Shown one piece after another: positions 1-63,797 of a stretch of DNA of 63,797 nucleotides (positions are counted from its first letter, which is position 1; each line of letters starts with the position of its first letter). This DNA comes from Acidovorax sp. (GTDB taxonomy: Bacteria > Pseudomonadota > Gammaproteobacteria > Burkholderiales > Burkholderiaceae_C): positions 1-63,797 of the forward strand of contig NZ_JADHVT010000009.1 in assembly GCF_016783915.1 (NCBI RefSeq), read 5' to 3'. Position numbers and translations under genes: made by a program. The notes beneath the pieces are model-generated. The model saw nothing but the letters and a program-made list of their open reading frames with translations, searched no databases and was not told where the DNA came from.

Positions 1-221
1 CCCTTGAAGTAGGCGCCGAAGGCCCGGTCGAACTTGTCGTAGTGCTTCTCGTCCTTGACCAGCGTGAGGCGCGAGAGGTTGTAGAAGTCGTCCAGGCTCC
101 ACGCGTCATCCGACTTGGGGCCCACCACACCGGCCTGCAGGGCTTCGAGCAGGGTGAGGTATTCCTTGACCGACACGGGCAACTTTGCCGAGCGCAGGGT
201 GTAGAAGAAGTCGATGAGCAT
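1..221 (-). CDS. vWA-domain protein of the CoxE-like family, N-terminal part only
   Basis: The reading frame starts with ATG at 221 on the minus strand and runs off the left edge, so only about 73 N-terminal residues are visible. The N terminus (MLIDFFYTLRSAKLPVSVKE) is typical of the CoxE-like von Willebrand A proteins that are encoded next to MoxR-type AAA+ ATPases and act with them as a chaperone-like pair. A MoxR gene does lie upstream on the same strand (ending at 1109), which supports the call. The metal-binding MIDAS residues would lie outside the window. Two genes, a GNAT acetyltransferase and a small membrane protein, separate it from moxR. Confidence 0.75.
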   Translation of the reverse strand, partial: MLIDFFYTLRSAKLPVSVKEYLTLLEALQAGVVGPKSDDAWSLDDFYNLSRLTLVKDEKHYDKFDRAFGAYFK

Positions 222-245
222 GATTTGGGCCTCTGGCGCTAGTGC

Positions 246-842
246 TTATTGCGCGTGACGCTCTAAAAGATATAGCAACTGTGCCTTGGCCTCGGGCCAT
301 TCGCCGGCACGCATGCTGTACATCACCGTGTCGCGGATGGTGCCGTCGCGGCGCAGCGCGTGGCCGCGCAGCACGCCATCCTTCTTGGCGCCCAGGCGCT
401 CGATGGCGCGTTGCGATGCAAAGTTGTAGTTGTCGGTGCGCCAGCCCACCACATGGCAGCCCAGCGTGTTGAACGCGTGGCCCATCATCAGCAGCTTGGC
501 GGTGGTGTTGACGTGGGTGCGCTGCACACTTTGGCGGTACCAGGTCCAGCCAATTTCCACGCGCTTCACTGCGGGCACGATGTCGTGATAGCTGGTAGAG
601 CCCAGCACCTTGCCAGTGGCATCTTCGACCACGGCAAAGGCAAAGCGGTTGCCGTCTTCGCGCATCTTGAGCGCTGCTTCGATGTACGAACGGGTGTCCT
701 GTGGCTCTGGCACCGAGGTGATGCGCAGCTTCCAAAGCTCGCCATCGGCGGCAGCGGCCCGCAGGCCGTCTTCATGTGCCAGAGCCAGCGGCTCCAGGCG
801 GACGCCGCGATCGCGCAGGGTGACAGGTTCTACAAAAGCCAT
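246..842 (-). CDS. GNAT-family N-acetyltransferase (RimJ/RimL-like)
   Basis: This 198-residue protein has the layout of the RimJ/RimL branch of GNAT acetyltransferases: an N-terminal strand with LRDRGVRLEPL, the central GWTWYRQSVQRTHVN stretch where acetyl-CoA binds, and the C-terminal ASQRAIERLGAKKDGVLRGH segment typical of the family. It would transfer acetyl from acetyl-CoA to an amine, possibly an N-terminal alanine or serine or a small molecule; the substrate cannot be read from the sequence. It lies between the CoxE-like gene and a small membrane protein on the same strand. Its last codons (LLYLLERHAQ) fall in a stretch resembling the dispersed repeat seen elsewhere in the window. Confidence 0.85.
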   Translation of the reverse strand: MAFVEPVTLRDRGVRLEPLALAHEDGLRAAAADGELWKLRITSVPEPQDTRSYIEAALKMREDGNRFAFAVVEDATGKVLGSTSYHDIVPAVKRVEIGWTWYRQSVQRTHVNTTAKLLMMGHAFNTLGCHVVGWRTDNYNFASQRAIERLGAKKDGVLRGHALRRDGTIRDTVMYSMRAGEWPEAKAQLLYLLERHAQ

Positions 843-862
843 GGGTCTCTACCCTTCAGTCA

Positions 863-1108
863 TCAATCCTTGGACGGCTGGCTGCGGCGGCTGTTCTGCC
901 AGCGCCGGGCTGCATGCAGGCCCAGGCCACCACCGAAACCCACCAGGGCGATGCCAATCAGGCTGCCGGTGCCGTAGCCGGGCGCGAAGACGTCGAACCC
1001 CAGCAGCTTGCCCAGCCAGAAACCCAGCAGCGCGCCACCCACAAAGCCCACAGCATCTGCGACGCCGTTGACCAGCAGTTGACGGGTGTCGTTGTTGCCG
1101 TCGCTCAC
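863..1108 (-). CDS. small membrane protein of unknown function (81 aa)
   Basis: The gene starts with GTG at 1108, directly after the stop codon of moxR, so the two are probably cotranslated. The protein has two likely membrane segments, around residues 15-32 (VADAVGFVGGALLGFWLG) and 45-65 (GTGSLIGIALVGFGGGLG), with glycine-rich packing and a basic C-terminal tail. I do not recognise the family. Its position inside the MoxR/CoxE cluster is the only hint of a function. Confidence 0.6.
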   Translation of the reverse strand: MSDGNNDTRQLLVNGVADAVGFVGGALLGFWLGKLLGFDVFAPGYGTGSLIGIALVGFGGGLGLHAARRWQNSRRSQPSKD

Positions 1109-1963
1109 TCAGCGGTTCCTCTGGTTCATGAACACCAGCTTTTCGAACAGGCTCACGTCCTGTTCGTTCTTGAGCAGCGCACCCACCAGAGGCGGCACCG
1201 CCACCTTGTTGTCGGCGCTTTGCAAGGCGGTGAGCGGAATGTCTTCGGCCACCAGCAGCTTGAGCCAGTCGATCAGTTCGCTGGTCGATGGCTTCTTCTT
1301 GAGGCCGGGCAGGTTGCGCACGTCATAGAACGTCTTCATCGCCACGCTGAGCAGCTCGCTCTTGAGCGTGGGGAAGTGCACGTTGATGATCTGCCGCATG
1401 GTGTCGGCTTCGGGGAACTTAATGAAATGGAAGAAGCAGCGGCGCAGAAACGCGTCGGGCAGCTCCTTTTCGTTGTTCGACGTGATGAACACCAGGGGGC
1501 GGTGCTTGGCCTTGATGAGTTCGCGTGTTTCGTAGCAGTAGAACTCCATGCGGTCGATCTCGCGCAGCAGATCGTTCGGGAATTCGATGTCGGCCTTGTC
1601 GATCTCGTCGATCAGCAGCGCCACGGGGCGGTCGGCCGTGAAGGCCTGCCACAGCACGCCCTGAATGATGTAATTGCGGATGTTCTTCACGCGCTCGGCG
1701 CTGTCACCGTCGTTGAGCTGACTGTCCCGCAGGCGACTTACCGCGTCATATTCATACAGGCCCTGCTGGGCCTTGGTGGTGGACTTGATGTGCCACTGCA
1801 ACAGCGGCATGTCCAGCGCCTGGGCCACTTCCTCGGCCAGCATCGTCTTGCCCGTGCCGGGCTCGCCCTTGATCAGCAGCGGCCGCTGCAGCGTGATGGC
1901 GGCATTGACGGCGAGCATCAGGTCTTGGGTGGCGACGTAGTTCTGGGAGCCTTGGAATTTCAT
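1109..1963 (-). CDS. MoxR-family AAA+ ATPase
   Basis: The ATPase has a Walker A motif (GEPGTGKT), a Walker B motif (ALLIDEIDKAD), a sensor-1 region (FITSNNEKELPDAFLRRC) and the MoxR-type lid domain, 284 residues in all. MoxR proteins work with vWA-domain partners to mature or activate metalloenzymes and other complexes in the cytoplasm; the partner here is the CoxE-like gene at the left edge. I place the start at ATG 1963 (MKFQGSQNYV), the usual N terminus of the family. The same frame is open upstream to 2203, but that extension crosses the promoter region of the divergent cytochrome gene and has no family match. Confidence 0.9.
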   Translation of the reverse strand: MKFQGSQNYVATQDLMLAVNAAITLQRPLLIKGEPGTGKTMLAEEVAQALDMPLLQWHIKSTTKAQQGLYEYDAVSRLRDSQLNDGDSAERVKNIRNYIIQGVLWQAFTADRPVALLIDEIDKADIEFPNDLLREIDRMEFYCYETRELIKAKHRPLVFITSNNEKELPDAFLRRCFFHFIKFPEADTMRQIINVHFPTLKSELLSVAMKTFYDVRNLPGLKKKPSTSELIDWLKLLVAEDIPLTALQSADNKVAVPPLVGALLKNEQDVSLFEKLVFMNQRNR

Positions 1964-2069
1964 GGGGGAAAACACCGGATCGTTGATGAATGGGCTTGAC
2001 AGGGCGCTGGCTATAATCGGCGGCTGATCAGAGCCCAGAGCTGAACTTCCACGAGATTGTGCGCGCAAA

Positions 2070-2732
2070 ATGAACAAAACGTTGACCACGCTATTTGCCC
2101 TGGCTGTCGCTTCCGTGACCGCCTTGTCCCACGCCCAGGAAGCCAAGGGCGACGTGGAAGCCGGCAAGCAAAAGATTGCCATGTGCATTGGTTGCCACGG
2201 CATCGTTGGCTACCAAGCCAGCTTCCCTGAGATCCATAAGGTGCCCATGATCTCTGGCCAAAGCGCCAAGTACATTGCGGCAGCGCTGGTCGCCTACCAG
2301 AAGGGTGAGCGCAAGCACCCCACCATGCGCGGCATCGCCGAGTCGTTGTCCGAGAAGGACATCGCTGACGTGTCAGCCTACTACGAACAGCATGGCAAGA
2401 CCGGTGCCGAGCTACCCGCCAAGCCCTCGCGTGAACCCAGCGTGCAAGTGGCCGAGCTGCTGAAGAAGGGCGCCTGCGTTTCTTGCCACGGCGACAACTT
2501 CGCCAAGCCCATCGATCCCTCTTACCCCAAGATCGCAGGCCAGCACGCTGACTACCTGTTTGTGGCGCTCAAGTCCTACAAGGTCGAGAAGAACGCCAAC
2601 GTGGGTCGTGGCAACGCCATCATGGGCGGTGTGGCCAAGCAGTTCACCAACGCTGAACTGAAGGCGCTGTCTAACTACATCAGCAGCATCGACGGCGATC
2701 TGCACACGGTGCCCCAGTCGCGTTTCCGCTAA
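2070..2732 (+). CDS. dihaem cytochrome c4-type protein
   Basis: This 220-residue protein has a Sec signal peptide (MNKTLTTLFALAVASVTALSHA) and two CXXCH haem-binding motifs, CIGCH near residue 39 and CVSCH near residue 137, each followed by a methionine suitable as the sixth ligand (for example HPTMRGIAESLS). The duplicated layout and length match cytochrome c4, a periplasmic electron carrier that donates electrons to terminal oxidases. It is transcribed divergently from moxR and ends in a strong terminator. A perfect TATAAT hexamer at 2012-2017 may be its -10 element. Confidence 0.9.
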   Translation: MNKTLTTLFALAVASVTALSHAQEAKGDVEAGKQKIAMCIGCHGIVGYQASFPEIHKVPMISGQSAKYIAAALVAYQKGERKHPTMRGIAESLSEKDIADVSAYYEQHGKTGAELPAKPSREPSVQVAELLKKGACVSCHGDNFAKPIDPSYPKIAGQHADYLFVALKSYKVEKNANVGRGNAIMGGVAKQFTNAELKALSNYISSIDGDLHTVPQSRFR

Positions 2733-2751
2733 GCGGCAGTCCACCGGTGAT

Positions 2752-2777
2752 AAAAAGCCCGCTTCGGCGGGCTTTTT
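2752..2777. terminator. Rho-independent terminator, probably bidirectional
   Basis: The sequence AAAAAGCCCGC-TTCG-GCGGGCTTTTT forms a GC stem with a UUCG-type loop flanked by A5 and T5. It lies between the cytochrome gene (plus strand) and the DUF3429 gene (minus strand), which converge here, so it can serve both. Confidence 0.9.
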
Positions 2778-2794
2778 GCTGGGCCATCGAATCG

Positions 2795-3277
2795 TCAGCG
2801 GCTGGCAGCCATGGCGCCCACTGCCAGGCACACACAGGCCGTGATCGTCAGGCGCCAACGCAGTGGCAGGTACCACGCGGGCAACGATGTGCGTGCAGCC
2901 AGCCGATGGTCTTGCACCAGGTGGGCTGCAAAGCCTGCTATCAGCAACACGGCTCCTGCTGCAGGGGGCAATAGTGTGGCAGGCCAGGCCATCAGCGATG
3001 GCACTACGCTCCACACAAAGCAGTGCGTGCGCTCTGTGGCGCTCAGCCCGCTTTGTGCCATGGCGAAGCCCCAGTGCAGCGCTCCCACAAAACTCAGAAT
3101 CACCGCGCCATAGGCCAGTAGCGCCGCGCTCCACCACGGCGTGCCGGGTGCCCACAGGCCCACAGCCGCCAGCGCCACAAACGGCAGCAGGCCCCCATAG
3201 CCCAGCCAAGCCACGGGCGATGGGATCGGCGCAGGGGGCGGTGAAGACAAGGGTGGTGCGGTTGGATGATGGTGCAT
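2795..3277 (-). CDS. DUF3429 membrane protein
   Basis: The protein has about five hydrophobic segments and the core SFVGALHWGFAMAQSG, which is characteristic of DUF3429 family membrane proteins of unknown function. I chose ATG 3277 (MHHHPTAPPL); the frame is open 20 codons further upstream, but those residues are low-complexity and basic. The gene converges on the cytochrome c4 gene, sharing the terminator between them. No enzymatic motif is visible. Confidence 0.7.
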   Translation of the reverse strand: MHHHPTAPPLSSPPPAPIPSPVAWLGYGGLLPFVALAAVGLWAPGTPWWSAALLAYGAVILSFVGALHWGFAMAQSGLSATERTHCFVWSVVPSLMAWPATLLPPAAGAVLLIAGFAAHLVQDHRLAARTSLPAWYLPLRWRLTITACVCLAVGAMAASR

Positions 3278-3488
3278 GGGACCTCCAAGTGGGGTGCCTC
3301 CATTGTCTGGAAAGCGAGACTCCCGAGTGGGCTGCATGGTTGTGTGCGCCGTGCGCTGCGTGCAACGCGCGCTGCGCCTACACAGGGTCGCCGTAGTGCC
3401 ACGGTAAAATCACAGATGGGTGTCGGCGCCATCGTGGCTCGGCAGGTTCATGCGCTGGTCGGGCCGCCGCGCGGTTTTTTTGCGACCC

Positions 3489-4751
3489 ATGAACTCCTCT
3501 CCCACCCTGATCCAGGGGATTGGTGCAGTCCTGTTCGGCCTGGCCATCCTCCATACCTTCTCCACCAAGTACTTCGAACGTCTGGCGCACACGCAGCCCA
3601 AGCATGCGGGCATCTGGCATTTGCTGGGCGAGGTCGAGGTGGTCTTCGGCTTCTGGGCGCTGGTGCTCATGCTGTTCATGTTCACCATCAGCGGCAAGCA
3701 GGAGGCCACCGCCTACCTGGACTCGCGCAATTTCACCGAGCCGCTGTTCGTGTTCGCGATCATGGTGATTGCGGCTACTCGGCCGATTCTTCAGATGGCT
3801 GGCTCGGCGGTGCGGGTGTTGGCACGGTGTATGCCTTTTCAGCGCGGTGTGGCGATGTACTTTGTGGTGTTGTCGGCCGTTCCGCTGCTGGGCTCCTTCA
3901 TCACCGAGCCTGCTGCGATGACGCTGGCGGCGCTGATGCTGCGTGACATCCTGTTTTCGCAGCCTTTGTCGAACAAGCTCAAGTATTCGACCATTGGTGT
4001 GCTGTTCGTCAACATCTCGATCGGCGGCACCCTCACGCCGTTCGCCGCGCCGCCGGTGCTCATGGTGGCGGCGCAGTGGAACTGGGACCTGTGGTTCATG
4101 GTGTCCAACTTTGGCTGGAAGGCGGCCGTCGCGGTGGTGGTCAACGCCGGTATCGCCACACTGCTGTTTCGCCACCAGGTGGGGCACATGGGACGCAAGA
4201 TCACGACGGACGAGGTGCCCGTGCCTGTGTCTGTGATGCTGGTGCATCTGGTTTTCCTGGGGCTCGTCGTGCTGTTTGCGCACCACCCAGCAGTCTTCAT
4301 GGGCCTGTTCCTGTTTTTCATGGGGTTCACCACGGCCTACCAGCGCCACCAGAACCCGCTGATCCTGCGCGAGGCCTTGCTCGTGGCTTTCTTCCTGGCC
4401 GGTCTGGTGGTGCTGGGTGGCGTGCAGCAGTGGTGGTTGCAGCCGGTGCTCATGAAGATGGATGCCAACGCCGTGTTCTTTGGTGCTGCGGCGCTCACGG
4501 CCTTCACGGACAACGCAGCGCTAACTTACCTGGGTTCTTTGGTCGAAGGCCTCAGCCATGAGTTCAAGGTGGCCTTGGTGGCAGGTGCGGTGACCGGCGG
4601 TGGCCTGACCGTGATCGCGAATGCGCCCAACCCGGCAGGCGCGGCGATCCTGAAAGAGAAGTTTGCTGACAACGCCATCCACCCGCTCGGACTGCTGCTC
4701 GGGGCTTTGCCGCCCACGCTGGTGGCGGTGATGGCGTTTCGGGTGTTGTAG
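3489..4751 (+). CDS. putative Na+/H+ antiporter (DUF1504-like)
   Basis: This integral membrane protein of about 420 residues has 10-12 hydrophobic segments and belongs to the putative Na+/H+ antiporter family related to NhaD. Typical conserved stretches include NISIGGTLTPFAAPPVLMVA and, near the C terminus, TAFTDNAALTYLGSL and VTGGGLTVIANAPNPAG, which resemble the ion-site half-helices of the ion transporter superfamily. ATG 3489 (MNSSPTLIQG) gives the usual N terminus; an in-frame GTG at 3420 would add 23 basic residues. Neither start has a strong ribosome binding site. It converges with the IclR gene, leaving 11 bp between them. Confidence 0.8.
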   Translation: MNSSPTLIQGIGAVLFGLAILHTFSTKYFERLAHTQPKHAGIWHLLGEVEVVFGFWALVLMLFMFTISGKQEATAYLDSRNFTEPLFVFAIMVIAATRPILQMAGSAVRVLARCMPFQRGVAMYFVVLSAVPLLGSFITEPAAMTLAALMLRDILFSQPLSNKLKYSTIGVLFVNISIGGTLTPFAAPPVLMVAAQWNWDLWFMVSNFGWKAAVAVVVNAGIATLLFRHQVGHMGRKITTDEVPVPVSVMLVHLVFLGLVVLFAHHPAVFMGLFLFFMGFTTAYQRHQNPLILREALLVAFFLAGLVVLGGVQQWWLQPVLMKMDANAVFFGAAALTAFTDNAALTYLGSLVEGLSHEFKVALVAGAVTGGGLTVIANAPNPAGAAILKEKFADNAIHPLGLLLGALPPTLVAVMAFRVL

Positions 4752-4762
4752 TTGATGGGCGG

Positions 4763-5596
4763 TCAGCGATCTGCCAGCACCGCCTGGCTGGTCATGGCCT
4801 CGCAGATGGCGCGGATCTGCGGGCGCATGAGCCGGGCCACCTCGTCGCGCCGGTGCGACTCCAGCCGCCCCGAGATCGCGGCCACGCTGATGGCGGCGAT
4901 CGGGTTGTCTGGCGGAAAAGCGATACCGATGGCTGCTGTACCTGGTGTGACCACGCTGTCCAGAAACGCATAGCCCTTCTCGCGTCCCACCTTGATCGCC
5001 TCGCGCAGGTAGGGGGCTGTGACGAATCCGTACTTCTCGTATTTGGGCGCGTTGGCATCGATGATGGATTCGGCCTCGTCGGGGGGTAGTGCGCACAGGA
5101 TCGCCAGCCCGCCCGCACCCACGCCCAGCGGGCGGCGAATGCCCACGTCCAGCGCCAGCGATTTGATGGGGTAGTCGCCCAGTGCGCGGTGGGTGCATAC
5201 GGCCTCCAGGCCGCTGCGCTCGCTCAGGTAGATGGTGTCCTGGGTGACTTCGGCCAGCTTTTGCAGCGCGCTGTCGCACAGCTCCGACAGCCGGTAGCGG
5301 GGGCGCGCGAGCAATCCCAGCTCGTACAGCAGCGGGCCCAGGTAGTACTTGCGTGTGTGGGCATCCCGGTCCACCAGGCCTTCGGCCTCCAGCCGGTGAA
5401 GCATGCGAAAGCAAGTGGACTGCGGCAGGCCGCTGGTGGCGGCGATCTCGCCGATGCGCATGCCACCTTTGCCACGAGACGCCACGATACGGAGCATCTG
5501 CACGACACGTTCGATGCTTTGAGTCCCTGTTTTCGAATTTCCACTATGTGGCGGTTTATTTGTCTCTGATGGGACTGTTATGGTGTTTTTATTCAT
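4763..5596 (-). CDS. IclR-family transcriptional regulator of the adjacent dicarboxylate operon
   Basis: The N-terminal winged helix-turn-helix (IGEIAATSGLPQSTCFRMLH) and the C-terminal effector domain (for example ALDVGIRRPLGVGAGGLA) identify an IclR regulator. I place the start at ATG 5596 (MNKNTITV, 277 aa) and not at the in-frame GTG 5620, because the GTG lies inside one of three copies of a CCAC-N3-GTGG operator. With the ATG start that operator sits about 20 bp upstream of the gene and another copy falls in its first codons. It is divergent from the hydratase/transporter/lyase operon and probably controls both itself and that operon in response to the imported substrate. Confidence 0.9.
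   Translation of the reverse strand: MNKNTITVPSETNKPPHSGNSKTGTQSIERVVQMLRIVASRGKGGMRIGEIAATSGLPQSTCFRMLHRLEAEGLVDRDAHTRKYYLGPLLYELGLLARPRYRLSELCDSALQKLAEVTQDTIYLSERSGLEAVCTHRALGDYPIKSLALDVGIRRPLGVGAGGLAILCALPPDEAESIIDANAPKYEKYGFVTAPYLREAIKVGREKGYAFLDSVVTPGTAAIGIAFPPDNPIAAISVAAISGRLESHRRDEVARLMRPQIRAICEAMTSQAVLADR
5540..5552. promoter_or_regulatory. IclR operator copy 1 (inside the regulator gene)
   Basis: CCACTATGTGG at 5541-5551 is the exact reverse complement of the CCACATAGTGG found at 5617 and 5702. It lies within the first 20 codons of the iclR gene, so binding here could block transcript elongation or support looping. Confidence 0.6.
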
Positions 5597-5615
5597 GTTG
5601 TCTTTGTAGTTTGTA

Positions 5616-5628
5616 TCCACATAGTGGG
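5616..5628. promoter_or_regulatory. IclR operator copy 2
   Basis: CCACATAGTGG at 5617-5627 (arms CCAC and GTGG, spacer ATA) lies about 20 bp upstream of the preferred iclR start codon. It would overlap the 5' leader or promoter of iclR and is 85 bp centre to centre from copy 3. Confidence 0.65.
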
Positions 5629-5659
5629 CAATCTAGGGTTTACCCAGGCGATTGAGCTG

Positions 5660-5690
5660 TCGTTTGATTTTTTAATAAGTAATCAAACGA
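5660..5690. promoter_or_regulatory. perfect inverted repeat in the divergent promoter region
   Basis: TCGTTTGATT at 5660-5669 and its exact complement AATCAAACGA at 5681-5690 are separated by 11 AT-rich bases, giving 21 bp between arm centres, which is two helical turns. It sits midway between operator copies 2 and 3, where the two divergent promoters should be. It may be a second regulator site, for example for a LysR- or TetR-type protein encoded elsewhere. As a hairpin it has no usable U-tract pattern for a gene ending here, so a terminator is unlikely. Confidence 0.55.
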
Positions 5691-5700
5691 TTTTTCAACT

Positions 5701-5713
5701 TCCACATAGTGGA
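5701..5713. promoter_or_regulatory. IclR operator copy 3 (upstream of the hydratase operon)
   Basis: TCCACATAGTGGA is a perfect palindrome with 5-bp arms around ATA. It ends 17 bp before the ATG of the hydratase large subunit, a position that would overlap the transcription start or leader and favours repression. Confidence 0.65.
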
Positions 5714-5730
5714 TAACTGGGTGAAGCCAC

Positions 5731-7011
5731 ATGTCTTACACGATGACTGAAAAGATCCTCGCCCGGGTTGCAGGGGTGCCTGCAGTCCGGGCGGGCGACG
5801 AGATCCTGGCCAGGCCGGATTTCGTGATTGCCTATGACTTTCCGGGCTACACGGATGTGTTCTTCAAGGAGGCCAAGGAGGAGTTCGGTGTGGACAAGGT
5901 GCCCAGCCCCGAGCGCTTTGTGCTGTTCATTGACCACATGGTCCCGGCCGCCGCCCCCACGGAGGAAGAGCTGCACAAGGTCACCCGCGCCTGGGGCAAG
6001 GAGCAGGGCGTGCCCGTGCACGAGCGCGAGGGCATTGGCCACCAGGTGTCGGCCGAGCTGGGCTACGCCACGCCGGGTGCGTTTGCGGTGCATTTCGACG
6101 GGCATGTGAGCCAGCTGGGTGCGTTCGGCACGTTGGCCATTGGAGCGCGCAAGAGTGTGCTGGAGACCTTTGTCTCCGAGCGCATGGCGCTTGTGGTGCC
6201 GGGCACGGTCAAGATCGAAGTCACCGGTACGGTGCAGCCCGGTGTGATGGCGCGTGACATCTTCCACCACCTGGTGCGGGTGATGGGGCCTTCTTCCTGC
6301 CGCTTCAAGGTGGTCGAGCTGTGCGGCCCTGTGATTGACGCCATGAGCATCGAGGGCCGCCAGACGATCTGCGGCCAGGCCATGTTCCTGGGCGCGACCA
6401 CGATGCTGATTGCCCCCGATGCCAAAACGCTGGAACACGCCAAGGGCCGCTCCAAGATCGCCCTGGACCCGGTCTACCCCGATGCCGATGCGCACTACGA
6501 CCGTGTGGTGACCGTGGATGTGAGCGACCTGGCGCCCATCGTAGTGGCGCCACCCAGCCCCGCCAATACCCGGGACCTGACCGAATACGCAGGCCTGGAA
6601 GTGCACATGGGCTACCTGGGCAGCTGCGCGAGCGGCCGCCTGGAGGACTTGCGCATTGCCGCCCAGGTGCTCAAGGGCCGCAAGATCAAGCCGGGCTTCC
6701 AGCTGCATGTGGTGCCCACCTCCCAGGCCATCATGTCGCAGGCCGCCAGTGAAGGCCTGATCTCCACCCTGGTGGATGCAGGCGCGTTCATCAGCTCATC
6801 GAGCTGTGACTATTGCTACGGCCGCATTGCCACCATGACCGATGGCCAGCGCGCTGTGTCCACCGGCACGCTCAACACGCCCGGCCGCATGGGCAGTGCC
6901 GACTCCGAAATCTTCATCTGCAACGCTGCCGTGGTGGCGGCATCGGCCCTGGAAGGCTGCATCACCGACCCCCGGCCCTATCTCGCCAACACCGAAGGGA
7001 GCGCAGCATGA
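5731..7011 (+). CDS. aconitase-family hydratase, large subunit (LeuC/DmdA-like)
   Basis: This 426-residue protein belongs to the two-subunit branch of the aconitase superfamily, which interconverts hydroxy-dicarboxylates through an unsaturated intermediate using a [4Fe-4S] cluster. The three cluster cysteines are C299 (in GSCASGR), C359 and C362 (in SSSCDYC). The first loop is normally GSCTNGR in LeuC, so the substrate is probably not isopropylmalate. Size and operon partners resemble 2,3-dimethylmaleate hydratase. The gene opens an operon with a small subunit, a LIV-type ABC transporter and an isocitrate-lyase-family lyase, under the divergent IclR regulator. The stop overlaps the next start (ATGA). 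Substrate is an inference. Confidence 0.85.
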   Translation: MSYTMTEKILARVAGVPAVRAGDEILARPDFVIAYDFPGYTDVFFKEAKEEFGVDKVPSPERFVLFIDHMVPAAAPTEEELHKVTRAWGKEQGVPVHEREGIGHQVSAELGYATPGAFAVHFDGHVSQLGAFGTLAIGARKSVLETFVSERMALVVPGTVKIEVTGTVQPGVMARDIFHHLVRVMGPSSCRFKVVELCGPVIDAMSIEGRQTICGQAMFLGATTMLIAPDAKTLEHAKGRSKIALDPVYPDADAHYDRVVTVDVSDLAPIVVAPPSPANTRDLTEYAGLEVHMGYLGSCASGRLEDLRIAAQVLKGRKIKPGFQLHVVPTSQAIMSQAASEGLISTLVDAGAFISSSSCDYCYGRIATMTDGQRAVSTGTLNTPGRMGSADSEIFICNAAVVAASALEGCITDPRPYLANTEGSAA

Positions 7012-7541
7012 CATTGCCAACCTTGCATGGCCGCGCGGCCTGGGTCTTCACCGAAGACGACTATGACATCGACCTGATTGTTGGCATCAAGAACATCAAG
7101 ATCACCGACATCAATGAACTGGCGGCGGTCACCATGACCAGTTACGACCCTGGCTTTGCCCAATCCGTCGCCAAAGGTGATGTGCTGGTGGGCGGCCAGA
7201 ACTTTGGCTATGGCCACCCGCATTACCCGGCCATGCGCGCCATGCGCCACCTCGGGGTGGCTGGCGTGATCGCCGAGTCTTTCTCGCCCGGCTTCTTTCG
7301 GGGGGAGATCAGCATGGGCTTCCCGCTGATCACCTGCCCGGGCATCCGTGCCGCCACGCAGCGCCGGGACACGCTGCGCGTGGACTGGGAGCGTGGTGTG
7401 GTTGTCAACGAGCGCACGGGCCAGGCGCTGCCGTTCGAGCCCTGGTCGTCCACCGAGCGCGCCACCATCGAGGCGGGCGGGTTCACGCCGTATCTCAAAG
7501 CCCGGCTGGCGCGCGAGCGTGCAGCCGCTGCGGCGACATGA
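7008..7541 (+). CDS. aconitase-family hydratase, small (swivel) subunit (LeuD/DmdB-like)
   Basis: The 177-residue protein is the LeuD-like swivelling domain that closes over the active site of the large subunit. The conserved VGGQNFGYGHPHYPAM stretch corresponds to the GxNFGCGSSREHA loop of LeuD, here with GYGHPHYPA replacing the usual GCGSSREHA, a marked change in a substrate-contacting loop. ATG 7008 overlaps the stop of the large subunit (ATGA), indicating translational coupling. A distinct substrate from the leucine pathway enzyme is likely. Confidence 0.85.
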   Translation: MTLPTLHGRAAWVFTEDDYDIDLIVGIKNIKITDINELAAVTMTSYDPGFAQSVAKGDVLVGGQNFGYGHPHYPAMRAMRHLGVAGVIAESFSPGFFRGEISMGFPLITCPGIRAATQRRDTLRVDWERGVVVNERTGQALPFEPWSSTERATIEAGGFTPYLKARLARERAAAAAT

Positions 7542-7557
7542 CGGGCAGGAGCGCACC

Positions 7558-8421
7558 ATGTTGCAGATGATTGTGAGCGGCGTCGCCCTGGGCGCCATCT
7601 ACGGGCTCATCGCCCTGGGCATCGTGATGGTGTTCAAGGCGACGGGCATCCTCAACTTCGCGCATGGCGAAGCGGCCATGCTCTCGGCCTTTGTGGCCTA
7701 CACACTGTTCAAGCTGGGCCTGCCGCTGTGGGCGGTGGTGCCGCTCACGCTGCTCTTTGGCGCGGCGCTGGGCATGGCGATTGAACGGTTCATCATCCGC
7801 CGCTTCATCGGCAAGGCACTGCTGTCGTCTGCGATCTGCACACTGGGCCTGTTCCTGGTGTTTGGCGACCTGGCCATCTGGGTATGGGGCAAGGACACGC
7901 AGGAGCTGCCCAGCATCTTCCCGGCTGCTCCCATCGACATCGGCGGTGTGATCGTCTCGGGCATCGACCTGGGCATCGTGGCCGTATGCGCCACGCTGGC
8001 AGGTTTGCTGTTTGCGTTCTTTCGCTTCACGCGGCTGGGCATCGCCATGCAGGCCACGATGGAAAACCCCACGGCTGCGCGCCTCATGGGCATTCCGATC
8101 AAGCGCATCTATGCGCTGGCCTGGGCGCTGTCGCACGTGATCGCCGCCACGGCGGGCTTGCTGATTGCGCCGCTGACCTTCGTGCACTTTTCGATGATGC
8201 AGCACGCCCTGCACTTCGCGTTCGCCGCCGCGGTATTGGGCGGCATTGGCAGCATGCCGGGCGCGCTGCTGGGCGGCGTGATCATCGGCGTGTCGTCGAA
8301 CCTCACGGGCGCCTATGTGTCCTCGGCCTGGAAGGACGCGGTGCCCTTCATCGTGATGCTGGTCATCCTGATCCTGCGCCCCCACGGTCTGCTGGCCCGC
8401 GCCCAGATCAAGAAGGTCTAA
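7558..8421 (+). CDS. livH: LIV-type ABC transporter permease, LivH family
   Basis: This 287-residue integral membrane protein has the LivH signature near the N terminus (LGAIYGLIALGIVMVFKATG followed by ILNFAHG) and the conserved GGIGSMPGALLGG motif near the C terminus. It forms the inner-membrane channel with the LivM-like protein encoded next. GGGCAGGAG provides a ribosome binding site before ATG 7558. In this operon the transporter probably imports the carboxylate handled by the hydratase and lyase and not leucine; the LIV family is known to include carboxylate and aromatic-acid importers. Confidence 0.9.
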   Translation: MLQMIVSGVALGAIYGLIALGIVMVFKATGILNFAHGEAAMLSAFVAYTLFKLGLPLWAVVPLTLLFGAALGMAIERFIIRRFIGKALLSSAICTLGLFLVFGDLAIWVWGKDTQELPSIFPAAPIDIGGVIVSGIDLGIVAVCATLAGLLFAFFRFTRLGIAMQATMENPTAARLMGIPIKRIYALAWALSHVIAATAGLLIAPLTFVHFSMMQHALHFAFAAAVLGGIGSMPGALLGGVIIGVSSNLTGAYVSSAWKDAVPFIVMLVILILRPHGLLARAQIKKV

Positions 8422-8430
8422 GGAGCCGCC

Positions 8431-9402
8431 ATGACCAAAGTCTTTGACGCATACCCCTGGCTCGGCCCGCTGCTGTTCGTGCTGGCCTTCGTGCTGGCGC
8501 CGCTTGTGCCCGGTGGCTACGTGCTGTACATCTTCACGCTTGTCATCATCTATACGCTGGCCTCGTTTGGCACCAACATCCTCACGGGCTACACCAACCT
8601 GATCTCCATGGCGGGTGCCGTGTTCTTCGGCATCGGTGCTTATGGCTCGGCCATCCTGACCACGCACTTTGGTGTGCCGCTGGTGCTCTCGATGTTCATT
8701 GCAGCCAGCATCGCCACCGTGGTGGGCTTGCTGCTGGCGCTCCCCGTCCTGCGGTTGGAAGAGGTGTTCCTGGCGATCGCCACGCTGGGTTTCGTGATGA
8801 TCTCGGTGGAGATCGCCAAGTCCAGCGGCGACATGTCGGGCGGCGAGAACGGCATGGGCGCGCCCGGCCCCACGCTGTTCAGCTGGGCGCTGGACGAGCG
8901 TGCGTACCACGTGTTCACCGCGGTGGTGCTGGCGGGTGCGCTGTGGGTGGCGCGCAACCTGGCGCGCAGCCGGTTTGGGCGTGGCTTTCTGGCCATCAAG
9001 GGCAGCGAGACAGCTGCTCGCGCTCTGGGCCTGAACACCACGGCGCTCAAGCTGGTGGCGTTTGGCGTCTGCGCCTTCTACACCGGCCTGTCGGGTGCGT
9101 TGTATGCACCGCTGGTGCGCTTCATCGACCCATCGCTGTTCAGCATCATGGTGTCGATCAGCTTCGTCTCGATGGTCATCGTGGGCGGTCTGGGCTCCAT
9201 CCTTGGCTCGGTGCTGGGCGCGGTGTTCGTCATCGGTGCGCCGCAGTTGCTCACCTACCTGGGGTTTGATCAGTTCCAGCGCGCGCTGTACGGCGTGGCC
9301 ATGATCCTGGCGCTGATGTTCCTGCCCGACGGGCTGGCCAGCCTCTTCAAGCGCAAGCGCCTGCCCGGCGCAGATGCAGCGCAAAGCGGGGTGGCGCGAT
9401 GA
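8431..9402 (+). CDS. livM: LIV-type ABC transporter permease, LivM family
   Basis: This 323-residue permease carries the LivM features: NILTGYTNLISMAGAVFFGIG near residue 50, the GRGFLAIKGSETAARALGLN coupling loop near residue 190, and GGLGSILGSVLGAVF near residue 250. It pairs with the LivH-like permease just upstream. The gene ends in ATGA, overlapping the start of the first ATPase gene, so expression of the two is coupled. Confidence 0.9.
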   Translation: MTKVFDAYPWLGPLLFVLAFVLAPLVPGGYVLYIFTLVIIYTLASFGTNILTGYTNLISMAGAVFFGIGAYGSAILTTHFGVPLVLSMFIAASIATVVGLLLALPVLRLEEVFLAIATLGFVMISVEIAKSSGDMSGGENGMGAPGPTLFSWALDERAYHVFTAVVLAGALWVARNLARSRFGRGFLAIKGSETAARALGLNTTALKLVAFGVCAFYTGLSGALYAPLVRFIDPSLFSIMVSISFVSMVIVGGLGSILGSVLGAVFVIGAPQLLTYLGFDQFQRALYGVAMILALMFLPDGLASLFKRKRLPGADAAQSGVAR

Positions 9403-10256
9403 GAGTTTTGGACGACAAGACATTGCCGTTGCAGGCAACTGTGTCGGCAGTACCCGGTCGGGCAACCCCATTGCTCAGCATCCAGGGCGTGCGCATGGCG
9501 TTCGGCGGCATTGTGGCCGTGCAGGACGTGAGCTTCGACGTGATGCCCGGTACGGTGCACGCATTGATCGGGCCCAACGGCGCTGGCAAGACGACGATGC
9601 TCAATTGCATCAGCCGCTTCTACACGCCCCAGCAAGGCTCCATGCGGTATCGCACGGCCGCAGGTGACGTGGAATTGCTGGGCTGCAAGGCGCACCAGGT
9701 GGCGCGCCTGGGCATTGCCCGCACCTTCCAGAACCTGGAGCTGTTTGCCGAACTGACCGTGTTTGACAACGTGCTGATTGCACGGTCGATGGCCATGCGC
9801 GCCACGCTGGTGGAAGCCCTGCTGGGCCTGCCACGTCAGCGCCGTGAGGAGCGCGAGGAACGTGAGCGTGTGGAGGCCGTGCTGGAGAAGCTCAACCTGC
9901 AAGCCCATGCCCATGCGGTGGTGCGCGACTTGCCTTATGGCACGCAGAAGCTGGTGGAGCTGGCCCGTGCCATGGCGCTGGAGCCACGCCTGATGCTGCT
10001 GGACGAGCCTGCAGCGGGCATGAACAACCGTGAGATCGATGCCCTGGGCGAAACACTCAAGCGGCTGCAGGCCAGCACGCAAGCGACCCTGCTGCTCATC
10101 GAGCACAGCATGCCGCTGGTGATGTCCATCTCGGACACGATCACCGTGATGCACAACGGCGCCTTCCTGGCGCAGGGCTCCCCCAGGGAGATCGAAAACC
10201 ATCCCGCCGTGGTTGAGGCGTATCTCGGAGGAGGCAAGAGTGGCAAACGGCGTTGA
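9399..10256 (+). CDS. livG: LIV-type ABC transporter ATPase, LivG family
   Basis: The 285-residue ATPase has Walker A (GPNGAGKT), the LivG-style signature LPYGTQKLVELARA and Walker B (LMLLDEPAAGMN). It starts within the ATGA overlap with livM. About 25 extra residues precede the usual start of the domain (PLLSIQGVRMAFGG), so the true start could be slightly downstream, although the overlap favours 9399. Confidence 0.9.
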   Translation: MRVLDDKTLPLQATVSAVPGRATPLLSIQGVRMAFGGIVAVQDVSFDVMPGTVHALIGPNGAGKTTMLNCISRFYTPQQGSMRYRTAAGDVELLGCKAHQVARLGIARTFQNLELFAELTVFDNVLIARSMAMRATLVEALLGLPRQRREEREERERVEAVLEKLNLQAHAHAVVRDLPYGTQKLVELARAMALEPRLMLLDEPAAGMNNREIDALGETLKRLQASTQATLLLIEHSMPLVMSISDTITVMHNGAFLAQGSPREIENHPAVVEAYLGGGKSGKRR

Positions 10257-10980
10257 ACCATCCAGTGCGCCCGCACTGCTGAGCGTGGACAACCTGAGCG
10301 CGGGCTACGGCAAGATCCGCGCGCTGCACGGGGTGAGCCTGCGCGTACCGCAGGCCCGCATCGTGTGTGTGCTGGGCGCCAACGGCGCGGGCAAGACCAC
10401 GCTGATGCGTGCACTCTCGGGGCTGCTGCCCGTCAGTGACGGGCAAGCCATTTTTGACGGCCAGTCCATCGCCAACGTGCCCGCCGAAGCGCTGGTGCGC
10501 CGAGGGATTGCCCATGTGCCGCAAGGCCGCATGGTGTTTGCGCAACTCACCGTGCGCGACAACCTGGTGCTGGGTGGATACACCCGCCCAGCAGCCGAGG
10601 TGCGCGACGACATCGACCGGGTGCTGGGTTATTTTCCCCGGCTCAAGGAACGCATCACGTCCCGCGCCGGCACGCTGTCGGGCGGCGAGCAGCAGATGCT
10701 GGCCATTGCCCGGGGCCTGCTGGCCAAGCCGCGCCTGCTGATGCTGGATGAGCCCTCCATGGGCGTGGCACCCATCCTGAAAGACGCGATCTTCGAGACG
10801 CTGCGCGACATCCGCGACCGCGAAAACCTCACGCTGCTGATCGTGGAGCAAGACGCCGACATTGCGCTCGACATTTCCGACGAGGGCTACGTCATCGAGA
10901 CCGGCCGTGTCGTGATGCAAGGCCCTGCTTCGGAGCTGGCAGGCAACGAAGACATCCGCCGTGCCTACCTGGGCGGCTGA
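10240..10980 (+). CDS. livF: LIV-type ABC transporter ATPase, LivF family
   Basis: The ATPase has Walker A (GANGAGKT), signature LSGGEQQMLAIARG and Walker B (LLMLDEPSMGV), all standard for LivF. I choose GTG 10240 as start (246 aa) because GGAGGAGG lies six to seven bases upstream; this overlaps the end of livG by 17 bp. It completes the membrane and ATPase part of the importer. Confidence 0.88.
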   Translation: MANGVEPSSAPALLSVDNLSAGYGKIRALHGVSLRVPQARIVCVLGANGAGKTTLMRALSGLLPVSDGQAIFDGQSIANVPAEALVRRGIAHVPQGRMVFAQLTVRDNLVLGGYTRPAAEVRDDIDRVLGYFPRLKERITSRAGTLSGGEQQMLAIARGLLAKPRLLMLDEPSMGVAPILKDAIFETLRDIRDRENLTLLIVEQDADIALDISDEGYVIETGRVVMQGPASELAGNEDIRRAYLGG

Positions 10981-11049
10981 CCGCAGGCTCGGCTTTGCAA
11001 GTTCCTTCCCCCATGTTCCCTTCCCACCGATAAACACAGGAGACAAACC

Positions 11050-12258
11050 ATGACCCACCTCACCCCCCGCCGCACCCTGCTGGCCGCAGCAGCTGCCAGT
11101 CTGATGACCGCCACCCTGGGCGCGCATGCCTTCGAAAACAAGGAAGAGGGCGTGCTGACCCAGGAGATCGTGCTGGGCTCATCACAGCCGTTGTCTGGCA
11201 TACTGGCCTACATGGGCAAGGCCGTGGACGAAGGCATGCGCACCTACTTCGACATGGTCAACGAACAGGGCGGCGTCAATGGCCGCAAGATCAAGCTCAT
11301 CACCTATGACGACGAACTCAAGCCCGCCAAGTCGGTGGCCAACGCCAAGCTCCTGATCGAGCGCGACAAGGTGTTTGCCATGGTGGGCAACATCGGCCAC
11401 GCCACCAACATCAGCGCCTACGAATACAGCTCTACCAAGAAGGTGCCCACCATTGGCGCGCTGAGCATCTCCGACCTGACCTCCAACCCGCCACGCGACC
11501 TGCTGTACGTGCTGCCGTCGCCCCAATCCACCGAGACGGCGGCCTACATCGACCATGCGGTCGAAGTGCTCAAGGCCAAGAAGATCGCAATGCTCTACCA
11601 GAACGACGGCTGGGGCAAACCGGCCTACGACATTGCCGTGCAGCGCATGGAAAAGCATGGCATGAAGCTGGTGGAGGCGCAGACCTTTGAGCGCTTCGCG
11701 ACCGACCTGACCTCGCAGGTCTTCAAGCTCAAGCAGGCTGAGCCGGACGTGGTCATCGTCTACGCGCTGGGCCAGGAGGCGGTGCAGTTCTTCCGCGGTG
11801 CCGAAAAGCTGGGCTGGAAGCCCACGGTGTTTGGTGCGGGGGGGCTCAACGACCCCAAGTTCATCGAGCTGCTGGGCAAGACGCAGTCCAAGCTGTATGT
11901 GGCCTCGTACTACGACGCGGTGGATGGCAACAACCCAGCCATCCAGTCGTTCTTCCAGCGCTACACCAAGCTGTATCCCAAGTCGGCTCCCACCTCGATG
12001 GCGCTCATGGGCTATTCGTCGGCCGCCGTGACGGTCGAGGCCTTGAAGCGCACCGGCACCGAACCGAGCCGCGCCAAGGTGGTGGCCGAGCTGGATGGCA
12101 TGAAGGACTTTGACCAGAAGATCGGCCCCAAGATCACCTTCCAGCCCATCAGTGCCGGTGGCTATGCGCGGCGCGGCCAGACGGGGGTGGCGCTGATGGA
12201 GCTCAAGGACCAGAAGTTCGTGTCCATGGGCAGCTACATCGACCCCGTGAAACGTTGA
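11050..12258 (+). CDS. LIV-type periplasmic substrate-binding protein
   Basis: This 402-residue protein has an N-terminal export signal with two arginines (PRRTLLAAAAASLM...) and the Peripla_BP_6 fold seen in LivK/AmiC-type receptors, beginning IVLGSSQPLSGILAYMGKAV and including YDDELKPAKSVANAKLLI. It would deliver the substrate to the LivHMGF complex. AGGAGA precedes ATG 11050 by six bases. Its place between the transporter and the lyase suggests that it binds the acid metabolised by the operon; the ligand itself is not readable from sequence. Confidence 0.9.
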   Translation: MTHLTPRRTLLAAAAASLMTATLGAHAFENKEEGVLTQEIVLGSSQPLSGILAYMGKAVDEGMRTYFDMVNEQGGVNGRKIKLITYDDELKPAKSVANAKLLIERDKVFAMVGNIGHATNISAYEYSSTKKVPTIGALSISDLTSNPPRDLLYVLPSPQSTETAAYIDHAVEVLKAKKIAMLYQNDGWGKPAYDIAVQRMEKHGMKLVEAQTFERFATDLTSQVFKLKQAEPDVVIVYALGQEAVQFFRGAEKLGWKPTVFGAGGLNDPKFIELLGKTQSKLYVASYYDAVDGNNPAIQSFFQRYTKLYPKSAPTSMALMGYSSAAVTVEALKRTGTEPSRAKVVAELDGMKDFDQKIGPKITFQPISAGGYARRGQTGVALMELKDQKFVSMGSYIDPVKR

Positions 12259-12269
12259 GGACACCCGCC

Positions 12270-13145
12270 ATGACAACAAGCTTGCGACAACAGCTGCGTG
12301 CGCGCATCCAGTCGGGCCCTACCTTCTGGATGGCCGGTGCGCAGGACGCCCTCTCGGCCCTGCTGGTGGACCAGTCGGACTTTGACGGCATCTTCACCAC
12401 GGGGTTTGGCATCTCGGCATCGCTGCTGGGCCAGCCAGACATGGAGGTCTACACACTCAGCGAAAACGTGGGGGTGGTGCACCACATCGTCAACGTGGTG
12501 AAAAAGCCTGTGTTTGCCGATGCCGACACCGGCTACGGCAATGTCATCAACGTGGCCCGCACCGTGCGCGAGTTCGAGAAGGCGGGCGTGGCCGCGATCT
12601 CGATCGAAGACCAGATCAGTCCCAAGCGCTGCCCGGCGGCGGCGGCGGTGACGCCTGTGGTGTCCATCCCCGATGCCGTGGCGCGCATCAAGGCGGCGGT
12701 GGATGCCCGCCAGGACCCGGACTTCCTCATCGTCGCACGCACCGATGTGGCCGACCCCGAGGAGGCCATCGAGCGAGCCGTGCGCTTTGCAGAGGCGGGG
12801 GCGGACCTGATCCAGCCTATCTCGCGCACTTTCAAGGGCTATGAAGACCTGGTGCGCTTGCGCAATGCCTCGGGCCGCCGCCTGTCGCTGCAGCTCATGC
12901 AAGGGCTGTGGATGTCGCGTCTCACGCGGTCGCAGATCGAAGAGGTGGCGGCTTTTGCGACTTATCCGGTGGTCACGCTGATGAGCACGGTGCACGCCTT
13001 GCAGAAGAACCTGGCCACGCTGTCGGCCCGCCGCACGGGCGATGTGGACGGCTTGCCCTGCGGACAGACCAGCATGGCCGACTTCAAGGAAGTGATCGGC
13101 TGGAAGGCGATGGAAGAGCGCCAGGCGCACTACGAGGCGGGTTGA
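12270..13145 (+). CDS. isocitrate lyase/PEP mutase superfamily lyase (dimethylmalate- or methylisocitrate-lyase-like)
   Basis: The 291-residue protein has the superfamily core: GAQDALSALLVDQSDFDGIF, the Mg-binding loop FADADTGYGN, and the catalytic loop with cysteine in ISPKRCPAA. Members cleave 2- or 3-hydroxy di- and tricarboxylates into two smaller acids. The catalytic loop usually reads KRCGH; here CP follows the arginine with no histidine, which points to a divergent substrate. Together with the aconitase-type hydratase it makes a hydrate-then-cleave pathway like dimethylmaleate hydratase plus 2,3-dimethylmalate lyase, which yields pyruvate and propionate. It is the last gene before a terminator. 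Confidence 0.85.
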   Translation: MTTSLRQQLRARIQSGPTFWMAGAQDALSALLVDQSDFDGIFTTGFGISASLLGQPDMEVYTLSENVGVVHHIVNVVKKPVFADADTGYGNVINVARTVREFEKAGVAAISIEDQISPKRCPAAAAVTPVVSIPDAVARIKAAVDARQDPDFLIVARTDVADPEEAIERAVRFAEAGADLIQPISRTFKGYEDLVRLRNASGRRLSLQLMQGLWMSRLTRSQIEEVAAFATYPVVTLMSTVHALQKNLATLSARRTGDVDGLPCGQTSMADFKEVIGWKAMEERQAHYEAG

Positions 13146-13180
13146 TCGCCACACGCCCGAAAGGGCCGTGGTGTTGATGC

Positions 13181-13214
13181 AGGCCAGTGCCCTCGACGGG
13201 TGCTGGCCTTTTTT
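13181..13214 (+). terminator. Rho-independent terminator of the hydratase/transporter/lyase operon
   Basis: AGGCCAGTGCCC and GGGTGCTGGCCT pair with one two-base mismatch around a TCGA loop and are followed by six T residues. It lies 36 bp after the lyase stop codon. Confidence 0.8.
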
Positions 13215-13251
13215 GTTGCCTGGACTGACTTTCGGGCGCTGGGCTGCACCT

Positions 13252-13686
13252 TCAGTCGCGCGCCGCGCGCCGCTGCACGCAGGCGATGTAGGCGTCGCCA
13301 TCAGGCGGGCGGCCTGCGCGCTGGCTCTCCCATAGCATCTCGCCCAGGCAGTCCATGGCGGCGTGGTGGGCATCGTGCAAGGAGTCGAGCCGCGCCGTCA
13401 GCAGCTCCACCGCCTGGCGGATGCCACGGGGCTGGTCGATGCTGCACTGCTCGCTGATGGACAGGTGCATCGACAGGTGCAGGAAGGGGTTGGTCTGCCC
13501 CGGTGTTTCGTCGTAGTTGCGGGCCACGGCCGCATCGGCGTCGGACAGGTCGGCGTGGTACTCGGGGTGCTCGGCGATCCACAGGCTGGCCAGCGTCTCG
13601 ATGGCTTCCATGGGGGCGCCGCTCTGGGTCTTGGCGTGCACACCACACAGAAAGCGGCGCACATCGGCTTGGGAGGGGCTGAACAT
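13252..13686 (-). CDS. DUF1841 family protein
   Basis: This soluble 144-residue protein matches the DUF1841 family, with MFSPSQADVRRFLCGV at the N terminus and the conserved NPFLHLSMHLSISEQ core followed by DQPRGIRQAVELL. Its function is unknown. I use ATG 13686, which gives the family N terminus; the frame stays open nine codons upstream. It converges with the lyase operon. Confidence 0.8.
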   Translation of the reverse strand: MFSPSQADVRRFLCGVHAKTQSGAPMEAIETLASLWIAEHPEYHADLSDADAAVARNYDETPGQTNPFLHLSMHLSISEQCSIDQPRGIRQAVELLTARLDSLHDAHHAAMDCLGEMLWESQRAGRPPDGDAYIACVQRRAARD

Positions 13687-13894
13687 GGGGCGTGAGGGTA
13701 GCACGCAGGGCAAGGGCCTGGCGTCAGAGGGGAGGCGGGGGAGGGTGATGCGGATTGCGCCCGGCCGCTACATCGCGCCGGGGCGGCGTCCTACGCGGGC
13801 TGTGCGCCGGCGCACCTACATTGGGCTGGCGCAAAGGTCGGGAGCCGGGTCCACTTTGTCGCAGTCCTCCAAACCCGGCATCGGGAGAAGTGTC

Positions 13895-14116
13895 ATGAAT
13901 GCAATGCGAATCGTTGGTGTGCTGTTGTTGGTAGTGGGTCTAGCCGGGTTCCTGACCGGGGGCTTCAGCTTTACCAAGGACACCACCCAGGCCAAGATCG
14001 GCCCGCTGGAGTTGACCGTGAAAGAAAAAGAGTCCGTGAATATCCCCCAATGGCTGAGCCTGGGCGCGATGGTTCTCGGCGGCGTGGTGCTGGTGCTCGG
14101 CTTTCGCAAGAACTGA
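13895..14116 (+). CDS. small two-helix membrane protein (73 aa), unknown function
   Basis: Two hydrophobic segments (residues 5-23 and 54-70) flank a charged middle region (FTKDTTQAKIGPLELTVKEK). GGGAGAAG lies seven bases upstream of ATG 13895, which favours this start over longer in-frame ones. It resembles small DUF3185-type membrane proteins, but I cannot assign it firmly. It is isolated between a minus-strand gene and the minus-strand IclR gene. Confidence 0.65.
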   Translation: MNAMRIVGVLLLVVGLAGFLTGGFSFTKDTTQAKIGPLELTVKEKESVNIPQWLSLGAMVLGGVVLVLGFRKN

Positions 14117-14248
14117 TTTCATCCACCGTGGCGAGTGATTGGTGTTGCGACTCCGGTTCTCGCCCTATCCACGTAAAACGGAAATCGGAGCCTTAGCACC
14201 GGCCGCTCGTTGCGGTGGGTGATCCTTGGTGCCGATAACCGTTATCTG

Positions 14249-15049
14249 TCACCCCCTCGGCGCCCCCATCATGCGCGAGATGGTCCGGGCTGCGCTCAGC
14301 AGCGCGGGCAGCAGGCTCTCCTGCATCACCGCCGCACTGGTGCGGTTGGCCTGACCGCTGATGTTGAGCGCTGCGACCGTCTGTCCCGTGCGGTTGGTCA
14401 GCGGCGCGGCAATCGATATCAAACCTTCTTCCAGTTCCTGGTTCACCAGGCACCAGCCCTGCTGGCGCGCCTGACGGATGTGGGCGATCAGCGCGTCCAC
14501 ATCGGTGGTGGTGTGTTCGGTAAAACGCTGCATCGAGTGGCCCTGCAGCCGGGCCTGCAGTTCGTCGTCCGGTAACCCGGCCAGCAGCATGCGGCCCATG
14601 GACGTCCAGCACGCAGGCAGGCGCGAGCCCACGCCCAGCGTGGTGCGCATGATCTTGTGCGTGGGCACACGCAGCACATAGACGATATCCAGGCCGTCGA
14701 GCACGGCGGCCGATGACGACTCGCGCACCTCTTCCACCAGGTCCTCCATCACCGGCTCGGCCAGGTTCCAGATGGGCAGGGATGAGAGATAGGCAAATCC
14801 CAAATCCAGAATGCGCGGGCTCAGGCGAAACAGCTTGCCGTCCGTCTCCACATAGCCCAGCGTCTGCAGCGTGAGCAGGATGCGGCGCGCACCGGCGCGC
14901 GTGAGGCCTGTCTGCGCGGCGACTTCACTCAAGGTTTGCTGCGGTGTGGCCGCGCTGAATGAGCGGATCACCTCCAGCCCGCGCGCGAACGACTGCACAT
15001 AGCTGTCGCTCGGTTTGGGGTCTTTGGCTTCTGGGGTTTGGGAATTCAT
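14249..15049 (-). CDS. pcaR: IclR-family regulator of the PcaR/PcaU/PobR type
   Basis: This 266-residue regulator has an N-terminal winged helix (LSEVAAQTGLTRAGARRILL) and an effector domain with GSRLPACWTSMGRMLLA, the form seen in the Pca/Pob subgroup that senses protocatechuate, 4-hydroxybenzoate or beta-ketoadipate. It is divergent from pcaIJF, and the shared intergenic region has three GAACA half-sites, the arrangement expected for this subgroup. It probably controls pcaIJF; whether by repression or activation is unclear because the sites lie close to the predicted transcription start. Confidence 0.88.
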   Translation of the reverse strand: MNSQTPEAKDPKPSDSYVQSFARGLEVIRSFSAATPQQTLSEVAAQTGLTRAGARRILLTLQTLGYVETDGKLFRLSPRILDLGFAYLSSLPIWNLAEPVMEDLVEEVRESSSAAVLDGLDIVYVLRVPTHKIMRTTLGVGSRLPACWTSMGRMLLAGLPDDELQARLQGHSMQRFTEHTTTDVDALIAHIRQARQQGWCLVNQELEEGLISIAAPLTNRTGQTVAALNISGQANRTSAAVMQESLLPALLSAARTISRMMGAPRG

Positions 15050-15067
15050 ACGTATGCCAACTATAAT
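15038..15067 (+). promoter_or_regulatory. candidate sigma-70 promoter for pcaIJF
   Basis: TTGGGA at 15038-15043 and a perfect TATAAT at 15062-15067 are 18 bp apart, which predicts a start near 15074 and a leader of about 67 bases before pcaI. The -35 element overlaps the first codons of the divergent regulator. Confidence 0.5.
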
Positions 15068-15074
15068 TCTTTAA

Positions 15075-15103
15075 GCGAACATTTGTTCTATATGCGAACA
15101 AAT
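15075..15103. promoter_or_regulatory. three-half-site operator for the Pca-type IclR regulator
   Basis: GCGAACATT at 15075-15083 is followed by ATTTGTTC at 15081-15088 and GAACAAAT at 15096-15103; the last two form a perfect 8-bp inverted repeat with a 7-bp spacer. Three half-sites in this pattern match the three-repeat operators known for PcaU and PobR in Acinetobacter. Position just downstream of the predicted start would fit repression. Confidence 0.65.
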
Positions 15104-15140
15104 TTCAAAGAGACAACAGAGAAACCAAGAAAGCGTTGCA

Positions 15141-15842
15141 ATGATCAACAAACTGGCGGACTCGGTGGCCCAGGCCCTTGCGGGGGTGAAGGATGGTGCC
15201 ACGGTGTTGATTGGCGGGTTCGGCACGGCCGGCATTCCGGGCGAGCTGATCGATGGCCTCATCGCCCAGGGTGCGCGGGACCTCACGGTGGTCAACAACA
15301 ACGCAGGCAATGCGGATCAGGGCTTGGCCGCGTTGCTTAAGGCCGGGCAGGTGCGCAAGATCATCTGCAGCTTTCCGCGCCAGGTGGACAGCTATGTGTT
15401 CGATGACCTGTATCGCAGTGGCAAGCTGGAGCTGGAACTGGTGCCCCAGGGCAATCTGGCCGAGCGCCTGCGCGCTGCGGGCGCGGGCATCGGCGCCTTT
15501 TTCTGCCCCACGGCCTATGGCACCGAACTGGCTGCGGGCAAGGAAACACGCGAGATCAATGGCAAACACTACGTGCTCGAATACCCCATCCATGGCGATG
15601 TGGCCCTGGTCAAGGCCGAGAAGGGCGACCGCTGGGGCAACCTCACCTACCGCATGTCGGCGCGCAACTTTGGCCCCGTGATGGCCACGGCTGCCAAGAC
15701 CACGATTGCCACCGTGCACGAGGTGGTGGAGCTGGGCGCGCTGGACCCGGAAGCCATCGTCACCCCGGGCATTTATGTGACGCACGTGGTGAAGATCGAC
15801 CGCACGGCCACGCAGGCGGGCGGATTCAAGAAATCCGCGTGA
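15141..15842 (+). CDS. pcaI: 3-oxoadipate CoA-transferase, subunit A
   Basis: This 233-residue protein is the alpha subunit of a class I CoA-transferase, with the VLIGGFGTAGIPGELIDGL motif near the N terminus and YVLEYPIHGDVALVKA in the C-terminal half. With PcaJ it moves CoA from succinyl-CoA to 3-oxoadipate. It is the first gene of the operon and its divergent regulator is of the Pca/Pob subgroup, which supports 3-oxoadipate over acetoacetate as substrate, although succinyl-CoA:acetoacetate transferases are close relatives. Confidence 0.85.
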   Translation: MINKLADSVAQALAGVKDGATVLIGGFGTAGIPGELIDGLIAQGARDLTVVNNNAGNADQGLAALLKAGQVRKIICSFPRQVDSYVFDDLYRSGKLELELVPQGNLAERLRAAGAGIGAFFCPTAYGTELAAGKETREINGKHYVLEYPIHGDVALVKAEKGDRWGNLTYRMSARNFGPVMATAAKTTIATVHEVVELGALDPEAIVTPGIYVTHVVKIDRTATQAGGFKKSA

Positions 15843-15871
15843 TATCGCCACCAAGCGCAGAAAGAACAAGC

Positions 15872-16522
15872 ATGAGCAGCTATCAAAAGCGTAGTAAAGA
15901 CGAGCTGGCGAAACGCGTGGCGCAAGACATCCACGATGGTGCCTACGTCAACCTGGGCATCGGCCAGCCGACCCTGGTGGCCAACCACATCCCGGCAGGC
16001 CGCGAGGTCATCCTGCAAAGCGAAAACGGCATCCTGGGCATGGGCCCTGCGCCCGCTGCGGGGCTGGAGGACTACGACCTGATCAACGCGGGCAAGCAGC
16101 CCGTCACGCTGCTGCCCGGCGGCGCGTACTTCCACCACGCCGACAGCTTCGCGATGATGCGCGGCGGACACCTCGACATCTGCGTGCTGGGCGCCTTCCA
16201 GGTCAGCGCCACGGGCGACCTGTCCAACTGGAGCACCGGCGAGCCCGGCGCCATCCCGGCCGTGGGCGGCGCAATGGACCTGGCCATCGGCGCCAAGCAG
16301 ACCTGGGTGATGATGGATCTGCTGACCAAGCAGGGCACCAGCAAGATCGTGACGCAGTGCACCTACCCGCTCACCGGTGTCGCGTGCGTGAAGCGCATCT
16401 ACACCGATCTGTGCACACTGGCCTGTACACCCGACGGGCTGCAGCTCATCGACACCGTGCCCGGCCTGTCGCACGCTGAGCTGGAGCAACTGGTGGGCCT
16501 GCCCATCCGCCCTGCCGCCTGA
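15872..16522 (+). CDS. pcaJ: 3-oxoadipate CoA-transferase, subunit B
   Basis: The 216-residue beta subunit contains the catalytic glutamate in the SENGILGMGP motif and the GGAMDLAIGAKQTWVMM segment. I use ATG 15872 (MSSYQKRSK). An upstream in-frame start at 15839 would overlap the pcaI stop but adds residues foreign to the family. The first codons include AGCAGCTATCAAAA, identical over 14 bases to the core of a short dispersed repeat seen elsewhere in the window. Confidence 0.87.
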   Translation: MSSYQKRSKDELAKRVAQDIHDGAYVNLGIGQPTLVANHIPAGREVILQSENGILGMGPAPAAGLEDYDLINAGKQPVTLLPGGAYFHHADSFAMMRGGHLDICVLGAFQVSATGDLSNWSTGEPGAIPAVGGAMDLAIGAKQTWVMMDLLTKQGTSKIVTQCTYPLTGVACVKRIYTDLCTLACTPDGLQLIDTVPGLSHAELEQLVGLPIRPAA

Positions 16523-16558
16523 ACGAATCCACCCCCCAAGCAACGAGGAGACAAAACC

Positions 16559-17770
16559 ATGAGCACACAACGCCAAGCCTTCATCTGCGACGCCATCCGC
16601 ACCCCCTTTGGCCGCTACGGCGGCGCGCTCTCCAGCGTGCGCACCGACGACCTGGGTGCGATCCCCATCAAGGCGCTGATGGAGCGCAACCCCGGCGTGG
16701 ACTGGGCGGCAGTGACCGACGTGCTCTACGGCTGCGCCAACCAGGCCGGTGAAGACAACCGTAACGTGGCCCACATGAGCAGCCTGCTCGCAGGCCTGCC
16801 CATCGACGTGCCCGGCGCCACCATCAACCGCCTGTGCGGCTCGGGGCTCGATGCCGTGGGCACGGCCGCGCGCGCCATCAAGTCGGGCGAGGCGGGGCTG
16901 ATGATTGCTGGCGGTGTGGAGAGCATGAGCCGCGCGCCCTTTGTCATGCCCAAGGCAGAGTCGGCCTTCAGCCGCAACAACGCGGTGTACGACACGACGA
17001 TTGGCTGGCGCTTCGTCAACAAGCTGATGAAGGAAAAGTACGGCGTGGACTCCATGCCCGAAACCGCCGAGAACGTGGCGACGGACTTTGGCATTGAGCG
17101 CGAAGCCCAAGACCGCATGGCCCTGCGCAGCCAGCTCAACGCCGTGGCGGCCATTCAGGCGGGCCACTTGGCGCGCGAGATCGTGCCCGTGCACATCCCC
17201 CAAAAGAAGGGCGACGCCATCATCGTGAGCCAGGACGAACACCCCCGCGAGACCAGCCTGGAAGCGCTGGCCAAGCTCAAGGGCGTGGTGCGGCCCGATG
17301 GCACGGTGACGGCGGGCAACGCCAGCGGCGTGAACGACGGCGCCTGTGCGCTGCTGCTGGCCGATGAAGCCAATGCTGCCAAATATGGCCTCAAGCCCCG
17401 CGCCCGCGTGGTGGGCATGGCCGTAGCCGGTGTGGCGCCGCGCATCATGGGCTTTGGCCCCACGCCCGCCACGCTCAAGGTGCTGGCACAGACGGGCCTG
17501 ACGATTGACCACATGGACGTGATCGAACTCAACGAAGCCTTTGCCGCGCAAGGCCTGGCCGTGCTGCGCGCGCTGGGCCTCAAGGACGACGATGCCCGCG
17601 TGAACGCCTGGGGCGGCGCCATCGCGCTGGGCCACCCGCTAGGCGCCAGCGGCGCGCGCCTGGTCACCACTGCCGTCAACCGCCTGCACGAACACGCCGG
17701 GAAGTACGCGCTGTGCACCATGTGCATCGGCGTGGGTCAGGGCATTGCCGTGATCCTGGAGCGCGTGTGA
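16559..17770 (+). CDS. pcaF: 3-oxoadipyl-CoA thiolase
   Basis: The 403-residue thiolase has the acyl-accepting cysteine C93 in NRLCGSGLDA, the histidine in ALGHPLGASGARL and the second cysteine in CTMCIGVGQGIA. In the pathway it cleaves 3-oxoadipyl-CoA to succinyl-CoA and acetyl-CoA. The length and the NEAFAAQ motif fit PcaF. GAGGAGA precedes the ATG. The stop overlaps the next gene as GTGA. Confidence 0.88.
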   Translation: MSTQRQAFICDAIRTPFGRYGGALSSVRTDDLGAIPIKALMERNPGVDWAAVTDVLYGCANQAGEDNRNVAHMSSLLAGLPIDVPGATINRLCGSGLDAVGTAARAIKSGEAGLMIAGGVESMSRAPFVMPKAESAFSRNNAVYDTTIGWRFVNKLMKEKYGVDSMPETAENVATDFGIEREAQDRMALRSQLNAVAAIQAGHLAREIVPVHIPQKKGDAIIVSQDEHPRETSLEALAKLKGVVRPDGTVTAGNASGVNDGACALLLADEANAAKYGLKPRARVVGMAVAGVAPRIMGFGPTPATLKVLAQTGLTIDHMDVIELNEAFAAQGLAVLRALGLKDDDARVNAWGGAIALGHPLGASGARLVTTAVNRLHEHAGKYALCTMCIGVGQGIAVILERV

Positions 17771-18510
17771 CCGTGATTGAGCGCAACCCGACACCGGTCA
17801 CTGTCATCACGGGTGCCAGCAACGGCATCGGCCGCGCGATTGCCGAAGCCGTGCTGTCCCAGGGCCACGCCGTGGTCAACCTGGACTACGTGCTGCCCAC
17901 CTGGAGCCACCCGCAACTCACCTCGTACCAGGGCGACCTGACCGACGAAGCCTCGACCCGCGAACGCGCGGCCGAGATCGCGGCCAAGCACAACGTCACC
18001 GCACTGGTGAACAACGCTGGCGCCACGCGCCCTGGGACCATCGACACGGCGACCACAGCCCAACTGGATGACGTGGTAGGGCTGCACCTGCGCGCGCCCA
18101 TGCTGCTGGTGCAGGCCTTTTTGCCCACGTTGCGCGCCAGCGGGCAGGGCCGCATCGTCAACATGTCGTCGCGCGCCGCACTGGGCAAGGGCGAGCGCAT
18201 CGTCTACTCCGCCACCAAGGCTGGAATGATCGGCATGACACGCACGCTGGCCATGGAGCTGGGGCGTGACGGCATCACCGTCAACGCGATTGGTCCCGGG
18301 CCCATCGCCACCGAGCTGTTCCGCCAGAGCAACCCCGACGGTGCGCCGCAAACGCAGCGCATCCTGAACAGCATCGCCGTGGGCCGCATGGGCACGCCCG
18401 ATGACGTGGCACGCGCGGCGCTGTTCTTCCTCTCGCCCGACAACGGTTTCGTGACCGGACAGGTGTTGTACGTGTGCGGAGGCACCACGCTGGGAGTGGC
18501 GCCTGTCTAG
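17767..18510 (+). CDS. short-chain dehydrogenase/reductase in the pca operon
   Basis: This classical SDR of 247 residues has the cofactor motif TGASNGIGRAI, NNAG, and the catalytic YSATK, with FVTGQVLYVCGGTTLG at the end. It starts at GTG 17767, which overlaps the pcaF stop (GTGA). It looks like FabG-type 3-oxoacyl reductases. Its role is not known; placed after pcaF, it could reduce or oxidise a CoA-linked C6 dicarboxylate such as 3-hydroxyadipyl-CoA and so feed other dicarboxylates into the thiolase. That is an inference from position. Confidence 0.8.
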   Translation: MTVIERNPTPVTVITGASNGIGRAIAEAVLSQGHAVVNLDYVLPTWSHPQLTSYQGDLTDEASTRERAAEIAAKHNVTALVNNAGATRPGTIDTATTAQLDDVVGLHLRAPMLLVQAFLPTLRASGQGRIVNMSSRAALGKGERIVYSATKAGMIGMTRTLAMELGRDGITVNAIGPGPIATELFRQSNPDGAPQTQRILNSIAVGRMGTPDDVARAALFFLSPDNGFVTGQVLYVCGGTTLGVAPV

Positions 18511-18672
18511 CAACCTGAACTGATTTTCCTTGCCGCCCCGCAAGGGGCACCCCCCGTTCTCGTCCGGAGGCCTCGGCGCCCGGTTGAGGCCACGGCGCGG
18601 CCAGACGCGGGCCCACGCGGCGCTGGTGGCACCGACCCATTCATTCATCCACCTTCTTGAAGGAGACAAACC

Positions 18673-19677
18673 ATGACCCGTTCCATCCACGCCACCCGCC
18701 GCTTCGCGCTGTCGGCCGCTGCAGTCACCGCCCTCGCTGGTATCGGCCTGCTGGGCAGCAGTACTGCGCTCGCCCAGGCTTATCCGAGCAAGCCCGTCAC
18801 CATCGTCGTGCCCTTTGCAGCAGGTGGCACCACCGACATCCTGGCCCGCATCATCGGCCAGGCGCTGACCACGGAGCTGGGCCAGTCCGTCATCGTGGAC
18901 AACCGCGCGGGCGCGGGCGGCAACATCGGCGGCGCCATGGCGGCCAAGGCCCCGGCAGATGGCTACACACTCTTCATGGGCACGGTGGGCACCCACGCCA
19001 TCAACGCCAGCCTGTACAAGAAGATGCCGTTCGACCCCATCAAGGACTTTGCCCCGCTCACGCGCGTGGCCAATGTGCCCAACCTGCTGGTGGCCAACCC
19101 GGCACAGCCCTACAAGAGCGTGAAGGAGCTGATCGCCTACGCCAAGGCCAACCCGGGCAAGGTCAACTTCGGTTCGTCGGGCAACGGCAGCTCCATCCAC
19201 CTGTCGGGCGAGCTGTTCAAGAGCCTGGCCAAGGTGGACATGGTGCATGTGCCCTACAAGGGCAGCGCCCCGGCCGTCACCGACCTGCTGGGCAACCAGA
19301 TCGGCATCATGTTCGACAACATGCCCTCGGCCATTCAACACGTGCGCAGTGGCAAGCTGGTGCCGATTGCCGTGACCACGGCCAAGCGCTCGCCCGAGCT
19401 GCCCAATGTGCCGACCATCGCCGAAGCCGGCGTGCCCGGCTATGAAGCCACCTCGTGGTTTGGCATGTTTGCGCCCGCCGGTACGCCTGCGCCGGTGCTG
19501 GCCAAGCTCAACACCGCACTGGTGAAGGTGCTGAACCAGGCCGAGGTGAAGAAGAAGATCAACGAGCAAGGCGCCGAGACGTACAGCGAAACGCCCGAGC
19601 AGTTTGCTGCCTTCATCCAGGCCGAGTCGGTGAAGTGGGGCAAGGTCGTGAAGGAGTCTGGGGCGAGCCTGGACTAA
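18673..19677 (+). CDS. Bug-family (tripartite tricarboxylate transport) solute receptor
   Basis: The 334-residue protein has a signal peptide and the Bug hallmarks: YPSKPVTIVVPFAAGGTTDI, VDNRAGAGGNIGG, and the C-terminal EQGAETYSETPEQFAAF region. Bug receptors are periplasmic and bind carboxylates for TctAB-type permeases; no permease genes are nearby, which is usual for this expanded family. AAGGAGA precedes the ATG. Its position at the end of the pca operon suggests that it binds an acid feeding the pathway. Confidence 0.88.
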   Translation: MTRSIHATRRFALSAAAVTALAGIGLLGSSTALAQAYPSKPVTIVVPFAAGGTTDILARIIGQALTTELGQSVIVDNRAGAGGNIGGAMAAKAPADGYTLFMGTVGTHAINASLYKKMPFDPIKDFAPLTRVANVPNLLVANPAQPYKSVKELIAYAKANPGKVNFGSSGNGSSIHLSGELFKSLAKVDMVHVPYKGSAPAVTDLLGNQIGIMFDNMPSAIQHVRSGKLVPIAVTTAKRSPELPNVPTIAEAGVPGYEATSWFGMFAPAGTPAPVLAKLNTALVKVLNQAEVKKKINEQGAETYSETPEQFAAFIQAESVKWGKVVKESGASLD

Positions 19678-19710
19678 GCGCTACCAAGATTTTTTGTAGC
19701 TACCAGATTG

Positions 19711-19752
19711 ATAGCTGCTACCGCTCATGCATCGGGCGGTAGCAGCTATTTT
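19711..19752. terminator. strong bidirectional hairpin terminator derived from the dispersed repeat
   Basis: ATAGCTGCTACCGC at 19711-19724 and GCGGTAGCAGCTAT at 19736-19749 are perfect 14-bp complements around an 11-base loop, followed by four T residues. It lies between the convergent Bug and SDR genes. The left arm includes the GATAGCTGCT core of the short repeat found at several other places in the window. Confidence 0.75.
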
Positions 19753-19776
19753 CGTTTCACATTCGGGTCGGCGGGA

Positions 19777-20379
19777 TCACTGCACCCGGTACACACGCCC
19801 CGTCTGCGCGCCTTCCACGCTGCGCTGGTAGGCCAGCGCCACGCGTGCGGCGGGCACCGGCTCGAACCCCGGGAAGAACGGCCCGTAGCTGCCCATCGAC
19901 TCGGTCAGTACCGTGGGGCTGATGGCGTTGATGCGCAGGCCGCGCGGCAGCTCGATGGCGGCGGCAGCCACAAAACCTTCGATGGCCGCGTTCACGGCCG
20001 TGGCGCTGGCGCCGTTGCGGATGGGCTCAATCGACAGGATGCCCGCCGTCAGCGTGATGGAGCCGCCATCGTTCAGATACTTCTGGCCGACCAGCGCCAG
20101 CTGTACCTGGCCCAGCAGCTTGTCCTGCAAGCCCAGGCTGAACTGCTCGGCCGTCATTTCCGCCAGTGGGCCAAAGTGCAGGTTGCCTGCGGTGCTCACG
20201 ATGGCATCGACTTTGCCCACGGCTTCGAACAGTTGGGCAACCGCGCCTGGCTGCGAGAAGTCCGCACGGTGCGTGCCGCTGCTGCGGCCCACGGTGATCA
20301 CTTCGTGGCGTGGGCCCAGGTTGGCCAGCACGGCCTGGCCGATGGTGCCGCTCGCGCCGATGAGAAGAATCTTGGACAT
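19777..20379 (-). CDS. atypical short-chain dehydrogenase-like protein lacking the Tyr-Lys pair
   Basis: The 200-residue protein has the nucleotide-binding motif LIGASGTIGQA and STAGN, but where classical SDRs have YxxxK it reads RNGASATAVNAAIEGF, so the usual catalytic tyrosine and lysine are missing. This is typical of a small SDR subgroup of unknown activity. ATG 20379 gives the expected N terminus (MSKILLIGASG). It is divergent from a LysR gene with an inverted repeat between them, a common sign that LysR controls it. Confidence 0.8.
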   Translation of the reverse strand: MSKILLIGASGTIGQAVLANLGPRHEVITVGRSSGTHRADFSQPGAVAQLFEAVGKVDAIVSTAGNLHFGPLAEMTAEQFSLGLQDKLLGQVQLALVGQKYLNDGGSITLTAGILSIEPIRNGASATAVNAAIEGFVAAAAIELPRGLRINAISPTVLTESMGSYGPFFPGFEPVPAARVALAYQRSVEGAQTGRVYRVQ

Positions 20380-20437
20380 GGTGTTTTCCTTGGGTGTCAA
20401 AAAGGGTTGATGAGGAACTGACAGCCCGATTCTTTTG

Positions 20438-20494
20438 CTAATCAATCGGAACATAAAGTACCTGCAAGTTATGCTTGTGCTAACCGTTGATTAG
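20438..20494. promoter_or_regulatory. paired inverted sites between the SDR and lysR genes
   Basis: CTAATCAATCGG starting at 20438 and CCGTTGATTAG ending at 20494 are inverted copies that differ by one inserted base, with centres about 49 bp apart. Such spaced sites are consistent with a LysR tetramer bending the DNA between two divergent promoters. Confidence 0.45.
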
Positions 20495-20511
20495 GAATTG
20501 AGGGAGTTGCC

Positions 20512-21399
20512 ATGGACAAGCTGCGCAATATGGAAGTCATGGTGGCCGTGGTGGAGGCCGGCAGCTTTGCCGCTGCCGCGCGCCAGCTGCAGATCTCCGC
20601 CGTGATGGTGGGCAAGCACATCCAGCAGCTGGAGACGCACCTGGGCGCGCGCCTGTTCCAGCGCAGCACGCGCCAGAACAGCCTGACCGAGGTGGGCGCC
20701 GCGTTCTACGACGACAGCAAACGTGTGCTGGAGCAGGTGCGTTGGGCCGAGTCCGCCGTGGAGCGCAGCCGCGCCGTGCCGCAGGGCCTGCTGCGGGTGA
20801 GCGCGCCCTTCACGCTGGGCAACCACGTGATCGCGCCGCTGGTGGCCGACTTTCTGCAGCGCCACGACCAGGTGCGTGTGGACCTGCAACTGACCGACAG
20901 CGTGGTGGACCTGGCAGGCGAGGGCTTTGACGTGGCCGTGCGCATTGGCCAGGTGGTGAACGAGGGCCTGGTGGCGCGCCCGCTGCGCCCCTACCGCATG
21001 GTGATTGCCGCAGCACCCGCGTACCTGCAGCGCCACGGCACGCCTGAACGCGCGGCCGACCTGGCGCGCCACCAGTGCCTCAGCCACTCGGTGTGGCAGC
21101 GCCGGGTGGAATGGACATTGCGCGACGGCAACGAGGATTTCTTCTGGCCCGAGAACGCGCGCTTTGTGTGCAACCAGGGCGACGGCCTGCGCCAGGCGGC
21201 GTTGCGCGGCCTGGGCCTGATCATGCAACCCGAGGTGCTACTGGCCGACGACCTGGCCAGTGGCGTGCTGGTGCCGGTGATGCAGTACTGCCTGCCCGTG
21301 CCGCGCCCGATGCACCTGGTGTATGCGCCCGACCGGCGGCAACTGCCCAAGCTGGCGCGGTTTGTGGAGCATGTGGTGGGCGCGCTGGGCGCAGCCTGA
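20512..21399 (+). CDS. LysR-family transcriptional regulator
   Basis: This 295-residue regulator has an N-terminal helix-turn-helix (FAAAARQLQISAVMVGKHIQ) and a LysR effector domain. The gene is divergent from the atypical SDR gene and shares a 132-bp intergenic region containing inverted sites, so it probably regulates that gene and itself. GGGAG lies seven bases before ATG 20512. Confidence 0.88.
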   Translation: MDKLRNMEVMVAVVEAGSFAAAARQLQISAVMVGKHIQQLETHLGARLFQRSTRQNSLTEVGAAFYDDSKRVLEQVRWAESAVERSRAVPQGLLRVSAPFTLGNHVIAPLVADFLQRHDQVRVDLQLTDSVVDLAGEGFDVAVRIGQVVNEGLVARPLRPYRMVIAAAPAYLQRHGTPERAADLARHQCLSHSVWQRRVEWTLRDGNEDFFWPENARFVCNQGDGLRQAALRGLGLIMQPEVLLADDLASGVLVPVMQYCLPVPRPMHLVYAPDRRQLPKLARFVEHVVGALGAA

Positions 21400-21475
21400 G
21401 CGGTGCGGGTCAGGCTTGTGCGCCGGGGGCGTGCAGCTGGAGGCCTGGGGCCTTGGGCGTGACGCCCAGGGCCGC

Positions 21476-21937
21476 TCACTCCACGGCGTCGCGGGGCGCC
21501 ACGGGCCCGATCTTGAACACGCCGCTCACCCGCGCGCAGGGCACGCCATCAGCTGTGACCAGCCCTTGCGCAAACACCAGCGAGCGTGTGATGCGCAGCG
21601 GCTCGGCCTCGCCCTCCACCCAGGCGCCCAGCGGCGCGGGGGCCAGGTAGTCGATCTGCAGGCTGATCGTGGGCAAGAAGCGGTCCGACACCTGGTCGCT
21701 TTTGCGGTGCACCGACAGCGGCACCAGCATGTCGCAAAAGGTGGCCATCATGCCGCCATGCAGGTTGCCCATGGGGTTGGTGTGGCGTGGCTCCACGCGA
21801 AAGCCGAACTTCACCACGTTGCCCTGGTGCAGCACATACAGCGGGCCGTTGTGCTGGATGTAAGGGCCCCCGGCCACCAGCGGCGTAAAACCTGCGGGGA
21901 TGGGGGCGGTGGTGGCGTTCTCGGGGGCGTGCGTCAT
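21476..21937 (-). CDS. PaaI-like hotdog-fold thioesterase
   Basis: The 153-residue protein has the hotdog-fold motif HTNPMGNLHGGMMATFCDM, with the aspartate and HGG typical of PaaI/YbgC-type acyl-CoA thioesterases, and LPTISLQIDYLAPAPLG as the central strand region. It would hydrolyse an acyl-CoA in the cytoplasm; the substrate is unknown. Its start codon overlaps the stop of the upstream transglutaminase-like gene, so the two are coupled. Confidence 0.85.
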   Translation of the reverse strand: MTHAPENATTAPIPAGFTPLVAGGPYIQHNGPLYVLHQGNVVKFGFRVEPRHTNPMGNLHGGMMATFCDMLVPLSVHRKSDQVSDRFLPTISLQIDYLAPAPLGAWVEGEAEPLRITRSLVFAQGLVTADGVPCARVSGVFKIGPVAPRDAVE

Positions 21938-22623
21938 CAGCGGGCTTCCTTTTCAATGTCGTTGGCAAAACTGGCGTCCTGCAGGCTGCTGCGGGTGGCG
22001 TCACCCTGCAGCCAGCCGCCGTACACCGTGCGAAAGTCGGCCTCGATCTGCGCGAGCGGCATGTCGTCAAACGCGCCGCGCTGGTGCACGTATTCCATGT
22101 GGCGTGCGCCCGATTGGTCGAACGGGTGGTAGATGGAATCGTTCTCGCCGTCGAACTCCAGCGGCAGCAGGCCAAAGCGCTCGCACAGCTCGATGTTGAA
22201 GGCGGGTGTGGCCTTGCGCCAGGCGCCATCGAGCCAGATGTCGGTGTAGCCATGCCAGATGAAGAGGTCGGTCTTCATGGTCTCGCGCATGCGCTCGGTG
22301 CTCAGGTGGTTGCGCACATCGGCAAATCCCATGCGCGCCGGGATGCCCGCCGCACGGCATGCGGCCGTCAGCAGCGCGGCCTTGGGCACGCACCAGCCGT
22401 AGCCGTTGGCCAGCACGGTGCTGGCCGTCATGCCCTGGGGCGACAGGTCGATGCGGTAGGGGTCGTAGCGGAAACCATCGCGCACGGCCAGGTACAGGGC
22501 CACGGCGCGTTCGCGGTCGGTGGCGCCACGCGCGTGTTCGGTGGCGAAGGCCTTCACAGCAGGGGCGTCGCTGTCGATGAGGGCCGTGGCGCGCAGGTGG
22601 GCGGGCGTGGGGGCGCTGGTCAT
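21937..22623 (-). CDS. transglutaminase-like protein
   Basis: This 228-residue protein carries the transglutaminase-core cysteine in ANGYGWCVPKAALL, the histidine in FIWHGYTDIWLDG, and a following acidic position, forming a Cys-His-Asp triad. Bacterial members are usually cysteine proteases or amidases and not cross-linking enzymes. No signal peptide is seen. It is translationally coupled to the thioesterase gene downstream. Confidence 0.8.
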   Translation of the reverse strand: MTSAPTPAHLRATALIDSDAPAVKAFATEHARGATDRERAVALYLAVRDGFRYDPYRIDLSPQGMTASTVLANGYGWCVPKAALLTAACRAAGIPARMGFADVRNHLSTERMRETMKTDLFIWHGYTDIWLDGAWRKATPAFNIELCERFGLLPLEFDGENDSIYHPFDQSGARHMEYVHQRGAFDDMPLAQIEADFRTVYGGWLQGDATRSSLQDASFANDIEKEAR

Positions 22624-22728
22624 GGTGGGTTGTCTCCTGCAGTCTGACGGGAACCAGTGTGCGGGCCCCGGGCTCTGGATGCTGTCACAGGTGCGCCAGC
22701 CTTGCTGTGCCAGGGCTGGATGCCTTGG

Positions 22729-23376
22729 TCACACCCGCCATGCGGGCAGCTCCCAGTTGCGCCACACCGCCAGCCCGCGCAGCCCGGCGGTGAGCAGCAT
22801 GCAGACCACCAGCGGCGCCCAGTCGGGAGCCTGCATCTGGCGCAGGGCCACGTCGGCCCAGCCGCCCGCAAACGCGCACAGCGCATAGGGCCGGTGGTCG
22901 CTGAAGGCCTGGGGCACCTCGTTGCACAGCACGTCGCGCAGCACACCGCCAAACACGCCGGTGGTCACGCCCATCATCACGCTGATGATGGGCGGCATGC
23001 CAATGGCGGTGGCAATGTCCACGCCCACAGCGGCAAACAGGCCCAGGCCGATGGCGTCGGGCAGCAGCATGGCGCGCTCGGTGGGCTCAAAGTGCCGCTG
23101 GCGCATGAACAGCATGGCGCCGATGCACAGCGCCAGAATGCCCCACACAAACTCGGTGTGGCGAATCCAGAAAAAGGGCCGCTGGTCCAGCAGCAAATCG
23201 CGCAGTGTGCCCCCGCCAAACGCGGCCACGAAGGCCACCACACACACGCCCACGGCATCCAGCCGCTTGCGCGCGGCGGCCATCACGCCCGACAGTGCGA
23301 AAGCCACGGTGGCGGCCACTTCCAGCACAAAGCGCAGGGTGTGCACCCAGGGGGCGTTGATGATCAGCGAATCCAT
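22729..23376 (-). CDS. TRIC-type cation channel protein (UPF0126/YicG family)
   Basis: The 215-residue membrane protein has seven predicted helices and the duplicated glycine motifs GGGTLRDLLLD and GGVLRDVLCNEVP that mark the UPF0126/TRIC family. Prokaryotic TRIC proteins form trimeric monovalent cation channels. It is a single-gene unit whose 5' side carries a copy of the dispersed repeat. Confidence 0.88.
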   Translation of the reverse strand: MDSLIINAPWVHTLRFVLEVAATVAFALSGVMAAARKRLDAVGVCVVAFVAAFGGGTLRDLLLDQRPFFWIRHTEFVWGILALCIGAMLFMRQRHFEPTERAMLLPDAIGLGLFAAVGVDIATAIGMPPIISVMMGVTTGVFGGVLRDVLCNEVPQAFSDHRPYALCAFAGGWADVALRQMQAPDWAPLVVCMLLTAGLRGLAVWRNWELPAWRV

Positions 23377-23423
23377 GGCGACGATTGTGCCGTGGCCGCT
23401 GGCGATTCCATGGGGGGTTAGTC

Positions 23424-23482
23424 GCTATCTATTTGATAGCTACTGAGGCATAAATCAGTAGCGCTTGGACGTATTTTGAGCA
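23424..23482. repeat. dispersed short repeat, copy near 23.4 kb
   Basis: The stretch contains TTGATAGCTACT, an inverted pair GCTATC/GATAGC and a second pair TACTGA/TCAGTA, then GCGCTTGG and GTATTTT. The same elements in the same order occur at 31421-31488. Confidence 0.6.
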
Positions 23483-23557
23483 AAAAATGTGCAGATGGGC
23501 GTTGTGTATGCCCGGTAGGCCCCGTCAGGTCCCGGTGCAGCACTTGCCTGCGTCCAC

Positions 23558-23926
23558 TCAGCGCAGCAGGCCCTCGCCCAATGCGCAGGCCACCAGCGCC
23601 AGCACACATCCGCCCAGGCCCAGCCACCCCAACCGCAGTGCCCAGCGCTGGCTGGCCTGCGGCCACAGGTTCATGGCCAGCACCAGCAACCAGCCCAGCA
23701 CCATCCATGCGGCCAGCACCAGGGCCACACCGGCGACCCAGCCAGCAGCCAGGCTGGCGGTGGTGGTCTGCAACAGCAAGGTGCCCAGCGCCACCGCCTT
23801 GGCGCGCCATCGCGCCGCCCCCGTGGGTGTGTCATCGCCCCACGCACGGGTGGGCACTGTGCGGGCCCAGCAGGCCAGTGCCACCAGCGAGGCCAAGGCG
23901 GCGGCAATGCCCAGCAGTTCGTTCAT
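23558..23926 (-). CDS. small membrane protein of the siderophore-receptor cluster
   Basis: The 122-residue protein has about four hydrophobic segments starting at MNELLGIAAALASLV. Its ATG overlaps the stop of the upstream gene (ATGA at 23923-23926). Genes like this, annotated DUF3325 or DUF3649, often lie next to PepSY and TonB receptor genes; I cannot decide the family from sequence alone. It is probably the last gene of the iron-uptake operon. Confidence 0.65.
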   Translation of the reverse strand: MNELLGIAAALASLVALACWARTVPTRAWGDDTPTGAARWRAKAVALGTLLLQTTTASLAAGWVAGVALVLAAWMVLGWLLVLAMNLWPQASQRWALRLGWLGLGGCVLALVACALGEGLLR

Positions 23927-24759
23927 GCGGTCTCCGAGGGCTGTGGGTGGCGCGGGGTGTGACGGGCGCGGCTGCGATGGCCCAGGCTCCGGGCCCCCAG
24001 CCGGTGGTGCAGCGACCACACGCTGCTGCAGGCTGCTGCCGCGCACAGCATGGCGGCCACCCAGCCTTGCTGCAGCCCGGCCTTTGCTGCCAGGCCGGCA
24101 CAAGCCAGCCCTGCCAGCAGCCACAGCAGGGCGCTGGTGCGGGGCGCCCAGGTGCGCACCGTGGCCGCAGGCAACCCGACAAAAAAGGACAGCAGCAGGC
24201 CCAGCATGCCGGCCGATCGAGCGGGCTCAACAGCCACGATGTGCGCCAGACGGAATGACTCCACCGCCAGCGCCGCGCAAAGCCAGAAGGGCAGGTGCGC
24301 CAGCTGTGCCAGGGGCCAGGGGCGGCCCGTGTGGGACACCACATGCCGTGGTGCCGCCGGGGCGATCGCAATGGAAGGGCGACTCCCCCGGCGCCGATGA
24401 GCCTGCTGCACCCGCTGCGGGCCCATGAACGCAGCCACGCCCGCGCATACCAGACCCGTGGCCGCAAGGCCCAGGGCCATGGCAGGTGCCAGGGCGCTAC
24501 CGAGTGCCAGGCCGGTGAGCGCTGCCACAGCCAACAGCGCCCCGGTGCTGCCCAGCGCCACCCGCCACAGCGCCAGCGTGCGCAGCGCCCACGCGGCCAG
24601 GACCGACATCAGCAGCCACACGGCAATGAGCACCCACACCGTCCACACGGGCCGCTGCGCCAGCGGGGCCAAGCCCGCAGGTCCCCACAGGTGTACGAAC
24701 ACCGCCACGAGGAGCGCTGCGGGCACGGTGGCATGCAGGGCCAGAAAGAAACGTTGCAT
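23923..24759 (-). CDS. polytopic membrane protein of the siderophore-receptor cluster
   Basis: This 278-residue protein has about seven to eight hydrophobic segments, very rich in alanine and leucine, with a basic loop around residues 120-150. I start it at ATG 24759 (MQRFFLALH); the open frame upstream encodes proline-rich sequence unlike a protein N terminus. No family is recognised. Gene order (TonB receptor, PepSY protein, this gene, small membrane protein) implies a role in iron-siderophore handling at the inner membrane. Confidence 0.6.
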   Translation of the reverse strand: MQRFFLALHATVPAALLVAVFVHLWGPAGLAPLAQRPVWTVWVLIAVWLLMSVLAAWALRTLALWRVALGSTGALLAVAALTGLALGSALAPAMALGLAATGLVCAGVAAFMGPQRVQQAHRRRGSRPSIAIAPAAPRHVVSHTGRPWPLAQLAHLPFWLCAALAVESFRLAHIVAVEPARSAGMLGLLLSFFVGLPAATVRTWAPRTSALLWLLAGLACAGLAAKAGLQQGWVAAMLCAAAACSSVWSLHHRLGARSLGHRSRARHTPRHPQPSETA

Positions 24760-24799
24760 GGTGGGTGGGTGTGGTGTGGAAGGTGGGGGCTGATGCCCG

Positions 24800-25945
24800 T
24801 CAGCCCGCCGCGATGGCGTTGCCTGCGGACGCCGGATGTGCCGCGTCGGCCTCGCGCCTGCGCTGCTGGCGCGCATCCAGCCAGATCAGCGTGCCCGAGA
24901 TCGACAAAAACGCCGGGGTCATGCCCAGAAAAAAATACAGCCACTTGAGCGCCAGCCCGCCAAAGTCGCCGAAATGCAGCGGCTCCATCAGGCTGTTGAC
25001 CAGTGACCAGAAGCCCGCCGTGCGTGGGTCGTGCACCTTCTTGGGAACGCCCGTGACGGCATGGATTTCCACCCGCGCGGTGCTGGCCAGGTGGCCGCGC
25101 AGGTTGCCGGTGAAACCCGCCTCAGCGGTGCCTGTGCCCCAGCGGCGCAGGGACACATAGCGCGCCTCCAGCCCCGGCACGGCCTGCTGCGCGGTGGCAT
25201 ACATCGCATCCAGCGACTGCATGGGCGCAGGCTCGCTGCCCTCGGCCTTGCGCACGGGCTGAGAGGGCGCCATTGCGGCAGGGGTGGTGATGAACTTGTA
25301 GCCCTGCTCGAACAGCGGCGCCAGGCCCATCCACGCGCCGGTGGTGGCGATCAGGATGTGAAAGCCCAGCCCCCAGATGCCGGCGGACTTGTGCAGGTCC
25401 GACATCACCACGCGAAAGCTGCGGCCCCAGCGCTGGGTGAACAGCTCGGCCAGGATCTTGCGGTGGATGACGATGCCGGTGGCAATCAGTATCAGCATCG
25501 CCGCGCCGAGGAACCCCACGATCCAGCGCGGCCCGAAGAACAGGAACACATGCAGCATGCGCAGGTACTGGCCGAGCTGGCTGTCCACCGGGCCCACCAC
25601 CGTGCCGGTGTCGGAGCGCAAGGCCACCTTGGTGCGCGTGTGGGCCGGGGCTCCGCGCTCGCGCACAAACGCGAAGTAGCTGGGGTTGACCGCATCGGGC
25701 AGCGCGATGGTCTCCACCGTCGCGCCCGGGTAGCGGGTCTGCAGCTGCGTGAGCACCGCGTCGAGCGAGGCCGGCTTTTCGGAGCGTGGCAGCTTGGCCA
25801 GTGAAGGGTTGGCCCAGAGGTCGATCTCGTTCTTGAACACCACCACCGAGCCCGAGAAACACACGATGAACAGCAGCAGCCCCGTGACGATGCCGGCCCA
25901 GGAATGCAGGGTGAAGAGGCGGTTGAGCGTGCGCTGGCTGGTCAT
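24800..25945 (-). CDS. PepSY-domain inner-membrane protein (siderophore reductase-like)
   Basis: This 381-residue protein has an N-terminal helix with LFTLHSWAGIVTGLLLF, helices near residues 140-165 and 190-215, and a C-terminal helix, with PepSY-type periplasmic regions between. The histidines in HSWAG and the later DLHKSAGIWGLGFH fit the PepSY_TM family; characterised relatives reduce ferric siderophores. It lies 31 bp after the TonB receptor gene on the same strand. Confidence 0.88.
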   Translation of the reverse strand: MTSQRTLNRLFTLHSWAGIVTGLLLFIVCFSGSVVVFKNEIDLWANPSLAKLPRSEKPASLDAVLTQLQTRYPGATVETIALPDAVNPSYFAFVRERGAPAHTRTKVALRSDTGTVVGPVDSQLGQYLRMLHVFLFFGPRWIVGFLGAAMLILIATGIVIHRKILAELFTQRWGRSFRVVMSDLHKSAGIWGLGFHILIATTGAWMGLAPLFEQGYKFITTPAAMAPSQPVRKAEGSEPAPMQSLDAMYATAQQAVPGLEARYVSLRRWGTGTAEAGFTGNLRGHLASTARVEIHAVTGVPKKVHDPRTAGFWSLVNSLMEPLHFGDFGGLALKWLYFFLGMTPAFLSISGTLIWLDARQQRRREADAAHPASAGNAIAAG

Positions 25946-25976
25946 GGCGTGTGGGCGGCAGGGTGGGGGCGCTGCG

Positions 25977-28154
25977 TCAGAAGAAGTACGTCACACCCAG
26001 GCTGAAGCTGCGGGGCAATGCGGGCGAGACCACGTTGGCGTTGATCGCGCCGTCGTAGTACGCCTTGTTGAACACGTTCTTCACGCCCGCTGTCACGCGG
26101 TAGTTCTCGCCCATGTAGCTGACGGACGCATCGGCCACAAAGTACGACGGCAGCGTGAAGGGGTACGAGCCGATCTGCTCGCTCACGTAACGTCCGCCCA
26201 GTCCCAGCGTCACCCGCTGGTACTGCGGCAGTTTGTAGGTGGCCCAGGCGGTGAGTGTGTGGCGCGGCGTGAGGTTGAGCGGCAGGCCCACAATCGCCGC
26301 GTTGTTATCGCGCGTGACCTTGCTTTGTGTGTAGGTGTAGGCGCTGGTGATCTTCCAGCCGTTCTTCAGGTCGGCGCCCAGCTCCAGCTCCAGCCCGCGC
26401 GCGCGCTGCTCGCCGGTCTGCACGCTGAAGCCGGTGTTCACCGGGTCGGCGGTGGTCACGTTCTGGCGCACCAGGTCGAACACGGCGAGCGCGCCGGTGA
26501 TCTGGCCACCGGGGGCCTCGTACTTCACGCCCGCCTCCCACTGCTTGCCGGTTTCGGGCACGAAGTTCGATCCACCAAACGTCAGGCCCGACTGGGGCAG
26601 GAAGGACTCGCCATAGCTGCCATACGCGGCCCAGCCCGGCTTGAACTCGTACACCAGGCCGGCCGACAACGTGGTGGCGTTGTCCTTCTGGCGCGTCTGC
26701 GTGTTGGCCACGCGGTTGTTGGTGTCGTTGGTGGACCAGTCGCGGCGCAGGCCCACCAGGGCCGTCCAGCCCTGCCCGAACTTGATCTGGTCCTGCGCAT
26801 ACAGGCCCGCCACGGTGAGCTTGGAAGGCGCATCGCTGGTCAGCGCCTCGGGGCAGGTGGCCTGCATGCCGTACACGGGGGCAAACAGGTCCAGCGCGCC
26901 GATGCGGCAGGTGCGGCTGGCCAGCAGGCTGGTGCCGCTGCGCACATCCAGGCCCGTCACCAGCTGGTGCTTTACGCCCAGCGCCTCGAAACGTGACAGC
27001 AGCGAGGTGTCGGTGGCCAGCAGGTCGTAGTCCATGTACTGGCGCGAGGCCTGGCGGTTCTGCAGCCGCTGGTTGGCCTGCAGCGCCTGGTTGGAGACGA
27101 AGTTGCCCGTGCCCTTCTCGGTCTCGTAGCGCACGTTCTGGCGGAAGGTCATGGCATCCGACAGGCGATGCTCCAACGCATAGCCCACGGTGGTGCTTTC
27201 CACGTCATACACACCGAAGCTCGGATCGCCCGTGAACATCGTGCGTGACAACGTGCCATTGCGGTTGGGCAGCACCGTGCCATAGGGCGTGATGCCCTGC
27301 TGGCGCATCCACTCGCTGCGGCTGTAGGTGGCAAACAGCACCAGGTCGGTCTGCGCGCCCAGGTCGATGGAGAGCGACGTCGCAAACCACCGGTCCTTGC
27401 GATAAACGAACTGTGTGGGATCGTCGGCGTTCGAGACCTGCGCATTGATGCGCAGTGCCGTCTTGCCCGATTCGGACAGCGGCCGGTTGATGTCGGCCTG
27501 CAGCGTGCGCTGGCCGAAGCTGCCCATTTCCACGCCCACCTCGTTGATCGCCTCCTTCTTGGGCCGCTTGCTCACCGCGTTGACGACGCCGCCCGGCTGC
27601 ACCTGGCCGTAGAGCACCGAGGCCGAGCCCTTGAGCACCTCGAAGCGCTCGTAGCCATAAGGCTGCAGCTTGGCCCACATGCCCGGGCTTTGCACGAGGC
27701 CATCGACCAGGATGGACTCGGTGGAGCGAAAGCCCCGGATATTCAGGTCGTCAAACCCCCGGCGCCCAAAGTTGACCGGGCTGACCCCCGCCACGGTCTG
27801 CAGCGCCTGCTGCACGTTGGTGATCTGCCGCGATTCCATCTGCTCGCGCGTGACCACGCTGACGGACTGCGGCGTCTCCAGCCGCCGCATGGGCGCCTTG
27901 CTGGCGGTTTGGGCCTCCACGGGTGCAAAGCCCATGTCTTTTTCGGTGCTGGCGTTGATGCGGACTTCCTGCAACTGAGGGGCGGTGGCTGCGGCCGGGT
28001 CGGAGTCAGGAGTGGCGACCTGCTGGGCCGCGGCGACTTGTGCCACACACAAAGCGAGGGGCGTCAGGGCGAACAAACGGGCCTTTCGGGCCGTTGATGA
28101 GCAAGTGTGGGCGGACAGCGAACAATGCGCCGCGCGCGAAGGCAGAGAAGACAT
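25977..28154 (-). CDS. TonB-dependent siderophore receptor
   Basis: The 725-residue outer membrane protein has a signal region, a plug domain (PQSVSVVTREQMESRQ, then RGFRSTESILVDGL and VLYGQVQPGGVVNAVSKRP) and a beta-barrel ending in SFSLGVTYFF with the terminal phenylalanine. It resembles ferrichrome/pyoverdine-type receptors. I use ATG 28154 (MSSLPSRAAH); the frame is open to 28205. A Fur-box-like sequence lies about 90 bp upstream. It heads an operon with the PepSY and two membrane protein genes. Confidence 0.9.
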   Translation of the reverse strand: MSSLPSRAAHCSLSAHTCSSTARKARLFALTPLALCVAQVAAAQQVATPDSDPAAATAPQLQEVRINASTEKDMGFAPVEAQTASKAPMRRLETPQSVSVVTREQMESRQITNVQQALQTVAGVSPVNFGRRGFDDLNIRGFRSTESILVDGLVQSPGMWAKLQPYGYERFEVLKGSASVLYGQVQPGGVVNAVSKRPKKEAINEVGVEMGSFGQRTLQADINRPLSESGKTALRINAQVSNADDPTQFVYRKDRWFATSLSIDLGAQTDLVLFATYSRSEWMRQQGITPYGTVLPNRNGTLSRTMFTGDPSFGVYDVESTTVGYALEHRLSDAMTFRQNVRYETEKGTGNFVSNQALQANQRLQNRQASRQYMDYDLLATDTSLLSRFEALGVKHQLVTGLDVRSGTSLLASRTCRIGALDLFAPVYGMQATCPEALTSDAPSKLTVAGLYAQDQIKFGQGWTALVGLRRDWSTNDTNNRVANTQTRQKDNATTLSAGLVYEFKPGWAAYGSYGESFLPQSGLTFGGSNFVPETGKQWEAGVKYEAPGGQITGALAVFDLVRQNVTTADPVNTGFSVQTGEQRARGLELELGADLKNGWKITSAYTYTQSKVTRDNNAAIVGLPLNLTPRHTLTAWATYKLPQYQRVTLGLGGRYVSEQIGSYPFTLPSYFVADASVSYMGENYRVTAGVKNVFNKAYYDGAINANVVSPALPRSFSLGVTYFF

Positions 28155-28243
28155 GGGGGTCCCGATCAAGGTGAGCAGACAGCAGACGCTGGGGTGCTGG
28201 CTCACGTGATTTCTCGGGACGCTGGCTGGCGGAATTCGTTATT

Positions 28244-28262
28244 TTAATGCGAATAGTTATCG
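28244..28262 (-). promoter_or_regulatory. Fur-box-like operator upstream of the siderophore receptor
   Basis: Read on the minus strand the site is CGATAACTATTCGCATTAA, which agrees with the 19-bp Fur consensus at roughly 12 positions including GATAA and CATTA. It lies 90-110 bp upstream of the receptor start, consistent with iron repression. Confidence 0.6.
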
Positions 28263-28579
28263 TTTGTTTCTTGGGTTTGATCGGAGTGTGTCCGTCGCCC
28301 GTAGCGCCGCAGGCGGGGGAGTGGGGGAGTGTGGGAGGTGCGGCGAAGGATCATGGTTGTAGCCCAGCCCGCAGCCGCCTTGCGCACACTGGCCAGCACT
28401 GGCTGGCGGTGCTGACCAAAAGGGATGGGAGGATAGGAGGGGGAGGATCTGGCCGTGACCGGGCAGCAAATCGATTCGCTGTTTTCCGGTTGCCGCTCGC
28501 GCTTCAGCGTGAAGAGTTGATGTGGTGCATTTACTATCAAAATAAGAGCAATTGGCGCTTTATTTGAAAGCGATATCGC
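28263..28579. other. intergenic stretch without a recognisable gene
   Basis: This 317-bp stretch between the divergent upstream side of the receptor gene and the 3' end of the Kef gene has purine-rich G runs and a segment near 28530-28575 (ACTATCAAAATAAGAGC, then GGCGCTTTATTTGAAAGCG) that looks like another intergenic repeat type. No convincing reading frame was found. Confidence 0.5.
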
Positions 28580-30481
28580 CTATTTTTGATCGAGCTCCTG
28601 AGCACTGGCGGCCCCATCGCTTCTCACCGTATCGTCTCCCCCGCCATACCCCGGGTACTCCGCCCCCGCCGCATTCATCGCCGCACTCTCCTGTCGCTCT
28701 TTGGCCATCTGCTCGGCGAACTGGTTGCGCCCTTCGCGGGCCACGGCGATGAACTTGGCGCGGTCCTTGTGGTGCGGGTACATGCGGTCGGCCAGTGCGA
28801 TGTTGTGGGTGCGAAAGCGTTGGGTGATGGCCGTGGCTTCTGCGGTTGGGCGGCCCATCAGCTCCAGCACGGTGTGCGCGCTTTTGAGGCTGGCTTCAAA
28901 CAGCTCGCGCTGCACCAGCGTCACGCCCAGGTCGCGCAGCTTGTTCCAGTGGCTGATGTCGCGGGCGCGGGCCACGATCTGCAGTTGCGGGAAGTGTTCG
29001 CGCGCGAGCTTGGCGATCTTGAGGGATTGATCCGCATCGTCCACGGCAATGACGAGGATGCGTGCGCGTTCGGCCCCGGCGATGCGCAGCAGATCAAGCC
29101 GCGTGGCATCGCCGTAAAACACGCGGTAGCCAAAGGTGCGGGCTACTTCCAGCATGTCCACGCTGTGGTCCAGCACGGTGGTGGGGATGCCCTGGGCCAG
29201 CAGCACGCGCGAGACGATCTGCCCGTAGCGGCCGAAGCCCGCGATGATGATGGGAGCCTCTTGGGGCTCGGAGATTTCCTCGGCCTGGGGCCCGGTATTG
29301 AGCTTGGCGTAGCGGCGCAGCAGCACGCGGTCCAGCAGCACCAGCAGCAGCGGGCTGATCAGCATGGACAACGCCACCGCGCCAATCAGCAGCGAGGCGG
29401 TTTCGGCCGGGAACACGCTGGCGCCCGCAGCCGCCTGGAACACCACAAATGCAAACTCGCCGCCCTGGGCCAGCAGCAGGGTGAAGACGGGGCGCTCCTG
29501 GTAGGGGATGCCGACGATCTTGGCCAGCGTGTAGATCACCACGGCCTTGGCCGCGAGAAAGCCGACCAGAATGGCCGCCATGAGCCAGGGTGAGCGCAGG
29601 ATGACGCCAAAGTCGATGCTCATGCCCACGGCAATGAAGAACAGGCCGAGCAGCAGGCCCTTGAAGGGCTCGATGTCGGCCTCCAGCTCGCGCCGGTATT
29701 CGCTGTCGGCCAGCAGCACGCCGGCGAGGAAGGCGCCCAGCGCCATCGACAGGCCCACCAGCACCATCAGGTAGGCAATGCCCACCACCAGCAGCAGCGC
29801 GGCGGCGGTGAAGATTTCGGGGGTGTTGCTCTTGGCGATCCAGCGCAGCACGGGGCGCAGCAGCAGGCGCCCGCCCAGGATGATGGCGGCGATCACGCCG
29901 ACGATCTTGAGCACCTCCAAAACCATCTCGCCCGGTGTGTGGCCCGCGCCTTCGCCAGCGGCCGCGCCCAGCACGGGCAGCAAGGCCAGGATGGGGATGG
30001 CCGCCACGTCCTGGAACAGCAGGATCGAAAAGCCTGCCTGGCCGCTGCTGTTGCGCATCAGGTTGCGCTCGGCCAGCACCTGCAGCGCAATCGCCGTGGA
30101 CGACAGCGCCAGGCCCAGTGCGCCCACCAGGCTCACGCGCCAGGGCAGGCCCGCCAGTGCACCCAGCGCAAACAGCAAAGCGGCGCAGCCCAGTACCTGG
30201 GCCGTGCCGGTGCCAAAGATGGGGCGACGCAGTGCCCACAGGCGGCTGGGTTGCAGCTCCAGCCCCACGAGGAACAGCATGAGCACCACGCCGAACTCGG
30301 CAAAGTGCAGGATGTCTTGCACGTTGCTGACCAGCCCCAGGCCCCAGGGCCCGATGGCGATGCCCGCCGCCAGATAGCCAATGATGGCGCCCAGGCCCAG
30401 CGCCTTGGCAATGGGCACGGCCAGCACGGCGGCAGTGAGGTACAGAAAACCGTAGGTGAGCCAGGTGGGGGCGTGTTCCAT
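28580..30481 (-). CDS. Kef-type K+/H+ antiporter with RCK domain (CPA2 family)
   Basis: This protein of about 633 residues has an N-terminal CPA2 membrane domain (12-13 helices; LFLVGLELQPSRLW and FQDVAAIPILALLP are diagnostic) and a C-terminal TrkA-N/RCK domain beginning IIAGFGRYGQIVSRVLL followed by YGDATRLDLLRIAGA. The protein exports K+ in exchange for H+, gated through the nucleotide-binding RCK domain; KefB/KefC relatives respond to glutathione adducts. ATG 30481 (MEHAPTWLTY) is preferred over the longer open frame, whose N terminus is basic and proline-rich. Confidence 0.9.
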   Translation of the reverse strand: MEHAPTWLTYGFLYLTAAVLAVPIAKALGLGAIIGYLAAGIAIGPWGLGLVSNVQDILHFAEFGVVLMLFLVGLELQPSRLWALRRPIFGTGTAQVLGCAALLFALGALAGLPWRVSLVGALGLALSSTAIALQVLAERNLMRNSSGQAGFSILLFQDVAAIPILALLPVLGAAAGEGAGHTPGEMVLEVLKIVGVIAAIILGGRLLLRPVLRWIAKSNTPEIFTAAALLLVVGIAYLMVLVGLSMALGAFLAGVLLADSEYRRELEADIEPFKGLLLGLFFIAVGMSIDFGVILRSPWLMAAILVGFLAAKAVVIYTLAKIVGIPYQERPVFTLLLAQGGEFAFVVFQAAAGASVFPAETASLLIGAVALSMLISPLLLVLLDRVLLRRYAKLNTGPQAEEISEPQEAPIIIAGFGRYGQIVSRVLLAQGIPTTVLDHSVDMLEVARTFGYRVFYGDATRLDLLRIAGAERARILVIAVDDADQSLKIAKLAREHFPQLQIVARARDISHWNKLRDLGVTLVQRELFEASLKSAHTVLELMGRPTAEATAITQRFRTHNIALADRMYPHHKDRAKFIAVAREGRNQFAEQMAKERQESAAMNAAGAEYPGYGGGDDTVRSDGAASAQELDQK

Positions 30482-30610
30482 GGATGGGAGTGCGCTTGGG
30501 GGTCGTCGTGGGGTGGGCAGGAACACCGTGCGCCCAAGGGTGGGGCCGGTGTGGCCGATTCTGGCACTGCGGCAAGGCTCTGGGGCGGTCACCGGGTGAA
30601 GGGTGTTGAT

Positions 30611-30667
30611 TGCTCTTGATTTGATAGCTGTCAAGGCATGATCGTGTAGCGCATGCGGCTGTTTTTA
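30611..30667. repeat. dispersed short repeat, copy near 30.6 kb
   Basis: The sequence contains TTGATTTGATAGCTGTCAAGGC and, after a short spacer, GTAGCGCATGCGGCTGTTTTT. It shares the TTGATAGCTG core and the following GCGC-type segment with the copies at 31421 and 45369. It lies between the divergent kef and lysE-like genes. Confidence 0.55.
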
Positions 30668-30739
30668 TGCAGATCATGGTGCATGCGGCCCTGCGTTGCT
30701 AAGATGCGGGCCCTTCTTCGCACACAGGCACGGTGACCC

Positions 30740-31378
30740 ATGGATTTGCAGACTTGGCTGGCTTTTTTTGCGGCGTCTTGCCTGATTGCGGTGTCGCCGG
30801 GCTCAGGGGCCGTGTTGTCGATGAGCCATGGCCTGTCCTTCGGGGTGCGCAAGACGGGCGCCACCATCCTGGGCCTGCAGCTGGGGCTGTTGCTGATCTT
30901 GCTGATTGCCGGTGCGGGCGTGGGCTCGCTGCTGCTGGCGTCCGAGGTGGCGTTCAGCATCGTCAAGGTGCTGGGTGCGTGCTACCTGATCTATGTGGGC
31001 TTCTGTCAGTGGCGCGCGGGCGACAAATCGCCGGTGAAAGGGGACGAGGAGACCCCGGCGGGCACCTGGCAAAAACGCTGCCTGACCGGCTTTCTGACCA
31101 ACGCCACCAACCCCAAGGGCATCATCTTCATGGTGGCCGTGCTGCCCCAGTTCATGACCGACACGCGCCCGCTGTGGACGCAGCTGCTGGTGATGGCCGC
31201 CACCACGGTGACGGTGGACGTGGTGGTCATGCACGGCTACGCTGCGGGGGCGAGCGCCCTGCGCCGCCTGATGCGCAGTGCGCGGGCCGTGCGGGCGCAA
31301 AACCGTGTGTTCGGCGGCTTGCTGATGGCGGTGGGAGCCGGGCTGTTCTTTGTCAAGCGCGGCGGCCAGCACGCCTGA
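30740..31378 (+). CDS. LysE-family amino-acid exporter
   Basis: This 212-residue membrane protein has six hydrophobic segments and the LysE/RhtB motif SPGSGAVLSMSHGLSFG near residue 20, with GACYLIYVGFCQWR and TNATNPKGIIFMVAVLPQF later. Members export amino acids or derivatives by proton exchange. It is divergent from the kef gene and followed by a copy of the dispersed repeat. Confidence 0.9.
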   Translation: MDLQTWLAFFAASCLIAVSPGSGAVLSMSHGLSFGVRKTGATILGLQLGLLLILLIAGAGVGSLLLASEVAFSIVKVLGACYLIYVGFCQWRAGDKSPVKGDEETPAGTWQKRCLTGFLTNATNPKGIIFMVAVLPQFMTDTRPLWTQLLVMAATTVTVDVVVMHGYAAGASALRRLMRSARAVRAQNRVFGGLLMAVGAGLFFVKRGGQHA

Positions 31379-31420
31379 AACGCCTGAAGCGCGCTTGGCG
31401 CCACTGGGCTGTCTGGATGG

Positions 31421-31488
31421 TGCTTCGATTTTGATAGCTGCTGGCGCATATGAAATATGCGCTTGGAGCTGATTTGGCTTGTATTTTC
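31421..31488. repeat. dispersed short repeat, copy in the parA leader
   Basis: TTTTGATAGCTGCTGGCGC is followed by ATATGAAATATGCGCTTGGAGC and TTGTATTTT; GCGCATAT/ATATGCGC forms a perfect inverted repeat at its centre. The copy ends 30 bp upstream of the parA start, so it forms part of the leader. Confidence 0.65.
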
Positions 31489-31517
31489 ATGGACCTGCAG
31501 ATTCCAAGGAGCTTGTC

Positions 31518-32135
31518 ATGCCAGTAGTTGTTGTCGCCAACCCGAAGGGCGGCGTGGGCAAGTCCACGCTGTCTACCAACATCGCGGGCTACTTTGCCAG
31601 CCAGGGGCATCCCGTGATCCTGGGCGACACCGACCGGCAGGAGTCCGCCAAGCTGTGGCTCGGCCTGCGCCCGCCCGCTGCCCGCCCCATAGGCAGCTGG
31701 GACACCAGCTCGGACGTGATCAGCCGCCCGCCCAAGGGCACTACGCATGCGGTGCTCGATACCCCTGCCGGGCTGCACGGCTGGCGCCTGAAAGATGTGC
31801 TCAAGCTGGCTGACAAGATCATCGTGCCGCTGCAGCCCAGCGTGTTCGACATCTTTGCCACGCGCAGTTTTCTGGACCAGCTGGCCGAGCACCGCCGGGC
31901 GGAGGGCGTGCAGATCGGTATCGTCGGCATGCGCGTGGATGCGCGCACCAAGGCGGCCGAGCAGCTGCACCACTTTGTGGACAGCCTGGGGTTTCCGGTG
32001 CTGGGCTATCTGCGCGACACGCAGAACTACATCCACCTGGCAGCACACGGCCTCACGCTGTTTGACGTGGCCCCTGGCCGCGTGGCGCGCGACCTGGAGC
32101 AGTGGCAAGGGATCTGCACGTGGCTCAATTCTTGA
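31518..32135 (+). CDS. orphan ParA-type ATPase
   Basis: The 205-residue protein has the deviant Walker A of ParA/MinD proteins (NPKGGVGKSTLSTNIAG) with both signature lysines, a Walker A' region reading GDTDRQESAKLWL and a Walker B-like AVLDTPAGL. AAGGAG precedes ATG 31518 by six bases. No parB, cargo gene or replication gene is adjacent, and it is shorter than chromosomal ParA (about 260). It may position a protein complex and not DNA. GDTDRQES replaces the usual D-x-D-P-Q of family members. Confidence 0.85.
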   Translation: MPVVVVANPKGGVGKSTLSTNIAGYFASQGHPVILGDTDRQESAKLWLGLRPPAARPIGSWDTSSDVISRPPKGTTHAVLDTPAGLHGWRLKDVLKLADKIIVPLQPSVFDIFATRSFLDQLAEHRRAEGVQIGIVGMRVDARTKAAEQLHHFVDSLGFPVLGYLRDTQNYIHLAAHGLTLFDVAPGRVARDLEQWQGICTWLNS

Positions 32136-32231
32136 AGGACAGCGTGAAGCACAACGCAAAACCAAGCCCCCGGGAAAACACCTGTCACCCGGCAGACAAG
32201 GCGCGCCTGGGTGCGGGGCTACATTGCGACG

Positions 32232-32696
32232 ATGAAAATCTTCCGCTCTTACTCCGAAGTCAGCGCCTGCGTGGGCCAGGAGGTCGCCGTGACCGACTGG
32301 ATCACCATCACGCAGGAACAGGTCAACCTGTTTGCCCAGGCCACGGGCGACCACCAGTGGATCCATGTGGACCCCGAGCGTGCCAAGGCTGGGCCGTTTG
32401 GTGCGCCCATCGCGCACGGGTTTCTCACGCTGTCGCTGATCCCGCAGTTTTTCGAGACGGGGCTGACCATCGAGGGTGCGCGCATGGGCGTGAACTATGG
32501 GCTCAACAAGGTGCGCTTTACGGCTCCGGTGCCAGTGGGCAGCCGCTTGCGCGCGCGCCTCACGCTGCAGGCTGCCGAGCCCGTGGCGCCCGATGGCATG
32601 CAGATGACCTGGCTGGTGACGGTGGAGCGCGAGGGCAGCGACAAGCCGGTGTGCGTGGCCGAATCGCTGGCGCGCAATTTCGGCGCCCCGGCCTGA
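32232..32696 (+). CDS. MaoC-family (R)-specific enoyl-CoA hydratase-like protein
   Basis: The 154-residue hotdog-fold protein has the hydratase-2 dyad in QATGDHQWIHVDPERA, where Asp and His act on the substrate, and the PFGAPIAHGFLTLSL motif of NodN/MaoC proteins. It would hydrate a trans-2-enoyl-CoA, but the exact substrate is unknown. ATG 32232 (MKIFRSYSE) gives the family N terminus. A LysR gene follows 32 bp later on the same strand. Confidence 0.88.
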   Translation: MKIFRSYSEVSACVGQEVAVTDWITITQEQVNLFAQATGDHQWIHVDPERAKAGPFGAPIAHGFLTLSLIPQFFETGLTIEGARMGVNYGLNKVRFTAPVPVGSRLRARLTLQAAEPVAPDGMQMTWLVTVEREGSDKPVCVAESLARNFGAPA

Positions 32697-32728
32697 GCCT
32701 GGTCGCCATCGGGCAGGAGGTCTGAACC

Positions 32729-33670
32729 ATGGACCGCTTGCAAGCCATGAAAATTTTCGAGCGCGTGGTGGAAGAGGGCGGCTTTGCCGCCGCCGCCCGC
32801 GCCATGGACATGTCACCCCCCGTGGTCACCCGCATGGTGGCCGAGCTGGAGCAGCACCTGGGCACGCGCCTGCTGCAGCGCACGACCCGCAAGCTGGCGT
32901 TGACCGATGCGGGTGAGTCGTACCTGCAGCGTGTGCGCGCCATCCTGCACGAGATCGACGATGCCGAGGCCGCCGCCGCAGCCAGCACGCGCGACCTGCG
33001 CGGCACCATCCGCATCGTGGCGGCGCCGGTGCTGGCCACCAACTTCCTGGCGCCCATGGTGGCGATGTGGCATGCCCACTACCCCAAGCTCATGCTGGAC
33101 ATCAGCATGGACGCCTATGCATCCAGCCGCGTGGATGAGTTCGATGTGACCATCATGGTGGCGGGCGAGGACTTTGACGCCAACATCGTCGCGCGCCCGC
33201 TGGTGCAGGGCGAGGCGATTGTGGTGGCGTCCCCCGACTACCTGGAACGCCGGGGCATTCCGCGTGAGCCGCAGGACCTGGTGCACCACGACTACCTGCG
33301 TGATTCGAGCGCGCCCGTGCGCCTGCAGTCAGGGCCTGGCCGCAAGCTGCGCCTGCAGTCGCTGCGGGCAGACGTGCCGGACGAAGAAGTGGACGCACCG
33401 GCGGTGTTGCAGTCCGTCAGCACCGAGCTGCTGATGCGTGCGGCCGTGGATGGGGCGGGAGTGGCTGTCACTTCGCGCCTGCTGGCCGAGGAGCACCTGG
33501 CCCGTGGCGAGCTGGTCCACATTCTGCCGGGCTGGATCTTTTCGCGTTACACGATTTATGCGGCATTGCCTTCAGGCCGCATGCTGCCCGCCCGCACGAG
33601 GGTGTTTCTGGATTTCCTGACCGAACACGTGCCCCGCGCAGTGGCGGAAAAGTCCGGACACCTCAGTTGA
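32729..33670 (+). CDS. LysR-family transcriptional regulator
   Basis: This 313-residue protein has the LysR helix-turn-helix (FAAAARAMDMSPPVVTRMVA) and effector domain, with the AASTRDLRGTIRIVAAPVLA linker typical of the family. It is downstream of maoC on the same strand and its last 8 bp overlap the convergent trmL gene. Target genes cannot be inferred. Confidence 0.88.
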   Translation: MDRLQAMKIFERVVEEGGFAAAARAMDMSPPVVTRMVAELEQHLGTRLLQRTTRKLALTDAGESYLQRVRAILHEIDDAEAAAAASTRDLRGTIRIVAAPVLATNFLAPMVAMWHAHYPKLMLDISMDAYASSRVDEFDVTIMVAGEDFDANIVARPLVQGEAIVVASPDYLERRGIPREPQDLVHHDYLRDSSAPVRLQSGPGRKLRLQSLRADVPDEEVDAPAVLQSVSTELLMRAAVDGAGVAVTSRLLAEEHLARGELVHILPGWIFSRYTIYAALPSGRMLPARTRVFLDFLTEHVPRAVAEKSGHLS

Positions 33671-34190
33671 GCTGCGCAAACCCGCTGATGATCGTGCCTT
33701 CGGGCTCGACCACTACCTGCCCGTCGGGCATCGCAAAGCTGTTCTGGCGCCAGGCCTCGAAGACGGTCACCGCCACGGCGTTGGACAGATTGAGGCTGCG
33801 CTGACCCGGCACCATGGGCAGGCGCAGGCGCTGGGCGGGTGGAAAGCTCTCGCGCAGCTCAGGGGGGAGCCCCCGCGTTTCAGCGCCAAACACCATCCAG
33901 TCGCCGGGCAGGAAGCAAGTGGAATGCACGGGCTGCGAGCCGTGGGTGGTCATCGCAAACATGCGGGTGGGGTCCGGTTGGGTATCCCGCAGAAACGCGG
34001 TCCAGCCCGCATGGACCTGCACGCTGGCGTACTCGTGGTAATCCAGCCCTGCACGCCGCATCTGGCGGTCTTCCATCGAGAACCCCAGGGGCTCGATCAG
34101 GTGCAGCGTGCACCCCGTGTTGGCCGCCAGGCGAATCACATTGCCCGTGTTGGGCGGGATCTCGGGTTCGACGAGGACGATATGGAACAT
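33663..34190 (-). CDS. trmL: tRNA (cytidine/uridine-34 2'-O)-methyltransferase
   Basis: The SPOUT-fold enzyme has the three characteristic motifs: VEPEIPPNTGNVIRLAANTG near the N terminus, VFGAETRGLP in the middle, and RSLNLSNAVAVTVFEAW at the C-terminal knot. It methylates the 2'-OH of the wobble base of the two tRNA-Leu isoacceptors. I favour ATG 34190 (MFHIVLVEPE, 175 aa), the family start; in-frame starts at 34199 and 34205 are close alternatives. Confidence 0.92.
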   Translation of the reverse strand: MFHIVLVEPEIPPNTGNVIRLAANTGCTLHLIEPLGFSMEDRQMRRAGLDYHEYASVQVHAGWTAFLRDTQPDPTRMFAMTTHGSQPVHSTCFLPGDWMVFGAETRGLPPELRESFPPAQRLRLPMVPGQRSLNLSNAVAVTVFEAWRQNSFAMPDGQVVVEPEGTIISGFAQLN

Positions 34191-34295
34191 GCTCGCCATT
34201 GTCATCGTTGGACCTGTGAGTTGAGCAACCGCTCGTAATAAAAAGTATCCCTTTGGTACTTCCTAGCTACCTGTTGGTGTACCTGTTTGGGCTTT

Positions 34296-35018
34296 TCAGT
34301 CCAACCCCGTGCGCGCCAGCACGGCGGCCGTGACATGCGCAACGCCGGCCTCGCGCAGCGCCTGTGTGGCCGCGTGCAGTGTGGCGCCTGTGGTCATCAC
34401 ATCGTCGATCAGCACCACCCGCTGGCCGCGCAGGGCGGTAGCGCGGGCGGGTTCGAGGGCAAAGGCGCCGCGCAGGTTGCGCAGCCGCTCAGCCCTCGGC
34501 AGGCCGCTTTGTGCCTCGGTGGCGTGCAGGCGCAGCAGGGTCTGGTGGTCGGCCTTGGCGCCAGCCAGTTGCCTGGCCAGCAAGGCCGACTGGTTGAAGC
34601 CCCGCTCGCGCAAGCGCTCGGTGGATAGGGGCACTGCCAGCACGCGGTCGGCTGTCTCCAACGCCGGCTCCATCCACGGCGTGCTGCGCATGAGCGTGGC
34701 CAATGCTCTGGCCCATCCGGGGTCTCCGCGAAACTTGAACTGCGCCAGCGCATTGGCCCAGGGGTAGGCATAGTCCACGGCGGCAATGCAGGCATCGAAG
34801 CTGGGTGGGTTCTGCAGGCAGGTGCCGCAGACAGCGACCCCTGCGGGCACTCGCAGGGCGCAGCGCTGACAACGCGTGGCGGGCTGGGCGAACCGCGCCG
34901 CGCAGGCGTTGCAGATGCGCTGCGACGGCCAGGCGTGGCACACGGCGCACTGGCTGGGCACTTTGTCCGCCCAGGCGTGGAGATGGCGTGAAATCCCTGG
35001 CAAACCCAAAAAAACCAT
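34296..35018 (-). CDS. ComF-family phosphoribosyltransferase-like protein
   Basis: This 240-residue protein has the ComF layout: an N-terminal zinc-ribbon-like set of cysteines (CAVCHAW, CNAC, CQRC, CGTC) and a C-terminal PRTase motif VVLIDDVMTTGAT. In naturally competent bacteria ComF acts in DNA uptake; in others its role is unknown (GntX in E. coli). It is divergent from a BioC-like methyltransferase gene, 35 bp apart between starts. Confidence 0.9.
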   Translation of the reverse strand: MVFLGLPGISRHLHAWADKVPSQCAVCHAWPSQRICNACAARFAQPATRCQRCALRVPAGVAVCGTCLQNPPSFDACIAAVDYAYPWANALAQFKFRGDPGWARALATLMRSTPWMEPALETADRVLAVPLSTERLRERGFNQSALLARQLAGAKADHQTLLRLHATEAQSGLPRAERLRNLRGAFALEPARATALRGQRVVLIDDVMTTGATLHAATQALREAGVAHVTAAVLARTGLD

Positions 35019-35053
35019 GAATCAATATACTCGCGCGTCCTTCTGCCCCGCCC

Positions 35054-35956
35054 ATGTCCTCCGAGCGTCCCCCCACCATTGATCCTGTTGCTGCTGCCCG
35101 CTGGCATGCTGCGGCCCCGGCCACGTCCCCTTGGCTGCATGAAGAAGTGGCGCGCCGCATGGAGGACCGACTGCAGTGGATTCGCCAAGCCCCAGCCTTC
35201 TGGTGCCATTGGGACCCCGTACGTGGCGGCCTGCAGGCGCATGCCCTGGTGAGTGCTCGCTACCCACATGCGCGTTGTCAGGTGTACGAGACCAGCGCCC
35301 ATTGCGAACCCGTTGCGCGGCAGGCACTGGCCAAACCGTGGTGGAGCCCAGCCCGCTGGGGCGCTGGGGCCCTGCAGGTTGGCCCACCGGCCGATGCTGG
35401 CGTGAACATGTTGTGGTCCAACATGGCGCTGCACATGGCGGCTGATCCGCAAGCCCTGATCGGCCGTTGGCACCGGGCTCTGGCGGTGGATGGCTATCTG
35501 ATGTTCTCGTGTCTCGGACCGGACACGCTGCGCGAACTGCATGGCGTGTATGCCGCCATGGGCTGGCCACCTGCAGGTCATGCCTTTACCGACATGCATG
35601 ACTGGGGTGACATGCTGGTACACGCAGGGTTTGCAGAGCCGGTGATGGACATGGAGCGCATCACGCTCACGTTTGCCACACCCGAGCGGCTGGTTCAAGA
35701 GCTGCGCGAGCTGGGCGTCAATTTGCACCCTGATCGCTTTCCCTCATTGCGCGGACGGCGCTGGCGCGACAAGCTCTACCAAGTGCTGTCCGAGCGTCTG
35801 GCCGATCCGGGTCAAGATGGTCAGTTGGCACTGACTTTTGAAATCATCTATGGCCATGCCTTCAAGCCAGCACCCCGGGTGCGCGTCAGTTCCAGCAGTG
35901 CGGTGTCGCTGCAGGAAATGCGCGCCATGTTGCGTAAGGGCGGCACGGAGAGCTAA
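35054..35956 (+). CDS. SAM-dependent methyltransferase, BioC-like
   Basis: The 300-residue protein resembles BioC-type methyltransferases, with NMLWSNMALHMAADPQALI and GYLMFSCLGPDTLRELHGVY, the hallmark of malonyl-ACP O-methyltransferase and its homologues. The N-terminal SAM-binding glycine motif is weak, so it may be a divergent member. Being next to comF echoes the bioH-gntX linkage of enterobacteria. No other biotin genes are in the window, so a biotin role is only suggested. Confidence 0.75.
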   Translation: MSSERPPTIDPVAAARWHAAAPATSPWLHEEVARRMEDRLQWIRQAPAFWCHWDPVRGGLQAHALVSARYPHARCQVYETSAHCEPVARQALAKPWWSPARWGAGALQVGPPADAGVNMLWSNMALHMAADPQALIGRWHRALAVDGYLMFSCLGPDTLRELHGVYAAMGWPPAGHAFTDMHDWGDMLVHAGFAEPVMDMERITLTFATPERLVQELRELGVNLHPDRFPSLRGRRWRDKLYQVLSERLADPGQDGQLALTFEIIYGHAFKPAPRVRVSSSSAVSLQEMRAMLRKGGTES

Positions 35957-36108
35957 CCTGTAACGGCGTGTCAATGACTTGGAACAAGGCACGCTACAAT
36001 TCTTGGTTATTGAGATTTCGGGCATCTTCCCGCGCAATTTGGCTGGCTGTGCCTGTTGTGCCCAAGGCGCAACGCGTGCTGCAGTCGGCAGTCTTGTGAG
36101 CACTCACG

Positions 36109-36585
36109 GTGACGGGCTTGGTTTTTCGTTTTGCCACGGTGTCGGGTCAGCGCATCGACTGGCGTCTGGTTCGCAATTGTTCGGTCACGCCGACGCAATT
36201 GGGCTGGATGTATTTGTCGCTGTGTGTGGTGTCCCTGGGAATCGCGACATTCTTCTGGATGCTCGGCGCCCACCTGGTGATGCCCTTCGCATGGCTTGAA
36301 ATCGTGGCAGTAGGGATTGCATTCGCCATGTACGGTCGCCATGCGGCGGATGGCGAGAGGATTTCATTGCAGGGCTCACGCCTTGTGGTGGAGCTGGAGA
36401 CAGCAGGCAGGCTGGAGCGCGCGGAGTTTGACCGGAGCCGGGTTCGCGTAGAGCCCAAGACGGGAGACCATTCGCTGATCACGCTGTCTGCGCAGGGCCG
36501 TTCGGTGGAAGTGGGGCGCTATGTGCGGCCCGAGCTTCGACCGGCCCTGGCATCGGAGATCCGCATGGCCTTGCGCGCTGCCTGA
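36109..36585 (+). CDS. DUF2244 membrane protein at the head of the cox operon
   Basis: The 158-residue protein has two helices in the N-terminal half (TQLGWMYLSLCVVSLGIATF and MPFAWLEIVAVGIAFAMYG) and a soluble C-terminal domain ending in VEVGRYVRPELRPALASEIR, the DUF2244 pattern. It starts with GTG at 36109. The family is common next to cytochrome oxidase genes and may help assembly. Confidence 0.82.
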   Translation: MTGLVFRFATVSGQRIDWRLVRNCSVTPTQLGWMYLSLCVVSLGIATFFWMLGAHLVMPFAWLEIVAVGIAFAMYGRHAADGERISLQGSRLVVELETAGRLERAEFDRSRVRVEPKTGDHSLITLSAQGRSVEVGRYVRPELRPALASEIRMALRAA

Positions 36586-36644
36586 CCCCACGCAGGCGCG
36601 CGAAAGGGATTGGTTAAATTGAGGCTTAGAAGTAAGTGAGAACT

Positions 36645-37814
36645 ATGAAGAGCATTTCCAACAAGCTGGCTTCTCTGCTGCTGATTGCCGGTGCATGGGT
36701 GGGCTCCGCAGCCCATGCCGTTCAGGACCTGCCTGGCGGCCCTGCAGTCAACCAGCTCAACCTGGCGCCGCCCGTCACCAAGATCGCAGAAGAGCAACAT
36801 TTTCTGCACTGGATGATGTTGATCATCTGCACGGTGATCTTTGTTGCAGTGTTCTCTGTGATGTTCTATTCGATCTGGAAGCATCGCCGCTCCAAGGGCG
36901 CGAAGGCTGCCAACTTCCACGAGTCGGTGACGGTGGAAGTGGTCTGGACCATTGTTCCGTTCATCATCGTGATCCTCATGGCCCTGCCTGCCACCAAGGT
37001 GCTGGTGGCCCAGAAGGACACCACCAACGCCGACCTCACGATCAAGACCACGGGTTACCAGTGGAAGTGGGGCTATGACTACATCACGGGCGAAGGCGAA
37101 GGCCTGGCGTTCATCTCCACGCTGGACAGCAGTCATCGCGTGATGTCCGACAGCGGCAACGTCAAGGACGCTCCCGCCAACTACCTGCTCAAGGTGGACA
37201 ACCCCATGGTGGTGCCGGTCAACAAGAAGATCCGCATCATCACCACGGCCAACGACGTGATCCACGCCTTCATGGTGCCTGCCTTCGGTATCAAGCAGGA
37301 TGCGATCCCCGGCTTCGTGCGTGACACCTGGTTCCGTGCTGAAAAAATCGGTGACTATTATGGCCAGTGCGCTGAGCTGTGCGGCAAGGAACACGCCTAC
37401 ATGCCCATTCATGTGAAGGTTGTCTCCGCTGAGGACTACACCGCCTGGGTGGCCGACCAAAAGAAGAAGGCTGCCGCCAAGCTGGACGACCCCACCAAGG
37501 TGTGGGCGCTGGACGACATCCTCAAGCGCGGCGAGAAGGTGTACGCTGCCAACTGCGCAGCCTGCCATCAGGCCAACGGCAAGGGCGCTGGCCCGATCAA
37601 GGCACTTGACGGCGCTGCCGTAGTGCTCGATGCCGACCATGCCAAGCAGATTCAGGTGCTGCTCAAGGGCCAGAACAATGGCGCCATGCCTGCATGGGCG
37701 CAGCTGAGCGACACCGACATCGCCGCCGTGGTCACTTATACCAAGAACAACTGGTCCAACAAGACCGGCCAGCTGGTGCAGCCAGCTGAAGTTGTGGCCC
37801 AGCGTGGCAAGTAA
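36645..37814 (+). CDS. coxB: cytochrome c oxidase subunit II with fused cytochrome c domain
   Basis: This 389-residue protein has a signal peptide, two transmembrane helices, and a periplasmic CuA domain with the ligands H (VIHAFMVPAFGI) and the CAELCGKEHAYM motif. After a linker it carries a C-terminal cytochrome c domain with CAACH (near residue 308) and a methionine ligand in GAMPAWAQL, giving a caa3-like subunit II. It accepts electrons and passes them to haem a in subunit I. ATG 36645 (MKSISNKLAS) is preferred over the GTG three codons earlier. Confidence 0.93.
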   Translation: MKSISNKLASLLLIAGAWVGSAAHAVQDLPGGPAVNQLNLAPPVTKIAEEQHFLHWMMLIICTVIFVAVFSVMFYSIWKHRRSKGAKAANFHESVTVEVVWTIVPFIIVILMALPATKVLVAQKDTTNADLTIKTTGYQWKWGYDYITGEGEGLAFISTLDSSHRVMSDSGNVKDAPANYLLKVDNPMVVPVNKKIRIITTANDVIHAFMVPAFGIKQDAIPGFVRDTWFRAEKIGDYYGQCAELCGKEHAYMPIHVKVVSAEDYTAWVADQKKKAAAKLDDPTKVWALDDILKRGEKVYAANCAACHQANGKGAGPIKALDGAAVVLDADHAKQIQVLLKGQNNGAMPAWAQLSDTDIAAVVTYTKNNWSNKTGQLVQPAEVVAQRGK

Positions 37815-37844
37815 TCATCGCCCCATCGTATTGAGGAATTCACC

Positions 37845-39476
37845 ATGAGCGCAGTACTCGACAACCACGGGCACGCTGGCGACCACGCACACGACGGCCA
37901 CGACCACCATGGCCCCACCGGCTGGCGCCGCTGGGTGTTTGCCACCAACCACAAAGACATCGGTACGCTGTACCTGTTGTTCTCGTTCACCATGCTGATG
38001 GTCGGCGGCATCCTGGCCCTGCTGATCCGTGCCGAGCTGTTCCAGCCCGGCCTGCAATTGGTGAACCCCGAGCTGTTCAACCAGCTCACTACCATGCACG
38101 GCCTGATCATGGTGTTCGGCGCGATCATGCCGGCCTTCGTGGGTTTTGCGAACTGGATGATCCCTCTGCAAATTGGCGCATCCGACATGGCCTTTGCACG
38201 CATGAACAACTTCAGCTTCTGGTTGATGATTCCTGCGGCACTCATGCTGGTCAGTTCGTTCTTCATGCCTGGCGGTGCTCCCGCTGCAGGCTGGACGCTG
38301 TATGCACCGCTGACGCTGCAGATGGGCCCTTCCATGGATGCGGGCATCTTCGCGATGCACATCCTGGGTGCCTCGTCCATCATGGGCTCGATCAACATCA
38401 TCGTGACCATCCTCAACATGCGCGCTCCCGGCATGACTTTGATGAAGATGCCGATGTTCGCCTGGACCTGGCTGATCACTGCCTACCTGCTCATCGCCGT
38501 GATGCCTGTGCTGGCTGGCGCGATCACCATGACGCTGACGGACCGCCACTTCGGTACCAGCTTCTTCAACCCCGCCGGCGGCGGTGACCCAGTGATGTAC
38601 CAGCACATTTTCTGGTTCTTCGGCCACCCTGAGGTGTACATCATGATCTTGCCGGCCTTCGGCATCATCAGCCAGATCGTGCCCGCGTTCAGCCGCAAGA
38701 AGCTGTTTGGCTATGCCTCCATGGTGTATGCCACCTCGTCCATCGCCATCCTGTCGTTCATTGTGTGGGCCCACCACATGTTCACGACCGGCATGCCCGT
38801 GACCGGCCAGCTGTTCTTCATGTATGCCACCATGCTGATCTCCGTGCCTACGGCCGTGAAGATCTTCAACTGGATTGCCACCATGTGGCGCGGCTCCATG
38901 ACGTTTGAAACCCCCATGCTGTTTGCCGTGGGTTTCATCTTCGTGTTCACCATGGGTGGTTTCACCGGCCTGATCCTGGCCATGGCCCCCATCGATATCC
39001 AGCTGCAAGACACCTACTACGTGGTGGCCCACTTCCACTACGTGTTGGTGGCCGGTTCGCTGTTCTCCATGTTTGCAGGCGTGTACTACTGGCTGCCCAA
39101 GTGGACGGGGGTGATGTATTCCGAAACGCGTGGTCAGATTCACTTCTGGTCGTCGCTGATCTTCTTCAACATCACCTTCTTCCCGATGCACTTCCTGGGC
39201 CTGGCAGGTATGCCACGTCGCTATGCCGACTACCCCATGCAGTTCGCCGACTTCAACGCCATCGCGTCGGTGGGTGCGTTTGGTTTCGGTCTGGCGCAGG
39301 TGTATTTCTTTGTGGCAGTCATCATCCCTGCCATGCGTGGCAAGGGTGCAAAGGCCACGGCCAAGCCATGGGATGGCGCCGAAGGCCTGGAGTGGGAAGT
39401 CCCATCCCCTGCGCCTTTCCACACGTTTGAGAATCCTCCCAAGCTGGACGCTACCGCAACCCGCGTGATTGGCTGA
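37845..39476 (+). CDS. coxA: cytochrome c oxidase subunit I
   Basis: This 543-residue subunit carries the haem a, haem a3 and CuB ligands in [22 protein letters not shown] (with the cross-linked His-Tyr pair), WAHHMFTTG and [10 protein letters not shown]. It reduces oxygen to water and pumps protons; the GHPEVYI glutamate-type motif marks an A-type oxidase with D and K channels. It follows coxB by 30 bp. Confidence 0.96.
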
Positions 39477-39481
39477 ACACC

Positions 39482-39598
39482 ATGTCCATGACCACCGAGC
39501 AAAAAAAGAGCAACCTGCGGCTGGCGCTGATCCTGGCGTCCGTGGCGGTGGTGTTCTTTGTCGGGTTCATGGTCAAGGTGGTGTTGCTGTCCAGCTGA
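39482..39598 (+). CDS. cytochrome oxidase small assembly protein (38 aa)
   Basis: ATG 39482 opens a 38-codon frame ending at TGA 39596, starting MSMTTEQKKSNLRL and continuing as one hydrophobic helix (ALILASVAVVFFVGFMV). It begins six bases after the coxA stop codon and 18 bases before ctaG. Proteins of this size and form are conserved between coxA and ctaG in beta-proteobacteria. Its length puts it below most gene-finder thresholds. Confidence 0.75.
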   Translation: MSMTTEQKKSNLRLALILASVAVVFFVGFMVKVVLLSS

Positions 39599-39615
39599 AG
39601 CCACCGGCCAACACC

Positions 39616-40251
39616 ATGAGCCTGCACCGCGAAAACGCCAAGATGGTCGGCAAGCTGGTCGTGATTGCGGCTGGCATGTTTGCCTTTGGCTACGTGCTGA
39701 TCCCGATCTACAAGCACATCTGCGAAATGACGGGCATCAACATCCTGTCGTTGTCCGAGCGGCAGGTGCCAGGCAACGGCGTGGCAGGCAAGGACGTGCG
39801 GGTGCCCGCCAACACGCAGGTGGACAAGTCGCGCACCATCACGGTGGAGTTTGACGCGAACTCGCGCGGTCCGTGGGACTTCAAGCCAGCGCAGCGTTCC
39901 GTGCAGGTGCATCCGGGGGAATTGACGACGGTGATGTACGAGTTTCAGAACGTACAAAACCGCCGCATGGCCGCCCAGGCCATCCCTAGTTACGCACCCC
40001 GCCAGGCCGCAGCGCACTTCAACAAGCTGGAATGTTTTTGCTTCAACCAGTACACGCTGGAGCCTGGTGAAAAGAAAGCCTGGCCCGTGGCGTTCGTGAT
40101 CGATCCGAAATTGTCCAAAGACGTCACCACCATCACGCTGTCGTACACCTTTTTCGAGGTGGGCGGCAAGACACCGGCAGCGCCCGAATCGACGGCGGCG
40201 GTCGTGTTGCCCGCGCCCGGCTCTGCAGGTTTGCAAGGGTCCGGGTCATGA
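39616..40251 (+). CDS. ctaG: cytochrome c oxidase copper chaperone Cox11
   Basis: The 211-residue protein has one N-terminal transmembrane helix and a periplasmic domain with the copper-binding CFCF motif (KLECFCFNQ), which delivers CuB to subunit I. ATG 39616 (MSLHRENAK) is the likely start. It overlaps the next gene by ATGA. Confidence 0.93.
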   Translation: MSLHRENAKMVGKLVVIAAGMFAFGYVLIPIYKHICEMTGINILSLSERQVPGNGVAGKDVRVPANTQVDKSRTITVEFDANSRGPWDFKPAQRSVQVHPGELTTVMYEFQNVQNRRMAAQAIPSYAPRQAAAHFNKLECFCFNQYTLEPGEKKAWPVAFVIDPKLSKDVTTITLSYTFFEVGGKTPAAPESTAAVVLPAPGSAGLQGSGS

Positions 40252-40475
40252 GTGCGCCACTGGAGCCGTCGGCATACGTCAAGCCCCTGCACCGCAAGGT
40301 ATCGTTGCTGCGCACGGTGCGTGCAGTGGCATGGTCGCTGATTGGCTTGCGCAAAGGCAGCGAGTACCAGCAAGATGTCGAAAAGCTCAATCCGATTCAC
40401 ATCATCGTGGTGGGATTGTTCGCGGTTTTCTTGCTCGTCATTGGTCTGATCGGGCTGGTGAACTGGATTGTGTGA
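40248..40475 (+). CDS. DUF2970 membrane protein
   Basis: This 75-residue protein is soluble in its first half and has one C-terminal helix (IIVVGLFAVFLLVIGLIGLV). It matches DUF2970, a small family within beta-proteobacterial cox operons. Its ATG overlaps the ctaG stop. Confidence 0.8.
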   Translation: MSAPLEPSAYVKPLHRKVSLLRTVRAVAWSLIGLRKGSEYQQDVEKLNPIHIIVVGLFAVFLLVIGLIGLVNWIV

Positions 40476-40540
40476 GTGTGTGTTGGCTGGTTCGTGCGAA
40501 CAAATACTGAAAACAAAGATTTTGAGAATCAGGAGCTGAA

Positions 40541-41422
40541 ATGAGTGCATCAACCCACGGCGGAACCCCGTACTACTATGTGCCCGCCGAGTCCCGCCAC
40601 CCGGTGATGGCCGCGGCCGGTCTGTTCTTTGTGATCCTGGGCGCAGGCCAATGGATCAATGGCCATGACTGGGGCAAATATTCCCTGGCCGTGGGGCTGG
40701 TCTGGTGGCTGTTCACGCTGTACCAATGGTTTGGCGACGCAGTGCGTGAGAGCGAAGGAGGCCTGTATGGTCACAAGATCGATCTGTCGTACCGCTGGAG
40801 CATGAGCTGGTTCATCTTCTCTGAGGTGATGTTCTTTGGCGCGTTCTTCACAGCCCTGTGGTGGGCGCGCTCGCACTCGGTGCCTGCGCTGGGCAGCCTG
40901 GACAATGCGCTGCTGTGGCCCGATTTCAAGGCAGTGTGGCCCAGCATGGCGGCTGGTGTCACCGCTTCGCCTGCGGGCATCATCGAGCCCTTCCAGACCG
41001 TGGGCCCCTTCTGGTTGCCCACCATCAACACCGCTCTTCTGCTGACCTCGGGCGTGACGCTGACCATCGCCCATCACGCTCTGCGTGAAAACCACCGTGG
41101 CAAGACCATTGGCTTCATGTGGGCCACGGTGCTGCTGGGCTTCGTGTTCCTGCTGGTGCAGGGCTACGAGTATTACCACCTGTACACCGACCTGAACCTC
41201 AAGCTCAGCTCGGGTGTGTTCGGTTCCACGTTCTTCATGCTCACCGGGTTCCACGGCTTCCACGTGTTCCTGGGCATGTTGATGCTGCTGGTGATCACGC
41301 TGCGCCTGCAAAAGGGTCACTTCACGGCTGACAAGCACTTTGGCTTCGAAGGTGCCGCCTGGTACTGGCACTTTGTGGACGTGGTGTGGCTGGGTCTGTA
41401 CGTGCTGGTCTACTGGATGTAA
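40541..41422 (+). CDS. coxC: cytochrome c oxidase subunit III
   Basis: The 293-residue subunit has seven hydrophobic segments and the conserved SEVMFFGAFFTALWWA, GYEYYHL and FHGFHVFLGMLMLL motifs of CoxC. It stabilises subunits I and II. It ends before a strong terminator. Confidence 0.94.
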   Translation: MSASTHGGTPYYYVPAESRHPVMAAAGLFFVILGAGQWINGHDWGKYSLAVGLVWWLFTLYQWFGDAVRESEGGLYGHKIDLSYRWSMSWFIFSEVMFFGAFFTALWWARSHSVPALGSLDNALLWPDFKAVWPSMAAGVTASPAGIIEPFQTVGPFWLPTINTALLLTSGVTLTIAHHALRENHRGKTIGFMWATVLLGFVFLLVQGYEYYHLYTDLNLKLSSGVFGSTFFMLTGFHGFHVFLGMLMLLVITLRLQKGHFTADKHFGFEGAAWYWHFVDVVWLGLYVLVYWM

Positions 41423-41441
41423 GTCAGGCCCGGACGCCATC

Positions 41442-41469
41442 AAAAAAAGCGCCTCGCGGCGCTTTTTTT
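41442..41469 (+). terminator. Rho-independent terminator after coxC
   Basis: A7-GCGCC-TCGC-GGCGC-T7 forms a perfect stem and is symmetrical, so it can also end transcription of the convergent minus-strand gene at 41549. Confidence 0.92.
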
Positions 41470-41548
41470 GTTCCACCCTCTGTGCGTGCTGGCCAGTGGT
41501 GGCCTGTGATGGGCCCAAGCCTCCCAGGCTGCGGACCAAGCCCTCAGT

Positions 41549-41770
41549 TCAACGGGTGGCGGGCAGGCCGGTGGGCTGGATATATCCCAGCTGCCAGGCC
41601 ACCAGAATGCACAGAAACAGCACGATGGACAGCCCGACACGCACCGCCAGCGCCTTGGCCATGTGGTTGCCCTTGCTCTTGTCGTCGCGCCCATTGCGCA
41701 TCATGAAGAACAGGGCCGATGCCAGGCTGGCCAAAATGGCGACGAACGCCAGCACTACGAGGTATTTCAT
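41549..41770 (-). CDS. twin transmembrane helix small protein (DUF2909-like)
   Basis: The 73-residue protein has two helices (YLVVLAFVAILASLASALF and VGLSIVLFLCILVAWQL) joined by a basic loop RNGRDDKSKGNHM. This matches the small twin-helix proteins that face surf1 in beta-proteobacteria. ATG 41770 is 16 bases from the divergent surf1 start. Confidence 0.78.
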   Translation of the reverse strand: MKYLVVLAFVAILASLASALFFMMRNGRDDKSKGNHMAKALAVRVGLSIVLFLCILVAWQLGYIQPTGLPATR

Positions 41771-41785
41771 GGAGCGCATTATCCT

Positions 41786-42574
41786 GTGACCCCCCTTCGC
41801 CGTTCTGTGGACCTGCGTTTTTGGCTGATTACCCTGGCTGCTGTGGTGGGCATGCTGGTCACGGCCTCATTGGGGCGCTGGCAACTGTCGCGTGCTGCCC
41901 AGAAGGAGTCGCTACAGGCGATGCTGGATGCCCGTGCCACTCTGCCAGCCATCGATGGGCGAACGCTGACAGAGCCTGCCAGCGCAACGCCTGAGGCGCA
42001 ACAGGCCTTGGTACACCGCGCTGTGGCGCTGCAGGGGCGCTGGTTGCCCGAACACACGGTGTATCTGGACAACCGGCAGATGCAGGGGCGTCCTGGCTTC
42101 TTTGTGCTGACTCCGCTGCAGCTCTCTGGGGCGGGCGCTGGGGTGGTGCTGGTGCAGCGTGGATGGGTGGCACGCAATTTTCAGGACCGCTCGCAGTTGC
42201 CGTTGGTGAACACGACGGCTGACGCCGAAGTGCGCATACAAGGCCGGGTGGCCCTCGCGCCTTCCCGGCTGTACGAGTTCCAGGGGGGCGATAGCCTACA
42301 GGGGTCTTCTCGCATCCGGCAAAATCTTGACTTGGCAGCGTTCCGCACCGAAACCGGTCTGGCGTTCGCCCCCCTTACGGTGTTGCAGACAGGCACAGTG
42401 GGCGACGCGGGCGATGGCCTGCAGCGCGACTGGCCTGTGGTCGGCGCAGGCGTCGAAAAACACTATGGTTACGCATTTCAATGGTTCGGGCTCTGTGGCC
42501 TGATAGCACTTCTTTATGTCTGGTTCCAAATCGTCCGACGGTTCATTCGCCCGCGCAGCCAGCCTGCCGCCTGA
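41786..42574 (+). CDS. SURF1-family cytochrome oxidase assembly protein
   Basis: The 262-residue protein has N- and C-terminal helices and the SURF1 motifs GRWQLSRAAQKE and LVQRGWVARN. It helps insert haem a into subunit I. It starts with GTG at 41786 (VTPLRRSVD); a longer open frame upstream overlaps the divergent gene and is not family sequence. Confidence 0.88.
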   Translation: MTPLRRSVDLRFWLITLAAVVGMLVTASLGRWQLSRAAQKESLQAMLDARATLPAIDGRTLTEPASATPEAQQALVHRAVALQGRWLPEHTVYLDNRQMQGRPGFFVLTPLQLSGAGAGVVLVQRGWVARNFQDRSQLPLVNTTADAEVRIQGRVALAPSRLYEFQGGDSLQGSSRIRQNLDLAAFRTETGLAFAPLTVLQTGTVGDAGDGLQRDWPVVGAGVEKHYGYAFQWFGLCGLIALLYVWFQIVRRFIRPRSQPAA

Positions 42575-43271
42575 TTCCCAGGCAGGTGCCCGTGCGGAGC
42601 ACCCGCTGGGGCTGACCGTGCACACCCTGCCCGAGGCGGGGGACGCGGTCGTCAACGCGCAACGTGCGCGCCATGGGCGCTGGAAGATGCTCGGCGTGCT
42701 GCTGATCTGCGCTGCGCCGGTGGTCGCCTCGTACTTCACTTACTACGTGATCCGTCCCGAGGGACGGCGCAATTACGGCGAGCTGATCAACCCCCAGCGT
42801 ACGTTGCCAGCGCTCACCGCCTCCACGCTCGGTGGCGGGGCCGCCCGGTTGGAGTCCCTCAAGGGCCAGTGGTTGCTGGTGAGCGTGGCAGGGGGCGACT
42901 GCGGCCCGGCCTGCCAGAAGCATTTGTATCTGCAGCGCCAGTTGCGCGAGAGCTTGGGGAAGGAAAAAGACCGTATGGACTGGATCTGGCTGATCAACGA
43001 CAACGCCCAGCCACCAGCCGCCCTGGCGCCTGCCCTGCAACAAGCGACCGTGTTGCGGGTGGACCCTGATGCGCTCAAGGCCTGGCTGGAGCCCGCCCCA
43101 GGCCAGCAGCTGGCGGATCATCTTTACGTGGTGGACCCGATGGGCAACTGGATGATGCGCTTTCCGGCCGCCATGGACACCAGCGGCGCCGCCAGGGCCA
43201 AACGTGACGTGGAACGACTGCTGCGCGCTTCGTCGTCGTGGGATGAGCCGGGGCGTCCGGGCAAGCCATGA
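42516..43271 (+). CDS. Sco-like membrane protein with CxxxC motif
   Basis: This 251-residue protein has one helix near residue 58 (MLGVLLICAAPVVASYFTYYV) and a thioredoxin-like periplasmic domain with GDCGPACQ, a CxxxC like the copper site of Sco proteins. Its start overlaps the end of surf1 by 59 bp in another frame, and no better start lies downstream before the helix. The C-terminal domain ends LYVVDPMGNWMMRF. It probably acts in oxidase assembly. Confidence 0.8.
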   Translation: MSGSKSSDGSFARAASLPPDSQAGARAEHPLGLTVHTLPEAGDAVVNAQRARHGRWKMLGVLLICAAPVVASYFTYYVIRPEGRRNYGELINPQRTLPALTASTLGGGAARLESLKGQWLLVSVAGGDCGPACQKHLYLQRQLRESLGKEKDRMDWIWLINDNAQPPAALAPALQQATVLRVDPDALKAWLEPAPGQQLADHLYVVDPMGNWMMRFPAAMDTSGAARAKRDVERLLRASSSWDEPGRPGKP

Positions 43272-44449
43272 CCGATATGCAACCGCTGTACGACCTCGCA
43301 CCGGTATTGGAGCTGATGCTGCTGGGCCTGGTGATTGCGCTAGGGCCGCTCACCTGGGTGTGGGTGCGTAACCGCCGCAGTTCGCCCATGCGGCGCCTGC
43401 AGGCGCTCACCGTGCTGACGCTGTTCCTCACGTTTGATCTGGTGCTTTTCGGCGCCTTCACGCGCCTGACCGACTCGGGGCTGGGCTGCCCCGATTGGCC
43501 CGGCTGCTACGGCAGTGCCAGTCCAGTGGGTGCCCGTGCGGAAATCGCGGCCGCCCAGGAGGCCATGCCCACCGGCCCGGTGACCCATGGGAAGGCCTGG
43601 ATCGAGATGATCCACCGCTATCTCGCCACGGGCGTGGGGGTCTTGATCATTGTGCTGACCATAGCCTCCTGGGTGCAACAACGCCGTGCCCGGCGCGATG
43701 GCGGACAAGAGCCACCGCTCAGCCCCTGGTGGCCCACGGTGACCTTGTTGTGGGTGTGTCTGCAGGGTGCGTTTGGTGCACTCACGGTGACCATGAAGCT
43801 CTTTCCCGCCATCGTCACCCTGCACCTGATCGGTGGCCTGGTGCTGCTGGCCCTGTTGTGTGTGCAGGCAGTACGCCATACCCACAGTGCCCAGGGGCGC
43901 ATACCGGTGGGCGTTTCACCCGCGCTGCGCTGGGGGCTGGTGGGGACCGGGCTGCTGCTGGCCCTTCAGGTCGTACTGGGCGGCTGGGTCAGCACCAATT
44001 ACGCGGTGTTGGCGTGCACCACCTTCCCCATGTGCCAGGGCAGTTGGTGGCCCACCATGGACTTCGCGCAAGGGTTTCAAATCTGGCGCAGGCTGGGCAT
44101 GTTGCAAGATGGCAGTCACATCAGCTTTGCTGCGCTCACTGCCATTCACTATGTGCACCGCCTGATGGCCTACGTGGTGCTGTTGGCGCTGGGCCTGGTG
44201 GCCTGGCGTTTTCACCGCAGTGGCGTATTGCCCGCGCAGGCGCGTTGGCTCGCCGGGCTGGCTTTGCTGCAACTGGTGACGGGCTTGTCCAACGTGGTGC
44301 TGGACTGGCCTCTGGTTGCAGCGGTATTGCACACCGGTGGGGCTGCAGCCCTGGTGGTGGTGTTGACCTGGGCCTTGGTGTCCAGCCGCGTGGCACCCGC
44401 GCCCCGAGAGTTTTCCGCGCCCACGGGCGCATCGAGAGTATCTGCATGA
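43268..44449 (+). CDS. ctaA: haem A synthase (Cox15/CtaA)
   Basis: The 393-residue membrane protein has about eight helices and the conserved histidines in [29 protein letters not shown] and LHTGGAAAL, with [20 protein letters not shown] at the N terminus. It oxidises the haem O methyl group to make haem A. It overlaps ctaB (ATGA). Confidence 0.93.
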
Positions 44450-45348
44450 GTGTTGCCCCCTCCGCTGTTGCTGCGCCGCCTTCGCGGTTTCAGCAGTTTT
44501 ATGCGCTGACCAAGCCCCGCGTGGTTCAGCTCATCGTCTTTTGTGCGCTGATCGGCATGGTGCTGGCCGTGCCCGGTCTGCCCAACGCTGCGCAACTGGG
44601 CCACATGGCCCTGGCCAGCCTGGGCGTGTGGCTGGTGGCGGGGGCTGCCGCCGCGTTCAACTGCATCGTCGAGCAAGGCATCGACGCCAAGATGAAGCGT
44701 ACCGCCTGGCGCCCCACGGCCAAGGGTGAGCTGTCCAACGCGCAAACCCTGCTGTTCTCGGCCGTGCTGTGTGCCGCAGGCTCCGCGCTGCTGTATGTGT
44801 GGATCAACCCGCTGACCATGTGGCTGACGTTTGCGACCTTTGTGGGTTACGCGGTGGTCTACACCGTGATCCTCAAGCCCCTGACACCCCAGAATATCGT
44901 GATTGGCGGCGCCTCCGGGGCCATGCCACCGGTACTGGGCTGGGCAGCCATGACCAACGACGTGGGGCCCGAGGCGCTCATCCTCTTCCTCATCATCTTT
45001 TTGTGGACCCCACCGCACTTCTGGGCGCTGGCCCTGTACCGGGTGGAGGACTACCGCAAGTCCGGCTTGCCTATGCTGCCCGTCACGCATGGCAATGAGT
45101 TCACGCGGTTGCAGGTCTTTCTATACACACTGATCCTGCTGGCCGGGTGCATGATGCCGTTCATTTACGGCATGAGTTCCTGGATCTATCTGGCTGCGGC
45201 CATTCTGTTGAGCCTGGGTTTTTGTGGGTACGCGTTCGCCTTGTGGCGCAACTATTCGGACGCCCTGGCCCGCAAGACCTTCCGCTTTTCCCTCATCCAC
45301 CTGAGCGTGCTGTTTGCTGCACTGCTGGTGGACCACTATGTGCTGTGA
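44446..45348 (+). CDS. ctaB: protohaem IX farnesyltransferase (haem O synthase)
   Basis: This 300-residue UbiA-family enzyme has the first polyprenyl-binding motif as [19 protein letters not shown] and the second as [15 protein letters not shown], with LTKPRVVQL at the N terminus. It transfers farnesyl to haem B. Start at ATG 44446 overlaps the ctaA stop. Confidence 0.94.
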
Positions 45349-45353
45349 TCTCC

Positions 45354-45968
45354 ATGCAGAAACGAAACGCTCTTAAATTGATAGCTGCTAGTGCAATATC
45401 TTTATGCGCTACAGGCCTCCTGGGCGCATGTTCCGAGAAAAAGGCCGAGTTTCGGGGGGTGGATGTGACCGGCGCCGAATATGCCCGCGACATTCCGCTG
45501 ACCGACCACAACGGCCAGCCGCGCCACATCAAGGACTTTGCAGGCAAGGTGGTGGTGGTGTTCTTCGGCTACACCCAATGCCCCGACGTATGCCCCACGT
45601 CGATGCAGGAGCTGGCCGAGGTCAAGCAGATGCTGGGCAAGGACGGCGACCGACTGCAGGGCATTTTTGTGACGGTAGACCCGGAGCGAGATACGCCCGA
45701 GGTGCTAAAGGCCTACATGGGCAACTTCGATCCGAGTTTTTTGGCGCTGTACGGCACGCCGGAGCAGCTGGCTGCCGTCGCCAAGGACTTCAAGATCTAC
45801 TACAAGAAGGTCGATGGCAAGACGCCCACGAGCTACACCATGGACCACTCGGCAGGCAGCTATGTGTACGACCCCGCAGGGCGCCTGCGGGTGTACAACC
45901 GCTACGGCAGTGGTGCTCAGGCCCTGGCCGCCGATGTGAAGGTGTTGTTGGCAGAGGCCGGGGGCTAG
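45354..45968 (+). CDS. Sco1/SenC-family copper chaperone
   Basis: The 204-residue lipoprotein-like protein has an N-terminal signal ending in GLLGACSEKK (a lipobox-like LGAC) and a thioredoxin fold with the copper-binding YTQCPDVCPTSM motif and the DHSAGSY histidine. It inserts copper into CuA of subunit II. A copy of the dispersed repeat (45369-45420) encodes most of the signal peptide (KLIAASAISLCATG). Confidence 0.92.
   Translation: MQKRNALKLIAASAISLCATGLLGACSEKKAEFRGVDVTGAEYARDIPLTDHNGQPRHIKDFAGKVVVVFFGYTQCPDVCPTSMQELAEVKQMLGKDGDRLQGIFVTVDPERDTPEVLKAYMGNFDPSFLALYGTPEQLAAVAKDFKIYYKKVDGKTPTSYTMDHSAGSYVYDPAGRLRVYNRYGSGAQALAADVKVLLAEAGG
45369..45420. repeat. dispersed short repeat embedded in the sco signal-peptide codons
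   Basis: TTAAATTGATAGCTGCTAG at 45373 onwards, followed by GCAATATCTTTATGCGCTACAGGC, matches the TTGATAGCTGCT core and the downstream GCGCT segment of the copies at 31421 and 19711. It is translated in frame. Confidence 0.65.
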
Positions 45969-46056
45969 CCCAGCCCACTGGCGACCCGGGGCCTGTAACA
46001 GGCCGCCGCTATGCGGGGCGCCGTGCAGCCCCCGCATAATCCAGCGCCCTTGGGGC

Positions 46057-47094
46057 TTATTCGGCCTTGATGCCGCGCATCGCAATCACGCCGCCCAGCA
46101 GGTTGGTGTCGGCCTTGATCCGGTTGGCCAAACCTTCGGGCGATGAGCCCACTGTCTGCCATCCTTGCTGGAACAGCTTGCTGCGCACCTCCTCGCTGCG
46201 CGCTATCTCGCTGATCAGTGCGGCCAGCTTGGCCTGGACAGGCTTGGGCATGGTGGCGGGTGCTGCGAAGGCGTTCCAGATCTCCAGGTTGAAGTTGCTG
46301 ATGCCTGCCTCGGCCAGGCTCGGCACCTCGGGTGCCAGCGGGCTGCGCCCGGAGGAGGTCACGCCGATCGCGCGCAGCTTGCCCGCACGCACCTGGGCTT
46401 GTGCCAACGCCGGGGGCAGCAGCGCCATCTGCAGCTGGCCGCCCAGCATCGCGTTGGCCACCTGCGGATAGCCAGGGTAGGGCACATGCACGGGGTTGAT
46501 GTTGCTGCGCGCCTTGAGTAGCTCGGTGCCAATGTGGCCCACTGTGCCCACGCCAGGCGTGCCATAGCTCCATTTGTCGCCACCATTGCGTGCAGCCACG
46601 AAGAAGTCGCGGGCGCTGCTGTTGGCGGCCACGCCGGGCTGGTTGACGGGTGCGGTCAGGATCAGCGGCGAGGTGCCGATCAGGCTGAGTGGTGCCAGAT
46701 CCTTGATCGGGTCATACGGCACGGCCGGGTTCAGCAGTTTGGCAATTGTCATGTTGCCGTTGATCATCAGCCCGATGGTGTGATCGTCACGGGCCTTGGC
46801 CACTGCGTCGGCACCGATGTTGCCGCCCGCACCTACCTTGTTGTCCACAATGACGGGCTGGCCCAAAGCCTTGGATAGGGGTTCCGAGAACGTGCGTGCC
46901 GTCAGGTCGGGGGAAGAGCCGGCCGGGAAGCCCACGATGATCTTCAGGGGCTTGGTGGGCCAAGCCAGCGGCGCCGGCGCTGTGGCGGGCTTGCCGGCGT
47001 TCTGCGCCAGCGCCCAGGGGGATGCAGCAGCCAGCGCAATCAGCAGCGAAGCACGGCGGGAAACACGGCCAGGAAAGGCGGAACGTGATGGCAT
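46057..47094 (-). CDS. Bug-family solute receptor
   Basis: The 345-residue protein has a twin-basic signal (SRRASLLIALAAASPWALA) and the Bug features PTKPLKIIVGFPAGSSPDLTA and VIVDNKVGAGGNIGADAVA. It would bind a carboxylate in the periplasm. No permease or catabolic partner is adjacent. I use ATG 47094 (MPSRSAFPG) over the longer frame to 47130. Confidence 0.87.
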   Translation of the reverse strand: MPSRSAFPGRVSRRASLLIALAAASPWALAQNAGKPATAPAPLAWPTKPLKIIVGFPAGSSPDLTARTFSEPLSKALGQPVIVDNKVGAGGNIGADAVAKARDDHTIGLMINGNMTIAKLLNPAVPYDPIKDLAPLSLIGTSPLILTAPVNQPGVAANSSARDFFVAARNGGDKWSYGTPGVGTVGHIGTELLKARSNINPVHVPYPGYPQVANAMLGGQLQMALLPPALAQAQVRAGKLRAIGVTSSGRSPLAPEVPSLAEAGISNFNLEIWNAFAAPATMPKPVQAKLAALISEIARSEEVRSKLFQQGWQTVGSSPEGLANRIKADTNLLGGVIAMRGIKAE

Positions 47095-47136
47095 AGGGAG
47101 CAATCTCCTTGAGAAATATTCGGGGCCCAAACGACA

Positions 47137-47160
47137 CGGGGCCCCAGAACTGGGGCCCCG
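47137..47160. terminator. GC-rich hairpin downstream of rpoH
   Basis: CGGGGCCCCA and its exact complement TGGGGCCCCG enclose a GAAC loop. It lies 49 bp past the rpoH stop codon and upstream of the Bug gene. There is no U-tract, so it may instead stabilise the rpoH mRNA 3' end or act as a Rho-linked or attenuating structure. Confidence 0.5.
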
Positions 47161-47208
47161 CGAGGCAACTTCTGCAGCCGGGGATATTAACCCCGCCGTC
47201 TAATGCGC

Positions 47209-48150
47209 TCAGGCGTATTCGGCCAGCGCCTTCTTCATCTTCTTCATGGCAGCCACCTCAATCTGGCGAATGCGCTCAGCGCTCACGCCGTAGACAGCCG
47301 CCAGGTCGTGCAACGTCATTCCGCCACTACCGTCGTCGTTGACCTTGAGCCAGCGCTCTTCCACGATGCGGCGGCTCCGGTCGTCCAAGCTGGCGAGCGC
47401 GTTGGCAATGCCGTCGGTGGCCAAGGTGTCTCGCTGGCGCGACTCGATCATGGCTGTGGGTTCGTGCGACGCATCTGCCAGGTAGGCGATGGGTCCAAAT
47501 GCCTGCTCTCCATCGTCGGACGGAGCTGGGTCCAGCAGCACATCGCCGCCCGCCATGCGGGTTTCCATTTCGATGACTTCTTCGCGCTTCACGTTGAGCT
47601 GCGCGGCCACGGCGTCGATCTCATGGTCAGACAGGGTGTCGCGGTGCGTGGCGGCATCAGCGGCCGAGGCGTCTGCCTTGAAGCCCTGCTTCATGGAGCG
47701 CAGGTTGAAGAACAGCTTGCGCTGCGCTTTGGTGGTCGCTACCTTGACCATGCGCCAGTTCTTCAGGATGTATTCGTGGATCTCGGCCTTGATCCAGTGC
47801 ATGGCGTAGCTCACCAGGCGCACGCCCTGATCGGGGTCGAAGCGCTTGACGGCCTTCATCAGGCCCACATTGCCTTCCTGGATCAGGTCGCCATGGGGCA
47901 GTCCGTAGCCCAGGTACTGGCGTGCAATCGAAACCACGAGGCGCAGGTGCGACATCACCAGCCGGCCGGCGGCGTCCAGATCGTTGTTTTCCTTGAGCTG
48001 GCGTGCGTAGGTCTGCTCTTCTTCGTGCGTGAGCAGAGGCAGGCGGTTGACGGCCGAAATGTAGGCGTCCAGATTGCCCAGGGGGGGCACTAGCGCCCAA
48101 GGGTTGGCGGGCGCCAGAGACATCGTCGCGGTTCCAGATTGAATGTTCAT
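47209..48150 (-). CDS. rpoH: RNA polymerase heat-shock sigma factor sigma-32
   Basis: The 313-residue sigma factor has the region 2 core with SHLRLVVSIARQYLGYGLPHGDLIQEGNVG, the RpoH box QRKLFFNLR and region 4.2 with LHDLAAVYGVSAERIRQIE. It directs transcription of heat-shock genes. GGAAAGGA lies nine bases before the ATG. A perfect CIRCE element lies 31 bp upstream, so HrcA probably represses rpoH. Confidence 0.96.
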   Translation of the reverse strand: MNIQSGTATMSLAPANPWALVPPLGNLDAYISAVNRLPLLTHEEEQTYARQLKENNDLDAAGRLVMSHLRLVVSIARQYLGYGLPHGDLIQEGNVGLMKAVKRFDPDQGVRLVSYAMHWIKAEIHEYILKNWRMVKVATTKAQRKLFFNLRSMKQGFKADASAADAATHRDTLSDHEIDAVAAQLNVKREEVIEMETRMAGGDVLLDPAPSDDGEQAFGPIAYLADASHEPTAMIESRQRDTLATDGIANALASLDDRSRRIVEERWLKVNDDGSGGMTLHDLAAVYGVSAERIRQIEVAAMKKMKKALAEYA

Positions 48151-48180
48151 TCCGGGAATCCTTTCCTCTAAGCCATGATA

Positions 48181-48207
48181 TTAGCACTCTCTCTGACTGA
48201 GTGCTAA
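48181..48207. promoter_or_regulatory. CIRCE element (HrcA operator) upstream of rpoH
   Basis: TTAGCACTC-N9-GAGTGCTAA is a perfect match to the CIRCE inverted repeat. It ends 31 bp upstream of the rpoH ATG, in the 5' leader or promoter, where HrcA binding would block transcription until heat shock. Confidence 0.92.
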
Positions 48208-48257
48208 GCCCGGAGTTCCCGTCAGGTTGCCCATGGACACTGTTTGACAATATTTGT

Positions 48258-48340
48258 TGTCGATTCCACTCGAGTTTTGTATTTTTCTCATTGAGTTTTG
48301 TATTTTTTGGGTGCGAAAAAATCGCGTAACTATTTGATTT
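48258..48340. repeat. diverged direct repeat, left copy
   Basis: The block begins TGTCGATTCCACTCGAG and ends CGCGTAACTATTTGATT. A 21-bp internal tandem duplication (GAGTTTTGTATTTTT at 48272 and 48293) makes it longer than the related copy at 54682-54742. It lies 51 bp upstream of the rpoH CIRCE. Confidence 0.6.
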
Positions 48341-49323
48341 TTAAAGGGAAAATTGTTCTTGATGACGTTTCATCAATCTTCCGTGCCTGTTTTTCGGCGG
48401 ATTTCAGGAATCTGGCCCCACCCCTTTGAGCAGCGGGTCGTGCGTTGGTTGGGTCGCAATGCGGCTTAGCCAGCAGTTAAAAGCACATTGTTTGCAAGTG
48501 TGTGCTAACTATTTCTGCCTGATCAGTAGGAAGAAGTTGGTGAGATATTCGCCCCTATCAATGTGGGCCTAAGAACTGGGAGCAGCGGCGCCCCTCCAAT
48601 CGGTCGCGTAGGTGAGGTCATCCCCGCAAAGGCATCTGCATGATGCCCTAGTGAGGCTGCAGGACGTTCCCTGGTCGAATAGGTCCCTATCCTGGAGTCG
48701 TTGCTCCCACCCACCTAGCAGTCACCATGGTACTGAGTAGCACCTGGTGCATCCGTCCCGGGTACAGCGCGCCCCTCAAACGCCTTTCTGCCTCTTTGCG
48801 TGCCCGGTTTATTTGCGGGTACGTACCACAGGCGTGTGCATGGCGTGGATCCTTGGAACCTGTCCATGTTCCGCCCCCCCCGGGGGGTGCAGGCTCAAGA
48901 AGACGCTCAGCGCTAAAAGCCCCGGCAGTGGATGGCTCTAGATGACGATCTGGAACGTTGGCCCGACTCCTGTCGGCAAAACCAGGTCGCATGCGATGGA
49001 ACTACAGGCTTGTCCAACCCCGATGCCCAACCAGACCTGAGGGAGAAGTTGAGCTGCTGCTATGTAGCGGTGTCGCGCAACCCTCCGTAGGTCTTTGAAG
49101 CAGGCAGCTGGAGGGGACCGGGGCCAGGTGTCCATCGGCACACTGCTGCCTGTGGCTTCGCCTCAGCCAAAGGCAGTTTTGTAGCAATTGCCACCACCGA
49201 TATCGGATTGACGAACTGACGCTATGAGGCGCACAGCGGCCTTTGCCCGACGCTGGTCCGATAGAAATGGCATTGCCTGCGATACCTTGGGGCTGTTACC
49301 AGCAGATGCACTGGGCTATACCG
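48341..49323. other. gene-poor stretch of about 1 kb
   Basis: Short open frames here (for example 48523-48714 and 48687-48992) encode sequences with no recognisable family, codon bias unlike neighbours and no good ribosome binding site. The stretch contains a C8-G6 run near 48875 and looks like decayed or inserted DNA, continuing into an etfA remnant. Confidence 0.5.
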
Positions 49324-49557
49324 GAGCGGCGCGGCCAGTTCTGGCTCAACGGAGAACAGATCAGCGTCCAACTCATAGTCGGCTGTGCTGAAGATCGGCG
49401 CCTCTGGGGCCTTGTTGATCGCTACGATCACTTTGGAGTCCTTCATGCCTGCCAAGTGCTGGATCGCACCCGAGTTACCGGCCATCACAAATAGCCAGGA
49501 CACCACGATCTTGCCCGTCTCACACCAGTGAGACGGCGTTGCACCCGGATTTACAGC
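49324..49557 (-). pseudogene. etfA: etfA C-terminal remnant
   Basis: Residues 8-85 of the minus-strand frame ending at 49222 match the C-terminal part of electron transfer flavoprotein alpha: [40 protein letters not shown] and [11 protein letters not shown], the FAD-binding end of EtfA. The upstream two-thirds of EtfA and its partner EtfB are absent, key glycine positions are changed (MAGNSGAIQ instead of AIGISGAIQ), and the frame runs on into unrelated sequence after the normal C terminus. It is a decayed fragment of a duplicated etfA. Confidence 0.8.
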
Positions 49558-49710
49558 CGAACTGCAAACTATTGTCAAACGCGGGGTTTGGCCGCGTCAC
49601 CGCCCATCTCACCCGGTCAAGCAGCACCTGCGTCGCTATAGTTCATGGCAACCTGCGAAATGGCAGGAACCTGTTTGCCCTGATACCGTATCAACCCGAG
49701 GAGATGCGTC

Positions 49711-50529
49711 ATGAGCAGCGTTTTGAAGCGAAACAATGTCAAAGTTCTGGGCGATGAAGGCCCTGTGCTCATGTACGCGCACGGCTTTGGGTGCAATCAA
49801 GATATGTGGGGCTTGATGACACCTGCGTTCAGAGCTACGCACCGCCAAGTGCTGTTCGACTATGTGGGCAGCGGCGGCTCGGACCGCGCGGCGTTTGACC
49901 GGCTGCGGTATGCCGATCTTCGGGGCTACGCGCTGGATGTCCTGGAAGTGTGCGATGCCCTTGGCCTCAGCGAGGGGGTGACCTTTGTAGGCCATTCCGT
50001 CAGCTGCAGCATCGGCATGCTCGCATCCATCGAGCGGCCTTCGCTGTTTGACCGGCTGATTTTGCTGGGCCCGTCTCCATGCTTTCTGAATGACCCGCCC
50101 GGCTACGCGGGGGGCTTCGAGCGTGACGACCTGGAAGGTCTGCTGGCGCTGGTGGATCAGAACTACATGGGATGGGCCAACTACCTGGCGCCGGTGGTTG
50201 CGGGGAATGCAGGAGCCGGCGACGTCACCAGCACGCTGACAAACAGTTTTTGTTCGACGGACCCGGTAGTTGCAAAGGTGTTCGCCAGGGCCACATTCTT
50301 CGCGGACAACCGGGCTGACCTTGCCAAAGTCTCGCGGCCATCACTGCTATTGCAACACCGCAGCGATACTTTGGCACCCCTTTCCGTCGGGGAGTATCTG
50401 CATGCACATCTGCCGGACAGCACACTGCAAGTGCTCGACGTTGCCGGCCATTGCGCGCATATGAGCAACCCAGCCCTCGTGATCAATGCCATGCGTGACT
50501 ACCTTGATCACGCTTGCGTCGTCGCCTGA
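49711..50529 (+). CDS. RsbQ/KAI2-like alpha/beta hydrolase
   Basis: The 272-residue protein matches the RsbQ/KAI2/D14 family in length and in its catalytic triad Ser96 (VGHSVSCS), Asp219 (RSDTLAP) and His247 (GHCAHMS), the residue numbers I recall for B. subtilis RsbQ. The N terminus MSSVLKRNNVKVLG is typical, with FGCNQDMWGLM for the oxyanion region. RsbQ activates the PAS-domain phosphatase RsbP through a hydrophobic ligand. Here the gene is followed after 20 bp by a PAS-GGDEF-EAL protein, so the target may be c-di-GMP turnover. GAGGAG precedes ATG 49711. Confidence 0.92.
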   Translation: MSSVLKRNNVKVLGDEGPVLMYAHGFGCNQDMWGLMTPAFRATHRQVLFDYVGSGGSDRAAFDRLRYADLRGYALDVLEVCDALGLSEGVTFVGHSVSCSIGMLASIERPSLFDRLILLGPSPCFLNDPPGYAGGFERDDLEGLLALVDQNYMGWANYLAPVVAGNAGAGDVTSTLTNSFCSTDPVVAKVFARATFFADNRADLAKVSRPSLLLQHRSDTLAPLSVGEYLHAHLPDSTLQVLDVAGHCAHMSNPALVINAMRDYLDHACVVA

Positions 50530-50549
50530 AGCAATCGCAGGCCGCTTCC

Positions 50550-53500
50550 ATGAGTCTTCTGGACCAATTGCCCTGCGCGGTGGTCGTCACGAACGAAGCG
50601 GGTCGCCTTCTGGACGTCAACGCGGCACTTCTCGCGCTTGCAGGAGGGGCACGAAAGGATCGCATCGGGGCGTTGTTCGATGAACTGCTGCCGCCAGCCA
50701 GCAGAATCTTCTTGCAGACCCATATCTGGCCCACCTTGCTTCGGGACGGGCAGGTCAGCGAAATCCATCTTCAAGTCAGCGGTTGCGACACAAACCGCGT
50801 GCCTGTGCTGCTCAATAGTCGCCGGGGGGAATACCAGGGTGCTCCCGCCTATTTTTGGAGCCTTGTTTCCACGCACGAGCGCCACCGCTTCGAGGCTGAA
50901 CTCATTGAACAGCGCAACCTGGCAGAGTCGGCGGGCCTGGCGCTCGGCGAAAGCCAGCGCTTTATTCGCGCCATCACTGACGCGATCCCAAGCATGGTGG
51001 CTTACTGGGGCAAGGATCTTCGCTGCCGCTTCGCCAACCATGCCTACGCGCAATGGTTCGGCAGGCACCCGCACGAGTTGATCGGCATGTCACGCGAAGA
51101 GCTGCTGGGCGAACGCATCGTTGAATGGAACGAGGAATACGCCCATGCGGCGCTCGCGGGACACGAACAGAATTTCGAACGTGCAGTGACCAATGTAGAT
51201 GGAAGTCGCCGCCACGTCCTGGCGCACTACGTCCCCGATATCGCAGGCAGCGAGGTACTTGGCTTCTTCGTCAATGTCAGTGACGTTACGGCACTCAAGA
51301 CAACGCAGTTGGCACTGGAAGAAGCCCAGAGGCTCGGCCAAACGGGCAGCTGGAGCTGGCAAGTCGAGGGAGATGTGGTCACTTGGTCCCCACAGATGTA
51401 CTCGATTCTCGGCTGCGACCCGCAGGCTCCAGCCCCCAGTTTTGAAGAGCAATCTCGCATATACCAGCAGGAAGACTACGCCAAGCTCGCTGAGCGGGTA
51501 CTCAATGCGCTGCGCACTGGCGAGGACTACATCCTGGATCTGCGCTACTGGCGACCCGATGGCCGCCCAGGCTGGGTGGAGGCGCGCGGCGAAGCTGTGC
51601 GCGAGGCGTCAGGGAGCATCGGTGGCCTGCGCGGTACGATTCAGGAAACCACGCAGCGGCGAGAGCAAGAGCTGGCACTAGTGGTTGCGCAGGGTCGGCT
51701 GCAGGCGATGTACGAGACCACGCCTGCCATGCTGCACTCGATTGATGCCCAAGGCCGACTTCTGCACGTGAGCGATGCGTGGCTTGCTTGCCTTGGATAC
51801 CGTCGGGACAACGTCATTGGCAGACTGTCTTCAGACTTCCTCACCGAAGAATCCCGTAGACGCGCCAAAGAGGAAGTACTTCCGGGCTTTTTCGCGACGG
51901 GCCGATGTGACGCAGTGCCCTACCAAATGATCACGAGCAGCGGAGAAATCATCGACGTGCTGCTCTCAGCAATTCTGGAGCGAGACGCACAAGGCCAGCC
52001 AGCGCGCAGTCTGGCCGTCTTCGAGGATGTGACGCTTCGCAGGCGCGCAGAACGCGAGCTCCAGAGGGAGCATGAGCGTTTGCGCAATCTGATAGAGGGT
52101 ACCAATGCAGGCACCTGGGAATGGAACGTCCGAACCGGCGAGGTGATCGTCAACCCTCGCTGGGCGGAGATCATCGGCTGGACCATCGAAGAACTGGGGG
52201 TCATAACGAATCAGTACCGCGCGGATATCGCCCACCCGGACGAACTGCCCCAGACTCAGCAGCTGCTGCGAGAGCATTTCGCAGGGCGCAGCGATGCCTA
52301 CGTGTCCGAACTGCGCTTGCGCCATCGGGACGGCTCCTGGATTTGGGTCGAAGACCGAGGGCGTCTCATCACACGCACAGCCGACGGCAGGCCCGAGTGG
52401 GTGTTCGGTATCCACATCGACATTTCAGAGAGAAAACGCCGTGACGATGCCATGCTGCGGCTCAGCGCCGAACTGGCGCAGCAGCATGAACTGATGAGGG
52501 TCACACTCCAGTCGATTGGAGACGCCGTCATCACCACGAATGCCGATGGGCTGGTCAGCTGGCTCAATCCGGTGGCCGAGCGAATGACTGGGTGGCTGTC
52601 TTCGGAGTCGATCGGACGCCCCTTGCCGCAGGTATTTCACATCATCAATGAAGAAACGCGCGAGCTCGCACCAGACCCGGTTGCAGCGTGCCTGGCCGAA
52701 GGCAGGACGGTAGGCCTGGCACCCAAAACCATGCTCATAGCGCGAGACGGCACTGAATACGGAATCCAGGACTCTGCGGCGCCGATACGCGGCCCACAGG
52801 GCGAAATGCTAGGCGTCGTTCTCGTCTTCCATGATGTCAGTGAGCAGCGTAGGCTCAGTGGCGAGATGACATATCGGGCCACGCACGATTCGCTGACAGG
52901 TCTTGTGAACCGCGCGGAATTCGAGTCGCGATTGCTCAGAACGCTGCGCCATGCTGAGGAAAACGACAGCAGCCATGCGCTGTTTTACATTGATCTGGAC
53001 CAGTTCAAAGTGGTGAATGACGCGTGCGGTCACGCCATCGGTGATCAGTTGTTGCAGCAGGTCAGCAAGCTGCTGGCGGAATCGATCCGAGCGCGCGACA
53101 CCCTTGCACGCCTGGGGGGTGACGAATTTGCCATCATTCTTGAAAACTGCACCATGGAGCAGGCTAGTCGGGTTGCCCAGAAGATCTGCGATCGCATGAA
53201 TGATTTTCGGTTCGTTCATGGGGAGAGACGTTTCCGCATCGGTACCAGCATTGGCCTCGTTCCGCTGGACAAGCGGTGGGCCAATGCATCCGTTGTACAA
53301 CAGGCCGCCGATGCATCGTGCTATGCAGCCAAAGAGGCGGGTAGAAATCGCGTCCACGCCTGGTTTGAGACTGACGTCACCATGCGCGAAAGAAATCATG
53401 AAATGCAGTGGACAACCCGGATTCAGCACGCGCTGGACAACGATTGCTTTGTGCTGTTTGCGCAGCGCATCCATTGCCTAAAAAAACAACCACCGGGCAT

Positions 53501-54182
53501 TCACGCCGAGGTTTTGCTGCGCCTGAGAAACGATGATGGATCGTTGGTGCAGCCCGGAGTGTTCCTTCCTGCAGCCGAACGCTTTCATCTGGCGTCGCGC
53601 ATTGACCGCTGGGTTCTACAAAACGCGGTCCGGTGGCTGCAAGGCTTGGAGGAGCCCGAGGCCATCGACAGCCTCAGCGTCAACCTCTCGGGCCAGTCCG
53701 TGGGCGACAGGGCCTTTCATGCATGGGCACTCGAATTATTTTCTGCATCAGGTGCAACGGCATGTTCCAGGCTTTGCCTCGAAATCACCGAAACGGCAGC
53801 TGTCACTAACCTTGCGGACGCGGCAATCTTCATCGGCCATGTTCGTTCAGCTGGAGTGAAAGTCGCGCTTGACGACTTCGGTGCTGGCGCATCGTCGTTC
53901 GGGTATCTCAAAGCCCTGCCCGTTGACTACCTCAAGATCGACGGGCAGTTCATTCGAACTCTCCTCAGCAATCCCCTGGACGAAGCGGCGGTTCGCTGCT
54001 TCGCCGATGTCGCGAGACTGATGGGATTGGAAACAGTGGCTGAATTTGTTGAAAGCCCAGAAGTGCTGGAGCGCCTGAAGGAGATGGGGGTGGACTACGC
54101 GCAGGGATACCTAGAGCACCGTCCCGAGCCCATCAACCGCTTGACAGAGATGGCGACCAGGGCCGGGGCGACTGCCTTGTAA
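50550..54182 (+). CDS. multi-PAS diguanylate cyclase/phosphodiesterase, RsbQ partner candidate
   Basis: The protein of about 1210 residues has six PAS-like domains (approximately residues 1-115, 130-250, 255-375, 380-500, 505-635, 645-765), a GGDEF domain with intact RLGGDEFAII near residue 856, and an EAL domain in which the motif reads AEVLLR near residue 984. The EAL glutamate and DDFGAG, ITET and KIDGQF residues are present, while AEGVE appears as AEFVE. The first PAS (PTLLRDGQVSEIHLQV then VPVLLNSRRG) resembles the PAS of RsbP. ATG 50550 is preferred over TTG 50514, which would overlap the hydrolase. Confidence 0.88.
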   Translation: MSLLDQLPCAVVVTNEAGRLLDVNAALLALAGGARKDRIGALFDELLPPASRIFLQTHIWPTLLRDGQVSEIHLQVSGCDTNRVPVLLNSRRGEYQGAPAYFWSLVSTHERHRFEAELIEQRNLAESAGLALGESQRFIRAITDAIPSMVAYWGKDLRCRFANHAYAQWFGRHPHELIGMSREELLGERIVEWNEEYAHAALAGHEQNFERAVTNVDGSRRHVLAHYVPDIAGSEVLGFFVNVSDVTALKTTQLALEEAQRLGQTGSWSWQVEGDVVTWSPQMYSILGCDPQAPAPSFEEQSRIYQQEDYAKLAERVLNALRTGEDYILDLRYWRPDGRPGWVEARGEAVREASGSIGGLRGTIQETTQRREQELALVVAQGRLQAMYETTPAMLHSIDAQGRLLHVSDAWLACLGYRRDNVIGRLSSDFLTEESRRRAKEEVLPGFFATGRCDAVPYQMITSSGEIIDVLLSAILERDAQGQPARSLAVFEDVTLRRRAERELQREHERLRNLIEGTNAGTWEWNVRTGEVIVNPRWAEIIGWTIEELGVITNQYRADIAHPDELPQTQQLLREHFAGRSDAYVSELRLRHRDGSWIWVEDRGRLITRTADGRPEWVFGIHIDISERKRRDDAMLRLSAELAQQHELMRVTLQSIGDAVITTNADGLVSWLNPVAERMTGWLSSESIGRPLPQVFHIINEETRELAPDPVAACLAEGRTVGLAPKTMLIARDGTEYGIQDSAAPIRGPQGEMLGVVLVFHDVSEQRRLSGEMTYRATHDSLTGLVNRAEFESRLLRTLRHAEENDSSHALFYIDLDQFKVVNDACGHAIGDQLLQQVSKLLAESIRARDTLARLGGDEFAIILENCTMEQASRVAQKICDRMNDFRFVHGERRFRIGTSIGLVPLDKRWANASVVQQAADASCYAAKEAGRNRVHAWFETDVTMRERNHEMQWTTRIQHALDNDCFVLFAQRIHCLKKQPPGIHAEVLLRLRNDDGSLVQPGVFLPAAERFHLASRIDRWVLQNAVRWLQGLEEPEAIDSLSVNLSGQSVGDRAFHAWALELFSASGATACSRLCLEITETAAVTNLADAAIFIGHVRSAGVKVALDDFGAGASSFGYLKALPVDYLKIDGQFIRTLLSNPLDEAAVRCFADVARLMGLETVAEFVESPEVLERLKEMGVDYAQGYLEHRPEPINRLTEMATRAGATAL

Positions 54183-55123
54183 GGCATCCATCGCCCAACC
54201 GCCACAAGCCCGTGGACAGCGACCAGCGCTTAGCCGCCAATGCGGGGATGACGATTGATGCAAAACGCCCCCAGGCACCCCATATATCCCGCACAGAGCG
54301 CGGGCGGATTCTTCTTTAACCTAGTCGCCCCTGTCAGATCTTGCTCTGAGAGACTCGTGCTGACTCGAAGATCAATGCTGCTCTCTTCATGAGAAGACTT
54401 CTGCCGACGACGGGATAAGCGACTGCTTTCAGCCTGTAGCCGCCGCTTGGCCAAAACGCTGTTCTTTGCGTCAAGCGTTTAAGTGCGGCCCTGAGTAGAA
54501 AGATCCTGAGCTGATGGCGCGCCAAGCAGCCCGGCTGGAAAAAATACAAGACTCAGTGAGAAACGCCCGGGAAAGTGCAACACTGAAGGAATAAAAAGTA
54601 CAAAGGTAGGCCCCCCGTGTTGTTCCAAGTCGTTGATTTCTCGAGTTCGGCAGTACAACACCCAGCGCATATCGACATGTGTGTCGATTCCACCCGGGTT
54701 TTGAATTTATTGGGTACGGCAATGTCGCGTAACTATTTGATTCACTTCCATATTCCGGCAATCGGCAATGACAGCGTCCGGTTCAAGAAGGTATCTGCAC
54801 CGCAACCACCACAGACCCCCAAGAGGTAGAAGAAAGCCAAGAACTTATCCACCACGTGAGCATCCAGCTCACGAACCAGGGTGGGTCAGATCGAGATGGA
54901 AATGGTGGGTTGCGGTTGCATGCAAATCAACAACCCGCGCTAGCAGCGCCAGCGCCTTGATCGGTCTGCATGGTGCACAACAGGTGCGTTTAGAAATTCA
55001 ACAGCTTCTGTCCCGCAAAATCCTAGGCGCCATGGGTCGTCATTTGTTCAACCCCTGTCATCCCATGAACTCAAGTGGGCACCCCCGGTCATCGCCCTAC
55101 ACGGTGATTGGCGCAATAGGGAC
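54183..55123. other. gene-poor stretch of about 940 bp
   Basis: No frame here has a recognisable product. A minus-strand frame at 54230-54454 and another at 54471-54761 have no family match, no ribosome binding site and unusual residue content. The stretch contains the second copy of the diverged direct repeat and lies between the PAS-GGDEF-EAL gene and the 3' end of the hybrid kinase gene. Confidence 0.5.
54682..54742. repeat. diverged direct repeat, right copy
   Basis: The block begins TGTCGATTCCACCCGGG and ends CGCGTAACTATTTGATT, in the same orientation as the copy at 48258-48340. It lacks the 21-bp internal duplication. The two copies bracket the etfA remnant, hydrolase and PAS-GGDEF-EAL gene. 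Confidence 0.6.
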
Positions 55124-58100
55124 CTATTTTGCTTTGGTAGGACCTACCAAATCCAAACCGCCAATGCCGCCACTGAGAATAGAAACAGCCTGGTCGAACT
55201 CGAGGTTCTCCACATGTCCTTGGAGGCGCTGAAAGGTCAGTGCGTCGAACAAGGGCCGCAGCAAAGGCGCCAGCTTCTCGAACAAGTCCAGCCCGCTCAG
55301 GTTGGCATCCTGCAGCGCACGCATGAGTTCGACAACGCGCTGTGGGTCTAGCGGCGGCGCGCCAGCTTTCATCAGTAGCGGCTCCGCCGGCACCCGCAGC
55401 CAGTCGGCCGAGGCAGCCCGCACTTGCTCGGTTGCCTCGGCGAGCCGGGCGAGCAGGGGCGCTACCGCTTCGGTCTGATCCTGACGGCAGGCTACCTCCA
55501 CCTGCCCCGCCAGAGCGGCGATCTCCTTGGCCCCCAGCGTGGCCGCGCTGCCCTTGAGCTTGTGCATCAGTGCCGCCATTGCCTGGCGCTGCTCGGGCGC
55601 CGTTGCCGGTGCGTCCAGGCATTCCTCGCACAGCGCGAGCATGCGTTGCAGCATGCTGCGCAACAGCTTCACGTCGCCCGCCAGGCGCCGGCTTGAATCC
55701 TCGGCATCGATGCCCTTGATCTGCGGCCAGCCCTGGGAGTCGCTCGCCACCTGGGCGACTACGGGGCCGACGGGCGCGCGGCCGATCAGCCGTCGCACGC
55801 CCTGCACCAGCAGCTCCGGGTCAATAGGCTTGGACAGGATGTCCTGCATCCCAGCTTCGCGTGCGCGGCGGTGTTCGCTGTCGGTATTGCCCGCGGTCAG
55901 CGCCACGACGGGTAGCCCGGCACGCTCGGGCAAGGCGCGGATGCGGCGCGTCGCCTCCAGCCCGTCCATGACGGGCATCTGCACGTCCATCAGTACGATA
56001 TCGAAGTCAGCGCGCTCCTCCACCCAGCGCAACGCCTCGGCGCCGTCGCGTGCGGGCTGCACCAGAGCGCCTTCGAGCTCCAGCAAACGCCCAGCGACCT
56101 GCAGGTTGATGTCGCTGTCGTCCACCAGCAGCACGCGCACTCCCTGAAGGCGCGGGCCGTCGATACCAACTTGCGCTGCACTCGCGAACTCAGCGGCGTC
56201 GCCCAACTCGAAAGGCAACTCCACCCAGAAACAGCTGCCCTGGCCCGGCGTGCTGTGCACGCCTATCTGTCCGCCCATCAACTCGACCAGGTGCTTGGTG
56301 ATCGACAGGCCCAGCCCCGTGCCGCCAAAGCGTCGCGTGGTGGACGCATCGGCTTGCGAGAAGGGAGCGAAAAGCCTGGGTAGCACATCCGCGGCGATGC
56401 CCACGCCGGTGTCTCGCACCTCAAAGCGTAAGCGGCACTGGCCGACCGGCGCCACCAGCGCCTGGACGCTCAGTGCGACCTGACCGTGTGCGGTGAATTT
56501 GATCGCATTGCCCAACAGGTTGACCAGGATCTGGCGCAGCCGTGTGGGGTCGCCCAGCAAGGCATCCGGCAGCGTGGCATCAGGGGTCACTGCCAGGGCC
56601 AGGCCCTTGTTGCGGGCATGCTCCTCGAAGACCGCCTGCAGGGACGAGCTCACGTCGCGCAGGCTGAAGGTCGTGCGCTCCAGTCCCATCTCGCCAGCCT
56701 CGATCTTGGACAGGTCCAGCACATCGTTGACGATGCCCAGCAGCGCCTTGCCCGACAGCAGGATGTTCTGAACATAGGGCGCCTGCTCGGTGCTCAGCAG
56801 CGTGCGCTGTAGCAGGTGTGCCAGCCCAATCACCGCGTTCAGCGGCGTGCGGATCTCGTGACTCATGTTGGCCAGGAAGGCACTCTTGGCTTCGCTGGCG
56901 GCCTCAGCCGCAGCCGTTGCCGCGCGCAGCAGGTCGTCTGTTCGGCGTTGCTCGCTGATGTCCTGAAAGGCCCCGACCAGTTGCACCGGCTTGCTGTGGG
57001 CGTCCAATTCCACCTCGCCCATTGACCGTACCCAAACCGTTCGTCCGGTATAGGTGATCAGGCGCAACTCCAGGTCCCAGCCTTGGCCGCTGGCGATCGC
57101 CCGGTTCACGGCATCGGTGATCACCGGGCGGCTCTCAGGCGCGTAGAAGTTGATGGCTGTGTCCAGCGTCGGCTCGAAGTCGGCCGGCACTTCGTGGATG
57201 GCGCGCGTCTGCTCGCTCCAGTGCAACTGGCCAGCCCGAAGGTCAACACGCCAGCCGCCCACCAGAGCCATGCCGCCGACGCTCCGCAGCAGGCTTTCAT
57301 TGGCCTGCAGCGCGGCTTCGGCTCGCAGCCTTTCGGTCACGTCGAAGTTGACGCCGATCATGCGCAGCGGTCGACCGTCGGCGTCCCGCACGACACGGGC
57401 CATGGCCTTCAGATATCTCTCCTCACCGTCGAGACGAATCACGCGGAACTGGAGCTCGAAGTCGGCACGCCCGTCGATGGCGTCCTGCAGTGCCTTCTCG
57501 CTGCTGGCCCTGTCTTCGGGGTGAACGCTGTCGCTCCACAGCGTGTAGGGCTCGCGCCCGCCCGAGCGATGGCGCCCGTACAACGCATACATCTGGTCAT
57601 CCCAGACCAGGGTACGGGCGACAACGTCGTAGTCCCACACGCCGATGCCTGCGGCGCCGGCTGCCAGCTCGAAGCGCTCGTTGCTGCGCTGGACTTCCTG
57701 CGCGAGGTGCTTCTGCGCCGTGATGTCGGTGCGGATCGACACGTACTTCCGAATCGAGCCGTCTGCGTCCTTCACGGGCACCATCACCGCGTAGGTCCAG
57801 TACACGCTGCCATTCTTTGCGACGCCACCGATCTCACCTTGCCAGGCCCGGCCGGCGCGCAACGCAGGCCAGATCTCGCTGTTGAAGTCGCCCGATCCGA
57901 GCTGGGGCTGGTGCACGGCGTAGGTCTGCCCGAGCAGCTCCTCACGCGAGAACCCGGTGAGCTGGCAGACGTTGTCGTTGACCGTGATGAAGCGACCGTC
58001 CGGGCCCATTTCGGAGAAGATGGCGTAATTCTGGATCGCCACCAGCAAGGCCTCGTTCTCGCGCAGTGCGGCTGCCAGTTGCAGGCGGCCCTCGTTCAGC

Positions 58101-58912
58101 TCGGTGACGTCATGAACGATGACGTAGAAGCCCTTTACCTCGTCACCCTGGTGGTCGGGCAGGTAATGGGCCAGCGAGTGGCGCAGACCCTGCCCGTTTG
58201 GACGCGGAATAGAGCGCTCGAAGGTCTGCTTCTCACCGCGCAGCGCGGCCTCGACGAACGGGCGGTTGGCCTCGAACAGCGCCGGGCCCAGCAGGTCGCG
58301 CATATTGCGCCCGGGTAGGGTGCCTGGATCGACACCGAACCAAGTGTGGTAGGCCTGATTGGCGACGCGGTTGTCGAGGTTTCGGTCCCAGTAGCCGATC
58401 ATCGAGGGCACAGCGTCGAGCACGGTGCGAAGGTCTCGGCGGGTGGCTTCCAGCGCCGCCTGGCGGTCCTGCAGGGACTGGATCATGGCGTCGAAGCTTT
58501 GAGAAAGCGAGCCGAACTCATCCCGCGCCAGGTAGGCGCTGCGGGCCTGCAGATCGCCGGCCTCAATGCGGCGCGCTGTGTCTTGCAGCGTGCGCATCGG
58601 CCGCAGGACGCGCCGCATCACCACGGCCACCAAACCTGACAGCAGCGCGGCCAGCGAAGCATTCGCGACCAACGTCGCGATGCGCAGCCGGCGCTGTTGT
58701 TGGCTACGCATTTCGATCAGTCGGCCCGCCAGGTCGAAGGCCCCGTCGCTGATGCGGCGCGTTTCAGCCACCAGGTGGTCGGACAGCATCTGTCGCCGCC
58801 CGCCATCGGAATCGGCGGCGCCCGCTCCGGCCGACGATTCAAGTGCAGCAAAGAGGGGCGGCAGGCCTTCGCTCACGCCCACCAAATCGTCGATGTCGTC
58901 CTTAAGGCCCAA
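55124..58912 (-). CDS. hybrid sensor histidine kinase (main part of a frameshifted gene)
   Basis: The frame encodes about 1260 residues: the end of a periplasmic region, a helix (IATLVANASLAALLSGLVAVV), HAMP (RRIEAGDLQARSA), four PAS domains (about residues 155-280, 285-410, 415-540, 545-665), HisKA with H685 (NMSHEIRTPLNAVIG), HATPase (GGTGLGLSITKHLVELMGG), a receiver with D976 (VLMDVQMPVMDG), and an Hpt domain with H1117 (MHKLKGSAATLG). It lacks a proper N terminus: the missing first helix is encoded in another frame at 58902-59180. The periplasmic binding-protein gene upstream probably supplies the sensor. Confidence 0.88.
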   Translation of the reverse strand: MGLKDDIDDLVGVSEGLPPLFAALESSAGAGAADSDGGRRQMLSDHLVAETRRISDGAFDLAGRLIEMRSQQQRRLRIATLVANASLAALLSGLVAVVMRRVLRPMRTLQDTARRIEAGDLQARSAYLARDEFGSLSQSFDAMIQSLQDRQAALEATRRDLRTVLDAVPSMIGYWDRNLDNRVANQAYHTWFGVDPGTLPGRNMRDLLGPALFEANRPFVEAALRGEKQTFERSIPRPNGQGLRHSLAHYLPDHQGDEVKGFYVIVHDVTELNEGRLQLAAALRENEALLVAIQNYAIFSEMGPDGRFITVNDNVCQLTGFSREELLGQTYAVHQPQLGSGDFNSEIWPALRAGRAWQGEIGGVAKNGSVYWTYAVMVPVKDADGSIRKYVSIRTDITAQKHLAQEVQRSNERFELAAGAAGIGVWDYDVVARTLVWDDQMYALYGRHRSGGREPYTLWSDSVHPEDRASSEKALQDAIDGRADFELQFRVIRLDGEERYLKAMARVVRDADGRPLRMIGVNFDVTERLRAEAALQANESLLRSVGGMALVGGWRVDLRAGQLHWSEQTRAIHEVPADFEPTLDTAINFYAPESRPVITDAVNRAIASGQGWDLELRLITYTGRTVWVRSMGEVELDAHSKPVQLVGAFQDISEQRRTDDLLRAATAAAEAASEAKSAFLANMSHEIRTPLNAVIGLAHLLQRTLLSTEQAPYVQNILLSGKALLGIVNDVLDLSKIEAGEMGLERTTFSLRDVSSSLQAVFEEHARNKGLALAVTPDATLPDALLGDPTRLRQILVNLLGNAIKFTAHGQVALSVQALVAPVGQCRLRFEVRDTGVGIAADVLPRLFAPFSQADASTTRRFGGTGLGLSITKHLVELMGGQIGVHSTPGQGSCFWVELPFELGDAAEFASAAQVGIDGPRLQGVRVLLVDDSDINLQVAGRLLELEGALVQPARDGAEALRWVEERADFDIVLMDVQMPVMDGLEATRRIRALPERAGLPVVALTAGNTDSEHRRAREAGMQDILSKPIDPELLVQGVRRLIGRAPVGPVVAQVASDSQGWPQIKGIDAEDSSRRLAGDVKLLRSMLQRMLALCEECLDAPATAPEQRQAMAALMHKLKGSAATLGAKEIAALAGQVEVACRQDQTEAVAPLLARLAEATEQVRAASADWLRVPAEPLLMKAGAPPLDPQRVVELMRALQDANLSGLDLFEKLAPLLRPLFDALTFQRLQGHVENLEFDQAVSILSGGIGGLDLVGPTKAK

Positions 58913-59180
58913 TACGGGGCACGTCGAGTACGTGCAGGGTCTGGGTCAGCTCGGTGTGCACGGCATGCCACTGCCGCCGCGCCCGTGCATGTCCGTGCAG
59001 CAGATAGTCCTGCGTCAGAACCAGCAGACCGGCAGCGTCGCGCGAGACCCTGCCGACTTCCAGCTGCACGGTATCGATGCGTTCGTGCTGCCGTTCCAGC
59101 AACTCGGCGGCGACTTGATGCATGACCACCAGCACGAAGGCCAGTGTCATGCCCCACAACATCAGACGGCGGACTTGCAA
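58902..59180 (-). pseudogene. displaced N terminus of the hybrid kinase
   Basis: This frame encodes MQVRRLMLWGMTLAFVLVVM and the first 90 residues of a periplasmic segment (ERQHERIDTVQLEVGRVSRD), then stops at TAA 58902. The remaining kinase continues in a different frame beginning LGLKDDIDD, so an extra base near 58905-58915 (or a two-base loss) has broken the gene. It starts eight bases after the stop of the binding-protein gene. It could be a sequencing error. Confidence 0.7.
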
Positions 59181-59187
59181 GCTCGGC

Positions 59188-60192
59188 TCACTTGATAAGG
59201 TTCACCGCGCGTGGGGCGAGCTTCTTCAGCGGTTCGGTGCGCACCAGGTCCAGGTAGTCGGGTACCTCGCCCGCCGGCACCAGCCGTCTGCGCAGCGCCC
59301 AGCGGGCCTCGGCCTCCAGCGTGGTGATCAGTGACTGCGACAGCTGCAACCTGAACTCGAAGCCGTCCCAGGTCTTTGACAGGTCCTCCACAGAAACCTT
59401 GAGCGCCTTGGCCACGATGGCACGGGCGCGCTCGGGTTCGCGCTGCAGCAGGACCGTGGCGCGCTGCACGGCCCGCAGCAGCTTGATGGCATCATCGTCG
59501 CTGACACCCTGGCTGGCTGGGCGGCTGACAATGTTGAAGGTAACGCTGAAGAACGCAGGGCCGGGCATCACCCTGGCCTGCGGCCCCAGCCGATGCAGCG
59601 CCTCCGTGACATGGGTGCTGAACAGCGCCGCTGCATCCACCTCGCCACGCGCGAGGGGGCCGACAGGGTCCTTGGGCTCCAGGGGCTGCTCCGTCACGTT
59701 GTCGAGCTTCACCCCGTGGAAGAGCATGAAGGTGTCGGCAAAGTAGTGGCTGCTGGTGCCTGGGAGGACTCCCAGCCGCTTGCCCTGCAGGTCGGTGGGT
59801 TGAGTGATGCTGCGGTCGGTGCGCACCACGATCTGGTTCTCGCGCCCTGACACGGTGGTGGTGGCCAGGATGCCGAAGTCGCGCCGGGTGAAGCCGGCCA
59901 GCATGATGGGCGTGTCGGCCACGGTGGCGAAGTGCGCCTCGCCGGCCAGCAGCGCTTCCAGGCAGATCCGCCCGACCGGGTAGTGCTTGATGTTCAGGGC
60001 CAGGCCCTCGGCCGCGAAGTATCCCTCGGCCTCAGCAATGAGCACCGGGGCCGAGTAGGGGATGTTGGCCACTGCCAGCGTCAGCGTCGCAGCCCGGCTG
60101 GCACCGGCGAACAGCGTCAGTCCCACCCAGCACACCGCAAACCAGAACCTGTGCGGTCCTCTTCCCTGACTCAGTCGATTTGAAGTTCGCAA
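59188..60192 (-). CDS. NMT1/SsuA-like periplasmic binding protein of a sensory system
   Basis: The 334-residue protein has a signal peptide (FWFAVCWVGLTLFAGASRA) and the type II periplasmic fold of NMT1/THI5/SsuA proteins, with YFAAEGLALNIKHYPVGR and TDLQGKRLGVLPGTSSHYFAD. AAGGAG lies eight bases before the TTG start at 60192. No ABC permease or ATPase genes are nearby; it is immediately upstream of the hybrid kinase gene, so it is more likely a ligand-sensing partner than a transport receptor. Confidence 0.85.
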   Translation of the reverse strand: MRTSNRLSQGRGPHRFWFAVCWVGLTLFAGASRAATLTLAVANIPYSAPVLIAEAEGYFAAEGLALNIKHYPVGRICLEALLAGEAHFATVADTPIMLAGFTRRDFGILATTTVSGRENQIVVRTDRSITQPTDLQGKRLGVLPGTSSHYFADTFMLFHGVKLDNVTEQPLEPKDPVGPLARGEVDAAALFSTHVTEALHRLGPQARVMPGPAFFSVTFNIVSRPASQGVSDDDAIKLLRAVQRATVLLQREPERARAIVAKALKVSVEDLSKTWDGFEFRLQLSQSLITTLEAEARWALRRRLVPAGEVPDYLDLVRTEPLKKLAPRAVNLIK

Positions 60193-60632
60193 AGCCTCTG
60201 CTCCTTGTGAACGTTTATGGTCGGGCTCCTGCGCCCGGCCCGCGCCGCAGTGGCCTTAAAACTGCACCTGTTCGGACCTGCCTGTAGAGGCACGCCGCCG
60301 TCTGCCGAGTCTGCCGCGCCTGACGTATCACCGTCGGCGGATCACCATCGACCCGCACAGTGTCCGTGAACGCCGACACATCGACTGGCACTACGCACTA
60401 GATTACGCCAAAGGCGCAGGCGCTGGAGAATTTCTTGTCGACCTGGCTGCTTCTCGTTCTCGTATAGCGCTTGACCTGCGCCAGTGTGGGAAGCCCGCTC
60501 TGGGGCACAACGATGCCGCGCAGGCCGGACTCTACTAAGTGGCCGCAATAGACCGCGGCCAAGCCCGCCTGCATGCATGCATGCATGCAGGCTGGCAGAA
60601 CAATCCAACGCGGAGGTCTCTGTCCGATATCT
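60193..60632. other. intergenic stretch with a 26-bp palindrome
   Basis: This 440-bp stretch separates the binding-protein gene (5' end at 60192) from the 3' end of the receiver-GGDEF gene. No convincing reading frame is present. It should hold the promoter of the sensory operon; I see no clear -35/-10 pair. The palindrome at 60567 is its main feature. Confidence 0.5.
60567..60592. repeat. 26-bp perfect palindrome of TGCA units
   Basis: GCC followed by five TGCA units and GGC forms a perfect 26-bp palindrome. It lies 40 bp past the end of the receiver-GGDEF gene and may act as a terminator hairpin, a cruciform or a protein site. Confidence 0.7.
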
Positions 60633-61631
60633 TCATGAATGGCGCGCCGGGGAATCGAGAGTCGCGTGCAGGCGTTCGCCTGATTGCGGTGAGACGGACT
60701 CCGGCGGCGGTTCGATCGTCCGTGCCCTGGCCCTGCCATGCTGTTTGGCAAGGTACAGCGCACGGTCGGCGCGTCGCATCAGGTCGGCGCTGTCTGGCTC
60801 CCCAGCGGCTGCGTTGCCTTGCTGCTCCCACGATTCTTCCGAAGAGGCAACACCAATGCGGACCGAGACAATGCCGTCTGCGACTCCCCCCTCATGGGGC
60901 AAGTGAAGCTCGAGTACGGCCTGGAGCAGGCGCTCAGCTACGAGACAGCCACCGTCCCGGGTGGTGTTGGGCAGCAGCACGGCGAACTTTTCGCCGCTGT
61001 ACCGGGCTACCATCTCCGTTGGGCGCAATAAGGCTCCACGGAGCGCCTGCGCGACGTCATTCAAGCACGTGTCGCCGGCCGGATGGCCGTAACGCTCGTT
61101 ATAGGCCTTGAAGTGGTCGACATCCACCATGAGGCAGCACAGCGGCTGTGTGTCCCGCAGCGAGCACGCCCATTCCCGCGCCAACGCCGCGTCGAACGCG
61201 CGGCGGTTGGGCAGCTCGGTCAGCGCATCGGTGTTGGCCATGCGGCGCAATTCATCAGACAGCTGCTTGAGACGCGAGTGGGCGGTAACACGCGCGCGCA
61301 GGATGTGTTCGCTCACAGGCTTGTGGATGAAGTCGGCAGCGCCCACGCTGAAGCCCAGCATTTCATGATCGAGGTCGGTGTGTGATGTCACGAAGATCAC
61401 TGGCACGTCGCTCAAGTCCGGTGCGGCCTTGAGCGCGACGCAGGTGTCAAAGCCGTTCATGCCGGGCATCTCGGCGTCCAGCAGGATCAGGTCGGGGCGC
61501 TCCGCATGCGCCTGCCGCAGCGCGGCCTCGCCGCTGGTGGCAAAGCGTATGCGCCCCAGATCACCCAGTAGCCGACCCATCAGATGAATCAGCGTCGGGT
61601 CGTCGTCAACCAGCAGCAGCGAAGGACGCAT
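60633..61631 (-). CDS. receiver-GGDEF response regulator with degenerate active site
   Basis: The 332-residue protein has an N-terminal receiver domain (LLLVDDDPTLIHLM, phosphoacceptor D52 in LILLDAEMPG, K in FIHKPVSE) and a C-terminal GGDEF domain. The signature reads RYSGEKFAVLL at residues 212-216, with serine replacing the first glycine and lysine replacing the catalytic second acid, so cyclase activity is doubtful. It may instead bind GTP or partners. ATG 61631 (MRPSLLLVDD) gives a standard receiver start. It is next to the hybrid kinase system and is a plausible phosphorelay output. Confidence 0.88.
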   Translation of the reverse strand: MRPSLLLVDDDPTLIHLMGRLLGDLGRIRFATSGEAALRQAHAERPDLILLDAEMPGMNGFDTCVALKAAPDLSDVPVIFVTSHTDLDHEMLGFSVGAADFIHKPVSEHILRARVTAHSRLKQLSDELRRMANTDALTELPNRRAFDAALAREWACSLRDTQPLCCLMVDVDHFKAYNERYGHPAGDTCLNDVAQALRGALLRPTEMVARYSGEKFAVLLPNTTRDGGCLVAERLLQAVLELHLPHEGGVADGIVSVRIGVASSEESWEQQGNAAAGEPDSADLMRRADRALYLAKQHGRARARTIEPPPESVSPQSGERLHATLDSPARHS

Positions 61632-62161
61632 GGATGTCTGAACTCCATCTTGATCGGTTTTGCCGGGCTCGGCCACTGCATATGCCACGCACCAGGCTCT
61701 TCGCCGCTGCCATGCTCTCCACCCGGCGGCCGGTTGTTTACACGATAGCTTATTCACTTCGCCATCCGCAAGGACTGTTTACCCTTTCAGACAGCCGAGC
61801 GAACCCATGCCCCGAGATCAGTGGCGCTTGACCCACCGGCTGTTGGCGCCAGCGTCAAACTGACCATCCGCGCCGATCTGGCATTGACCATCGGTTGCCT
61901 GCTGCAAATGGCGTGGTGGTGATTGTTCAAAGCCGTCCTGAGCGGTCACGCCGCAGTCGGCACATGTGTACAGATCTGGTCAGACCGGTGCCCGCTGCAA
62001 CATTCATGAGACACCTCCACGGTTTCCACCAAGAGATATCGACGTCCTGGACCCAGCACTTGAATCCTGCCTTTTCCCCTGTTGCTTGCTGCTTGCCGCC
62101 CGTTGCCCGTTGCCCGTTGCCCGTTGCACGATGGGCAGAGCGGTGACGGCATCAACCCGCG
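61632..62161. other. intergenic stretch with a tandem repeat
   Basis: The 530-bp stretch upstream of the receiver-GGDEF gene and downstream of the PAS-GGDEF-EAL gene has no convincing gene. It contains four tandem CCCGTTG units at 62099-62126. Confidence 0.55.
62099..62126. repeat. (CCCGTTG)4 tandem repeat
   Basis: Four exact 7-bp units are preceded by degenerate units (CCCTGTTGCTTGCTGC). A heptamer array is prone to slippage. It lies 36 bp after the stop codon of the flanking gene, outside any reading frame I accept. Confidence 0.85.
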
Positions 62162-63797
62162 CTAGATGCCCTGCCGCACCTGGCTTTCAAAGTCTTCCAG
62201 CGTCAGCGGGCGGCCAAACAGGTAGCCCTGGAAGGCCCGGCAGCCATGGGCCAGCAGAAACTGGTGGTGGGCGGTGGTCTCCACCCCCTCGGCGATCACG
62301 GACAGGCCCAGGCTGCCAGCCAGTGCAATGATGGAGCGGGCGATGGCGGCATCGCTTGCGTCCAGCAGCACGTCGCGCACAAAGCCCTGGTCGATCTTGA
62401 TCTGGTCCAGCGGCAGGCGCTTGAGGTAGCTGAGCGACGAGTAGCCCGTGCCAAAGTCATCCAGCGAAAACCCCAGGCCATGGGCCTTGAGGGCGCTCAT
62501 GGTGGCGATCACGCTGTCCACGTTGTCCAGCAGCAGGCTTTCGGTCAGCTCCAGCTTGATCTGTGCGGGGTTGGCGCCAGTCTGCCGCACCAGTGCCAGC
62601 ACCTGGGCCACAAAGTCGTCTTGCAGAAACTGGCGTGCGCTCACGTTGATGGCCAGGCTCAGGTGTGCAAACAGCGGGTCTTGCTGCCAGCAGGCCTGCT
62701 GGCGCAGGGCGGTTTCCATGACCCAGTGGCCCAGCGGCAGGATGAGGCCCGATTCTTCGGCCAGCGGGATGAACTCCGACGGCGGCACCATGCCCTGGAC
62801 CGGGTGCTGCCAGCGCACCAGGGCCTCGGCGCCGGTCACGCGCCCCTGGCTGTCCACCTGCGGCTGGTACAGCAACAGGAATTGCGCGCGCCGCAGGCCG
62901 TTGTGCAGCTCGGTCTCCAGGAGGGCGCGGCGGTTCACGGCTTGCTGCATGTCGGGGTCAAAAAAGCGCAGCGTGTTGCGCCCGGCGTCCTTGGCACGGT
63001 ACATGGCCATGTCAGCCTGTTTGAGCACCTCGTCCACCGAGTCGCGCTGGTGGTTGAGCAGCGTCACGCCAATGCTGCCTGTGAAGTGGTGCTCGTGCCC
63101 TGCCAGTTCATACGGCTGGCGCAGCTGCGCCAAGATCAGCTCGCCCAGCGTGCGCGCCTGTGCGGCAGCCTCGGGAGCGTCGCTGCTCAGGTTCTGCAGC
63201 ACCACCACAAACTCGTCACCTCCCAATCGGGCCACGGTGTCCTGCTCGCGCACACAACTGCGCAGGCGCCGGGCGACATCCTTGAGCAGCAGGTCGCCCA
63301 CCTCGTGGCCCCGGGTGTCGTTCAAGGTCTTGAAGTTGTCCAGGTCCACAAACAGCACGGCCGTGGTCAGGCCCGATCGGGCGCCGTTGACCAGCACCTG
63401 CTGCAGCCGGTCCACCAGCAGGCGGCGGTTGGGCAGTTGCGTGAGGGCGTCGTAGAAGGCCAGGTAGCGCGCTTCGTCCTCTGCGGCCTTGCGGCCCGAG
63501 ATGTCGATGTCGATGCAGAACATCTCGGGCGGGTGCCCCGGCACCTGGATGTAGGCGTGACTGGAAAACACATGCACCGGCGTGCCGTCCTTGCGCTGCA
63601 GTTGCAGCTCGCCCGCCGGGATCACCTCGCCGGTGGCGAACATGTGCTGCATGTGTGCCCGCACGCCGTCGCGCATGGGCGGCGGGATGATGAGGTTGAG
63701 CAGGTTGCCGCCCAGGGCTTCTTCGGCCGTGTAGCCGTACAGCTGCTCGGACGCCTGGTTCCAGTAGCTAGTGGTGCCGTCCTGCAGGTAGCCTTGC
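62162..63797 (-). CDS. PAS-GGDEF-EAL bifunctional c-di-GMP protein, N terminus outside the window
   Basis: The frame is open to the right edge, so the gene continues beyond it. The visible 545 residues have a PAS domain (starting QGYLQDGTTSYWNQASEQ), a GGDEF domain with intact RLGGDEFVVVL and an EAL domain with intact TGAEALVRW, the ELTES, LDDFGTGYSSL and AEGVET motifs. It can probably both make and degrade c-di-GMP, the EAL side being complete. Its orientation is the same as the adjacent receiver-GGDEF gene. Confidence 0.9.
   Translation of the reverse strand, partial: QGYLQDGTTSYWNQASEQLYGYTAEEALGGNLLNLIIPPPMRDGVRAHMQHMFATGEVIPAGELQLQRKDGTPVHVFSSHAYIQVPGHPPEMFCIDIDISGRKAAEDEARYLAFYDALTQLPNRRLLVDRLQQVLVNGARSGLTTAVLFVDLDNFKTLNDTRGHEVGDLLLKDVARRLRSCVREQDTVARLGGDEFVVVLQNLSSDAPEAAAQARTLGELILAQLRQPYELAGHEHHFTGSIGVTLLNHQRDSVDEVLKQADMAMYRAKDAGRNTLRFFDPDMQQAVNRRALLETELHNGLRRAQFLLLYQPQVDSQGRVTGAEALVRWQHPVQGMVPPSEFIPLAEESGLILPLGHWVMETALRQQACWQQDPLFAHLSLAINVSARQFLQDDFVAQVLALVRQTGANPAQIKLELTESLLLDNVDSVIATMSALKAHGLGFSLDDFGTGYSSLSYLKRLPLDQIKIDQGFVRDVLLDASDAAIARSIIALAGSLGLSVIAEGVETTAHHQFLLAHGCRAFQGYLFGRPLTLEDFESQVRQGI

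Follow-up and report, generated by a model that had tools for sequence, protein, structure and literature searches.

An RsbQ-type hydrolase and a PAS-GGDEF-EAL protein in Acidovorax: a further member of the RsbQ-PAS bipartite module

The window analysed here, a stretch of 63,797 nucleotides from an Acidovorax contig (NZ_JADHVT010000009.1), contains a gene pair that is a further member of the RsbQ-PAS bipartite module published in 2011. We argue that this pair is probably a bipartite sensing module wired to c-di-GMP turnover. The first-pass annotation had proposed a ligand-to-c-di-GMP signalling module at this place. The pairing of RsbQ, PAS1 and GGDEF-EAL stands on adjacency, class residues and co-divergence, but the arrangement is not new. 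Nadezhdin, Brody and Price (2011, PMC3183031) describe 45 adjacent pairs of RsbQ and an RsbP-type PAS in the sections of their paper cited here. The output is a phosphatase, a kinase or a diguanylate cyclase, and three of the cyclases also carry EAL. A coiled coil lies between PAS and output in 36 of the 45, and the exceptions include proteins with extra PAS or EAL. One published protein, Psychromonas ingrahamii A1SX34, has an extra PAS plus GGDEF-EAL. The same sections call the cue of the module mysterious, and a 2025 eLife paper, in the part cited, refers to this module. The window pair resembles the published cyclase modules in having RsbQ upstream, an N-terminal RsbP-type PAS and a GGDEF output. 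C-di-GMP outputs, EAL combinations and extra PAS domains were all published in 2011. The difference here is the number of PAS domains: six in all, against one or two additional PAS in the modules of those sections. The features of the pair are as follows.

49698..49703, plus strand: GAGGAG, likely ribosome-binding site of the hydrolase gene (direct sequence reading)
49711..50529, plus strand: RsbQ-type alpha/beta hydrolase, 272 aa, triad Ser96/Asp219/His247 (structure-database match 1wom, triad alignment)
50550..54182, plus strand: PAS(x6)-GGDEF-EAL protein, 1210 aa (domain scans, PAS from separate segments)
50550..50885, plus strand: PAS1, RsbP-type, residues 1-112, without DIT motif (class profile, alignment)
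50886..50978, plus strand: PAS1-PAS2 linker, which an AF2 model of an Acidovorax orthologue shows as helical
50979..51299, plus strand: PAS2, residues 144-250, ending DVT (domain scan)
51378..51641, plus strand: PAS3, PAS_3 fold, ETT (segment scan)
51741..52049, plus strand: PAS4, residues 398-500, ending DVT (domain scan)
52146..52445, plus strand: PAS5, residues 533-632, ending DIS (domain scan)
52491..52838, plus strand: PAS6, residues 648-763, ending DVS (domain scan)
52878..53351, plus strand: GGDEF domain, GGDEF motif at residue 856, with an RxxD (RARD) ending five residues upstream
53418..54116, plus strand: EAL domain (domain scan; closest solved relative P. aeruginosa PA0861, RbdA)

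The layout given in the first-pass annotation is borne out. Translation and alignment put the triad at Ser96, Asp219 and His247, exactly as numbered there. The hydrolase gene ends at 50529 and the next gene starts at the ATG at 50550 on the same strand, which leaves the 20 bp described. The second protein has 1210 residues from this ATG, and domain scans find six PAS domains, GGDEF and EAL in it. The open reading frame listing offers a longer alternative start, a TTG at 50514. In five same-genus orthologues the first start codon corresponds to the ATG at 50550; four of them begin MNLLDQLP and one MTLLDELP, which supports the shorter protein.

The top solved match of the hydrolase is B. subtilis RsbQ (1wom, E 2.5e-93), to which it is 53% identical. 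Oleispira 3qvm, 7ukb (a reconstructed plant ancestor) and the plant D14/KAI2 family come next. Its Acidovorax orthologue at L085 shows 49% identity to RsbQ and 26-38% to the natural plant receptors listed. The triad is kept almost throughout 134 aligned RsbQ sequences (Ser in 132, Asp in 134, His in 132), and two of the four misses are gaps. An altered triad residue occurs in L041 (S96L) and L160 (H247N), each with a class PAS partner still adjoining. Against five same-genus orthologues the dN/dS of RsbQ is 0.06-0.18. The values for the eight PAS, GGDEF and EAL segments are 0.04-0.29; one of these 40 comparisons has no defined ratio, and the orthologue of Acidovorax sp. A1169 has a dS close to saturation. 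Selection on both genes is purifying.

PAS1 belongs to the RsbP class, as had been claimed. Nine distinguishing residues define that class, together with the lack of a DIT motif (PMC3183031, sections cited). The window PAS1 has C9, V12, L47, R52, F54, L55, H58, E71 and P85, and its P61 is the conserved Pro62 when the class positions are numbered on B. inaquosorum RsbP. It carries no DIT motif, the position at which PAS2, 4, 5 and 6 end DVT, DVT, DIS and DVS. An alignment of 119 class PAS rows has Cys in 88 at the position of C9, Leu in 66 and Val in 17 at V12, Leu in 82 at L47, Arg in 87 at R52, Phe in 93 at F54, Leu in 37 at L55, His in 70 and Tyr in 36 at H58, Glu in 117 at E71, Pro in 90 at P85 and Pro in 113 at position 62. 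The window thus has the commonest residue at nine of ten positions (eight signature positions and Pro62) and the second commonest at one, Val for Leu13. The RsbP mutants L48A, F55A, Y59A and E72A are null, and F55A and Y59A weaken the contact with RsbQ; in B. subtilis this contact needs Phe55, and the triad is needed as well (PMC3183031, sections cited). The window counterparts of the four null positions are L47, F54, H58 (Tyr in RsbP) and E71. A model of PAS1 is a confident PAS fold (pLDDT 93), and heme PAS domains are among its best fold matches. No second RsbP-type PAS reached 1e-12 among the 15 of 108 first-look candidates that were scored in the same genome. In its aligned triad, gene order and PAS1 class residues the pair is like RsbQ-RsbP of the energy-stress branch of sigma B in B. 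subtilis. It differs in having five extra PAS domains and a GGDEF-EAL output instead of a PPM phosphatase.

The catalytic motifs of the EAL domain read as intact: EVLLR at 987, NLS at 1045, EITE at 1078, DDFG at 1108, LKID at 1128, AEFVE at 1164 and QGY at 1185. The GGDEF-EAL part thus carries its catalytic motifs together with an RxxD site. The best PDB match of the GGDEF-EAL part is PA0861 (E 1e-119). This is RbdA, a PAS-GGDEF-EAL phosphodiesterase of P. aeruginosa, and the likeness concerns the GGDEF-EAL part, which is the part compared. RbdA is reported to be a phosphodiesterase that GTP stimulates, although in one study the GTP effect was not significant (PMC10294637, sections cited; see also PMC10874727, sections cited). 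Given the closeness to RbdA, the catalytic motifs and RbdA's reported activity, the net activity of the window protein is most likely that of a phosphodiesterase.

Conserved adjacency across genera had been named beforehand as the check on the pairing, and it is found. A search for RsbQ at E<=1e-40 in 299 genomes of the window's family gave 54 places in 43 genomes. A scan of named genomes gave 584 further loci, and the best 80 were added to make a first set of 134 loci, all examined by script. In 119 of the 134 the gene downstream has a first PAS that fits the class profile (best 80 of 584 included), a count that is partly circular since the profile was built from 107 of the same neighbours and used at a low cut-off of 12 bits. 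The other 15 comprise five with an adjacent class PAS in another arrangement (in another frame in L034 and L074, upstream in L142 and L147, divergent in L148), two cut by a contig end and eight without a class PAS. Counted over distinct loci with full context, 119 of 127 (again with the best 80 of 584) have an adjacent RsbP-type PAS, under several phylum labels. These are Pseudomonadota, Bacillota, Bacteroidota, Acidobacteriota, Gemmatimonadota, Cyanobacteriota and Actinomycetota, and many of the records are metagenome bins. In the eight distinct loci without a PAS partner RsbQ is at most 47% identical to that of the window. A second set of 53 loci, which partly repeats the first (L182 shares a contig with L085), has a class PAS adjacent in 45 by script and in 46 once L205 is inspected. 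Seven of the 53 lack one, with L192 cut by a contig end and L229 broken and weak. The seven also include L185, L223 and L207, whose RsbQ scores are 388, 284 and 260 bits.

The reciprocal test ran a 19-row PAS1 profile on the 299 genomes of the window's family. At E<=1e-20, 42 of 45 class PAS places lie directly beside RsbQ. The three that do not are L166, which has a short upstream RsbQ remnant, and L165 and L167, which have no RsbQ match. Between 1e-20 and 1e-12, 11 of 12 places are away from RsbQ, so the boundary of the class is fairly sharp. The occurrence of RsbQ is patchy. It is found in 18 of 47 genomes of the genus (E<=1e-30), 43 of 299 of the family (E<=1e-40), 17 of 399 of the order and 20 of 398 of the phylum (E<=1e-50).

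The outputs of the 119 distinct loci are histidine kinase in 62, GGDEF in 26, GGDEF-EAL in 16, PPM in 10 and other in 5. Twelve of these labels were set by hand, and the kinase labels of L115, L122, L135 and L153 were given by likeness without a scan. It must be noted that the PAS frame of L150 contains a stop. Five kinase-type modules (L060, L065, L066, L067 and L076) have a REC-GGDEF gene directly after them, five of 62 with three loci lacking the room to tell. This is possibly a second route to c-di-GMP. In L137 and L140 the neighbour of a Paenibacillus RsbQ is a PAS-only protein, 157-163 aa long, in which none of the domains searched gave an output. In L148 (5723-11131) a Bacillus RsbQ is divergent from a PAS-PPM gene and has CheW- and CheA-like ORFs, named by eye, after it. 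One ORF joins RsbQ, class PAS and GGDEF (L205, 1681-3426, 582 codons), out of 222 RsbQ-bearing ORFs of at least 250 aa with overlapping loci included. Among its relatives (7 of 13 genomes matched in the genus, 25 of 147 in the family) every other stretch that matches both parts has at least one internal stop, so this fusion may have arisen by loss of a stop codon or may reflect an error in sequencing.

RsbQ evolves with PAS1 and not with the GGDEF or HATPase output, the small EAL set excepted. The correlation of RsbQ and PAS1 distances over 113 pairs is 0.60. These pairs leave out duplicates of identical RsbQ, the broken RsbQ of L063 and loci whose PAS is outside the scripted downstream ORF, among them L034, L074, L142, L147 and L148. 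In a partial Mantel test on the GGDEF set (n=36) the value for RsbQ and PAS1 given the output is 0.69, against 0.06 for RsbQ and output given PAS1; the HATPase set (n=43) gives 0.51 and 0.03. The EAL set (n=13), which is closest to the window protein, gives 0.31 for RsbQ-PAS1 and 0.32 for RsbQ-EAL, two undifferentiated figures. Parsimony needs 24 changes of output type on the best quick tree of RsbQ, against 57 with shuffled labels. This count uses five labels including "other" and leaves out L063, L102 and L107, and the supported branches alone force fewer changes. Coincidental neighbours were considered as well and are rejected on adjacency together with co-divergence.

One pair of columns is worth considering as a contact. 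RsbQ Tyr152 covaries with PAS Phe54, the counterpart of the known RsbQ-contact residue. In 113 pairs it comes second, behind V257-W103; in 151 pairs (L182 and L193 left out) it heads all 207 x 113 column pairs. In the 113 pairs it clearly exceeds a full shuffle, which ignores ancestry. On the tree it is not significant, with 2-4 independent pairs on supported branches (5 on all) in the first set and 3-4 (9 on all) in the larger set; with so few a sign test cannot reach 0.05. The 38 added pairs have a looser association: Y-F 23, H-Y 6, F-F 2, Y-L 2, Y-Y 2, H-F 1, F-V 1 and L-L 1. We treat this covariation as a lead only. A joined AF2 chain made by reading through in frame from RsbQ to PAS1 of L085 (16 rows) has a pTM of 0.66 and a mean pLDDT of 83. 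Residues 151-190 are weak and this model does not support any placement of the PAS on RsbQ. The helix after the orthologue's PAS1 spans 387-421 of the joined model, in blocks of pLDDT 57-83. The AlphaFold2 model of the 2025 paper, in the part cited, has two RsbP and two RsbQ with RsbQ between the PAS domains and linkers, so a dimer may be required for modelling the complex.

In the account that follows we infer the RsbQ-PAS1 contact in this Acidovorax, the ligand, what the other PAS domains respond to and whether c-di-GMP goes up or down. RsbQ would bind or hydrolyse a small molecule. It would make contact with PAS1, at the N-terminus of the adjacent protein, by way of the F-alpha helix of that PAS (Phe54/His58). 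From there the change would run down the helical linker and on past the other five PAS domains, which probably feed in further inputs, until it reaches GGDEF-EAL. Like RbdA, the solved protein closest to it, this output most likely works mainly as a phosphodiesterase of c-di-GMP.

There are competing accounts of which partner senses. The one closest to an even chance has RsbQ as the receptor, with occupancy of its pocket altering its grip on PAS1 (Model 2), as KAI2 and D14 do with their partners. However, the covariation of Y152 and F54 would show a contact at most and not which partner senses, and its independent changes on supported branches, counted above, are too few for significance. Neither a ligand for RsbQ nor a study of the window pair was found among the literature matches listed, which subscription journals mostly fall outside. 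It is also plausible, at somewhat under even chances, that RsbQ is an enzyme which passes its product to PAS1, and that PAS1 does the sensing (Model 1 in the 2011 paper). The heme PAS domains among the best fold matches of the confident PAS1 model favour this. Against it, the heme-ligand position corresponds to RsbP C56, where C56A has a mild effect (PMC3183031, sections cited), and the window residue there is Leu. The near universality of the triad also seems to favour an enzyme, but L041 and L160 keep their PAS partner with a changed triad residue, although these could be sequencing errors. The plant KAI2/D14 receptors have a Ser-Asp-His triad too, so the triad does not separate the two models.

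The same likeness of triad, with the alpha/beta-hydrolase fold computed on the Acidovorax orthologue, is the basis on which RsbQ may be seen as a receptor of the KAI2/D14 kind that takes a butenolide or another small ligand and whose partner here is a PAS domain. We consider it very unlikely that the ligand is a butenolide or a strigolactone- or karrikin-like plant signal. The shared fold and triad speak for it, and a review, in the part cited, has KAI2 possibly derived from bacterial RsbQ by horizontal transfer. Yet the window RsbQ and its orthologue are closer to B. subtilis RsbQ than the orthologue is to the plant receptors (53% and 49% against 26-38%). A signal made only by plants also fits poorly as the common ligand, with the module being in Bacteroidota, Bacillota and the marine genera Alteromonas, Colwellia and Pseudoalteromonas. 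One can imagine a wider scenario where RsbQ, as a receptor like KAI2/D14, recognises some small hydrophobic metabolite that is widespread, where its Tyr152 and Thr183 push against PAS Phe54 and so set c-di-GMP directly, and where the receptor part was repeatedly plugged into different outputs; we regard it as doubtful. The least probable account, which we would give hardly any weight, is an ordinary esterase that merely adjoins an independent PAS-GGDEF-EAL enzyme. The eight distinct loci where a more distant RsbQ-like hydrolase has no PAS, and the seven of 53 in the second set, are in line with it. It does not agree with an adjacency of 119 of 127 (best 80 of 584 included) and 42 of 45 in the reciprocal test, or with RsbQ co-diverging with PAS1 and not with the GGDEF or HATPase outputs.

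For the sensing module we prefer, the c-di-GMP output is a convenient readout (motility, biofilm) in a hunt for the RsbQ ligand, and the Y152-F54 covariation points to one particular contact as a target for mutation. RsbQ resembles the plant karrikin and strigolactone receptors, which may stem from it according to the review. Should the receptor model hold, plant hormone perception would be connected to a widespread bacterial sensor.

The module is in a variable segment of the genome. Besides the RsbQ-PAS module, window positions 48249-62140 encode a hybrid kinase, a protein of NMT1 type and a REC-GGDEF protein. Two same-genus genomes (G262 and G699) lack 13.7-13.9 kb of this, from 48.25 kb to 62.0-62.1 kb, and have about 1.2 kb between the flanks instead. 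G699 has another RsbQ elsewhere. Close orthologues in G722, G718, G701, G688 and G725 are of the long GGDEF-EAL type (1207-1246 aa). Other loci in the genus have a shorter PAS-GGDEF-EAL protein, a PAS-GGDEF protein or a kinase, and L185 and L192 are without a visible partner. G722 has a second RsbQ copy (L181, 2005-3631), whose partner is shortened; only two PAS domains could be found in that partner. Downstream of the pair, domain scans find the following.

55124-58912, minus strand: PAS hybrid kinase
59188-60192, minus strand: NMT1-type binding protein
60633-61757, minus strand: REC-GGDEF protein
62162-63676, minus strand: another GGDEF-EAL protein

These four genes form one minus-strand run (55124-63676). 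There is no Rfam match at the RsbQ-PAS locus, and no tRNA was found in the window. An nhaA-I riboswitch-type RNA matches at 3418-3471 with 50.6 bits.
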